Positions 1 through 43,521 of a DNA stretch of 43,521 nucleotides are shown one piece after another. Position numbers and translations under genes: made by a program. The notes beneath the pieces are model-generated. The model searched no databases, was not told the origin of the DNA, and saw only the letters and a program-made list of their open reading frames with translations. The DNA is taken from the NCBI GenBank assembly GCA_029975415.1, contig JARKPE010000118.1:1-43521 (forward strand). The letters run 5' to 3'. The stretch's first letter is position 1, and each line of letters begins with the position of its first letter. Source of the DNA: Dysgonamonadaceae bacterium (lineage in GTDB: Bacteria > Bacteroidota > Bacteroidia > Bacteroidales > Dysgonomonadaceae).

Positions 1-1
1 A

Positions 2-133
2 AAAGCCGATCAGGGTTTTCTGGGAGACTTGATGGATCAGGTTGGGAAAAGCGCCACACGTCAAATCGGCAACGAGATTGGAAGAACAATCACCCGATCC
101 ATTTTCGGAGCTTTTTTTGGGAAAAAGCGATAA
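2..133 (+). CDS. C-terminal fragment of HerA-like ATPase (DUF853 family)
   Basis: An open frame enters from the left edge and ends with TAA at 131-133, giving 43 residues. The tail reads GKSATRQIGNEIGRTITRSI followed by FGAFFGKKR. A basic, glycine-rich end of this type (TRQIG.EIGR....FG.FFG) is what I know from the C-terminus of the DUF853/YjgR family of HerA-like NTPases. The ATPase domain lies outside the window, so the family call rests on the tail alone. It converges with the TPR gene on the other strand, with 52 bases between the two stops. Confidence 0.55.
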   Translation, partial: KADQGFLGDLMDQVGKSATRQIGNEIGRTITRSIFGAFFGKKR

Positions 134-185
134 AGAGCAAAGAAAGGCACAATTTTTTTTTTGCGAGGCTATTTTATTCGATTTT

Positions 186-1013
186 CTACTTGGCTTTCTT
201 GATCCATTCGTCGGCTATTTCGGGAGCGTAACCCAACTGCTTTGCTTTTTCGAAATCGGCTTTTGCGGCCAATTTATCGTATTGAGCTAAACGAACCCTT
301 CCTCTCAAAAAATAGAAATATGGATTTTGCCTTTCGCCCGGTTCGGCAGATTTTAAATCGGCCGATGCCTTGAAGATCTGGTTGGTATTTACATAACACT
401 CCGCACGATTTAAATAAAATGTCGAGGTTACATTTTCGTTTTTGTCTATCAACCTCGAATACATTTTTTCAGCTTCTGTCCAATTATCATCAAGCTTGTA
501 GATCAAAGCATTGCTCAAAAGCGCATACATGTTGTCAGGATCTATTTGTTGAGCTTTCCGAAAATCGGCTTCGGCCAAATCGCGTTGCTTTCGCTCGAGA
601 TGAAGAACTCCCCGCCGATAATAAGCTTGCACATTCGAAGGATCGAGCCTGAGTGTCTCGCTGTAATCGTTCAGTGCTTCGTCGTAGCGTTCCATGTCGC
701 AAAGCAGTGCTGCTCGGTTGTGGAGAACAAGTTTCGAATCAGGATAATTATTTAAGGCCGCAGTGAACGTCATATATGCATCTTCGTAACGTCCCGATTC
801 ACGTTGAATCACCCCCAAACTCATCAGGAGCGAAGCATTATTGGGGTTTGACGGATCGGTTTGTAATGCTTTTTTAAGTGTGTATTCGGCGCTGTCAAGT
901 CGGTTGCGCTCGATGTGATCTACCGATTTGCCTATCCATTGTTCGTACGTTTGAGCAATAGAAGGAAAAGTTATTGAAAAAAGAAAAAACAGAAATGTAT
1001 AAAATTTATTCAT
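186..1013 (-). CDS. secreted TPR-repeat protein
   Basis: A 275-residue protein starting at the ATG at 1013. A start four codons upstream at 1025 is possible but would add residues before the signal peptide. The N-terminus is a signal peptide (MNKFYTFLFFLFSITFPSIA) with likely cleavage before Gln. The rest is tetratricopeptide repeats, with units such as ALNDYSETLRLDPSNVQAYY and the following helix pair. TPR proteins are scaffolds for protein-protein contacts, so this one probably works in the periplasm or at the outer membrane; no enzyme motif is seen. It diverges from mscS across a short region where the two promoters lie close together. The partner is unknown. Confidence 0.85.
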   Translation of the reverse strand: MNKFYTFLFFLFSITFPSIAQTYEQWIGKSVDHIERNRLDSAEYTLKKALQTDPSNPNNASLLMSLGVIQRESGRYEDAYMTFTAALNNYPDSKLVLHNRAALLCDMERYDEALNDYSETLRLDPSNVQAYYRRGVLHLERKQRDLAEADFRKAQQIDPDNMYALLSNALIYKLDDNWTEAEKMYSRLIDKNENVTSTFYLNRAECYVNTNQIFKASADLKSAEPGERQNPYFYFLRGRVRLAQYDKLAAKADFEKAKQLGYAPEIADEWIKKAK

Positions 1014-1038
1014 TGGTTCAATCATAAATCTTAAGTGA

Positions 1039-1071
1039 CAAAATTAATGGTTTTTTTGTACTTTTGCCCAA
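1039..1071 (-). promoter_or_regulatory. promoter of the TPR gene
   Basis: On the minus strand TAATTTTG (plus 1039-1046) matches the Bacteroidota -7 element TAnnTTTG. A TTG at plus 1069-1071 lies 22 bases upstream as a possible -33 element. Transcription would begin near 1034, about 20 bases before the ATG. The -33 part overlaps the mscS -7 element at 1059-1066. Confidence 0.5.
1059..1066 (+). promoter_or_regulatory. -7 element of the mscS promoter
   Basis: TACTTTTG is a full match to TAnnTTTG. It lies 28 bases before the ATG at 1095, which argues against the in-frame ATG at 1035 because that codon would not be transcribed from here. No clear -33 TTG is visible upstream. Confidence 0.5.
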
Positions 1072-1094
1072 CGGTTTCAATAAAATATGTCACA

Positions 1095-2036
1095 ATGCCT
1101 ACAAATTTATTTGCAGCTCTGCCCGACTCAACGGATACGAAGATAATCGAAAGCTTGGATGAAAAAGCAGCTTCTACTGCCGAACTTATTAAGCAAGGCC
1201 GTTTTCACGAATTGTTAGATCAGTTTCTAACCTTCAGTATTGATCTATTGGGGAAACTGTTGATTGTTTTGGCTTTATTTTTTGTTGGAAAATGGATTAT
1301 CCGCAAGATTCATAAATTTTTGAACAATATTTTTTCGAAACGATCGATGGACTCGGCTCTGAAAGGATTTTTACTCAACCTCACGAACGTGATACTGTTC
1401 ACCTCTCTTTTCATTGTGATTATTAATATTGTCGGAACACAGACCGTATCGCTTGCCGCCATTATAGGTTCAGCAGGATTAGCCATCGGCCTGGCCGTGA
1501 AAGATAATCTCGCCAATTTTGCCGGTGGTGTTATGCTGCTTTTCAATAAACCATTTAAAGGAGGCGATTACATCCAAGCGCAAAACATCGAAGGAACAGT
1601 TAAAACGGTCGGTATCCTTTACACAACACTTACTACAATCGACAACAAAACTGTTTATATTCCAAATGGGCCACTATCAACCGGCACCATTATCAATTAC
1701 ACGACTCAAGAAAATAGACGGGTAGATTTGCTAATCGGCGTAGATTACGGATCTGATGTGGAATTGGTGAAAAAAATTCTTTTGGATGCTGCACTGAAAC
1801 ATCCAAAAGTTCTGGACGATCCGGCTCCTTTTGCCCGCATGTCAAAGATGAACGATAGTTCCATCGATTTTGTACTACGCGTATGGGTGAAATCGCCCGA
1901 TTATTGGGAAGTTAATTTCGACCTTACGGAAGAAATCTATAAACAACTCAATGCCAATGGTCTCAATATCCCATTCCCGCAAATGACTGTGCATCTTGCC
2001 GACAAAAAACAGGTTAAACTCGAAAAACAAAATTGA
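1095..2036 (+). CDS. MscS-family mechanosensitive ion channel
   Basis: A 313-residue inner-membrane channel that would open under membrane tension and release solutes during hypo-osmotic shock. Three hydrophobic segments are seen at about residues 50-70, 91-113 and 119-150. The third has the glycine/alanine-rich pore helix of MscS (IIGSAGLAIGLAVKDNLANF). It is followed by the beta domain (PFKGGDYIQ, EGTVKTVGILYTTLTTIDNK, YIPNG) and the C-terminal alpha/beta part. Start chosen at 1095 because the promoter element lies between the upstream in-frame ATG (1035) and this one. The length fits the small MscS type. It stands alone. Confidence 0.93.
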   Translation: MPTNLFAALPDSTDTKIIESLDEKAASTAELIKQGRFHELLDQFLTFSIDLLGKLLIVLALFFVGKWIIRKIHKFLNNIFSKRSMDSALKGFLLNLTNVILFTSLFIVIINIVGTQTVSLAAIIGSAGLAIGLAVKDNLANFAGGVMLLFNKPFKGGDYIQAQNIEGTVKTVGILYTTLTTIDNKTVYIPNGPLSTGTIINYTTQENRRVDLLIGVDYGSDVELVKKILLDAALKHPKVLDDPAPFARMSKMNDSSIDFVLRVWVKSPDYWEVNFDLTEEIYKQLNANGLNIPFPQMTVHLADKKQVKLEKQN

Positions 2037-2268
2037 GGAAAAATAACTTGCTTCTATTCTCTGTGATAAACTTCAACACTTATAGCCGAATCTAATCCTG
2101 TGAATAGTTTCCATATTTCTTGTCTAAATTTTCGCGTATGTCCACTCGACTTCGATTCGGCTATGATGAATGCAATATTTGGAGAATGCACAGCTCCTAA
2201 CAAGAGTGAGAAGAAACAATTAAATACTAACCCTGTAAATACGATTTTAGATTTAAGCGTAAGAAATT
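2037..2268. other. intergenic stretch without a convincing gene
   Basis: Between mscS and the end of the minus-strand PASTA-rluD operon. An open frame on the minus strand (2054-2290, TTG start, 78 codons) fills most of it, but it begins inside the terminator hairpin, has no recognisable domain and no promoter. I do not call it a gene; it could be a decayed remnant. The stretch also holds an 11-base inverted repeat (listed separately). Confidence 0.4.
2082..2164. repeat. inverted repeat, 11-base perfect arms
   Basis: ATAGCCGAATC at 2082-2092 is exactly reverse-complemented at 2154-2164, with 61 bases between. It lies in a gene-free stretch just beyond the operon terminator. It could fold as an RNA arm or be chance; no function is known. 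Confidence 0.45.
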
Positions 2269-2299
2269 GAAACGAAAAACCTCGAGGCAAGCCCCGAGG
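2269..2299 (-). terminator. terminator of the PASTA-rluD-ddl-acyltransferase-nigD operon
   Basis: CCTCG.GGC/GCC.CGAGG forms a hairpin at 2280-2299 with one A-C mismatch. Read on the minus strand it is followed by a T-rich run (TTTTTCGTTT). It lies about 120 bases after the stop of the NigD-like gene and closes the minus-strand operon. Confidence 0.65.
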
Positions 2300-2420
2300 A
2301 ATTCTTTGACTAAATAAAAAGAAAATTTTTTCAACTTTCCATTTTTACTTTTTTGGGGTCTGGCTTGTCCGGGTTAGTTCGTTGTATTTGACAACAGTTT
2401 GCGATCTTGAAACCGTGATT
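2300..2420. other. 3' untranslated stretch of the minus-strand operon
   Basis: This lies between the NigD-like stop codon and the terminator. It is AT-rich with a short GTTGT...ACAAC inverted repeat near 2380-2395. No gene is seen. Confidence 0.4.
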
Positions 2421-3035
2421 TCATTTCAACTCAAATCTAAATTCGCGTAATCCTTTGTCGGTATTGATAAAAAGGCTAAAAGGTATGGAGTTTGAAGTAG
2501 TGGAATTGCGCAGACTATTGAGTGAAAACGATGCATACATTTTTTGGGGATAACCTGGAGGATCATCGTTGCGAGAATGGCTAAAATATAAATCTACCTG
2601 CGATGACTCAAAATCACGCAATAGCCCAACCGTATGCGGTTTGCTGTGATATTCGATTTCAATGATCAAATTCAAATAATCGCCACCAACCCAAACACTT
2701 TGAATTTTTACCGGATCGGTCGCCCATCGTATGGGAAATCCATTTTTTGCTATGGTTGATGTGAAGATATCGGTTACCCGATTGATTATCACAGTATCGG
2801 CTCTGTATGGAGAATAATCAAGAATAACTCGTTGTCCATCAACTCCATCATAACTTGTCGAGGTTTTAGGAATCAGTATTTTTCTATTGTCCAATGCGAA
2901 CTTTATTTCTCCATTTGATTTTAATACCGTTGCAAATTCCAAAAAATAATCGTTCATGCGATTAGGTTCTTTTTCGCATGCTGTAACAAAAAGTAATGAT
3001 AATAGACCAATGATGATGAGAAAACGCTTTTTCAT
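2421..3035 (-). CDS. NigD-like lipoprotein
   Basis: A 204-residue protein with a lipoprotein signal (MKKRFLIIIGLLSLLFVTAC, Cys at 20). The body (LDYSPYRADTVIINRVTDIF, then an all-beta region ending LREFRFELK) resembles Bacteroides NigD-like proteins, envelope lipoproteins of unknown function. Two starts are possible. The ATG at 3062 overlaps the stop of the acyltransferase gene (ATGA) and could be translationally coupled. The ATG at 3035 gives a classic signal peptide and has GGAG nine bases upstream; I prefer the latter. It is the last gene of the operon. Family assignment is by overall pattern only. Confidence 0.7.
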   Translation of the reverse strand: MKKRFLIIIGLLSLLFVTACEKEPNRMNDYFLEFATVLKSNGEIKFALDNRKILIPKTSTSYDGVDGQRVILDYSPYRADTVIINRVTDIFTSTIAKNGFPIRWATDPVKIQSVWVGGDYLNLIIEIEYHSKPHTVGLLRDFESSQVDLYFSHSRNDDPPGYPQKMYASFSLNSLRNSTTSNSIPFSLFINTDKGLREFRFELK

Positions 3036-3058
3036 TCTGATAGACTCCAATCCCATTT

Positions 3059-4228
3059 TCATGAGCCTGTGACGGTTGAAACATAGTTTTTAACGGTATT
3101 GCCATACATTTCGATGATTTTGGCACGTAAAAACTCATGATCCTTATTGGGAATATTTATTTTTTTGATTTGAGTTTCGAGATATTTTTCGAATTTTTTG
3201 GCATCTTCCGGCGTGTATTTATCTGCAAAAGTTGAAGTTTGTGTCAGCAAATCGTATGCAACGTAATTAAAAGGAAAAAATGAATAATTCCGATAAATTT
3301 CTTCATCGATAATTTTTGCCACTTTATCCAGTAAAACTCCTTTTTCGCTTATTCCTTTCAAAAGGCTAATTTTTTCATTAATTCCTTTTCCAAACCTGAA
3401 ATGCGCACGACCTTTCCATCCGGTAATGCCGGTAATCATGTTTTCAAGATCATCGGCAGGAGTTTTTTTGTAGCGAGGATTATCTCGTTTCAACTGAAAC
3501 TCTTTTGCTTTGAGATAATCACACGGATCAAATTCGTACGTAATCGAGAGAGGTACAATGTTCAAATCCAGCAACATTTCGAGCGGATGTGCACTGTCGT
3601 GTAGTGTCATCATTTTCAGCAAACTTGTTTGTGTGCGGTCGTTCGAATCTTTGGCGCGACCTTCGCGTTGCGCTATCCAAATAGATTGTTGTCTTTGACC
3701 AACGGTATAATGAATGTAGTCCGATAAATGCTTCGAGGTTTCGAGCATTTGTCGGATCGAAACGCCTCGTTTGACTATGAAACTTTTGTTTAGACGGACA
3801 AAACGGGTTATCCAAGGATAGATGAGCAGATTGTCGCCAATGGCAATTTCGGTAGTACTGAGCCCTTTCTCATAAAGAAGCATATTTAGAAAAGCCGCAT
3901 CGAGCACAATGTCGCGATGGTTTGAAATGAATACGTGACTTTTTCCGTCTGTCACATTCTCCCAATTAAATCCCATAAACTCAGATGTTGTCTTATGAAT
4001 AAGACTAATAACGGGAGGATAAATGATTTTTTGTTGAAAATCGAGAATCGTTTTGCATTGACGCATAACAGTTGCCATTTGCTCCCAATCGAGAGGTTTG
4101 ATTATGGGTTCGGCAGCGCGTCTAAATGCCGGATCGGCTAAAAGAGCTTCTACTGTTTCAGCAACTTCGCTATCGAGTAACGGACGAATGTCGTCAAATT
4201 CTCTCGGAATTGAGTTCTCTGTTTCCAT
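3059..4228 (-). CDS. glycerol-phosphate/lysophospholipid acyltransferase family (PlsC/PlsB-like)
   Basis: A 389-residue protein. The block FISNHRDIVLD (His at 104) matches the acyltransferase active-site block, although the spacing here is H-X5-D (D110; another D at 106) rather than the usual HX4D. A second block, QREGRAKDSND at about 187-196, corresponds to the glycerol-phosphate binding EGxR motif. Such enzymes attach acyl chains to glycerol phosphate or lysophosphatidate in membrane phospholipid synthesis. It is larger than a minimal PlsC, having long flanking regions. The exact acceptor is not determined. It lies 15 bases after ddl and overlaps the possible nigD start. Confidence 0.82.
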   Translation of the reverse strand: METENSIPREFDDIRPLLDSEVAETVEALLADPAFRRAAEPIIKPLDWEQMATVMRQCKTILDFQQKIIYPPVISLIHKTTSEFMGFNWENVTDGKSHVFISNHRDIVLDAAFLNMLLYEKGLSTTEIAIGDNLLIYPWITRFVRLNKSFIVKRGVSIRQMLETSKHLSDYIHYTVGQRQQSIWIAQREGRAKDSNDRTQTSLLKMMTLHDSAHPLEMLLDLNIVPLSITYEFDPCDYLKAKEFQLKRDNPRYKKTPADDLENMITGITGWKGRAHFRFGKGINEKISLLKGISEKGVLLDKVAKIIDEEIYRNYSFFPFNYVAYDLLTQTSTFADKYTPEDAKKFEKYLETQIKKINIPNKDHEFLRAKIIEMYGNTVKNYVSTVTGS

Positions 4229-4243
4229 AGCGCATTCTAAAGG

Positions 4244-5227
4244 CTATTTTTTAAGTTTATGATATTCACATTCAATAATCTCAGTCAAGACTTCGGTCAT
4301 CGAAAGATTAGCGGCGGCTACTTGTTGGGGAATGAAGCTGGTAGTAGTCATTCCCGGTGTCGTGTTCACTTCGAGAAGAACGGGTTCGTCGTCGGAAATG
4401 ATATAATCGGCTCGAATAATACCTTTTGCGTTTATCAAGTCGTATATAAACATTGTTTCGCGACCGATTTTTTGCGACAACTTTTCTGAAATGCGAGCGG
4501 GCGTGATTTCTTCCACTTGCCCTTTATATTTAGCGTTATAGTCGAAAAATTCGTTATGCGTAACCACTTCCGAAATCGGAAGAACGATTGTTCCTTTATC
4601 GGTTTTATAGCATCCGCACGTTACTTCGGTTCCGCTTACAAAACTTTCGATAATTACATCGGAGGCTTCACCAAAAGCTTCGGCAATCGCAGGACTGAGT
4701 TCTTCGATTGATTTTACTTTGGTGGTAGCAAAGCTTGATCCTCCGGCGTTCGGCTTTACGAACAGAGGCAGTCCGAGTTGTTGCACAATTTCTTCGACCG
4801 AAAAGTCAGCGTTCTTGTGGATAATAACCGAATCGGCAACTCGAATGCCAAAACTTTTTAGAAAATGATTGCAGGTGAATTTGCTGAAAGTGAGAGCAGA
4901 AGCTAAAACCCCACAATTGGAATAAGGTATGTCGAGCATGTCGAAATATCCTTGCAACGTGCCGTCTTCGCCGGGTGTTCCATGAATAGTAATGTAAGCA
5001 AAGTCGAATTTCGTCGTCCAACCATCCGCAGTGAAACTGAAATCGTTTTTATCAATCGGGTAGATATTCCCTCGATGTTCCACTTCCCACGATTCCCGAT
5101 CGATTTTTACTTTGTAGGCATTATATTTGTTTTTATCGATGAAAGAATATATGCCTTCGGCACTTTTTTCGGATACCTCTTTTTCGGATGAATAACCGCC
5201 CCAGACAATGGCTATATTTTTTTTCAT
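4244..5227 (-). CDS. ddl: D-alanine--D-alanine ligase
   Basis: A 327-residue cytoplasmic ligase that joins two D-alanines with ATP for the peptidoglycan stem peptide. The N-terminal domain opens IAVVWGG-like (IAIVWGGYSSEKEVS). The ATP-grasp part has HGTPGEDGTLQGYFDMLDIP, KPNAGGSSFATTKV and the metal/substrate block LLEVNTTPGMT near the end. Length is normal for Ddl. Its spacing of 15 bases to both neighbours shows an operon with rluD and the acyltransferase; the PASTA protein upstream also fits a cell-wall theme. Confidence 0.95.
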   Translation of the reverse strand: MKKNIAIVWGGYSSEKEVSEKSAEGIYSFIDKNKYNAYKVKIDRESWEVEHRGNIYPIDKNDFSFTADGWTTKFDFAYITIHGTPGEDGTLQGYFDMLDIPYSNCGVLASALTFSKFTCNHFLKSFGIRVADSVIIHKNADFSVEEIVQQLGLPLFVKPNAGGSSFATTKVKSIEELSPAIAEAFGEASDVIIESFVSGTEVTCGCYKTDKGTIVLPISEVVTHNEFFDYNAKYKGQVEEITPARISEKLSQKIGRETMFIYDLINAKGIIRADYIISDDEPVLLEVNTTPGMTTTSFIPQQVAAANLSMTEVLTEIIECEYHKLKK

Positions 5228-5242
5228 TTGATACGTAAAAAA

Positions 5243-6334
5243 TTAGAGTTTCTTTTTTAACTCACGAGCTGCAGTGTAAATACGCCATTTTTTGATTACT
5301 TCCTGCATATCGTCGGGGATTTCGCTCTCAAAGAACATCTCTTCACCCGTTCGCGGGTGTCTGAAACCGAGGGTTTGTGCGTGGAGGCATTGTCGTGGAC
5401 AAGCTACAAAACAGTTATAAACAAAGTGTTTGTATCGCACAAAAGTAGTTCCTCTAAGAATTTCATCGCCGCCATATCGCTCATCATTGAAGAGCGGATG
5501 CCCGATGTATTTCATGTGAACTCTGATTTGATGTGTACGACCGGTCTCAAGACGGCATTGAACCAAAGTTACATATCCGAATCTTTCCAGTACTTTGTAG
5601 TGAGTAACGGCAGGTTTCCCCATTTCACCGTCCGGAAAAACGCGCATCAGCATGCGGTCTCTTGGATCGCGACCAATATTACCCTCGATGCGTCCTTCAT
5701 CGTTTTCCACATCCCCCCAAACGAGAGCTACATATTGTCTTTTAGTTGTTTTATTGTAGAATTGGAGCGATAAATTTGTCTTGGCTTCAGGCGTTTTTGC
5801 AACTACCAGAAGTCCGGAAGTATCTTTGTCGATACGATGAACAAGCCCTAATCGCGGATCGTCAATATTGATGCCATTGTCGTAGTGTAAATAATAAGCA
5901 ATTGCATTAACGAGTGTTCCCGTATAGTTTCCATGTCCGGGATGCACAACCATACCCGGTGGTTTATTGATAACCATTAGGTCTTCATCCTCGTAAACGA
6001 TGTCGAGAGGAATATTTTCCGGAATGATTTCGAGTTCATGTTTGGGGCGATCCATCACAATCGAAATCACGTCCATCGGTTTAACTTTATAACTCGATTT
6101 GACTGGAACATTGTTTACGAGAATGCAGTCGGCATCGGCCGCCTGTTGAATCCGATTACGCGAAATCCCCTCGATTCTATCCGATAAAAATTTGTCGATA
6201 CGGAGCAAACCTTGCCCTTTATCGGCAATAAATCGATAATGCTCATATTTAACCGATTCATCGGAAGAATTAACAATGTCGTCTTCTTCTTCTGAAAAGT
6301 CGTTTATTTCTTCGTAATCTTTCTTCAATGCCAT
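5243..6334 (-). CDS. rluD: RluA-family 23S rRNA pseudouridine synthase (RluD type)
   Basis: A 363-residue enzyme. An acidic N-terminal extension of about 35 residues comes first, then an S4 RNA-binding domain (RIDKFLSDRIEGISRNRIQQ) and the catalytic domain with GLVHRIDKDTSGLLVVAKT. Asp169 in HRID is the expected catalytic residue. RQYVALVWG and GRTHQIRVHM are also family blocks. By family it converts uridines of 23S rRNA helix 69 to pseudouridine; RluD versus RluC is judged from order and neighbours (ddl, PASTA). It lies 8 bases after the PASTA gene. Confidence 0.9.
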   Translation of the reverse strand: MALKKDYEEINDFSEEEDDIVNSSDESVKYEHYRFIADKGQGLLRIDKFLSDRIEGISRNRIQQAADADCILVNNVPVKSSYKVKPMDVISIVMDRPKHELEIIPENIPLDIVYEDEDLMVINKPPGMVVHPGHGNYTGTLVNAIAYYLHYDNGINIDDPRLGLVHRIDKDTSGLLVVAKTPEAKTNLSLQFYNKTTKRQYVALVWGDVENDEGRIEGNIGRDPRDRMLMRVFPDGEMGKPAVTHYKVLERFGYVTLVQCRLETGRTHQIRVHMKYIGHPLFNDERYGGDEILRGTTFVRYKHFVYNCFVACPRQCLHAQTLGFRHPRTGEEMFFESEIPDDMQEVIKKWRIYTAARELKKKL

Positions 6335-6342
6335 TTTAGAAA

Positions 6343-7032
6343 TTAGAAAAATGAATCATCAATTTTTGTGGAATTGTTTTCTTTCAAAACCCGATCCGGC
6401 GATTGTGAGTGATTTTCTGAATCGACACCGCTGCGCGGAGAAATAATGTAGTCATTATCAATATTGAGTGAGTCGGAAAGTTGTGTGCTTCCTACCACAA
6501 GTGTCAGCGGCGCTCCTGCCGGTATTTTTTCGTTTGCTTGCAAAACGCGACCTTTATACTCTACCGCAATCACAAGTCCGTCATATTGGGAGGGCACTTT
6601 TTCAATAGATAATTGGTCGAAACCCATCGATGAGAGCAACGCCTCAGCTTGACGCAGAGAGTAATCCGCGAGCTCGGGAATTGAAATTTGCTGTGGGTTT
6701 TGTGAATATATCGAAACATAAATATTTCGACCTGCTTTAACTCGACTATTTGGTTTTGGCGTTTGTTCGATAATTGCTCCGGGTACAGCATCTTTTCGAT
6801 ATATGGAGTCGGTTATTTCGATATTCAAGCCTTTAGACTTGAGTATGCTGCTCGCTTCCTCTATCTGCAATCCTTCGAGGTTTGGTACGTAAATATTCTG
6901 ATTATGTCGTGTGTACACTCTTAAATAAAAAAGAAGGAGAATGAGCAATACTAACGCCACAACAATAATTGCCAGAAAATTTTTTCCTATGCTGTTGCCC
7001 AATTTTTTATTCAAAGGCGATTTAATATTCAT
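6343..7032 (-). CDS. PASTA-domain membrane protein without kinase
   Basis: A 229-residue protein from the ATG at 7032; a GTG nine bases upstream is an alternative. A short cytoplasmic N-terminus is followed by one membrane helix (about 20-40, LAIIVVALVLLILLLFYL) and two to three extracytoplasmic PASTA domains. One begins IYVPNLEGLQIEEASSILKS, the next ISIPELADYSLRQAEALLSS. The tail is polar and low in complexity. PASTA domains in other phyla sit on Ser/Thr kinases and penicillin-binding proteins and bind cell-wall fragments. Here no kinase or transpeptidase is attached, the usual Bacteroidota arrangement. It is the first gene of the operon, before rluD and ddl. Confidence 0.88.
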   Translation of the reverse strand: MNIKSPLNKKLGNSIGKNFLAIIVVALVLLILLLFYLRVYTRHNQNIYVPNLEGLQIEEASSILKSKGLNIEITDSIYRKDAVPGAIIEQTPKPNSRVKAGRNIYVSIYSQNPQQISIPELADYSLRQAEALLSSMGFDQLSIEKVPSQYDGLVIAVEYKGRVLQANEKIPAGAPLTLVVGSTQLSDSLNIDNDYIISPRSGVDSENHSQSPDRVLKENNSTKIDDSFF

Positions 7033-7080
7033 AAAAGACACAATGGTGTAAATGTTTTTTTAACTTTGCTCCGTGTTGCG

Positions 7081-7088
7081 CAAAGGTA
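7081..7088 (-). promoter_or_regulatory. -7 element for the PASTA-rluD-ddl operon
   Basis: On the minus strand TACCTTTG is a full TAnnTTTG match, about 50 bases before the ATG at 7032. The -33 region is weak. It lies just beyond the rpmH terminator, so the operon appears to be transcribed separately from rpmH. Confidence 0.5.
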
Positions 7089-7144
7089 TAAAAAAATGAT
7101 TGAAGCAGAGTGATGCCGATAAGTAGTTTTAGAAAAAGTTATGG

Positions 7145-7190
7145 TCAAAAAAACAAAAAAGCAAGAATATGAATACATGTTCCTGCTTTT
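7145..7190 (-). terminator. terminator of rpmH
   Basis: AAAAGCA (ends near 7163) pairs with TGCTTTT (7184-7190), with a few more pairs inside. Read on the minus strand it continues into TTTTTTGTTTTTTTG. It begins about 20 bases after the rpmH stop. Confidence 0.6.
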
Positions 7191-7211
7191 GTACGAGTAG
7201 AGGAAAAAATT

Positions 7212-7358
7212 TCAAAATTCGTCAGCGACAGTGAGTTTGGCTCTACCTTTTGCTCTGCGCGAGGCCAACACTTTTCGGCCATTTTTGGTTGCCATTCGGC
7301 TGCGGAATCCGTGTTTGTTTTTTCTTTTCCTTAACGATGGTTGGAAAGTCCTTTTCAT
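7212..7358 (-). CDS. rpmH: 50S ribosomal protein bL34
   Basis: A 48-residue, very basic protein starting [20 protein letters not shown] and containing [20 protein letters not shown], a full match to the bL34 pattern. The C-terminus KLTVADEF is slightly longer than in short versions. It is a structural protein of the large ribosomal subunit. It is transcribed alone, from a well-formed promoter at 7399-7428 to a terminator at 7145-7190. rnpA is not next to it; the usual rpmH-rnpA pairing is absent in this stretch. Confidence 0.97.
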
Positions 7359-7398
7359 TTCTATATATTTTTTGTTGTTATTATCCGATAATCGGTCG

Positions 7399-7428
7399 CA
7401 AAATTACTAATTTTTTTTGAAACCCCAA
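7399..7428 (-). promoter_or_regulatory. rpmH promoter
   Basis: On the minus strand: TTG (plus 7426-7428), 19 bases, TAATTTTG (plus 7399-7406). This is a full Bacteroidota promoter, placing the transcript start near 7393, about 35 bases before the rpmH ATG. Confidence 0.7.
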
Positions 7429-7544
7429 TTTTTTTAGTTTTTTATCCTTTAAACAGGTGCGATTTTTATCGTTCCATCGTTTGGGGAATAAGACTATTGC
7501 TTTTACGAGATGAATGAACATTTGAAAAAATGCTGCAAAAAAGT

Positions 7545-7575
7545 TTTGCCATTTTAAAAAAAGAATCTATATTTG
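7545..7575 (+). promoter_or_regulatory. promoter for tRNA-Glu and rpsT
   Basis: TTTG at 7545-7548, 19 bases, then TATATTTG at 7568-7575: an exact match to the Bacteroidota consensus on both elements. It lies 54 bases before the tRNA. No second promoter is seen before rpsT, so both are probably on one transcript. Confidence 0.75.
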
Positions 7576-7629
7576 CACCCGCAAATTGAACGAGTTGTTT
7601 TTAATTATAAAAAAAATCGACAAGAACAA

Positions 7630-7701
7630 GGCCGATTCGTCTATCGGTTAGGACGCAAGATTTTCATTCTTGAAAGGGGGGTTCGATTCCCCCATCGGCT
7701 A
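7630..7701 (+). tRNA. tRNA-Glu (anticodon UUC)
   Basis: A 72-base cloverleaf. The acceptor arm GGCCGAT pairs with ATCGGCT (last pair G-U), followed by discriminator A at 7701. The D arm has GTC/GAC around GGTTAG. The anticodon stem CAAGA/TCTTG encloses TTTTCAT with UUC at positions 34-36. The T arm is GGGGG-TTCGATT-CCCCC. CCA is not encoded. rpsT starts 30 bases later, so the tRNA must be cut out of a shared precursor. Confidence 0.95.
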
Positions 7702-7731
7702 CTAAAATAAAAAAATATTCAGATCGCAAAT

Positions 7732-7986
7732 ATGGCAAATCATCAATCAGCTGAAAAACGAATCAGACAAACAAAAATGCGCCGTTTATCCAATCGCTAC
7801 GCGTCTCGTACAACAAGAAATTCGATCAGAAAATTGCGTAGTTTGACTTCGAAGGAAGAAGCGCAGAAAATGTATCCTGAAGTTTGCTCCATGTTAGACA
7901 AACTTGCTAAGAAAAACGTAATTCACCAAAATAAGGCTAACAATTTGAAGTCGAAATTGGCTATTCATATTAGCAAGTTATCATAA
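7732..7986 (+). CDS. rpsT: 30S ribosomal protein bS20
   Basis: An 84-residue basic protein with the bS20 opening [20 protein letters not shown] and the ending [14 protein letters not shown]. It binds 16S rRNA early in 30S assembly. It lies directly downstream of tRNA-Glu on what looks like one transcript, and ends at a hairpin terminator at 8019-8047. Confidence 0.96.
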
Positions 7987-8018
7987 CGGAATTTGTAAGA
8001 ACTTTACATAGCAGCCGG

Positions 8019-8047
8019 GCCGAATGGTTCGGCTTCATTGTTTTTTT
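8019..8047 (+). terminator. terminator of rpsT
   Basis: GCCGAA (8019-8024), loop TGG, TTCGGC (8028-8033), then TTCATTG and seven T. A clear rho-independent terminator 32 bases after the rpsT stop. Confidence 0.75.
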
Positions 8048-8049
8048 AC

Positions 8050-8057
8050 TATTTTTG
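8050..8057 (+). promoter_or_regulatory. -7 element for the Dabb gene
   Basis: TATTTTTG matches TAnnTTTG and lies 22 bases before the ATG at 8080. The preceding -33 region overlaps the rpsT terminator (a weak TTC at 8028-8030), so the assignment is tentative. Confidence 0.4.
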
Positions 8058-8079
8058 TTGCTTAAAAAAATAAAGAAAG

Positions 8080-8385
8080 ATGATAAAGCATATTGTTATG
8101 TTCAGGTTGGCAGACGAAGCCAACGGTCAAAACAAGAGGGAGAATGCCCTCATTATCAAAAAGCAGCTCGAAGCATTGAAAAGCAAAATTCCCCAAATTA
8201 TGGAAATCAATGTATATCTGAATGATGAAAATGCGTCGTCAGACAATTATGATATTGTACTTGATAGCAAATTTTCTTCACTGGATGACCTGAAAATATA
8301 TTCTAATCACCCCGAGCATTTACAAGTCGCTGCATTTATCGCCGGTGTGCGAACCGCACGAGCCGCTATCGATTACGAAATATAA
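8080..8385 (+). CDS. Dabb-family (stress-responsive alpha/beta barrel) small protein
   Basis: 101 residues. The opening MIKHIVMFRLADEA and the later block YSNHPEHLQVAAFI are typical of the Dabb ferredoxin-like dimer fold, in which the conserved histidines line a pocket. Members range from plant stress proteins to olivetolic acid cyclase; most bacterial ones have no known substrate, and none can be assigned here. Monocistronic, between the rpsT terminator and its own. Confidence 0.85.
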   Translation: MIKHIVMFRLADEANGQNKRENALIIKKQLEALKSKIPQIMEINVYLNDENASSDNYDIVLDSKFSSLDDLKIYSNHPEHLQVAAFIAGVRTARAAIDYEI

Positions 8386-8401
8386 ATTTATACTGAAATG
8401 A

Positions 8402-8441
8402 AGCGAAAACGAAATTTTCAGAGTGTTTTTCGCTCTTTTTT
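8402..8441 (+). terminator. terminator after the Dabb gene
   Basis: AGCGAAAAC (8402-8410) pairs with GTTTTTCGCT (8425-8434, one extra T), followed by CTTTTTT. It separates the Dabb gene from the gyrB promoter. Confidence 0.6.
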
Positions 8442-8477
8442 ATTAGAAAGACAAACCTATAAAAAAACTAAACAGGC

Positions 8478-10530
<2,053 letters not shown>

Positions 10531-10531
<1 letters not shown>

Positions 10532-11439
10532 TGATACGTCCACCGGTTCTCCATAGCGACGATAAAGCTGTCATTGTTTCGCCTGCGGGTACAATCGACT
10601 CGCTTTTGGTTGACAAGGCAGCTGCCATATTGTGCGAGTGGGGATTGCGAGTGGAAGTTGCGCCGAATGCTCTACGTCAGGCAGGCCGATTTAGCGGATT
10701 CGTAGATCAAAGATTATCCGATTTGCAAACTGCGATGGACGATCCTGATGTAAAACTCATTTTTTGTTCGCGAGGCGGATATGGAGTGATTCATCTATTA
10801 GACAAGCTCAACTTTGAGGGGATAAGACAATTCCCAAAATGGTTGGTCGGATTTAGCGACATTACCGCATTGCATGCTGTTTTTCAAAAAAACGGAATCA
10901 TATCCCTTCATGCGCCTATGGTAAAACATTTGGCGGAAGAAGGTTCATCGGATATTTCTGTCCGTTTTATGAAGTCTGTACTATTTGGAGGTCATTTAAA
11001 ATATGATCTTCCTGCGATGCGGTACGATTTTCTAAACCGAATGGGACAATCTTCCGGAACACTTTTCGGAGGTAATTTATCCGTTTTTTGCAGTTTGTTG
11101 GGAACGAAATATGTCAATATTCCACGTAAGGGCATTTTGTTTATCGAAGATATTGGCGAAGAGCCTTATCGCGTAGATAGGATGGTATATCATTTGAAAC
11201 TGGCCGGTGTTTTTGATAAAATTAACGGGTTGATAGTCGGACAGTTTACGGATTATGATGAAGATGACCTGATGTATGCTTCACTCAACGAATCTATCAT
11301 GACGGCTGTAAGAGAATATACTTTCCCTGTTTGTTTCGATTTTCCGGTAGGACACGCAAAGCATAATTTCCCGATGATAATGGGTGAAAGAGTTTCTTTG
11401 AATGTTAAGAAGAAGCAAATTCTTTTCAAACAAAAATAA
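10531..11439 (+). CDS. ldcA: LD-carboxypeptidase (peptidase family S66)
   Basis: 302 residues, cytoplasmic. The S66 hallmarks are seen: FCSRGGYG, LVGFSDITALH with the expected nucleophile Ser109, the glutamate block IEDIGEEPYRVDRM, and PVGHAKHN with the expected catalytic histidine. The family removes the terminal D-Ala from murein tetrapeptides during cell-wall recycling. Its start shares bases with the gyrB stop and it ends 4 bases before the antiporter, so it is the second gene of the gyrB cluster. An MccF-like self-immunity member is less likely given the housekeeping context. Confidence 0.92.
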
Positions 11440-11443
11440 AATC

Positions 11444-12961
11444 ATGACGGTTATTTCCACAGAATTTTTGCTACTGATAGGATCACTGTTGTTTTTCGTG
11501 AGTTTAGTTGTTGGAAAAGCCGGACACAAGTTGGGAGTTCCTGTTTTGTTGCTTTTCCTCGTTGTGGGGATGCTGTTTGGTTCGGATGGATTTGGACTTA
11601 ATTTCCAAAATGTTCAGATAGCACAAACCATCGGTACGATTTGTTTGTGTATCATCCTTTTTTCCGGTGGACTTGATACCAAATTTCATGAAATAAAACC
11701 CATCATCGCGCCAGGTATCGTTATGTCCACTTTGGGTGTCATATTCACTGCTCTGTTCACCGGATTGTTTGTGTGGTTCAAGTTTGGCCATTTGTTCTCG
11801 GCTGTGGGAGCAGGTTTATTTACTTGTTTTCTTCTTGCAGCCACCGTTTCATCTACCGATTCGGCTTCGGTGTTCGGTATTTTGCGCTCAAGAGGGCTTA
11901 ATCTTAAAAATAATCTTCGCCCTCTACTCGAATTGGAAAGTGGCAGCAACGATCCAATGGCTTACATGCTTACGATTGTGTTGATGAGTATCATTCAATC
12001 GGGTGATCATCCGAGCTTTCTTTCAGTCTTGGGATTAATTGTGATGCAATTGACGATTGGCGCAATTGTCGGCTTTTTGATGGGAAAAATATCAGTAAGG
12101 ATTATGAACGGTATTCGTATGGATAACCCTTCACTTTACCCCGTTCTTCTACTCGTATTGGGGGTTTTTTCGTTTGCATCTACCTACTTTTTAAAGGGTA
12201 ACGGTTATCTTGCCGTTTATATAACGGGATTGGTACTCGGAAATTCCAAATTTCCTCAGCGTCGCAGTTCGATGAAATTCATGGATGGTTTTGCGTGGAT
12301 GAGTCAGATACTTTTATTCCTTACTTTGGGGTTGCTGGTTAATCCCCGTGAATTACTTACCGTACTCATTCCTGCCCTTGTGATAGCTTTTTTCATGATT
12401 CTTGTAGCTCGTCCTTTGAGTATTTTTCTAAGTCTTGCTCCGTTTAGGAATATTCACTTCAAAGATAAAATTTTTGTTTCCTGGGTTGGCCTCAGAGGAG
12501 CTGTGCCGATTCTTTTTTCTATACTACCTCTGGCTTCCGGTATAGAAGGCGCTCGAATTATTTTTAATATTGTATTTGTAATAACACTCGTTTCACTTCT
12601 TTTTCAGGGAACAACGCTTTCTCTTGTTGCTAAATGTTTGGGCGTTTCCGAAAAACCGAAATATTTTAGAAAAATTGAAGAATTTGATGTCGAATTTTCG
12701 GAGGATATCAAATCGGCTATGACAGAAATAAATATCACTAAAGAAACTTTAAAACATGGGAGAAATCTTATAGAACTCCCATTTCCTGAACGAACACTCG
12801 TTGTGATGGTAAAACGAGGAGATCATTATTTTGTGCCTACGGGAAAAACGGAGCTGCATGAGGGGGATGTATTGCTCGTCATTTCGGATGATGATGAGGC
12901 TTTGCTCGAAACCTATCGTCAGCTCGGGATTCTTGATTATTCATTTCAAAAAAACAGGTAG
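11444..12961 (+). CDS. CPA1-type potassium/proton antiporter with TrkA_C domain
   Basis: 505 residues from the ATG at 11444. The frame is open further upstream into ldcA, but that would add a basic tail before the first helix. About 12 hydrophobic segments form the Na+/H+ exchanger core, with SSTDSASVFGILRS and ELESGSNDPMAYML as the ion-site helices. A C-terminal soluble part (about 420-505) includes a TrkA_C-like regulatory domain (LPFPERTLVVMVKRGDHYFV, HEGDVLLVISDD). The layout is that of CvrA/NhaP2, which exchanges K+ for H+. Ion specificity is inferred from domain layout. Confidence 0.88.
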   Translation: MTVISTEFLLLIGSLLFFVSLVVGKAGHKLGVPVLLLFLVVGMLFGSDGFGLNFQNVQIAQTIGTICLCIILFSGGLDTKFHEIKPIIAPGIVMSTLGVIFTALFTGLFVWFKFGHLFSAVGAGLFTCFLLAATVSSTDSASVFGILRSRGLNLKNNLRPLLELESGSNDPMAYMLTIVLMSIIQSGDHPSFLSVLGLIVMQLTIGAIVGFLMGKISVRIMNGIRMDNPSLYPVLLLVLGVFSFASTYFLKGNGYLAVYITGLVLGNSKFPQRRSSMKFMDGFAWMSQILLFLTLGLLVNPRELLTVLIPALVIAFFMILVARPLSIFLSLAPFRNIHFKDKIFVSWVGLRGAVPILFSILPLASGIEGARIIFNIVFVITLVSLLFQGTTLSLVAKCLGVSEKPKYFRKIEEFDVEFSEDIKSAMTEINITKETLKHGRNLIELPFPERTLVVMVKRGDHYFVPTGKTELHEGDVLLVISDDDEALLETYRQLGILDYSFQKNR

Positions 12962-12964
12962 ATA

Positions 12965-13975
12965 ATGAAATATTACAGTCGCTTATTATATTTGGTAATT
13001 TTGGTCAATGCCTTGATGCTAAGCGTGTCTTGCAATTCATGTCAAAGTTCAAAAAATTCGGGATCGTCCATGCAAATCGAACAATATGTGAAAGTTTCAC
13101 CTGATTTTAATCCCGACAGTGCTTATTCCTATGTCGCTAAGCAGGTGAGTTTTGGACCTCGAATACCCAACACGCCTCAACATAGCGCTTGTGGTGATTA
13201 TTTGGTCGGCAAACTGAATGATTTCGGAGCACAGGTCGTGGAACAGAAAACAATTGTAAAACATTACAACGGGCAAAAAATTCCGATTCGCAATATTATA
13301 GGCATTTATCAACCTCAAAAAACAAAACGCGTGGCTTTATTTGCACATTGGGACACGCGTCCGTTTGCAGATCAGGAAAATGATCCGACACGACAGCATC
13401 AACCCATTTTGGGTGCAGATGATGGCGCCAGTGGAGTAGGGGTATTGCTCGAAATTGCCCGACAATTAAACTTGAAATCCCCAAATATAGGAATCGATAT
13501 CATTTTCTTTGATTTGGAAGATTGGGGCCCGGCCGAATTTGAAAAAAATCCGCCCGCAGGCGATTGGTGGTGTATGGGGGCTCAATATTGGGCAAAAAAT
13601 CCTCATGTTGCCAATTACAAAGCTGCTTTCGGTATTTTGCTCGACATGGTTGGAGCGCCTGATGCCACTTTTCTTAAAGAGGGATATTCGGTGCAATATG
13701 CGAGCAATGTGGTGGAAAAGATTTGGCAGACTGCTGCCAAATTAGGTTATGGCCAATGGTTTATCAATCGTAAGGCGGGGTACATCACCGATGATCATGT
13801 TCCGGTCAACGAAAATCATATTGCGCCTACAGTTAATATTATCAACCTGAAAGACTCGGGAACAGGATTTGCACTTCACTGGCATACGCTCAACGATAAT
13901 ATGTCCAACATCAATCGCGCAACTCTTGAAGCTGTTGGACAAACTGTTATGGAAGTGATTTATTCGGAACAATAA
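12965..13975 (+). CDS. M28-family lipoprotein, probable glutaminyl-peptide cyclotransferase
   Basis: 336 residues with a lipoprotein signal (LMLSVSC, Cys23). The M28 zinc-peptidase fold is seen: FAHWDTRPFAD (His128), LGADDGASGVGVLLEIAR (Asp152/153), IIFFDLEDWGP (Glu185), DDHVPVNE and FALHWHTLNDN (His305/307). FFDLEDWG in place of the aminopeptidase EE motif is what bacterial and animal-type glutaminyl cyclases of this fold show. Such enzymes turn an N-terminal Gln into pyroglutamate in the periplasm. Six exported proteins in this window have Gln right after the predicted signal cleavage, which would be its substrates. A true aminopeptidase cannot be fully excluded. Confidence 0.82.
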   Translation: MKYYSRLLYLVILVNALMLSVSCNSCQSSKNSGSSMQIEQYVKVSPDFNPDSAYSYVAKQVSFGPRIPNTPQHSACGDYLVGKLNDFGAQVVEQKTIVKHYNGQKIPIRNIIGIYQPQKTKRVALFAHWDTRPFADQENDPTRQHQPILGADDGASGVGVLLEIARQLNLKSPNIGIDIIFFDLEDWGPAEFEKNPPAGDWWCMGAQYWAKNPHVANYKAAFGILLDMVGAPDATFLKEGYSVQYASNVVEKIWQTAAKLGYGQWFINRKAGYITDDHVPVNENHIAPTVNIINLKDSGTGFALHWHTLNDNMSNINRATLEAVGQTVMEVIYSEQ

Positions 13976-13989
13976 ACAAAGCGAAAACT

Positions 13990-14421
13990 ATGAAATCGAT
14001 AGACGAAGTTCAACAAGAAATAATCGACGAATTCAGTATTTTTGATGACTGGATGGATAAATATGCATTAATTATCGAACAAGGCAATGCACTGCCTCCG
14101 CTCGATGAGAAGTATAAAACACCCGAAAATATCATACAAGGCTGTCAAAGTCGTGTTTGGCTTCAACCTGACTACCGAGACGGTAAACTTTATTTTCAAG
14201 CCGAAAGCGATGCTGTCATCGTGAAAGGGTTACTGGCTCTTGTTTTGCGCGTTTTTTCGGGACGAACACCCGACGAAATTCTTAATGCAGACTTGCGTTT
14301 CATGAAAGAAATAGGCCTAACCGAACATCTTTCGCCCACGCGTGCGAACGGATTGCTGGCAGTCATTAAGCAAATCAGATTTTATGCTTTGGCATATAAG
14401 ACAAAAGAGGAACAACAATAA
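13990..14421 (+). CDS. sufE: SufE-family sulfur-acceptor protein
   Basis: 143 residues. It has the SufE pattern: DDWMDKYALIIEQG, then NIIQGCQSRVWL with the acceptor Cys52, and ending LSPTRANGLLAVIKQIRFYA. By family it takes persulfide sulfur from the desulfurase SufS for Fe-S cluster assembly. No suf genes are adjacent; it is the last gene of the gyrB cluster, 14 bases after the cyclotransferase. Its last codons lie in the stem of the shared hairpin at 14405-14433. Confidence 0.93.
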   Translation: MKSIDEVQQEIIDEFSIFDDWMDKYALIIEQGNALPPLDEKYKTPENIIQGCQSRVWLQPDYRDGKLYFQAESDAVIVKGLLALVLRVFSGRTPDEILNADLRFMKEIGLTEHLSPTRANGLLAVIKQIRFYALAYKTKEEQQ

Positions 14422-14433
14422 TGCGTTCCTCTT
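14405..14433. terminator. bidirectional hairpin between sufE and proC
   Basis: AAGAGGAAC (14405-14413) pairs exactly with GTTCCTCTT (14425-14433). On the minus strand it runs into TTTTGTCTT, making it the likely proC-operon terminator; on the plus strand the downstream T-run is weaker. The left arm lies in the last codons of sufE. Confidence 0.55.
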
Positions 14434-14457
14434 CTTGGTCGTGACTTTTATCTTTTG

Positions 14458-15234
14458 TCAGTCTTTGCTCATTTCAATGGAGCGATTTTTTGCTGCTTCC
14501 AATACCCCTTCGAAGAGTTTTCCTATTTCGTGGCTTCTATAATAATCGAGGCCCGCTTGTGTAGTTCCTCCCTTGCTCGTGATATTCCTGATCAATTCTT
14601 CGATGCTGAAATCCTTCTGATTTTGAGCAAAATAAATAGTAGTCCCTTGCGTGAGTTCGAGCAACAGTTCGTCGAGTAACGAACCGGGCAAATCAAATTC
14701 GCGCATTTTATTTTTGAATATTTGGATAAACGATAAAATAAATGCGGGGCCGCTTCCGAAAACGGATGTAAACAAATCGAATCCTTTTTCGTCGAGTTTG
14801 ACGGCTTTGCCTAATTTTCCCAATATTTCGTAAATATGTTCGGTTTGTTCCACGCCCGGATGATTCGTTGCAAAAGCTGTTACCGACTTTTTGTAGGCCA
14901 TAGCAAGATTTGGCATGATTCGAACAATCATTTTGTCGGTACCCAGATATTTTTCGATAAACGCGATGCTTTTCCCGGCCACAGGCGATACGATTACTTT
15001 TCCCGATAAGTCGAGAGGCTGAAGTTGTTCGAGAATATCGGCCAAATCCTGTGGTTTGACAGCAAGCCATAAAACATCTGCAAATTCGGCAAGTGATTTA
15101 GCGCTTTCGAAAAAAGGTATATTCACGTCTTTCTTGTGGCGTGAGAAATATCCGAAGTTGATATTCGGTTCGTCCTTGAGTCCCTGATAAACAGCTTTGG
15201 CAAGGTTGCCAAACCCAATAAATCCGTAATTCAT
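14458..15234 (-). CDS. proC: pyrroline-5-carboxylate reductase
   Basis: 258 residues. NAD(P)-binding start MNYGFIGFGNLAKAVYQGL, then IVRIMPNLAMAYKKSVTAFA and the C-terminal ELTQGTTIYFAQ...ITSKGGTTQAGLDY block with the P5CR signature. It reduces pyrroline-5-carboxylate to proline, the last step. Its ATG overlaps the proB stop (ATGA), so translation is probably coupled. It is the last gene of proA-proB-proC. Confidence 0.95.
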   Translation of the reverse strand: MNYGFIGFGNLAKAVYQGLKDEPNINFGYFSRHKKDVNIPFFESAKSLAEFADVLWLAVKPQDLADILEQLQPLDLSGKVIVSPVAGKSIAFIEKYLGTDKMIVRIMPNLAMAYKKSVTAFATNHPGVEQTEHIYEILGKLGKAVKLDEKGFDLFTSVFGSGPAFILSFIQIFKNKMREFDLPGSLLDELLLELTQGTTIYFAQNQKDFSIEELIRNITSKGGTTQAGLDYYRSHEIGKLFEGVLEAAKNRSIEMSKD

Positions 15235-15995
15235 TTAGAGTTAAATTTTGTAAATGGAATTTCGTTGGCTAACGCCTTTACGATATAATTTTCGCGTTGT
15301 CCGTTCACAATCCACATTTCCACACCGTGATGCATACAAATGTCGGCTGCATGAATTTTCGATGACATACCGCCGGTGCCGAGAGTCGATTCCTTTTCTT
15401 CAATGCATTGCTTGATGTTGTTCAAATCGCTTACTTTTTCGATCAATTCTGCCTCTGAATGCAGATGGGGATTTGCAGTGAATATGCCGTCGATATCCGA
15501 AACCAGAATCAATAAATCCGCTTCGGTGATGGCGGCAACCAGTGCTGATAGTTTGTCGTTGTCCCCTAAAACGATTTCTTCGATAGAAACCGTATCATTT
15601 TCGTTCACAACCGGAATATAATCGGCTTCCCATAGTTTTTTGATGGTGTTTCGGGTATTTTCTTTTGCAGTCGTGTTCTCGAAATCGCGATAAGTCATCA
15701 AAATTTGTGCGATGTTCAATCCAAATGTGCTGAAAATAGTATCATAAATTTCCATCAATTTCGTTTGCCCAATTGCAGCCATTGCTTGCTTCGAATCTAC
15801 TCGTTTGTTGTAACCCTTGATTTCGACAAATTGTCGGGCGGTGGCGATAGCTCCTGACGAAACGATCACAATATCGTATTCTTTTTTCAAGAGAACAATT
15901 TGTCGTGCAAGACTTTCGATTACTGCAAACGAAATTCGATTGGTTCCGGCTGTGAGTGTGGAAGTTCCGATTTTTATAATGAGTTTTTTCTTCAT
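15231..15995 (-). CDS. proB: glutamate 5-kinase (no PUA domain)
   Basis: 254 residues from the ATG at 15995. Upstream in-frame starts exist but add a basic stretch before the conserved MKKKLIIKIGTSTLTAG. The amino-acid kinase fold is complete: IVSSGAIATAR, KQAMAAIGQTKLMEIY, NENDTVSIEEIVLGDNDKLSA and LGTGGMSSKIHAADI. It phosphorylates glutamate to start proline synthesis. The C-terminal PUA domain of the long enterobacterial type (about 367 residues) is missing; short forms of this size exist. Feedback inhibition by proline acts on the kinase domain and cannot be judged here. Confidence 0.94.
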   Translation of the reverse strand: MKKKLIIKIGTSTLTAGTNRISFAVIESLARQIVLLKKEYDIVIVSSGAIATARQFVEIKGYNKRVDSKQAMAAIGQTKLMEIYDTIFSTFGLNIAQILMTYRDFENTTAKENTRNTIKKLWEADYIPVVNENDTVSIEEIVLGDNDKLSALVAAITEADLLILVSDIDGIFTANPHLHSEAELIEKVSDLNNIKQCIEEKESTLGTGGMSSKIHAADICMHHGVEMWIVNGQRENYIVKALANEIPFTKFNSK

Positions 15996-16038
15996 GTAAA
16001 TAAATGATCGTTGTTTGATAACCCTTTGTTTCAAAATA

Positions 16039-17226
16039 TCATTCACGTATGTGGCCATTGCCATAAACAAACCATTTGTTTGTTACCAACTCTTGAGCAC
16101 CGAGTGGGCCTCTGAAATGCAGTTTTTGAGTGCTGATGGCTATTTCGGCCCCCACGCCAAACTGACCGCCATCTGTAAATCGGGTTGAGGCATTGCGATA
16201 AACTGCTGCACAATCAACTTGCCGCATAAACAATTCGGCGTTTGCATCGTCTTCAGTTACGATTGTTGCCGAATGTCCTCCTGAATATGTGTTGATGATA
16301 TTCACTGCTGTCTCCATGTCGGGCACAATCGATAGATATATTTTGGCTGCGAGGAATTCTTCTGACAGTATGTGGCTGTCGTCGTTTTTCTTTATTCGGC
16401 TGTCGATGCTGTTGATTCTTTTGTCTCCAACGATTTCGATATTTTTCTGCAGAAGCTCATCCGTCAATCGATGTATTTTTTGTTCCAAATCGGGAATATT
16501 TTCATCGATCAAAACCTTATCTAAAGCATTGCATACACTAATGCGCTGCTTACCATTGATGATGATGCGAATAGCCCTATCGAAATCATTGTTTTTGTCG
16601 ATAAACAGGAAATTGTTGCCTCGTCCGCTTACAATCACCGGAGCGGAAGCATTTTCCTTGACGAATGCAATCAGTTTTTCGCCCCCACGTGGAATAATTA
16701 AATCAACTCGATAGGGATTGTTTTTGATTAATTGTTGCGTCTCGGCGTGTGAAAGATTGAGATATTGCACGAAATTTTGGTCGATGCCGTTTTCCGTAAG
16801 AGCCTGTTGCCAAAGTTGAGTGAGCAGTATGTTCGTGTTGAGCGATTCTTTTCCACCTTTTAATAAAATTCGGTTGCCGGCTTTGAATGCTGTGGCTGCA
16901 GCTTCGATGGTTACATCGGGACGTGATTCGTAGATGATGAGAATAGTTCCGAAAGGAACGCTCCGGTTTTCGATCCGAAGTCCGTCAGGACGGGTATGTT
17001 TGTAGAGTATTTTGCCTTCGGGGTCAGGCAGTTCTGCGACGTCTCGGAGTGATTGAATCATGCTTCCGATTTTCTTTTCGTCAACTTTTAACCGATCTTT
17101 TGTTGATGCGTCCATATCGGGGAAAGCATTCAGATCTTGTTGATTGGCTGCCAGAATCTCGACTTTGCGAGAAGCTATTATTTCTGAAAGTCGAAGAAGT
17201 ACCTTGTTTTTTAAAATTGTTTGCAC
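16039..17226 (-). CDS. proA: glutamate-5-semialdehyde dehydrogenase (gamma-glutamyl phosphate reductase)
   Basis: 395 residues. The aldehyde dehydrogenase fold of ProA is clear: PFGTILIIYESRPDVTIEAA, LLKGGKESLNTN, PRGGEKLIAFV, the catalytic-cysteine block KQRISVCNALDKVL, and the C-terminal NASTRFTDGGQFGVGAEIAI. It reduces glutamyl phosphate with NADPH to the semialdehyde. The start is unusual: no ATG is in frame after the upstream stop, and the first codon that fits is GTG at 17226. A four-codon ATG...TGA frame lies just before it, and removing one base there would give an in-frame ATG start. First gene of the pro operon. Confidence 0.92.
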   Translation of the reverse strand: MQTILKNKVLLRLSEIIASRKVEILAANQQDLNAFPDMDASTKDRLKVDEKKIGSMIQSLRDVAELPDPEGKILYKHTRPDGLRIENRSVPFGTILIIYESRPDVTIEAAATAFKAGNRILLKGGKESLNTNILLTQLWQQALTENGIDQNFVQYLNLSHAETQQLIKNNPYRVDLIIPRGGEKLIAFVKENASAPVIVSGRGNNFLFIDKNNDFDRAIRIIINGKQRISVCNALDKVLIDENIPDLEQKIHRLTDELLQKNIEIVGDKRINSIDSRIKKNDDSHILSEEFLAAKIYLSIVPDMETAVNIINTYSGGHSATIVTEDDANAELFMRQVDCAAVYRNASTRFTDGGQFGVGAEIAISTQKLHFRGPLGAQELVTNKWFVYGNGHIRE

Positions 17227-17233
17227 TGTTTCG

Positions 17234-17248
17234 TCAGAATGAAGTCAT
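17234..17248 (-). other. four-codon leader frame (MTSF) before proA
   Basis: ATG ACT TCA TTC TGA on the minus strand, beginning 9 bases after the -7 element and ending 7 bases before the proA GTG. It may be a regulatory mini-frame, or the true proA start broken by one extra base: without one A the frame reads MLHSDETVQTILK into ProA. Confidence 0.35.
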
Positions 17249-17257
17249 TTTGAGGTG

Positions 17258-17285
17258 CAAAGATAACAATTTATTATCCAAACAA
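17258..17285 (-). promoter_or_regulatory. promoter of proA-proB-proC
   Basis: On the minus strand TATCTTTG (plus 17258-17265) is a full TAnnTTTG; TTG at plus 17283-17285 lies 17 bases upstream. It gives a very short leader before the proA GTG. Confidence 0.55.
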
Positions 17286-17625
17286 GGTTGATAAAATCAA
17301 AAATATCCTTTTCGAAGTTTGGAAAAACGATTTTGAATATCTCCAATTGTAGAAGTAAGGTTTAATTTTCTATCATTTTCCATAAATTTCCTTAAAAATT
17401 ATAGGTTATCCGCTCTCACGTGCGCTTTCATTGACGGCACAGTCTGTTTTTCATTATAAACTAAACCGAAGACCTCGAGAAAAATTAAATTTTAATTTAC
17501 CCAAAAATGAGCTTTTTAAACATTTTGAGTAAATTCGCACTTGCCGGTTGAATCTACAAAACTGCTTTTTGATTTGATTTTTTTTGTTTTTTGCAATATT
17601 ACAACTATGGCATTAAAAAAATCTC
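17286..17625. other. gene-free stretch between proA and dapA promoters
   Basis: AT-rich, no open frame with coding character. It holds a TCACGTGC block near 17415-17424 and a partial promoter-like TAAATTCG near 17530. No riboswitch fold was recognised. Confidence 0.35.
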
Positions 17626-17633
17626 TATCTTTG
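17626..17633 (+). promoter_or_regulatory. -7 element of the dapA promoter
   Basis: TATCTTTG is a full TAnnTTTG match 84 bases before the dapA ATG. No good TTG lies at the usual -33 distance, so strength is uncertain. Confidence 0.45.
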
Positions 17634-17717
17634 TGATGTTATTTTGATTAAGTTAATGGCATTTTGCTTTTATAAATCATCATCTAATCCAAAAAAGCAA
17701 GTAAATTCACTTATTTC

Positions 17718-18605
17718 ATGTCAGCAATAGATTTAGGAGGGATGGGAGTGGCTTTGGTTACCCCATTTCGTAAAGACAAAACAGTAGATCTTGAAGCGCT
17801 TGATCGCCTACTCGATTTTCATCTGAAAAATGGGACCGATTATGTTGTGGCACTTGGCACTACAGCAGAAACACCTACACTTTCCGAATCGGAGAAATTG
17901 AATATCGTAAGCGCAGTATTACACAAAATGAACGGACGCATGCCGATCGTCATGGGAGTTGGAGGAAATAATACTGCGGGCGTTGTGCAGCAACTCAAAA
18001 CGCTCAACTTTGAAGGCGTAGATGCGATACTTTCCGTAACGCCCTATTACAACAAACCCACACAAGAAGGTCTTTTTCAGCACTATCGTGCGATAAGCGA
18101 GGCATCCCCTCGTCCGGTTATTCTTTATAATGTTCCGAGTCGCACGGGCGTGAATCTGGCTGCCGAAACAACGCTTCGCATTGCTCGCGAATGCAAAAAC
18201 GTGATCGCCATCAAAGAAGCATCGGGCAATCTGGATCAGATTCGGGCAATCATCGACGGTGCTCCCGAAGGATTTAAGGTAATTTCGGGCGACGATGGCA
18301 CCACGATCGATATCATAGAAAGTGGTGGAGTTGGAGTTATTTCGGTTTTTGGGAATGCATATCCCAAACAGATGAAAGACTTGGTACACGATGCTTTGAA
18401 CGGTAAGATTAATGAAACACGAAAACGCATGAAAACTCATTTCGACGAATTGTTTCGATTGATGTTTGTAGATGGCAATCCGGCCGGAGTGAAATGCGTG
18501 CTCCACGAAATGGGATTCATTGAAAACGAATTGAGACTACCTTTGGTGCCGGTAACAGAAAACACACGAAAATTAATCGTGGAAGAGATGAAGAAATTCG
18601 TGTAA
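17718..18605 (+). CDS. dapA: 4-hydroxy-tetrahydrodipicolinate synthase
   Basis: 295 residues, TIM barrel. It has ALGTTAETPTLS (Thr48/49), PVILYNVPSRTG (Tyr137) and IAIKEASGN with the Schiff-base Lys166. It condenses pyruvate with aspartate semialdehyde, the committed step to diaminopimelate and lysine. GTTAET in place of GTTGES is common in this phylum as far as I know. It is monocistronic, ending at a strong hairpin terminator. No lysine riboswitch was seen in the leader. Confidence 0.95.
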   Translation: MSAIDLGGMGVALVTPFRKDKTVDLEALDRLLDFHLKNGTDYVVALGTTAETPTLSESEKLNIVSAVLHKMNGRMPIVMGVGGNNTAGVVQQLKTLNFEGVDAILSVTPYYNKPTQEGLFQHYRAISEASPRPVILYNVPSRTGVNLAAETTLRIARECKNVIAIKEASGNLDQIRAIIDGAPEGFKVISGDDGTTIDIIESGGVGVISVFGNAYPKQMKDLVHDALNGKINETRKRMKTHFDELFRLMFVDGNPAGVKCVLHEMGFIENELRLPLVPVTENTRKLIVEEMKKFV

Positions 18606-18631
18606 AAGGTAGAACGGACATAAGACAAATA

Positions 18632-18676
18632 AACCGTCAGAAATGTTTGGAGATAACGCTTCTGACGGTTTATTAT
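18632..18676 (+). terminator. terminator of dapA
   Basis: AACCGTCAGAA (18632-18642) pairs exactly with TTCTGACGGTT (18660-18670), an 11-base stem, followed by TATTATTT. Confidence 0.7.
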
Positions 18677-18798
18677 TTAGTCTTCATTCCTGAAATACTC
18701 AAACGGAGACACATCTGTTTACGGAGAAAATCGGCTCAGAAAAATTTTTAGCAATTAAAAAACTTGTTTTTCGTATTTCTCCTCACCAAATAAATTCG

Positions 18799-18806
18799 TA
18801 CTTTTG
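18799..18806 (+). promoter_or_regulatory. -7 element of the M13 peptidase promoter
   Basis: TACTTTTG is a full TAnnTTTG match. It overlaps the first base of an upstream in-frame GTG (18806), which therefore cannot be the start; the ATG at 18839 lies 32 bases downstream. Confidence 0.55.
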
Positions 18807-18838
18807 TGGTTGAGTATTTGAAAATCATCCTTTTAAAA

Positions 18839-20872
18839 ATGAAACCACATTTTTTATTATTAATGCTGTTGACTATGACAATGTTAGGCAATTGTTCGCA
18901 GAACAACACCTCAGAACAAAAGCAAGACTTGAATCTTGCAAATCTCGATACTACAGTAGCACCTGGCGCAGATTTTTATCAGTATGCCACAGGCGGTTGG
19001 CAAAAAGCCAATCCCATACCCGACGAATATTCACGCTATGGCACTTTCGACAAATTGCGAGAAGAAAACCAGAAACAAATAAAGGAGCTTATCGAAGAGC
19101 TCAGTAAAAAAAACAACGCCTTTGGTTCGAACGCACAAAAGGTTAGTGATCTGTATAAAATGGGAATTGATAGTGTGAAATTGAATGCTGAAGGAGCAGC
19201 GCCTATCAAACCTTTTCTTGAAGAAATTGCGACTGCCAATACCGAAAAAGAAATTATACGGCTCATAGCTAAAATCGGGAAATATGCATCAAATCCATTT
19301 TTCGGTTTTTATGTAGGGCCTGACGACAAAAACAGCAGCATGAATATTGCTCAACTCGCCCAATCGGGTATAGGATTGGGAGATCGAGAATATTATCTGG
19401 CCGATGACGAACATTCTAAAATGCTGCGAGACGAGTACCGGAAATTGATAAATACACAATTCAAGAATGCAGGATATAGCGACGCTGATGCTGCAAAAGC
19501 CTCGTCAGTTGTAATGAAAATCGAAACACAATTGGCCGAATCACATATTACGAAAGAGATGCGTCGCCTACCGGAACTTAATTATCACAAATATCTGGTA
19601 AGCGAGCTAAACGAGAAAGTTGCCCAATTTGATTGGGCATACTATCTGGAACAAGTAGGGGCCGCTAATGCCGACAGTATAAATGTTTCGCAAATAGAAC
19701 CCGTCAGACGCGCCATTCAGCTTATCCACACAGAACCTATCGATCACATCAAAGATTATTTAAGCTGGAAAGTCATCAACTCCGCTGCTAATTTCCTGAG
19801 CGACGAGTTCGTGAATGCTAATTTCGAATTCTACGGAAAAAAGATGAGTGGGAGCAAAGAACTTCGCCCCCGATGGAAACGTAGTATTGACGCTGTCAAC
19901 AATGCCTTGGGTGAAGCCGTTGGTCAATTGTATGTCGAAAAATATTTTCCTCCTCAGGCCAAAGATCGTATGCTTCAACTTGTCGAAAATCTCAAAATAT
20001 CTTTGGCTGAGCGTATCGATAATCTTGAATGGATGAGCGACACAACAAAATCCAAAGCCCACGAAAAATTGGCCGCATTTATCGTAAAAATCGGATATCC
20101 GGATAAATGGAAAGACTATACATCACTGGAGATAAAAGAGGATTCGTATTGGGCAAATATGATGCGTGCCGCCGAATATGAGTACAACGATATGATCAAA
20201 GATCTCAATAAGCCGGTTGACAAAACAAAATGGTATATGACGCCTCAAACGGTAAATGCATACTACAACCCCTCTTCCAATGAAATTTGCTTTCCGGCAG
20301 GCATTCTTCAACCCCCATTTTTTTATATGAACGGCGATGATGCCATCAACTACGGAGGTATCGGAGTTGTGATAGGCCACGAAATGACTCACGGATTCGA
20401 CGATCAGGGTCGAAAATTCGACAAGGAAGGAAACCTTACCGACTGGTGGACGCCCACAGATGCTACTCAGTTTGAAAAAAGGGCAAAAGTACTGGTGGAT
20501 TTTTATGACAACATCGTAGTGATTGACACTGTTCATGCTAACGGTACTTTTACGCTTGGCGAAAATATTGCCGATCAAGGAGGATTGCAGATAGCGTATA
20601 ACGCGTTTCTGAAAACCGAACAGGCGAAACAAAACAAGAAAATTGACGGATTTACTCCGGCTCAACGCTTTTTCCTTTCCTATGCACTTTTGTGGGCAGG
20701 AAACGTGCGCGACGAAGAGATTCTTCGTCTCACAAAACTCGACCCACATTCGCTCGGTAAGTGGAGAGTAAACGGAGCGCTGCCGCATATTGATGCATGG
20801 TACGAAGCTTTCGACATTAAGGAAACCGATCCGATGTATATTCCAAAGGAACAACGTGTTGCTATCTGGTAA
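18839..20872 (+). CDS. M13-family (neprilysin/PepO-like) zinc metallopeptidase, lipoprotein
   Basis: 677 residues. A lipoprotein signal MKPHFLLLMLLTMTMLGNC is followed by the M13 N-terminal half (PGADFYQYATGGWQKANPIP) and the catalytic half. The latter has VNAYYNPSSNEICFPAGILQ, the zinc site IGHEMTHGFDD (His514, Glu515, His518) and GENIADQGG (Glu575, third ligand). It ends PKEQRVAIW, where M13 enzymes usually have CRVW. It cleaves oligopeptides at the cell surface or in the periplasm. PgPepO of Porphyromonas is a related enzyme. The start is fixed by the promoter position. Confidence 0.94.
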   Translation: MKPHFLLLMLLTMTMLGNCSQNNTSEQKQDLNLANLDTTVAPGADFYQYATGGWQKANPIPDEYSRYGTFDKLREENQKQIKELIEELSKKNNAFGSNAQKVSDLYKMGIDSVKLNAEGAAPIKPFLEEIATANTEKEIIRLIAKIGKYASNPFFGFYVGPDDKNSSMNIAQLAQSGIGLGDREYYLADDEHSKMLRDEYRKLINTQFKNAGYSDADAAKASSVVMKIETQLAESHITKEMRRLPELNYHKYLVSELNEKVAQFDWAYYLEQVGAANADSINVSQIEPVRRAIQLIHTEPIDHIKDYLSWKVINSAANFLSDEFVNANFEFYGKKMSGSKELRPRWKRSIDAVNNALGEAVGQLYVEKYFPPQAKDRMLQLVENLKISLAERIDNLEWMSDTTKSKAHEKLAAFIVKIGYPDKWKDYTSLEIKEDSYWANMMRAAEYEYNDMIKDLNKPVDKTKWYMTPQTVNAYYNPSSNEICFPAGILQPPFFYMNGDDAINYGGIGVVIGHEMTHGFDDQGRKFDKEGNLTDWWTPTDATQFEKRAKVLVDFYDNIVVIDTVHANGTFTLGENIADQGGLQIAYNAFLKTEQAKQNKKIDGFTPAQRFFLSYALLWAGNVRDEEILRLTKLDPHSLGKWRVNGALPHIDAWYEAFDIKETDPMYIPKEQRVAIW

Positions 20873-20915
20873 ATCAGTTTTTAGGATATAACTAATTGAT
20901 TTTTTAATAATAATT

Positions 20916-21521
20916 ATGTTTTCTGGAATCGTAGAAGAAGCTGCAACTGTAGTTGCAATCAACAAAAATAAAAGTAATCTCGATATTACACTTACCTGCT
21001 CGTTTGTCAACGAATTGAAAGTTGATCAGAGCGTGTCACATAACGGCGTATGCCTCACGGTAGTAAAAATAGAAGATAACACCTACACCGTTACTGCAGT
21101 ACAAGAGACGCTTGATCGTTCAAATCTCCGACTATTAAAGCCAGGCAGCAAAGTTAACATAGAACGAAGTGTGATGATGAATGGCCGACTGGACGGCCAC
21201 ATTGTGCAGGGGCATGTAGATCAAACCGCTGTATGTACGGATGTAGTGGAAGCCGACGGAAGCTGGTACTACACATTTGAATATGTTTTCGACCTGGAAA
21301 TGGCAAAGCGAGGATATTTAACTGTGGATAAAGGGTCTGTAACCGTAAACGGAGTGAGCTTGACGGTGGTGAACCCCACCGATAATAGCTTTTCTGTTGC
21401 AATAATACCCTACACGCACGAGCTCACCAATTTCTACGAAATAGAAAAAGGTTCTGTTGTAAACATCGAATTCGATATTATTGGAAAATATATCAGCCGA
21501 TTGATGGCTTTTCGGTCGTAA
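20916..21521 (+). CDS. ribE: riboflavin synthase, alpha subunit
   Basis: 201 residues made of two lumazine-binding repeats. The first starts MFSGIVEEAATVVAI with SHNGVCLTVV; the second has LDGHIVQGHVDQTA, SVTVNGVSLTVV and IPYTHELTNF. It dismutates two 6,7-dimethyl-8-ribityllumazine molecules into riboflavin. The other rib genes are not near. It lies 43 bases after the M13 gene with no clear promoter, and 24 bases before the nitroreductase, which as an FMN enzyme family would use its product after conversion. Confidence 0.95.
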   Translation: MFSGIVEEAATVVAINKNKSNLDITLTCSFVNELKVDQSVSHNGVCLTVVKIEDNTYTVTAVQETLDRSNLRLLKPGSKVNIERSVMMNGRLDGHIVQGHVDQTAVCTDVVEADGSWYYTFEYVFDLEMAKRGYLTVDKGSVTVNGVSLTVVNPTDNSFSVAIIPYTHELTNFYEIEKGSVVNIEFDIIGKYISRLMAFRS

Positions 21522-21545
21522 AATGGATTCTCAAAATTTATTCTT

Positions 21546-22109
21546 ATGAATATTCAAGGAGCGGAATTTTTAGAATTTGTAAAGACCAGACAAAGCGATC
21601 GTGCATTTGACCCCAACCGTCAGGTAGAAAAAGAAAAGCTCGATCGAATCATCGAGGCCGTGCGTTATGCACCTTCGGCTTGCAATGCCCAGCCATACCA
21701 TCTGATCGTGGTGGATGATCCGGAACTAAAAAACAAAGTTGCTGACGCAACATCTACTCGTGTGTTGGGTCTCAATCATTTTACAAAACAGGCGCCTGTT
21801 CACATTTTGATGGTAGAAGAAAAGGTTAATTTGTCCTCCGGACTAGGAGGTTGGATCAAGCAAAAGGATTACGCGCAGCTCGATTTGGGTATTGCCGCAG
21901 CACACATGGTTCTCGCTGCGCATGCCGAAGGATTGGGATCGTGTATTTTGGGTTGGTTCGACGAAAAGAAAATGCGACAACTTCTCAACATTCCCGACTC
22001 AAAGCGTGTTTGGCTCGATATCGTAATCGGATATAGTACTCAGCCACTGCGTCCAAAAAAAAGAAAACCGATAGATCAAATCCTGACACGAAATGGTTAT
22101 CAGAAATAA
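21546..22109 (+). CDS. nitroreductase-family protein
   Basis: 187 residues. FVKTRQSDRAFDPNRQVEKE, RYAPSACNAQPYHLIVVDD and LDLGIAAAHMVLAAHAEGLG followed by SCILGWFDE match the FMN-binding nitroreductase fold. Members transfer hydride from NAD(P)H to nitro, quinone or other acceptors; the physiological substrate is not predictable. It follows ribE closely, which fits a flavin enzyme, but functional linkage is inference. Confidence 0.9.
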   Translation: MNIQGAEFLEFVKTRQSDRAFDPNRQVEKEKLDRIIEAVRYAPSACNAQPYHLIVVDDPELKNKVADATSTRVLGLNHFTKQAPVHILMVEEKVNLSSGLGGWIKQKDYAQLDLGIAAAHMVLAAHAEGLGSCILGWFDEKKMRQLLNIPDSKRVWLDIVIGYSTQPLRPKKRKPIDQILTRNGYQK

Positions 22110-22240
22110 AAAAATATCGTTTTCGGTTCGATCGATTTGGAAGGAATTCACATGTTGTTACCGCTACTCGCATTTCGACACTATGTCCGTTTATAAATAT
22201 TAAACTTTAGTCTTTTTAACAACAAGACTAAGCCAATTTG

Positions 22241-22271
22241 TTGGTTACAAGCCAAAAATGTGTCATCTTTG
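22241..22271 (+). promoter_or_regulatory. promoter of the outer-membrane protein gene
   Basis: TTG at 22241-22243, 20 bases, CATCTTTG at 22264-22271 (one mismatch to TAnnTTTG). It lies inside an upstream extension of the reading frame and so supports the start at 22334. Confidence 0.55.
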
Positions 22272-22333
22272 CAGTTCGAAAAATACATTCGGGACAGAAC
22301 TCGCAGGGTATTGTGTTTTATTTGCAAAACAGA

Positions 22334-23656
22334 ATGAAGAAAGTAATAAAAAGCCTCTTTCCGCTCCTTACATTATGGGCATTCGCCTCCACGGCCTTTG
22401 CGCAACAGGTTGGCACCAATTCACTCTACAGTCGCTATGGCTATGGAAAACTTTCGAGTCCTGCAATCGGCGCTTCGGAGGCGATGGGGGGGATTAGCTA
22501 CGGATTGAGAAGAAGTCAAGAAGTAAATCCGGGAAACCCTGCTTCGTACTCAAGCCTCGATACCCTTACTTTTGTTTTCGACTATGGAATTTCCGGACAC
22601 TACTCCATTTATTCGGACGGATCGAACAAGCAAAATATCTACAATGGAAATCTGGATTACGTAGCCATGCAATTTCCTCTGATTGGCAAGGTTGCCGGAA
22701 GTTTTGGATTGCTTCCATATTCAAAAGTTGGTTATTCTTTTGGTCGTGAGCAATCCACTACCGATTTCACCTATCAAGAGATTTATAGTGGATCCGGAGG
22801 ATTGAGTCAGGTATATGGAGGAATAGCTTGGAAATTGTTTAAGTTTGCATCTATCGGAGCGAATGTTTCTTACCTTTTTGGGAACATTGAACACACGCGT
22901 CAGCTTCCACTGATTAATTCGAACTCTCTTGCGCGGATTAAAACCGATAAATTCAGGTTCAGCGATGTGAAATTTGATTTCGGGCTTCAGCTTACTCATC
23001 CGCTCAGTAGAGAAGAGTCGATCACGATGGGGCTCGTTTATTCGCCTAAAATAAATTCAGAGTCAACGATATATCCTTACGACAGATTGATCAATTCATC
23101 GGGGCAAGTAACTCAACTATTGAAAACCGATACACTTTCACATCAAAGCTTTCAGCTTCCAAATACGTTCGGAGCAGGTATATCGTATCAAAACAATAAT
23201 TTGCTGGTAGGGATTGATGGTTTATACCAGACATGGAAGGATATGCAATACCCTGACTACCTCGATGGAATGACTTCCGAAACAAGATTCAATAACAGAT
23301 ATCGATTTAGCGCGGGAGCCGAATATGTAAACAATCCTCTCAGCAGAAACCTGTTGCAGCGGATACGTTTCAGAGCCGGTTTTTCTTTTGCCAATTCATA
23401 TAACAATGTAAATATTTACCATCCGACCAATTCGTCTCCTGTGGGAACTGATGGATTTAAGGAATATGGAGTGAATGTTGGTTTTGGTATTCCATTCAGG
23501 GACATGTATAACGGGAGGGTATCTCTGCTGAATATTGGATTTGGGTATTCATTGCTCGAACCCAATGCAACGTATATGATCAAAGAAGAAGTTTTTAAAA
23601 TCAGCTTGAGCATGAGTATCAATGAATTGTGGTTCTTTAAGAGACAATTCGAATAA
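22334..23656 (+). CDS. outer-membrane beta-barrel protein (FadL-like)
   Basis: 440 residues from the ATG at 22334. Signal peptide MKKVIKSLFPLLTLWAFAST, then AFA before Gln. The mature part starts with NSLYSRYGYGKLSSPAIGAS and NPGNPASYSSLDTLTF, followed by many alternating beta strands up to the end (ELWFFKRQFE, aromatic near-terminal residues). It resembles the FadL/OmpP1-type barrels seen in Bacteroidota, but the exact family and substrate are not certain. It leads a run of envelope genes (TPR protein, lptC, CNNM, PpiD-like). Confidence 0.75.
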   Translation: MKKVIKSLFPLLTLWAFASTAFAQQVGTNSLYSRYGYGKLSSPAIGASEAMGGISYGLRRSQEVNPGNPASYSSLDTLTFVFDYGISGHYSIYSDGSNKQNIYNGNLDYVAMQFPLIGKVAGSFGLLPYSKVGYSFGREQSTTDFTYQEIYSGSGGLSQVYGGIAWKLFKFASIGANVSYLFGNIEHTRQLPLINSNSLARIKTDKFRFSDVKFDFGLQLTHPLSREESITMGLVYSPKINSESTIYPYDRLINSSGQVTQLLKTDTLSHQSFQLPNTFGAGISYQNNNLLVGIDGLYQTWKDMQYPDYLDGMTSETRFNNRYRFSAGAEYVNNPLSRNLLQRIRFRAGFSFANSYNNVNIYHPTNSSPVGTDGFKEYGVNVGFGIPFRDMYNGRVSLLNIGFGYSLLEPNATYMIKEEVFKISLSMSINELWFFKRQFE

Positions 23657-23732
23657 CGATTTGAAAAAATCGAGAATAAACAAACAATCGAAAATAAAAA
23701 ACTTCTGAATGTACATTTTTTTTGTAACCTAA

Positions 23733-23762
23733 TTGATCCTAAGAAATTATCTTTTAATTTTG
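23733..23762 (+). promoter_or_regulatory. promoter of the TPR-lptC-CNNM run
   Basis: TTG at 23733-23735, 19 bases, TAATTTTG at 23755-23762: a full match. The leader to the ATG at 23856 is about 87 bases and ends in AAAGGAAAAA, a fair ribosome-binding site. Confidence 0.65.
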
Positions 23763-23855
23763 CATTCAATTGATACGTAACTAAAAATTAAACTTTTCTT
23801 TTTGCTAAATGTCTAAAAAGAAATCGGTAAAACAAATTAAAAACAAAAGGAAAAA

Positions 23856-25217
23856 ATGAAAAAATTATTATTATCCGGTCTTCTTGTTATAGTTGCCATA
23901 GGAATAGCCAGCGCACAGAAACCAGGCTACGACCCGAAAGTTCCATATGGTCGTGGGGAGGACAGCGTTAAATGTCTCATGAATTTGAGTTTGTTACAAA
24001 CTTCAGTAAAAGCATCTGCCTTCAAAGATGCAGTTGCCCCCTGGACATACACATACGAAAACTGTCCGGCGGCAAGCAAGAATATTTACATCTATGGACC
24101 CCGCATCTTCAAAGCATTATATGCGCAAGAAACGGATCCCGCAAAAAAGCAAGCTTTGCTCGACAAAATCATGGAAATCTATGACACACGACTTAAATAT
24201 TTCGGAGCAGAGGAAGGAAAGTCGAAAATCATCGCATACAAAGTATATGATTACATGGAATTAATGGGCGAAAAGGCCGATTCAAAATTCGTATATGAAG
24301 GATTGAAAGAAGCCATCGAGGAGGCTAAAGACAAAATGGAACCTTCGGATGCTTACGGATACTTCATGGCTGCTTCGCTGGTTGAATATCACAAAGACAA
24401 TTCCAAAAAAGAGCAATACCTCAAAGACTATTTCACCGTAACGGGATACGTTGATCAGGCTATAGCCAATGCTAATGCAGCAAACGATAAACAGACTGCC
24501 GAATATCTGGCTACCGTAAAAGAAGGTATTGTTGCCGGATTTGTAAGCAGCGGAGCCGGTGACTGCAAAACGCTTATTGAATATTATGGAGATAAAGTCG
24601 AACCAAACAAGAATGACAAAAAATTCTTAAACGAAGTCATTTCTTCATTGAGTTCTGTAGGATGCACAGAGTCTGACTTATACTTCACTGTAGCCGAATA
24701 TCTTTACAAACTCGAACCTTCGGCTAATGCCGCAGTAGGTTTGGCTAACAGAAGCCTTCGAAACAACGATTACGAGACTGCTATCAAGTATTACAACGAA
24801 GCTGCAAATTTGGAAACGGATAAATCAAAAGCTGCCGAATATCTACTACAGCTTGCGGGAATTTTCTCAAATCAACGCAATTATCCGCGTGCCAGACAAG
24901 CTGCATACGACGCACTGAAATACGATCCCAATAACGGAAAAGCATATATCCTTATTGCTCAATTATATGCCGCATCAGCCGGAAGCATTTTCCAAGAACC
25001 CGAAAAGGCGGGATTGGTGTTTTGTGCCGCTGTAGATAAGTTGCAAAAAGCAAAATCGGTTGATCCTAGCGTAACAGCAGAAGCTAATAGCCTTATAAAC
25101 AAATATTCGGCATACTTTATGGATACAGAAACAGCTTTTATGATGGGAATCAAAGAAGGCCAATCTATATTCATACCGGGTTGGATTGGAGAAAACACTA
25201 CAGTGAGACTAAAATAA
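23856..25217 (+). CDS. secreted TPR-repeat protein
   Basis: 453 residues. Signal peptide MKKLLLSGLLVIVAIGIASA followed by Gln. The middle holds helical repeats; at about 290-380 TPR units are clear (NDYETAIKYYNEAANLETDK, RARQAAYDALKYDPNNGKAY). Before them is a region with several cysteines (CLMNLS, ENCPAAS, GAGDC, GCTESD), possibly disulfide-forming in the periplasm. Similar TPR proteins sit before lptC in Bacteroidales, as far as I recall, suggesting an envelope-assembly role; the function is unknown. Confidence 0.85.
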   Translation: MKKLLLSGLLVIVAIGIASAQKPGYDPKVPYGRGEDSVKCLMNLSLLQTSVKASAFKDAVAPWTYTYENCPAASKNIYIYGPRIFKALYAQETDPAKKQALLDKIMEIYDTRLKYFGAEEGKSKIIAYKVYDYMELMGEKADSKFVYEGLKEAIEEAKDKMEPSDAYGYFMAASLVEYHKDNSKKEQYLKDYFTVTGYVDQAIANANAANDKQTAEYLATVKEGIVAGFVSSGAGDCKTLIEYYGDKVEPNKNDKKFLNEVISSLSSVGCTESDLYFTVAEYLYKLEPSANAAVGLANRSLRNNDYETAIKYYNEAANLETDKSKAAEYLLQLAGIFSNQRNYPRARQAAYDALKYDPNNGKAYILIAQLYAASAGSIFQEPEKAGLVFCAAVDKLQKAKSVDPSVTAEANSLINKYSAYFMDTETAFMMGIKEGQSIFIPGWIGENTTVRLK

Positions 25218-25244
25218 ACAGCCGTGTGATTTATCGAAATTCGA

Positions 25245-25886
25245 TTGAAAAAAGAACAAATAACATACATAAAAGAGACACGACACATAACAATCGCCAT
25301 TATGGCGATTGTTATGTTGCTTTTTTGGACATCGTGCAATAAGAAAGAAGGCGATTTTGTGGATATAAAGTTTGATCCTGAAATTACGCCTACAATGAGT
25401 ACTGAGAGTGTGGTTACTTTCATATCCGATTCAGGGATCACACGCTACAAGCTCATTGCTCAAAAATGGTTAGTTTTCGATAAAGCCAAAGATCCTTATT
25501 GGTATTTTCCGGAAGGACTTTATTTGGAGCGTTTTGATCCTTCGTTTAACATTGAGGCCACCATCATAGCCGACACGGCATGGAATTATACTGCGAAGCG
25601 CTTATGGCGACTGAAGGGGAACGTACATGTTCGAAATATGCAGGGAGAAGAATTTCGCAGCGACGAACTTTTTTGGGATGAAAAGCAGGAGAAGGTCTAT
25701 TCAGACAAATACATCGAAATCAAAAGAGGCGACTCGGAATTAAAAGGTTATGGATTTGAATCGAATCAGGAAATGAACGAATACCGAATTTTTCGGCCTC
25801 ATGATGGCAAAATTCCATTCAAAGATAATCCTCAACCTAACGATTCGATCCCACGTCTTTTAACCACAAATCAGGAGAAACCATGA
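25245..25886 (+). CDS. lptC: LPS export protein LptC
   Basis: 213 residues from the TTG at 25245. An ATG at 25302 (residue 20) is an alternative that would cut into the membrane segment. The N-terminus is one hydrophobic segment ending LLFWTSCNKK, possibly a lipoprotein site. The body is the LptC beta-jellyroll: DSGITRYKLIAQKWLVFD, YFPEGLYLERFD, AKRLWRLKGNVHVRN and EEFRSDELFWDEKQEKVYSD. With LptB2FG and LptA it passes lipopolysaccharide across the periplasm. Its stop overlaps the start of the next gene. A 33-base palindrome spans codons 14-25. Confidence 0.88.
   Translation: MKKEQITYIKETRHITIAIMAIVMLLFWTSCNKKEGDFVDIKFDPEITPTMSTESVVTFISDSGITRYKLIAQKWLVFDKAKDPYWYFPEGLYLERFDPSFNIEATIIADTAWNYTAKRLWRLKGNVHVRNMQGEEFRSDELFWDEKQEKVYSDKYIEIKRGDSELKGYGFESNQEMNEYRIFRPHDGKIPFKDNPQPNDSIPRLLTTNQEKP
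25285..25317. repeat. 33-base palindrome in the 5' part of lptC
   Basis: Arms ACATAACAATCGCCAT (25285-25300) and its exact reverse complement (25302-25317), with one central base. It lies within the codons of the hydrophobic N-terminus. As RNA, a 16-pair stem with almost no loop would fold less tightly at the tip; as DNA it could be a dimeric-protein site or a cruciform. Confidence 0.75.
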
Positions 25887-27166
25887 CATATTTATCAGAA
25901 ACTATCTGCCGGTTGATAATATCTATCTCGGTATGGCTGCTCATCTCCATTACCGAGACGGCTTTTGTTGCATCGGACAAAATGCGTTATGTGCTCGATA
26001 AGAAAAACAATGGGGTTTTTAACCATACGCTCAATGCCATTTATAATCATCCCCGTCAATTTTTAACAACCCTCGTTTTCGGCAATATCATTTTGCTCGG
26101 ATGGATAATTTATCTCTTCATCGAGATTCTCGACCCTGTTTTGATGACTTTTGCTCTTATGAAAAGAGAAGCGGTTAGGTATTTTTTTATTATTGTGGTT
26201 ATTTCATTGCTGGCTATTACTGCTAATCAACTCATTCCGAGAATGATCCTGAAAAAAAACACTAATAGGTGGATAAAAACCTTTGCTATTCCGGCCTTTC
26301 TATATTATATTTTAATATATCCGCTGACACGAGCTTTTATTCAAGTTTCTCGTTTTCTGTTGAAAATTTTTGGATGTTCCGTCAAGCCGATCAAAAATGT
26401 AATTTTTAACGAAAAAGAGATTGATTCGTATGTGAAACTGAACATTGAAGATATACCCAATGACAACGGCATAGATACTGACGTGAAGATTTTTCGCAAT
26501 GCTCTCGATTTTTCAACCAAACGGGTGAAAGATTGCATGATTCCGCGAGCCGATATCGTTGCCGTGAGAAACGGCACGAACGCCGAAATATTGAAAGAAA
26601 AATTTATCGAGACAGGGCTTTCACGTATTCTTGTCTTCGAAGACAATATCGACAATATTATCGGTTATATTCATATCTGGGAATTATTTAACGATCCCAA
26701 AAATTGGACCAAAAAAATTACGCCGCTCACCTTTGTCCCTGAAAGTATGCCGGCAAAAAAGCTCATGAAAGATCTCATGCAACAACATAAAAATATGGCG
26801 GTAGTGGTTGACGAATTTGGCGGCACCTCCGGCATTGTAACTCTCGAAGATTTGGTTGAAGAAATTTTTGGCGATATCTATGACGAATACGATACAAAAA
26901 GTCGTTTTTTGAAGAAGGAAAATGACAACGAATATGTTCTTTCGGGCAGAATGGAGATCTCTCAAGTTAATGAGATTCTGGAATTGGATCTACCCCAATC
27001 CGACGAATATAGCACCATCGCCGGAATGATACTTCACTATGCACAACGTTTTCCCAAAACGTATGAAACCATAGATATCGGAAAGTTCAGTTTCCAAATA
27101 CTGAAAGTTACGGCCAGAAAAATCGAAGTTGTTAGATTAAAGGTAAACAGCCCGAAAAAAGAGTAG
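25883..27166 (+). CDS. CNNM/CorC-HlyC family membrane protein
   Basis: 427 residues. Membrane segments at the N-terminus (about residues 10-30, 60-80, 90-115, 130-150) form a DUF21/CNNM part. Two CBS domains follow (MIPRADIVAVRNGTNAEILK; MAVVVDEFGGTSGIVTLEDL with VEEIFGDIYDEYD) and a C-terminal CorC_HlyC domain (YVLSGRMEISQVNEILELDL). The family is linked to Mg2+ or cobalt efflux; 'hemolysin' in old annotations is not supported for it. The ATGA overlap with lptC suggests translational coupling. Confidence 0.9.
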   Translation: MTYLSETICRLIISISVWLLISITETAFVASDKMRYVLDKKNNGVFNHTLNAIYNHPRQFLTTLVFGNIILLGWIIYLFIEILDPVLMTFALMKREAVRYFFIIVVISLLAITANQLIPRMILKKNTNRWIKTFAIPAFLYYILIYPLTRAFIQVSRFLLKIFGCSVKPIKNVIFNEKEIDSYVKLNIEDIPNDNGIDTDVKIFRNALDFSTKRVKDCMIPRADIVAVRNGTNAEILKEKFIETGLSRILVFEDNIDNIIGYIHIWELFNDPKNWTKKITPLTFVPESMPAKKLMKDLMQQHKNMAVVVDEFGGTSGIVTLEDLVEEIFGDIYDEYDTKSRFLKKENDNEYVLSGRMEISQVNEILELDLPQSDEYSTIAGMILHYAQRFPKTYETIDIGKFSFQILKVTARKIEVVRLKVNSPKKE

Positions 27167-27307
27167 AGTTTTTTCACCGACAACTGTAGCCTCTATTACT
27201 TTTTCCTCTAAAAAATAGATTTTATCTGCTTTATTTTTACTAACTTCGTGCCCTTGATTGAAACAGCATAAATTTTAACGATACTTTCTTAAACATTATT
27301 AGCATAA

Positions 27308-29443
27308 ATGGCTACTTTACAGAATATTAGAAACAGAGCTGGACTTCTGGTTGCAGTAATTGGAATTGCAATGCTGGCATTTATCTTGGGTGATTTGTTA
27401 ACCTCAGGAACTACTATTTTCAACAAAGTGCAAGACAGAGCTTTCGAAGTAAACGGAGAAGTGATCTCCTCCCAGGCCTATTTCGATAGGGTTACGGAGT
27501 GGGAAAACTTTCAAAAAATGATAAGCGGGGAGAATTCGCTCGATGAAAATGCCTCTTCGCAAATCAAAGAATTGGTTTACCAGCAAATGGTTCGAGAAAA
27601 AATACTCGATGCTCAGGCAAAAAAATTGGGATTAGCAGTATCGAAAGAAGAAGTGAACGACCTCGTACACGGAGAAACAATTTCTCCGCTGTTGCAACAA
27701 CTGCCACTTTTTGTAAATCCCGAAACCGGAATTTACGATCGCAACGCTCTTATCAACTTCTTGAATACCATCAATCAGCCGACTCAATCTTTCAGACCTG
27801 AAGAACAAGAAATGGTTAAACAATACAAAAGTGTTTGGCTGTTCATCGAAAATCTGATCAAATATCAACGTCTCGAAGAAAAGTTTGGAGCATTGCTTTC
27901 GGCTGCAGTCATGGCTAATGATGTTGAAGCGAGAACCTATTTCGATCATTCGCAAACGAATGCCGATTTGACATACGCCGTTCAAAATTATTACACGATT
28001 CCTGACTCTGCGGTAACTGTGTCGAACGAAGAAATAAAGGCCTTTTACGACAAGCACAAAAAAGATTTTAAACTGGCCGTTCCTGTGGCTAAACTCACAT
28101 ATTTCATTCGTGAAATTACTCCCAGTGATGCCGATTTTGCAGAAGTTGAGAAGCAAGCCTACGAAGCTGCGGAAAAACTACGACAAGCGCAAAATCCTGC
28201 ACCTGTAGTAGCAGACTATTCCGATACGCCGTACAGAGATGTATTTGTAGCATCAAATCTGCTCACACCAGGCCAATTATCTTTTGCTTCAACAGCTGCG
28301 ATTTCCGATGTTTACGGTCCCGTTAGGGAAGGCGACTCGTATCAAATTTACAAACTCATTGATAAAACAGTTGCCCCCGACTCTGTTCATCTTCGATTGA
28401 TCGTAGTGCCCGATCCGAGTGCCTTAGGACAAGACAGTATTGTCACTCACTTTATGGACAGTATATACAACGAAATTCAAGGTGGAAAATCGTTTGAAGA
28501 AGTTGCAAATTCCCTTAATCCACGCTCAAACGGAGGCGATGCAGGTTGGGTGAGAGAAATCGATCTGGCTCAATTGGGAAAAGAATTTGTCCAACGGGCA
28601 TTCTCATCTCCCATTGGCATACCACAGAAAATTTCTATACCTGGTCAGCAGATCATCATGCAGGTTGAGGGGCGAACTCAACCCGTAACAAAGTATAAAC
28701 TCGCCATCATAAATATGCCTGTGGTGGTAAGTGAAAAAACCGCCAATAACGTGGATAACGAACTTAACCAATTTGTATCTAATCCCGAAGTGAGCAAAAA
28801 GTTTAGTGAGTTGGCTACAGAGAAAGGATATTCCGTTGTTCCGAATTACACTGCCACTGCCACCGATTACATGATCGCACAAATTCCAAATTCAAGGCAA
28901 ATTATCAATTGGGCTCTTAACGAAAAAACAAAAGGAGCTGTCAAAAAATTTGATCTGACAAATTTGCGAGTCATCGCTCGCCTGGACGAAGTTATCCCTG
29001 CCGGCATAATGCCACTATCGGAAGTTTCTACCTCTATTCGGTCGTTGTTGGTACGTGATAAAAAAGCTCAGAAAATTATTACAGACTTGAAAGCAAAAAA
29101 TTTGACCAGTCTGGATGAATATGCTTCAGCAATGAACAGTAGAGTGGATACTGTTAAATTTGTAAACTTCAACACACAAAACATATCCGGTTTAGGCTTC
29201 GAACCGGTATTGAATGCCTTCTCGGCTTATGCACCACTCAATAAAGTGATGGAGCCTGCCAAAGGCAATATGGGAGTTTTTGTGGTGAGAGTTGATAATC
29301 GCACCACATCTAACGAGTCGTTTGACCTGAAAGCTACCAAAGCAACTCTAATGAACAATAACTCATACCGCTTGCAAATGCAGTCGATGGAAGTTCTTAA
29401 AGACAAGCTGAAAGTAAAAGATAACCGATATCGGTTTTATTAA
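27308..29443 (+). CDS. PpiD-like periplasmic peptidyl-prolyl isomerase
   Basis: 711 residues. One N-terminal membrane helix (about 13-34, GLLVAVIGIAMLAFILGDLL) anchors a SurA_N/PpiD-type chaperone region (VNGEVISSQAYFDRVTEWEN). A parvulin domain at about 355-455 has VHLRLIVVPDPSA, GGKSFEEVANSLN and NGGDAGWV. It helps fold outer-membrane proteins at the periplasmic face of the inner membrane. A TAACTTCG near 27240, one base off TAnnTTTG, may be its own promoter. It ends at a bidirectional terminator. Confidence 0.92.
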   Translation: MATLQNIRNRAGLLVAVIGIAMLAFILGDLLTSGTTIFNKVQDRAFEVNGEVISSQAYFDRVTEWENFQKMISGENSLDENASSQIKELVYQQMVREKILDAQAKKLGLAVSKEEVNDLVHGETISPLLQQLPLFVNPETGIYDRNALINFLNTINQPTQSFRPEEQEMVKQYKSVWLFIENLIKYQRLEEKFGALLSAAVMANDVEARTYFDHSQTNADLTYAVQNYYTIPDSAVTVSNEEIKAFYDKHKKDFKLAVPVAKLTYFIREITPSDADFAEVEKQAYEAAEKLRQAQNPAPVVADYSDTPYRDVFVASNLLTPGQLSFASTAAISDVYGPVREGDSYQIYKLIDKTVAPDSVHLRLIVVPDPSALGQDSIVTHFMDSIYNEIQGGKSFEEVANSLNPRSNGGDAGWVREIDLAQLGKEFVQRAFSSPIGIPQKISIPGQQIIMQVEGRTQPVTKYKLAIINMPVVVSEKTANNVDNELNQFVSNPEVSKKFSELATEKGYSVVPNYTATATDYMIAQIPNSRQIINWALNEKTKGAVKKFDLTNLRVIARLDEVIPAGIMPLSEVSTSIRSLLVRDKKAQKIITDLKAKNLTSLDEYASAMNSRVDTVKFVNFNTQNISGLGFEPVLNAFSAYAPLNKVMEPAKGNMGVFVVRVDNRTTSNESFDLKATKATLMNNNSYRLQMQSMEVLKDKLKVKDNRYRFY

Positions 29444-29471
29444 TTCTCCATTTTTGTGGTGAATGATATAC

Positions 29472-29509
29472 AAAAAAAGCGCTAGAGAATTCTCAAAGCG
29501 CTTTTTTTT
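29472..29509. terminator. bidirectional terminator between ppiD-like gene and PPi-PFK
   Basis: AAAAAAAGCGCT (29472-29483) and AGCGCTTTTTTTT (29497-29509) form an A/T-flanked stem with an inner GAGAATTCTC that can also pair. It works in both directions for the convergent genes. Confidence 0.8.
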
Positions 29510-29545
29510 ATACCCTCAATTAAATAGGGCAAAATGGATATTTAG

Positions 29546-31201
29546 TCATTCCAACTTTCCTCTTTGCTCCAACTGCAAAGTTTTGCTTGGCTGATCACAC
29601 ACTTCGGTAGGCCCGAAATACTGAATAGGACCGGGATATACATAATCTGTTTCGATAGCCCATTCGTCGCGCTTACTTTTGAAATATTGGAAAGGTGCAC
29701 CATCCAATTTTACAAGTGCTTTTTGAATAACGGGTTTCATTTCGCCGTGACGACGTTCCATGTTCATCATCATGGTGATGGGAATTCCCCCGGCAATCCA
29801 TTCGTGCGCAGGTGCAGTTGTGTTCCTTACGGAAGCCATATAGCCCGTTTTGCCGGCAGCAATTAGCATCGATGCAGTGTAGCCCAACGAATAGCAGTAA
29901 TCGGCGTCGTAATTGGATGGGGCTGCACAACGACCTTCGTATCCAAAGAAATGAGTGATAGTGGCAAACTTGCCTTTGTATTTTCCCTCTTTCGCCCATT
30001 CTTCAAGACGAGTAGCAACCATCTGCGCGAGCAACTCTTCGGTTTGAATCATCGAGACCTGAACATTGCCGTGGGGATCACGATCGAGCGCCAGTTGTTT
30101 GGCCACTTTCTCGGGCAGAGAAGCATATATTTTAGCATTCTCCTGTGAAAGTTTACCGATAATATATTCTCGCTGTTGCGAGCGACGCACCAAGCTGAAT
30201 TCTTCGGTTTTCGACAACAAATCGTTCAGCTCGGCAATGAGAGATTTGATGGCGGGAATAAATTCGATTAATCCTTCGGGAATAATGACCGTTCCAAAAT
30301 TCAATCCTTTTTCGGCACGTCGAGCAACCACCGTTGCAATTTGATCGACGATGTCGTCAAGCGAAAGCGATTGGGCTTCAACTTCTTCTGAAACAATGCA
30401 AATATTGGGATGTGTTTGCAAGGCACACTCCAGGGCAATGTGAGAAGCCGAACGTCCCATCACTTTGATGAAGTGCCAATACTTGCGGGCAGAATTACAA
30501 TCGCGTTCGATATTTCCGATGAGTTCGGAATATACTTTGCAAGCAGTATCGAATCCGAAGGAAGTCTCGATTTGTTCGTTCTTCAAATCACCGTCGATCG
30601 TCTTTGGACACCCAATCACCTGAACACCGGCATTTATAGCCTTGTAATATTCTGCTAATACGCAAGCATTAGTGTTTGAATCGTCACCGCCAATAATCAC
30701 CAAAGCCTTGATATCGAGCTTTTTCAGAATTTCCAATCCTTTGTCGAATTGTTCTTTCGTTTCGAGTTTGGTACGTCCGGAACCGATGATATCGAATCCG
30801 CCGGTATTGCGATACTCGTCGATGATGTCGCCAGTGAGCTCCTTGTAATTGTGTTCTATCAATCCGGCAGGACCGAGAATGAACCCAAAGAGTCGGCTTT
30901 GTGGCTGTAACCGTTTGATACCGTCATAAATACCTGCAATTACATTATGACCACCTGGAGCCTGTCCTCCAGAAAGTATTACTCCGACATTGATGGGATT
31001 CTCCAAGCCGGGATGTCCTTCCGTTTGCACAAACTTCACAACAGGCATTCCATAGGTATTCGGGAAAAGTTTTTTAATCTCTTCGGCATCTCCGGCCGCG
31101 TTTGTGGCAGCCCCTTCCTCGAGGCGAACATTGCCCCACAAGCCTTCCGGCATTTTAGGCACATAGGCAGCTCTTGCAATTTGTAAAGCGCTTTTAGTCA
31201 T
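29546..31201 (-). CDS. pfp: diphosphate-dependent 6-phosphofructokinase
   Basis: 551 residues from the ATG at 31201 (an upstream in-frame start at 31273 lacks conserved sequence). It has [49 protein letters not shown] and [19 protein letters not shown] and TIDGD, rather than ATP-PFK's GGDGS and TIDND, mark pyrophosphate use. It phosphorylates fructose 6-phosphate reversibly in glycolysis. The length matches the long (about 550) PFP type. Monocistronic and divergent from sucA; the promoter was not identified with confidence. Confidence 0.95.
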
Positions 31202-31453
31202 ATGGTTTCTTAATTTATTGAGTTTGTGAAAATTGATTGCAGAATGCAGCGTTTTAGAATACGAAGATCGCATTTTTTTTTGACATACGAAAGTGAACTA
31301 CCAACAACTTTGAATAACTCCTGATGAAAAATCGCAATCTCAATTGTTTATTTTTCGAGAGGTTTATTTGCTTTTACTTCTTCGTAAAAAAGAAGAAAGA
31401 CCTGATACAAATCTCTCAAAAGCTAATCATTCCTGCTTTTTCTCATTAATTTA

Positions 31454-31484
31454 TTGGAAATTTGGAACAAAATTGGCATCTTTA
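31454..31484 (+). promoter_or_regulatory. sucA-sucB promoter
   Basis: TTG at 31454-31456, 20 bases, CATCTTTA at 31477-31484 (two mismatches to TAnnTTTG). It overlaps an upstream in-frame ATG (31462), supporting the start at 31519. Confidence 0.45.
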
Positions 31485-31518
31485 CGTTTTAAAAATCACA
31501 ACCAACCGAAAAAAACCA

Positions 31519-34236
31519 ATGAATACCAACAACCCTATCGGGACGATGGATCTCGATGCTATCGAGGCTTTGTACAAAAAATACAAAGATGATCCCGGAA
31601 GTGTAGATGCCAGCTTCCAATTTTTCTTCCAGGGATTCGATCTGGCAACTCGCCAATACCCTGTAAAACCGACTCACAGGGATTCCTATTCCGAAAACTT
31701 TGCCAAGGAAATGGCCGTCTTAAACTTAATTGCGGGATATCGGCGACGTGGACATTTATTCACCAAAACAAATCCGGTTCGTACTCGCCGAACCTATTCT
31801 CCTACACTCGATCTCGAAAACTTCAATCTTACGGAAGGTGATCTGGATACAGAGTTTGAGGCTGGCAACGAAATCGGAATTGGTAAAGCCAAGCTCAGGG
31901 ATATTGTTTCGCACTTGCAGGAAACTTACTGCAAATCTATCGGCGTGGAATATCGATACATGACAAAGCCCGAAATTGTGCAATGGCTTCAGAATAAGAT
32001 GGAACGGTCGAAGAATCAAGAAGTTCTCTCGAACGAAACCAAATTGCACGTTTTAGATACTTTAGTAGAAGCCTCTGGCCTCGAGGATTATATGCACAAA
32101 AAATTTGTCGGTCAAAAAAGATTTTCTCTCGAAGGATCTGAAGCGATTATTCCTGCTCTCGATAACATCATATCGCATGGAGGACAATACGATGCCAACG
32201 ATATTGTCATCGGAATGGCTCATCGGGGACGGTTAAACGTGTTGGCCAACATCATGAAGAAGCCTTATTGGGAAATTTTTCGAGGATTTATTGCTCAGGA
32301 ATATGAAGATGGAATCTTGTATGGCGATGTGAAATATCATCTGGGATACAATAATACATTCGAGTACAACGGACGAAAAATATCGATCAGTCTTGTGCCC
32401 AATCCATCGCATTTAGAATCATCCACCCCCGTAGCTGAAGGTGTAGCCCGTTCGATAATCGAAAACGACTGTGATTACAACTATCAGCAAGTTATACCCA
32501 TTCTTATTCACGGCGATGCGGCCATTGCCGGACAAGGCGTAGTTTACGAAGCAATTCAATTCTCCAAGCTCAATGGATACAAAACCGGAGGAACCATTCA
32601 TTTTGTTATCAACAATCAAGTGGGATTTACTACAAATTATTTGCAGGGACGCTCGAGTACCTATTGCACAGATATAGCCAAGGTGACCCAGTCTCCAGTT
32701 TTCCATGTCAACGGTGATGATGTGGAGGCCATGATTTTTGTTGCCAAACTCGCTCTCGAATTTCGTCAGAAATTCAACATTGATGTGTTTATAGATTTGC
32801 TGTCATATCGAAAATATGGACACAACGAGGGTGATGAACCCCGTTTCACACAACCCAAACTTTATGACATCATCGCCAAACACAAAAATCCGCGTGAAAT
32901 TTATGCCGAAAAATTGATCGCCGAAGGTGTGATTTCGCAGCAGGAATATGATCGAAAGGTTTCGGATTTCCACCAACGGATGGAACGTGAATACGATAAA
33001 TCCGTCGAAAGTCCCCGATTGCGAATTTTACCTTTTCTCGAAGAGAAGTATCAAAATATCCGTTTACCTCGCGCAGATGACTTTGAATCACCGGTTGACA
33101 CGGCTTTTCCAAAGGCTGAATTCCTTGATTTGGCCCGACGAATAACTACTTTGCCTTCCGACAAACATTTTTTCAACAAAACCATCCGATTGTTTGCTCA
33201 ACGTGCGGAAATGATCAAGTCCGATGCCTACGACTGGGCAATGGGCGAATTGATGGCTTATGCAACACTGGCAAAAGAAATGCATGCCGTACGATTGAGT
33301 GGACAAGATTCGGAACGAGGAACATTTTCTCACCGACATGCTGAAATTGTAACTGAAGACGGCGAAGAAAAATATTTTCCACTCAAAAATTTGGGAAGAG
33401 AGTTTGCTCCTGTCCGAGTTTATAATTCGCCTCTGAGCGAATATGGTATTCTTGCATTCGAATATGGATATTCACTCGCCTATCCTGATGGACTCACCAT
33501 TTGGGAAGCTCAGTTTGGCGATTTCCTCAACGAAGCACAGGTTGTTGTGGATCAATATATCGCTTCGGCGCAAGAAAAATGGGGCGTAAAATCGGGATTG
33601 GTTCTTTATCTCCCTCACGGCTACGAGGGGCAAGGTGCCGAACATTCGAGCGGTCGGGTCGAACGTGTTCTAAGTCTGTGTGCCAATTACAACATGCAGG
33701 TGGTGATCCCGACTACGCCGGCCAATCACTACCATGCTCTGCGCAGGCAGCTGCATCGCGATATTCGTATCCCTTTAATCGCTTTCACTCCGAAAAGCCT
33801 GCTACGTCACCCCGAGTGTGTATCGTCTCTTGCCGACTTCACCGAAGGACATTTTCAGGAAGTGATCGCCGACAAATCGGTTTCGGATTTTTCGAAAATA
33901 ACGAAGGTGTTACTGTGTACCGGCAAAATATACTACGAACTCGATGCCGCTCGCAAAGAGACTCATGCTGCTCATGTTTCGATTGTTCGTATAGAGCAGT
34001 TGTATCCTTATCCCGAAAAACAACTTAAAGAAATTCTGAAAAATTACGGACATCATGTGGAAAAAGTTTGGGTGCAGGAAGAACCTTACAACATGGGTGC
34101 CGGCTTGTTCATCCAAGATCGTTTTGGAGAACCTCTACAAATTATCAGCCGTCCTGCAAGCGGAGTTACCGCCGAAGGATTACCTGCTATGCACAAAGTG
34201 AATCAGTCAAAAATTATCCACGAAGCAATCAAATAA
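31519..34236 (+). CDS. sucA: 2-oxoglutarate dehydrogenase E1 component
   Basis: 905 residues from the ATG at 31519. The N-terminal segment MNTNNPIGTMDLDAIEALYK and SVDASFQFFFQGF is typical for E1o. Then GMAHRGRLNVLANIMKKPYW, the ThDP region HGDAAIAGQGVVYEAIQFSK, INNQVGFTTN, RKYGHNEGDEPRFTQPKLYD, and the C-terminal transketolase-like half with LPHGYEGQGAEHSSGRVERV. It decarboxylates 2-oxoglutarate and loads the succinyl group on E2 lipoate. It lies 12 bases before sucB; E3 (lpd) is not in the window. Confidence 0.97.
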   Translation: MNTNNPIGTMDLDAIEALYKKYKDDPGSVDASFQFFFQGFDLATRQYPVKPTHRDSYSENFAKEMAVLNLIAGYRRRGHLFTKTNPVRTRRTYSPTLDLENFNLTEGDLDTEFEAGNEIGIGKAKLRDIVSHLQETYCKSIGVEYRYMTKPEIVQWLQNKMERSKNQEVLSNETKLHVLDTLVEASGLEDYMHKKFVGQKRFSLEGSEAIIPALDNIISHGGQYDANDIVIGMAHRGRLNVLANIMKKPYWEIFRGFIAQEYEDGILYGDVKYHLGYNNTFEYNGRKISISLVPNPSHLESSTPVAEGVARSIIENDCDYNYQQVIPILIHGDAAIAGQGVVYEAIQFSKLNGYKTGGTIHFVINNQVGFTTNYLQGRSSTYCTDIAKVTQSPVFHVNGDDVEAMIFVAKLALEFRQKFNIDVFIDLLSYRKYGHNEGDEPRFTQPKLYDIIAKHKNPREIYAEKLIAEGVISQQEYDRKVSDFHQRMEREYDKSVESPRLRILPFLEEKYQNIRLPRADDFESPVDTAFPKAEFLDLARRITTLPSDKHFFNKTIRLFAQRAEMIKSDAYDWAMGELMAYATLAKEMHAVRLSGQDSERGTFSHRHAEIVTEDGEEKYFPLKNLGREFAPVRVYNSPLSEYGILAFEYGYSLAYPDGLTIWEAQFGDFLNEAQVVVDQYIASAQEKWGVKSGLVLYLPHGYEGQGAEHSSGRVERVLSLCANYNMQVVIPTTPANHYHALRRQLHRDIRIPLIAFTPKSLLRHPECVSSLADFTEGHFQEVIADKSVSDFSKITKVLLCTGKIYYELDAARKETHAAHVSIVRIEQLYPYPEKQLKEILKNYGHHVEKVWVQEEPYNMGAGLFIQDRFGEPLQIISRPASGVTAEGLPAMHKVNQSKIIHEAIK

Positions 34237-34248
34237 CATCTCACAGAT

Positions 34249-35526
34249 ATGGCAATTATAGACATAAAAATCCCGACACCGGGCGAATCTATCACGCATG
34301 TCGAACTCTATCGTTGGCTCGTAGAGGATGGTGCGATCGTAAAAAAAGGGACAGAGATAGCCGAACTCGAATCGGAGAAGGCGACGCTTACTCTTGTTGC
34401 CGACGAGACAGGCAAAATTTCTCATAAAGCAACCGAAGGTTCGATGTTGGAAGTTGGCTCGGTGGCTTGCATAATCGACACTTCATTCCAACCTGATGAG
34501 GAGAAATCCTCCGAAGAAACGGTCAAAAATGAACCTTCGCTGCAAGAGCAAACAAAAGTGGATATTTCACCTCAACCCGAAAAAATTGCTTACGAAGAAA
34601 AAATATTGCCACAAGTCTCAGGCAATCTTTCTACTTTCGAGAAAGTGAAGATTACCCCCTTGGCAAAAAAGATGATGGAAGAAAATGGCTGGTCGATAGA
34701 AGACGTGATTAACGGCTTGCGTCGGCTGAAAGCATCGGATATCGAGGCAGCGATGAATGATAACAAAATTGCTTCTAGTGTACGAAAGGTCCCAATGCGG
34801 GATTACAAAACCGAACGGATGAGTTCTCTCCGTCGAAAATTGAGTGAGCGCCTCGTTTCTGTAAAAAACGAAACAGCCATGCTGACAACTTTCAACGAGG
34901 TGAATATGAAAGCAATTCTCGATTTGAGAAAAAAATATCAGGATCAGTTCGTGGAGACACATGGCATAAAGCTGGGTCTTATGTCCTTTTTCATGAAAGC
35001 TTCCTCCATTGCTTTGCTCGAATATCCCAATGTCAACTCTTCGATCGAAGGCGAGAACATGATTTTCTACAACTATACCGATATTTCAGTGGCGGTGAGT
35101 ACTCCCAAAGGATTGATGGTACCGGTGGTTCGAAATGTGGAAAGTTTGAGTCTGGCAGAAATCGAGAAGCAGGTAGCTTCATTATCCGAAAAAGCTCGAA
35201 AAGGTAAACTTTCGATTCCCGAAATGAGTGGCGGCACTTTCACCATCACTAACGGCGGAATTTTCGGATCGATGATGTCCACTCCGATCATCAATCCTCC
35301 TCAGTCGTCCATTTTGGGTATGCACAACATACTGGAACGTCCGGTGGCTATCGAAGGACAAGTGGCGATACGTCCCATGATGTATGTTGCCTTGTCGTAT
35401 GATCATCGCGTGATCGATGGCAAAGATTCGGTTGGATTTCTCGTCAGGGTGAAAAAATTGCTCGAAAATCCCGTTGACATGCTTTTCGGCGATAGTAGTA
35501 GCGAACGTGCCTTGCTCGAATTGTAA
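34249..35526 (+). CDS. sucB: dihydrolipoyl succinyltransferase (E2 of 2-oxoglutarate dehydrogenase)
   Basis: 425 residues. The lipoyl domain (1-75) has [11 protein letters not shown] with the lipoylated Lys44. After a Glu/Lys-rich linker comes the E3/E1-binding domain (about 126-163, [20 protein letters not shown]) and the catalytic acyltransferase domain with [12 protein letters not shown] (His386, Asp390). It transfers succinyl to CoA. It follows sucA by 12 bases. It converges with the helicase gene, leaving only 9 bases between the stops and no clear terminator. Confidence 0.95.
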
Positions 35527-35535
35527 AACTGATTT

Positions 35536-37857
35536 TCAGGAAATGATTTTGAATTTGGCAAATTTCAGCAGCAACTGTTTAGTACCGGCCGATTCAAAAT
35601 CTACAAAAGCTCGTTTGTCGCTCCCCGACTGTTCGATGGCCGAAACAACGCCGCGTCCGAAACGCTCGTGTTCGATGATATTGCCTACGTGCAATTCTTC
35701 GGCTTCTTTCGATAGCGGTGTCGAAGTTGAGGCGCGTGTAACGGGCGATATTTTTTTCGGTTCATTTATAAATGACGGTTGTTCGGGTTCCTTGCGGAAA
35801 ACCTGCTGATTTCGAATCGATCCCCAAAATCCGTCATTGGGTGCTTCGCGTTGTGTCGAAAGAGTATTGCGTTCCATCGACAAATATTCCGGATCGATAT
35901 CTCGCAGGAAGCGGCTTTCGCGTGCAGGATTGATTTGTCCGTTCTTAAATCGACTTTTGGCAAAGGTGAGAGAACAGGTTTTTTTTGCTCGGGTAATGGC
36001 TACATAAAAGAGCCGACGTTCTTCTTCCAATCCCCTTATCTCATTCATTGCCATGCGCGAGGGGAACAGATCTTCTTCCAATCCCACCACGAAAACATGA
36101 TTAAATTCGAGTCCTTTGGCCGAATGCACCGTCATCAAGGTTACCTTTTCGTCTTCGGCTTCCGCGTCGGTGTCCTGATCGGTAAGCAATGATACTTCCG
36201 AAAGGAAATCGATGAGTCGGATATCTTCCTCGCCTTCTTCGTTGCGTGTGGATACAAATTCGTTCATTGCGTTGAGAAGTTCTTCGATGTTTTCGGCTCG
36301 GCTCATACCTTCCGGTGTTTTGTCGTCGTAGGCCTCGCGGTAAATTCCCGATTTTTGAATCACCAGATGTGCCAGCTCGTATGCGTTGAGCGTTTCGTTC
36401 TGTTCGATAAATTCGCTGATCAGCACATGAAAGTCGGCCAGTTTTTTGGCTGTTCCCGAATTGATATTCAAGTTATATTGCAGAGGTTCGCTCAATACTT
36501 TCCACAGACTCACGCCATGAAGTTGTGCGGCCGATGCAATTTTTGCGAAGGTAGTTTCGCCGATTCCCCTTGTCGGATAATTGATGATGCGGCGCAAGGC
36601 TTCTTCGTCGCCGGGATTGACGATGAGCCGAAAATAGCAGATCACGTCCTTGATTTCTTTCCGTTGATAGAACGAAACTCCACCATAAATGCGATAGGGA
36701 ATGTTTTTTTTGCGCAAAGCCTCTTCAAAAATGCGTGATTGGGCATTGGTGCGATACAAAATGGCAAAATCGCCATACGAAGCGTGCTCCTCGTAACGCA
36801 TTCGTGCTATTTTATTTGAAACGATCAACCCCTCTTCGAAGTCGGAAAATGCGCCGATCACTTCCAGCTTATCACCTTCGTCGTTCTTCGAAAACACGTT
36901 CTTGAAGATTTGTTCCGTATTTTTCTTGATAAGGCTGTTCGCCGCATTCACTATATTTTTGGTTGATCGATAGTTTTGCTCGAGTTTGAAAATCTGAGTT
37001 TCCGGAAAATTGGATTTGAATTTGAGAATGTTGTCGATATTGGCTCCCCGAAACGAATAAATGCTTTGGGCATCATCACCGACGGCGCAAATGCGGTGAT
37101 GCTTTTCGGCAAGCTGCTTCACAATGAGATGCTGTGAAAAATTCGTGTCCTGATACTCGTCGACCAAAATATACTGGAAGCGGTTTTGATAATTTTCGAG
37201 CACTTCCGGATGGTCGCGGAACAGTATATTGGTGTACATGAGCAAATCGTCGAAATCCATGCTGTTGGCCGCACGAAGACGATCCTGATATCGTTGATAA
37301 ATTTCAAACAGTTGCGGTCGCTTTGCGGCACGGTCGTATTCCTGAATTTCGGCGTTCTGGGCATACATTTTAGGCGTGATCAGATTGTTTTTTGCCCTCG
37401 AGATCTGATTATGTACGCTGCCCGCTTTGTAAATCTTGTCATCCAGATTCATGTCCTTGATGATCTGTCGGATGAGGCTTGCCGAATCTCCCGAATCAAA
37501 AATCGTGAAATTCGATTTAAATCCGATTTGTTCGGCTTCGCTACGCAATATGCGTGCAAAGATGGAATGGAAAGTTCCCATCCATAATTGTCGTGCTTTC
37601 TTTTCGCCTACCAAATCGGCAATACGCATCTTCATTTCGCGTGCAGCCTTGTTGGTAAACGTCAGGGCAAGGATGTAATAGGGTGGGAGACCTTGCGCCA
37701 ATAGATAAGCTATTTTGTAGGTAAGTACACGTGTTTTGCCAGAACCGGCTCCCGCTATCACGAGCGACGGTCCGTCGCAATAGGCAACCGCCTCGCTCTG
37801 AGCCTTATTTAATTGGCTGAGCAGTTTCGCGGAAATATCTTGATCGTTGTCTTGCAT
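35536..37857 (-). CDS. uvrD: UvrD/PcrA-type 3'-5' DNA helicase
   Basis: 773 residues from the ATG at 37857. Superfamily 1 motifs in order: Q-motif LNKAQSEAV, Walker A AGAGSGKT (Lys41), LTFTNKAAREM, DEYQDTNFSQ (Walker B), VGDDAQSIYSFRGA, LEQNYRST, VTLMTVHSAKGLEF and RRLFYVAITRAKK. The C-terminal VGNIIEHERFGRGVV is the PcrA-type tail that contacts RNA polymerase. It unwinds DNA in repair and clears nucleoprotein blocks. An in-frame ATG at 37908 lies upstream of the promoter and is not used. The transcript may be nearly leaderless. Confidence 0.94.
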   Translation of the reverse strand: MQDNDQDISAKLLSQLNKAQSEAVAYCDGPSLVIAGAGSGKTRVLTYKIAYLLAQGLPPYYILALTFTNKAAREMKMRIADLVGEKKARQLWMGTFHSIFARILRSEAEQIGFKSNFTIFDSGDSASLIRQIIKDMNLDDKIYKAGSVHNQISRAKNNLITPKMYAQNAEIQEYDRAAKRPQLFEIYQRYQDRLRAANSMDFDDLLMYTNILFRDHPEVLENYQNRFQYILVDEYQDTNFSQHLIVKQLAEKHHRICAVGDDAQSIYSFRGANIDNILKFKSNFPETQIFKLEQNYRSTKNIVNAANSLIKKNTEQIFKNVFSKNDEGDKLEVIGAFSDFEEGLIVSNKIARMRYEEHASYGDFAILYRTNAQSRIFEEALRKKNIPYRIYGGVSFYQRKEIKDVICYFRLIVNPGDEEALRRIINYPTRGIGETTFAKIASAAQLHGVSLWKVLSEPLQYNLNINSGTAKKLADFHVLISEFIEQNETLNAYELAHLVIQKSGIYREAYDDKTPEGMSRAENIEELLNAMNEFVSTRNEEGEEDIRLIDFLSEVSLLTDQDTDAEAEDEKVTLMTVHSAKGLEFNHVFVVGLEEDLFPSRMAMNEIRGLEEERRLFYVAITRAKKTCSLTFAKSRFKNGQINPARESRFLRDIDPEYLSMERNTLSTQREAPNDGFWGSIRNQQVFRKEPEQPSFINEPKKISPVTRASTSTPLSKEAEELHVGNIIEHERFGRGVVSAIEQSGSDKRAFVDFESAGTKQLLLKFAKFKIIS

Positions 37858-37862
37858 AACTG

Positions 37863-37870
37863 CAAAAGTA
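37863..37870 (-). promoter_or_regulatory. -7 element of the uvrD promoter
   Basis: On the minus strand TACTTTTG is a full TAnnTTTG, ending only 5 bases before the ATG at 37857. The -33 region is unclear (TTTG 15 bases upstream). The predicted transcript would have zero to two leader bases. Confidence 0.45.
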
Positions 37871-37883
37871 CAAATTTTATCTG

Positions 37884-37920
37884 CACAAAAACAGAAAAAC
37901 CGCTCCATACAGAAGCGGTT
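37884..37920 (-). terminator. terminator of the small beta-barrel gene
   Basis: AACCGCT (37898-37904) pairs with AGCGGTT (37914-37920). On the minus strand it continues TTTCTGTTTTTG. It begins 24 bases after the stop at 37945 and borders the uvrD promoter. Confidence 0.65.
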
Positions 37921-37944
37921 TGCTGTTTAATATCTCTAAAAAAA

Positions 37945-38421
37945 TTATCTGAGCGTATAACGCAAAGTCAGTGCGAATCCGCTATACCAGTAGTCGTTGT
38001 AATCGTTGGTAAAATTAAACGACGGTTTCCAATCCAAAGAAATGGCAAAGGGTGCTTCGGGGAACGTATATTCCAATCCGCCTATGATGTCTGCACCAAT
38101 CAAGAAAGAGTTGTCATATTTTTCCTTGTGATGGTGAATACCTCCGATATGCGCTCCAAGCCCGAGATACCAATCCAAATTATTGACCCCTTCCAGCGGT
38201 CTCTGGTATTCATAAAGTCCTACCAACTGAAAATAATGGGGAGATATACTCAGAATACCTTCGAAGGCACTACTATTGGCAAAAAAATTTTTGTAAGCCA
38301 ATCCGCTGTCATACCCTAATCTTACACCAATGCCGGTGTTGTAATTCTGCGCACTCAATGTAAATGTAGTTGTCAAAGCTGTTACCAAAAGTGCGGCAAC
38401 AAAAAATCTTTTTAGTTTCAT
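37945..38421 (-). CDS. small outer-membrane beta-barrel protein
   Basis: 158 residues. Signal peptide MKLKRFFVAALLVTALTTTF ending LSA before Gln. The mature protein is about 135 residues of alternating strands (GIGVRLGYDSGLAYKNFF, YFQLVGLYEYQ, DWYLGLGAHIGGI, GFALTLRYTLR), ending in an aromatic/Arg strand as for an eight-stranded barrel. HIGGIHHHKEK is a histidine-rich turn that might bind metal; that is inference. Function unknown; single gene. Confidence 0.75.
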   Translation of the reverse strand: MKLKRFFVAALLVTALTTTFTLSAQNYNTGIGVRLGYDSGLAYKNFFANSSAFEGILSISPHYFQLVGLYEYQRPLEGVNNLDWYLGLGAHIGGIHHHKEKYDNSFLIGADIIGGLEYTFPEAPFAISLDWKPSFNFTNDYNDYWYSGFALTLRYTLR

Positions 38422-39001
38422 ACGTCAATGTTTTTGTTAATAATTTGTGTTATAATTAAAATCAAACGCTTGAAGTAATAACGTTATTGCTCGCAGATTG
38501 TTTATTTTCATTAAGCAAAAAGATCCATGATAAAGCAGATAGCAGGCTTATTTTTAGTCATACAGATAAGCATTTGCAAATCGGTTAATCTGTGTTTATT
38601 CGAATTTTCCGAAGCAGATTCAAAAATGATTTGATTTACGCATGTTTTGAATTTTGTATTTGTGAGTCTGCTTTAATAAGTCCGGAATGCTGAAAATAAA
38701 TTTTATAGAATACTGATATTCAATATATTTTCTTGCTTATTTTCGATCAATAAGACTTATTCAAGTTGACTCATGAATTAATGTATTTTTTGGTATAATT
38801 TTTTTTGATGTCTTCTGTAAACCTTTTCCATTCGCAATCACAGAAAGGTTTTCAGCTTAGACAGCATCTAATTTTAAGGCATTTCATTACACTATATTTA
38901 ATAGCTTTTATGTACATAGTGTCTAATACTTTGGTAGGATTGGTTCTAACACAAGTTTAGGAACTTGCGATAGACAAATTAAAAAGATGAAATTACAATC
39001 A
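38422..39001. other. AT-rich gene-free stretch
   Basis: No convincing gene in 580 bases. A 35-codon frame (38527-38634, plus) starts MIKQIAGLFLVIQISICKSV but lacks any other support. AAACCTTT (38819-38826) and AAAGGTTT (38844-38851) could pair. The base composition is more AT-rich than in the flanking genes. Confidence 0.4.
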
Positions 39002-39469
39002 TCACTCTATACCATGATTCTTTTCCATAAAATATATCTTAATTAATTGATTTGAAACATGATAATAAAAATCATATTCCGTAAAAAGCGATTTCAAACT
39101 TCTCTCTTTATAAAAATTACTCCAAACAATTACCAAAAGATTCTCGGTTTTCATGGGAGGAGTTAGAATATATATTCCTGTATGGTTTATACTATCCCGG
39201 ACGTTTGGAAAAATTATATTTGAACTTTGCTTGGAGTCAATAAGTCTCCCATCGTTTTGAATGTAGAAATCCAAAACATTTGACTGATTTATACCATAGT
39301 ATACAAAAATTTTAGATCCACTATCTATCAATGTGTCCCCGTTTATAGTATAAAAGACATTAAATTCCAGTTCAAGCGGTTCAACCTCTTCACCAGGAAT
39401 ATTTTTATTGCAACTACTTAAAAGGAGAAATAAAAAGCAAATCAGCATTTCACCTTGTATCGACTTCAT
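39002..39469 (-). CDS. hypothetical lipoprotein
   Basis: 155 residues. MKSIQGEMLICFLFLLLSSC is a lipoprotein signal with Cys20. After a short acidic spacer (GEEVEPLELEFNVFY) the body has mixed strands and ends with several aromatic and charged residues (YHVSNQLIKIYFMEKN). No family was recognised. AT-rich like its surroundings. No terminator was identified. It could be species-specific. Confidence 0.65.
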   Translation of the reverse strand: MKSIQGEMLICFLFLLLSSCNKNIPGEEVEPLELEFNVFYTINGDTLIDSGSKIFVYYGINQSNVLDFYIQNDGRLIDSKQSSNIIFPNVRDSINHTGIYILTPPMKTENLLVIVWSNFYKERSLKSLFTEYDFYYHVSNQLIKIYFMEKNHGIE

Positions 39470-39480
39470 AACTATAATGG

Positions 39481-39744
39481 TTTAATGATCATAAATTCAA
39501 TAAACACTTTGTCTTATTGTTTCATGGGAGCTATATATACACGATAGTACCCTTTTTGATAATTTGGATTTAAATTTGGGAAACCAAAACCTCTGAAGAA
39601 AAACAAAAAGAGTAGTTGCTTTTTCATTGATTGTGTCTTATTTGTAAAAATTTTCCTTGCGAAGATTTCCAATCCGAAATGACATTGCAATCCCATTGGA
39701 CAGTACACATTATAAATTCATTTATTCTATTTTTAATGATCATA
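39481..39744. repeat. 13-base direct repeats flanking the gene-junction remnant
   Basis: TTTAATGATCATA occurs at 39481-39493 and again at 39732-39744, in the same orientation, 251 bases apart. The remnant at 39514-39654 lies between them. It may mark a recombination or insertion event; AT-rich DNA makes chance possible. Confidence 0.5.
39514..39654 (-). pseudogene. remnant of a TonB-type receptor gene start (operon-junction copy)
   Basis: Minus-strand positions 39654-39594 repeat 42111-42052 over about 60 bases with four substitutions and one single-base indel. The copied piece covers the last codons of the upstream outer-membrane protein, the ten-base junction and the first eleven codons of the TonB-type receptor. 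From the ATG at 39627 it reads MKKQLLFLFFFRGFGFPNLN and stops after 37 codons at 39514, instead of continuing as a signal peptide and receptor. It is best read as what remains of a duplicated or recombined operon. Alternatively it could be a small secreted peptide. Confidence 0.6.
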
Positions 39745-39778
39745 TTGCGTTTATATTATTTTGTCAATCATCAGATTT

Positions 39779-42085
39779 TTAGAATCTCTTGATCTCGGCA
39801 TCTCCGGCATTGGTTCCCTTATATTTGCTTTTTGCCGTGTTGAAATTGTAACGGATGGTCAATTCCACTTCACGAGTATCATTGCGATTCGTTTGTAATA
39901 ACTGCATTTTTTGGTTATACAGCAAATTTCTGTCTTTTATCCCATAAAACAAGTCCTGTCCTTTTAACTCTATACGAAGTTGGTCGTTGAGAAAAGAGCG
40001 GGTTAGTCCCATGTTAACAATGAATCTATTCCTTGCCAAATAAATGTTTTGATAATTCCCTTTCGTTTGAAAATATCCATCTAATGTTAACAAATATTTT
40101 GAAGGCAAACGAAAAGAGTTGTCAAGTGAAACAAAGGTCAAGGGTTTATTTAAGGTGATTGGCTGATTATTGGTAATTACAGTAAGCCATTGTTTTAGCA
40201 ATCCAATATTTAATTGTGGCGACCAGATACCAAAAGTTGGAGATACATTAAAAGAAGCAGTAAAAGTGGGCAATTCTTCCAAATTCTTGTACGCAATTAC
40301 GGAAACAGCGGGATTTTCTTCCAGCTGTTCCGTCCAGGAAATAATGGCATCCCTTTCGTTTTGGTAGCTAACCACGAGTTGTAGAAATTTCCATGCTCCG
40401 ATCATCGTAAGGTCACGGATGACAGAAGGCTTCAGAAAAGGGTTTCCCGTTTGCAGCGTAAAACGATTTCCATAATAAACATTTCCTCTTAACTGGCGAT
40501 ATGTAGGACGTTGTGTTTTGGCAGTATAGCTCAATTGCAGATTTACGTTGTTCAGTTGAGTACCGAACGAAAAAGTCGGGAACCACTGCTCGTATTTCCG
40601 ACTTTGGTCATCCATCCGTTCTTCGTTGCTGAAATATTCGGAGTTTACATTTTCGTAACGCAATCCGGCCCCGATATTTCCGAAAGAAAACTTTCGCGAA
40701 TATTCGGCGAAAAAACTGCTGTTGCGTTCCTTGATGGTTGTGCTGGATGAGGGCACAATATTTTGTTCGGTTTGATATTCATCTTTTCGGTGCGTATCGA
40801 TATATTCGTTGCCCAACGAAAATCGTCCGCCCAAAATCGGGTAGCTGAGCACCAATTTTTCGGCAATCATCCGGTTTTCTACCCTGTTCTCGGAATCGAT
40901 CTGACGATCCTCAAACTCCTGACTGGTTTCAGTTGTTATGGATTCCGAATGTTGCTTGTTGGCATAGAAATCCGTGTTAAAATCGATGCCCAAATCGCCG
41001 AAACTCCCATTATAGTAGGCATTCAACCGATGTGCCGGTGTGTGATGTGTGTTCTTCTCCTCTTCGCTGTTCCATTGATCATAAAAAATATTGTCTGCAT
41101 ATACCGTGCTATTCATCGTCGTCGAATTTCTATCTTCTGGGTAATCCGTAAGCGTATATTTCAAACCGGCAGCATGTTTCGGCGAAATTTCATAATTCAC
41201 CCCCACTATGCCGGTTAACGATTTGGTTAAACCATCTGTGTAGAGCGCATTATTCTGAGTCCAAAGAGTATCGACAAAAGTTTTTTGCCAACGTTTGCTA
41301 TCCTGAAAATAAGCATTTCGGCTGAATTTGAATGTTCCGAACAAGTCCCAGCCATTGTTTCGATAGTTTACGTTCAGTTGTTCGGTCAAATCGGTGTTTT
41401 GCGATTGAAAATAACTCGAGCGCAGGTCGAAACCAAAACCGTCTCCTGCTTTGCGCGCGGTGTTGATCCGAATGACGGCTTTCACGGTGGCATCGTAGCG
41501 AGCACCGGGATTGACGACGATTTCCACGTCTTTGATATCCGCCGAATTCAGGTTGTCCAACTCCGACACGTCGCGCATCTCGCGGTTGTTGATATAGATT
41601 TTTGCCTCGCCTTTTCCGAAAACCGAAAAAACGCCATCGTCACCGGTGAGCAGAGGAAGTCGTTTGAGCACATCGTTGGCAGTCCCTGCCTTGCTGAGTA
41701 CCGAATTTTGCACCGTCGCTACCAAAGCATCGTTTTTGAGTTGAATTTTCGGCAAATTTCCCTGAACCACCACTTCACCCAACACCGTATTTTCGGCTTT
41801 CAGCACGATGGTTTGTCCCGGCGTGGCCGGAACAACTTGCGTTTCGTAGCCGATGAAGGAAATCTTTAGGAAAGCATTCCCGATATCATTCGCAGTCAGT
41901 GAAAATTCTCCGTTTTTATCGGTTATGGTTCCTGTCACGAGCGTGCTGTCAGGGAGAGCATACAATGCAACATTCGCAAATTCGATGGGTTGATTGTTCG
42001 CGTCGGTTACTCTTCCCTGTATTTGTGAAAAAACGGGCAAAAGAGAACTCATGAAGAAAAACAAAATGAATAGTTGCTTTTTCAT
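39779..42085 (-). CDS. TonB-dependent-receptor-like outer-membrane protein
   Basis: 768 residues from the ATG at 42085. Signal peptide MKKQLFILFFFMSSLLPVFS before Gln; a carboxypeptidase-regulatory-like beta-sandwich (about 22-105, IQGRVTDANNQPIEFANVAL); a plug-like domain (VLKRLPLLTGDDGVFSVFGK, IKDVEIVVNPGARYDATVKA); then a large beta barrel of the outer-membrane family-3 type. It would span the outer membrane; ligand unknown, and no SusD partner is next to it. It follows the 253-residue outer-membrane protein by 10 bases, so they form one operon. An upstream in-frame extension overlaps that gene and was rejected. Confidence 0.88.
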   Translation of the reverse strand: MKKQLFILFFFMSSLLPVFSQIQGRVTDANNQPIEFANVALYALPDSTLVTGTITDKNGEFSLTANDIGNAFLKISFIGYETQVVPATPGQTIVLKAENTVLGEVVVQGNLPKIQLKNDALVATVQNSVLSKAGTANDVLKRLPLLTGDDGVFSVFGKGEAKIYINNREMRDVSELDNLNSADIKDVEIVVNPGARYDATVKAVIRINTARKAGDGFGFDLRSSYFQSQNTDLTEQLNVNYRNNGWDLFGTFKFSRNAYFQDSKRWQKTFVDTLWTQNNALYTDGLTKSLTGIVGVNYEISPKHAAGLKYTLTDYPEDRNSTTMNSTVYADNIFYDQWNSEEEKNTHHTPAHRLNAYYNGSFGDLGIDFNTDFYANKQHSESITTETSQEFEDRQIDSENRVENRMIAEKLVLSYPILGGRFSLGNEYIDTHRKDEYQTEQNIVPSSSTTIKERNSSFFAEYSRKFSFGNIGAGLRYENVNSEYFSNEERMDDQSRKYEQWFPTFSFGTQLNNVNLQLSYTAKTQRPTYRQLRGNVYYGNRFTLQTGNPFLKPSVIRDLTMIGAWKFLQLVVSYQNERDAIISWTEQLEENPAVSVIAYKNLEELPTFTASFNVSPTFGIWSPQLNIGLLKQWLTVITNNQPITLNKPLTFVSLDNSFRLPSKYLLTLDGYFQTKGNYQNIYLARNRFIVNMGLTRSFLNDQLRIELKGQDLFYGIKDRNLLYNQKMQLLQTNRNDTREVELTIRYNFNTAKSKYKGTNAGDAEIKRF

Positions 42086-42095
42086 TGTTGGTGTC

Positions 42096-42857
42096 TTATT
42101 TGTAAAATTTTGGAGCTGCAAAATATACATTCTCCCATCGACGTCTCCAAACATTGTATTCACGCAATACTCCGGCTTCAATACCAAATTTATCCGTTAT
42201 TCTAAATTCGATGCTACCTCCGTAAAAAGAAGAAGGCGCAAAAGGTGAATTCATTACAGAACCGGCATCGGCATTGTTCCTTCCATTTACGGAATAACGA
42301 CCATAAAGATTCAACCCAAGGTTATCTGAAATAGAAATATAAGAAGATGCATCTATGGTAAAATCGTTGTAAATACCCGAAAAATCTCTATACTGATAAG
42401 CCGAACTTCCTAAATTAATATACCAATTCTCGGTTGGTTGTATTTTAAAGCCGGCCGAAATGCTGTTCATCGAAGATATTCCCGGCATGATATCATACAG
42501 GTTATTCATATAAAAAACGCCATCATTTCCGACAGGATAGTTGGAATAGTCGTGATAAACATTTTTCATAAATTCAGTATCGAAAGGAATCATCGGATTT
42601 ATGTATGAAGACTGATTTCGTTCGTAATGAAATGGGTTGCTTATCTTTATCGCCCAATCTTCTGAAAATTCAGGCCTTACGATGTCTTGTCTTAATTTGA
42701 TTTCCAATGAATTTCTAAAGTTTGTTGTATCATGGGCAGGCAATAATCGAACAGCCGAGGTGTCTATATCGGTTTGTGCGCTTAATGATAAGACAACAAA
42801 CAACGATGGAAATATTAAGCACAATGTCCAAACGATGTTTTTTGTTAAAGATTTCAT
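42096..42857 (-). CDS. outer-membrane protein, unknown family
   Basis: 253 residues. Signal peptide MKSLTKNIVWTLCLIFPSLF through LSA before Gln. The first part (NSLEIKLRQDIVRPEFSEDW) is soluble-like. The second half shows beta strands with alternating residues (ISAGFKIQPTENWYINLGSS, LGLNLYGRYSVNG, SIEFRITDKFGIEAGVLREY), suggesting a partial barrel or surface-bound domain. No family is recognised. It is co-transcribed with the TonB-type receptor and likely works with it at the surface. Confidence 0.72.
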   Translation of the reverse strand: MKSLTKNIVWTLCLIFPSLFVVLSLSAQTDIDTSAVRLLPAHDTTNFRNSLEIKLRQDIVRPEFSEDWAIKISNPFHYERNQSSYINPMIPFDTEFMKNVYHDYSNYPVGNDGVFYMNNLYDIMPGISSMNSISAGFKIQPTENWYINLGSSAYQYRDFSGIYNDFTIDASSYISISDNLGLNLYGRYSVNGRNNADAGSVMNSPFAPSSFYGGSIEFRITDKFGIEAGVLREYNVWRRRWENVYFAAPKFYK

Positions 42858-42889
42858 CTTAATAAAAGACTTAACACAAGTCCTCCGTA

Positions 42890-43171
42890 TTAAAACAAGT
42901 ATTTAATGGCCTCATAAAGCCATAATCCCGACAAAATCCCTGCCCCATATAACAGGCGGGCACATGATCCGTATTTGCCATTTTTTTGGAATCTCTTCGC
43001 TGCTTTATAACAGGTGTGCGTCACAGTTATGGCTAATAAAATGTATGCTGCACCAAAAAGAATATCGCTTACATTATAAACGCCCGATGTCGAAAAGATG
43101 ACAAGCAGGATAAATATAATGGCAGCAGCAATAAACGACCAACCGATTTTGATTTGTTCTTTTACATTCAT
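42890..43171 (-). CDS. small integral membrane protein
   Basis: 93 residues from the ATG at 43171 (or 96 from 43180). About three membrane helices: GWSFIAAAIIFILLVIFSTS, ILFGAAYILLAITVTHTCY and, after a basic loop (KAAKRFQKNGKYGSCARL), LLYGAGILSGLWLYEAIKYL. No family recognised. It is 32 bases upstream of the outer-membrane protein gene and probably first in that operon. Confidence 0.65.
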   Translation of the reverse strand: MNVKEQIKIGWSFIAAAIIFILLVIFSTSGVYNVSDILFGAAYILLAITVTHTCYKAAKRFQKNGKYGSCARLLYGAGILSGLWLYEAIKYLF

Positions 43172-43180
43172 AGGTTGCAT

Positions 43181-43357
43181 AAATAAGTGATATGAGTAAT
43201 GATTCTTATGTCTGTTTCCATATTCTTTGTGTTCGTCCTACTTCAAAGAGAAATTTCAAAATTCAATTTTTCGCTGCTGCCGCACGATTGCAGCGTATGG
43301 CAAGTAGACATTTCCTTATTTTTTTAAAATATTAAAATTGCATTGATGTCCAATCCC
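43181..43357. other. gene-free stretch before the tandem array
   Basis: AT-rich. A six-pair hairpin CGCTGC/GCAGCG at 43272-43277 and 43290-43295. It should contain the promoter of the minus-strand operon, but no clear TAnnTTTG match was found. Confidence 0.35.
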
Positions 43358-43521
43358 TTCGAAGTGTGCCGAAAACACTTCCGAGTGTCGGAAAGTCTCT
43401 TCGGAGTGTCTCCGAGTTACTTCGGAGTGTCATGGAGAGACTCCGGAGTGACTCACAGTCTCTTAGGAGTGTCTCGGACTCACTATGGAGTGTCATGAAC
43501 ACACTCGCAAGTGTCTTTTTG
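43358..43521. repeat. degenerate tandem array of 21-base units
   Basis: Seven full units and one partial begin at 43358, 43379, 43400, 43421, 43442, 43463, 43484 and 43505, with exactly 21 bases each and no indel. AGTG at positions 6-9 is present in all eight. The consensus first half is TTCGGAGTGTC; the second half is looser and often looks like another copy (for example CCGAGTTAC), giving a sub-period of 10/11. It runs past the right edge of the window. Not a CRISPR (no spacers) and not coding in an obvious way. Confidence 0.8.

Follow-up and report, generated by a model that had tools for sequence, protein, structure and literature searches.

A tandem array of palindromic 21-base units was found at the end of a 43,521-nucleotide contig of a Dysgonamonadaceae bacterium, the whole of which constitutes the window analyzed here, and arrays of the same pitch recur downstream of the gene of one orphan protein family. 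Gene and array together form a real and strongly supported module, in which the array is linked to the gene, keeps an exact pitch, is built of palindromic units, and turns its sequence over fast. The array in the window is read as the 3′ half of this recurring chromosomal module and as a cooperative platform for a protein of two-fold symmetry, a reading to which about an even chance may be given.

The array at the contig end

The array occupies positions 43356–43521 (neither it nor the other window features below are assigned a strand) and comprises eight 21-base units, or 7.9 units in length, which follow one another in strict phase without any indel, the last of them (43503–43521) being truncated by the contig end. 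The identity between bases 21 and 42 positions apart amounted to 0.636 and 0.615, versus 0.253 (sd 0.04) in first-order Markov resamples, none of 5000 of which reached the observed value at either lag, and sliding windows of 164 bases revealed the array as the extreme of the contig at both lags, confirming the eight indel-free units described in the initial annotation. Its statement that AGTG is kept throughout was equally borne out: with units counted from 43356, AGTG is located at unit positions 8–11 in 8/8 units, and CT at positions 2–3, four bases ahead of it, in 8/8 as well. As both are parts of CACTNNNNAGTG, the invariant columns sit in a palindrome, the outer left letters of which are looser (A at position 1 in 5/8 units and C at position 21 in 5/7). 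An example of this core, CACTNNNNAGTG, is found at 43376–43387, where the last base of unit 1 joins the first eleven of unit 2; CT and AGTG recur from there at 21-base steps in all eight units, and the outer CA only in most.

Over the entire array, the best axis of dyad symmetry is 0.602 complementary, which was equaled by 1/400 column-permuted arrays. The initial annotation mentioned neither this palindromy nor the linked gene, nor the terminator-like hairpin that lies between that gene and the array. The direct sub-period of 10.5 bases that had been proposed is weak here, where identities of 0.331 at lag 10 and 0.320 at lag 11 were reached by 135 and 250 of 5000 resamples and are surpassed elsewhere in the contig, where values rise to 0.396 and 0.392. 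Across a set of 64 related arrays, both lags stand at background, 0.245. What is general to the class is period 21 together with the dyad, not a 10.5-base direct sub-period.

The search for further arrays in the window's own genome disclosed nothing beyond chance, with one extra 15-base match at E 1; a pattern search of this genome gave 45 forward and 39 reverse matches versus 32 and 36 for the reversed control, and 3/3 of the zero-mismatch and 3/4 of the one-mismatch matches were the array itself. When the array DNA was compared with 101 genomes, four matched, namely the window's own genome (G000), G001 of the same genus, G024 of the same family, and G099, in which a 23-base match stands alone and no tandem repeat was found around it. 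The counterpart in G001 (L028 8070–8363) runs on to 14 units in phase and starts approximately 20 bases past the stop codon of a 158-aa gene on the minus strand (L028 8385–8861), while G024 harbors an array remnant of about 2.5 units behind the same 158-aa gene. The phase is accordingly kept in further units, and the array DNA is present in relatives of the same genus and family, which upholds the phased array first described. In alignment, the left flank at 43272–43355 is common to the window and G024, its last ~30 bases are also common to G001, and the three genomes differ further left. The window's genome, 83.85% complete, yielded no copy of the 158-aa gene as far as it is assembled, and because the contig ends inside the array, the gene probably lies just beyond that end. 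The arrays of G000 and G001 differ, ungapped, at 39/166 positions, and the last two G000 units each show fewer mismatches to the G001 unit one step earlier (5 and 5, counted by eye, versus 8 and 9), suggesting that one whole unit has likely been gained or lost between them.

Several other elements were noted around the G001 locus. A second array with period 11 and nine TTGCCTTGGAG-like copies lies at L028 4575–4694 with no orphan gene beside it, shortly after a gene that by our reading resembles hydF. Matches to group II intron D1–D4 occur near the array at L028 5602–5905, and L028 9805–11403, near the orphan gene, encodes a protein with a MACPF domain and a ricin-type lectin match below threshold.

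Linkage between the array and an orphan gene

A total of 140 distinct genes with a stop codon were gathered via the protein and not via the repeat, only L028 and L029 being reached through the array; the flank counts leave out four loci duplicating others and three genes without a stop, and close paralogues are counted singly. With periods from 12 to 40, the best period in the 133 3′ flanks of at least 150 bp was 21 in 79, 22 in 2, 15 in 1, 20 in 1, and none in 50, whereas the 135 5′ flanks gave 21 in 4 (L058, L128, L177, and L180) and none in 131. By the cut-off used, 50/133 genes are therefore without an array, one strong 21-base array (L079) being lost among these 50 by scoring simple-sequence matches as none. 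A first pass, which employed a different score and kept the four duplicates, gave 21 or 42 in 62/96 3′ flanks, 44 in 1, and 8 in 1, and in the 5′ flanks 21 in 1, 10 in 2, and 8 in 1. In a sample that was taken from the phylum survey on the basis of the protein (48/51 matches, three fragments being left out), the lag-21 score was at least 20 in 22/48 cases downstream and 4/48 upstream, at least L165 downstream and L168 upstream being simple sequence.

The distribution was also followed along whole loci. Across 77 loci (587,787 bp), 52 lag-21 segments fell within the 900-bp 3′ zones (60,606 bp) and five elsewhere, including three coding segments (L102, L059, and L061), a simple-sequence-like one (L117), and, in L058, a true array just ahead of the gene on its 5′ side. 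Apart from 21 and 42, no lag in the range 12–49 yielded more than three segments. It might be supposed that a host protein uses the array as its site, or that the array is an element of general DNA mechanics (an insulator, a back-up terminator, or a nucleoid or supercoil element), with the linked gene co-traveling and not binding. The placement of 52/57 lag-21 segments in the 3′ zone of one gene family, 10% of the bases, counts against this explanation, since no preference for a single orphan gene would be expected of a general element, and it is considered unlikely, even with the acidity of the linked protein, the faster drift of the motif than of the protein, the position of the array past a terminator-like hairpin, and the occurrence in genome G429 of non-coding arrays of 21 and 22 bases that do not adjoin the gene speaking for it.

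Within 1.6 Mb of G429, five lag-21 segments were detected: the orphan family's own array, one non-coding segment (1365083–1365239), and three that fall into open stretches, two of these being long (333 and 564 codons) and the third measuring 159 codons (411202–411425). Lag 22 accounts for three more segments, of which two look palindromic by eye, and the remaining lags between 15 and 30 for four, including two at 27. As the orphan gene does not adjoin the non-coding 21/22-base arrays of G429, two-turn arrays may constitute a broader class, whose most regular members would be those linked to the gene. The 22-base palindromic arrays were located at about 9876–10007 of L227 (G429 929876–930007), near a gene that from its translation is presumably GIY-YIG-like, and at about 5258–5398 of L222 (G429 825258–825398), near one read in the same manner as presumably Y1-transposase-like.

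Gene and array are mostly separated by a terminator-like hairpin with a T-run, which was found in 43/59 gene–array gaps, versus 1.0 in mononucleotide shuffles; this count covers gaps of 35–350 bp, 22/81 arrays with shorter or longer gaps being left out, and the gap is below 30 bp in 16/81 arrays. In most measured gaps, the array thus lies past the hairpin. The promoter motif TAnnTTTG precedes the gene in 31/137 cases (7.8 expected) and occurs in the gene–array gap in 1/62 (5.8 expected).

Individual loci depart from the common arrangement. L085 contains an additional, complete orphan gene (1742–2231), the 3′ flank of which has no array, about 3 kb from a copy having one, and in L061 a frameshift or an error interrupts the orphan gene, with the array being kept. 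The genes of L087, L091, and L097, which come from one bin labeled Planctomycetaceae, are 88–89% identical in DNA and are followed by different arrays, and their alignment is lost 20–30 bases ahead of the stop, as though tail and array had been exchanged jointly. Like the window, the contigs of L085, L099, L100, L106, L116, and L129 end less than 200 bp past the stop of the orphan gene. Such arrays are probably under-counted in draft genomes, because contigs end near them as if short-read assembly broke there.

Pitch, symmetry, and sequence turnover

Strict spacing with freely changing letters is a general rule in dozens of loci. The consensus units differ between most loci, and their similarity amounts to 15.4/21 for protein pairs above 80% identity, 10.9 for those at 65–80%, and 9.8 for shuffles; among protein pairs 30–80% identical, 4.5–15.6% still reach 14/21, which none of 600 shuffles does, and CTCCGA-like centers and A-tracts are enriched among the units. 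Self-complementarity of at least 16/21 was observed in 19/64 consensus units (0.54 expected by shuffling) and of at least 14/21 in 39/64 (5.0 expected), some of the 64 units coming from close paralogues. The orthologous 181-bp arrays of L059 and L061, which belong to two Solitalea species, differ by 13 substitutions and no indel. Arrays of 22 bases occur in three paralogues of one genome and weakly in L048, and the pitch therefore corresponds to two turns and not to seven codons. The initial annotation had taken strict length with loose sequence as a sign of helical phasing for a cooperative DNA-binding protein; the former holds as the general rule just described, while cooperative protein binding is what we infer from it.

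Fast turnover would likewise accord with a selfish or neutral satellite, in which slippage or recombination spreads and homogenizes the unit and the 21 bp are set by amplification, with no binding function. Edge units that look more diverged than inner ones in several arrays (by eye), the step of one unit that likely separates G000 from G001 (by eye), a patchy occurrence (30/392 phylum genomes, with 1–5 matches), and the paralogues L085/L115, L094/L096, and L087/L091, which have a short 5′ stretch, the gene, and the array in common and little outside, point in the same direction. Such a satellite is nevertheless quite unlikely in view of the many lineages that keep the same pitch with different letters, the dyad symmetry of the units, the lack of any indel beside the 13 substitutions of the Solitalea arrays, and the purifying selection on the gene.

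The orphan gene family

The orphan gene is carried by 13/150 relatives and by 30/392 genomes of the phylum, with one to five matches each. A genome-contig scan confirmed 273 relatives of the protein, the best 80 of which were kept, corresponding to 79 loci with 60 record labels of Bacteroidota and 19 others (Spirochaetes or Treponema, Verrucomicrobia, Planctomycetaceae, and Azoarcus or Rubrivivax); most of these 19 are metagenome bins and possibly misassigned, and 13 of them appear in the array list, including L080, which is simple-sequence-like with period 8.

No Pfam or NCBIfam family is common to the members: over 70 members, Pfam gave one stray match only (APP1_cat in 1/70), NCBIfam none, and PADLOC matches in single members only, and the one member scanned against PHROGs gave only a weak match (E 0.03). 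Solved sequences gave no relative, the best match being PrgI at E 0.18. The AF2 model is confident (pLDDT 91.2, pTM 0.71) and all-helical without any strand, with a single helix spanning residues 73–127 and a low-confidence tail. Foldseek returned no known fold at E ≤ 0.001, no viral fold matched the protein at the same threshold, and the best Z of VIA-align 2 among 199 chains was 5.8, in a range that is common for long helices according to the tool. The proteins are acidic, with a median pI of 5.5 and a net charge of −3 over 80 members, only the C-terminal 22 residues carrying +2. A dN/dS of 0.043–0.234 in nine pairs indicates that the gene is under purifying selection.

Among 777 neighboring ORFs, no neighbor gene is common to most loci; the largest non-family clusters cover 12, 9, and 6 loci versus 129 for the family cluster, and the 12-locus cluster presumably resembles generic two-component sensors. 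The next gene lies on the plus strand in 73 cases and on the minus strand in 48. A phage origin was rejected, given that 0/43 pattern stretches in viral contigs encode a relative of the orphan protein and no phage record matched one member used as query. A plasmid search yielded one partial match to the protein, in Candidatus Thiodictyon syntrophicum, where no such array was seen by eye in the 3′ flank.

The array as DNA, RNA, or peptide

Since 21 bases equal seven codons and the window array itself has open frames on both strands, it might be imagined that the array codes for a heptad-repeat peptide. Open frames, however, number 1.31/6 per array versus 1.29 in column-permuted arrays, 27/64 arrays are without any open frame, and 22-base arrays exist, which leaves this explanation scarcely any probability; for the array class, peptide coding was rejected on account of the arrays without an open frame. 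The array class is non-coding, and its 22-base variant is two turns and not a multiple of three, which, for the class, disposes of the coding repeat protein that had been considered at the outset. The minus-strand peptide of the window matches chain 8qkd_A at E 6e-4, as heptad-like text may; this chain, sc-CC-5-24, is by its name presumably a designed coiled coil.

A transcript of repeated hairpins, like the repeats of type III toxin–antitoxin systems, is another conceivable form of action, with which two results would be compatible: the window array folds as RNA at −64.8 kcal/mol, and G-T mismatches slightly outnumber A-C mismatches on the gene strand (787 versus 686). This mismatch bias is only 32 to 23 when counted by array, and no compensatory change peculiar to neighboring positions was found in 45/61 arrays, those of at least 100 bp with a clear axis, in which excess complementarity was 0.016 at 1–6 nt and 0.0175 at 32–41 nt. 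Furthermore, the terminator-like hairpin precedes the array, the promoter motif is found in 1/62 gaps, and Rfam gave no match over an array in 12 sources, so that action as RNA appears highly improbable. With open frames at chance, no local covariation, and a hairpin before the array, the array is most simply regarded as a double-stranded DNA element outside the mRNA of the gene.

Proposed mode of action

In the module, a gene for an orphan all-helical protein of ~158 aa is followed, usually after a terminator-like hairpin, by about 3 to 23 head-to-tail imperfect palindromes with a pitch of 21 (rarely 22) bp. The array would work as double-stranded DNA, each palindrome binding one protein of two-fold symmetry, and the two-turn pitch would set all dimers on one DNA face, thereby allowing cooperative binding and a nucleoprotein filament. 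Whole units appear to be gained and lost, which would let the sequence drift fast with pitch and symmetry kept. The complex may serve copy control, silencing, anchoring, or the spread of the module. The idea of a cooperative platform is suggested by geometry, as a two-turn pitch combined with a dyad would suit symmetric dimers stacked on one face, and by analogy, as iteron initiators and ParR/parC follow the same principle: a half-turn offset between two iterons abolishes the cooperativity of Rep binding, as stated in part of the text of PMC4980987, and dimers of ParR assemble into a helical array on the repeats of parC, as stated in part of that of PMC5016525.

The binder would be the protein of the linked gene or else a host protein, the former being a possible candidate with somewhat less than an even chance. 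Its acidic character and its model without a strand, which leaves no ribbon-helix-helix or winged helix, are unfavorable to it, and since motif similarity is near background below 80% protein identity, sequence reading by the linked protein would be odd. Autoregulation via the array motif in the gene's promoter was examined and rejected, with a rank of at most 0.05 in 5/57 cases (about 2.9 expected) and a mean rank of 0.46. Acidity, missing strands, the lack of a clear promoter motif, and fast motif drift speak against sequence-specific binding by the linked protein, and a linked protein that reads pitch and symmetry rather than letters would fit. It is tentatively proposed, as a rather doubtful extension, that an undescribed nucleoprotein module is at hand, in which the proteins of an orphan helical family gather on a palindromic two-turn array of their own, located directly behind the terminator of their gene, and exert selection for it, each copy having its own unit sequence and being read by pitch and symmetry, not by letters.

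A length kept to the base while the letters turn over, repeatedly behind the same orphan gene, represents a natural experiment on selection, exposing what selection sees when DNA sequence is free, namely pitch and symmetry. The array linkage also provides a first handle on a protein family without a shared Pfam or NCBIfam family or a solved relative by sequence or fold.

Comparison with known systems

The gene–array architecture fails the tests for the known kinds of repeat systems, and as far as searches of the open-licence PMC literature go, which showed no description of such a gene–array module, it appears to be undescribed, with the function proposed above.

Prokaryotic satellites are tandem repeats of 10–200 nt in at least four copies (Subirana and Messeguer 2019, PMC6749651, in part of its text), and in this broad sense, judged by unit length and copy number, the arrays with at least four repeats belong to them. 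Unit lengths in multiples of 3 are taken there as likely coding, and the same part of PMC6749651 holds no gene-linked 21-base palindromic arrays. Unique spacers as in CRISPR are lacking, the units being contiguous in 13 arrays and in the window, and a REP/REPIN system with RAYT is disfavored by a Pfam scan of 70 members without any Y1-type transposase.

In type III toxin–antitoxin systems (ToxIN), a gene of about 160–170 aa stands beside a tandem array, and the module resembles them in a similar-sized gene adjoining such an array. It differs from these systems, the repeats of which lie 5′ of the toxin gene and are transcribed with it, in that the array lies 3′, mostly past a terminator-like hairpin (43/59 gaps), and has no local RNA covariation. 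As regards a toxin of the ToxN endoribonuclease fold, Foldseek gave no match at E ≤ 0.001, and matches from PADLOC were confined to single members.

For ParR/parC and TubR/tubC, part of PMC5016525 describes one dimer on each repeat and a nucleoprotein array of helical form, which the module would have in common with them. Unlike ParR/parC and TubR/tubC, the loci have no neighbor gene common to most of them, the array is 3′ and not an upstream centromere (period 21 downstream in 79/133, upstream in 4/135), and the strands that a ribbon-helix-helix or winged-helix protein would have are missing from the model. No partition motor ATPase/GTPase gene recurs among the 777 neighboring ORFs, on contigs that are often short, with a motor elsewhere being possible.

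Plasmid P1 has an iteron array 3′ of repA. Compared with plasmid iterons, the arrays described here are mostly chromosomal as far as seen, their units are palindromic, and their sequence differs in most copies; moreover, no Rep family was found in 70 members that would place a winged-helix Rep initiator beside the repeats, and the AF2 model is without a strand. What the module has in common with iterons is short repeats (17–22 bp in iterons) adjoining a gene and a helically phased pitch, with a best period of 21 or 22 in 81/133 3′ flanks, just as helical position governs the cooperativity of iterons according to part of PMC4980987.
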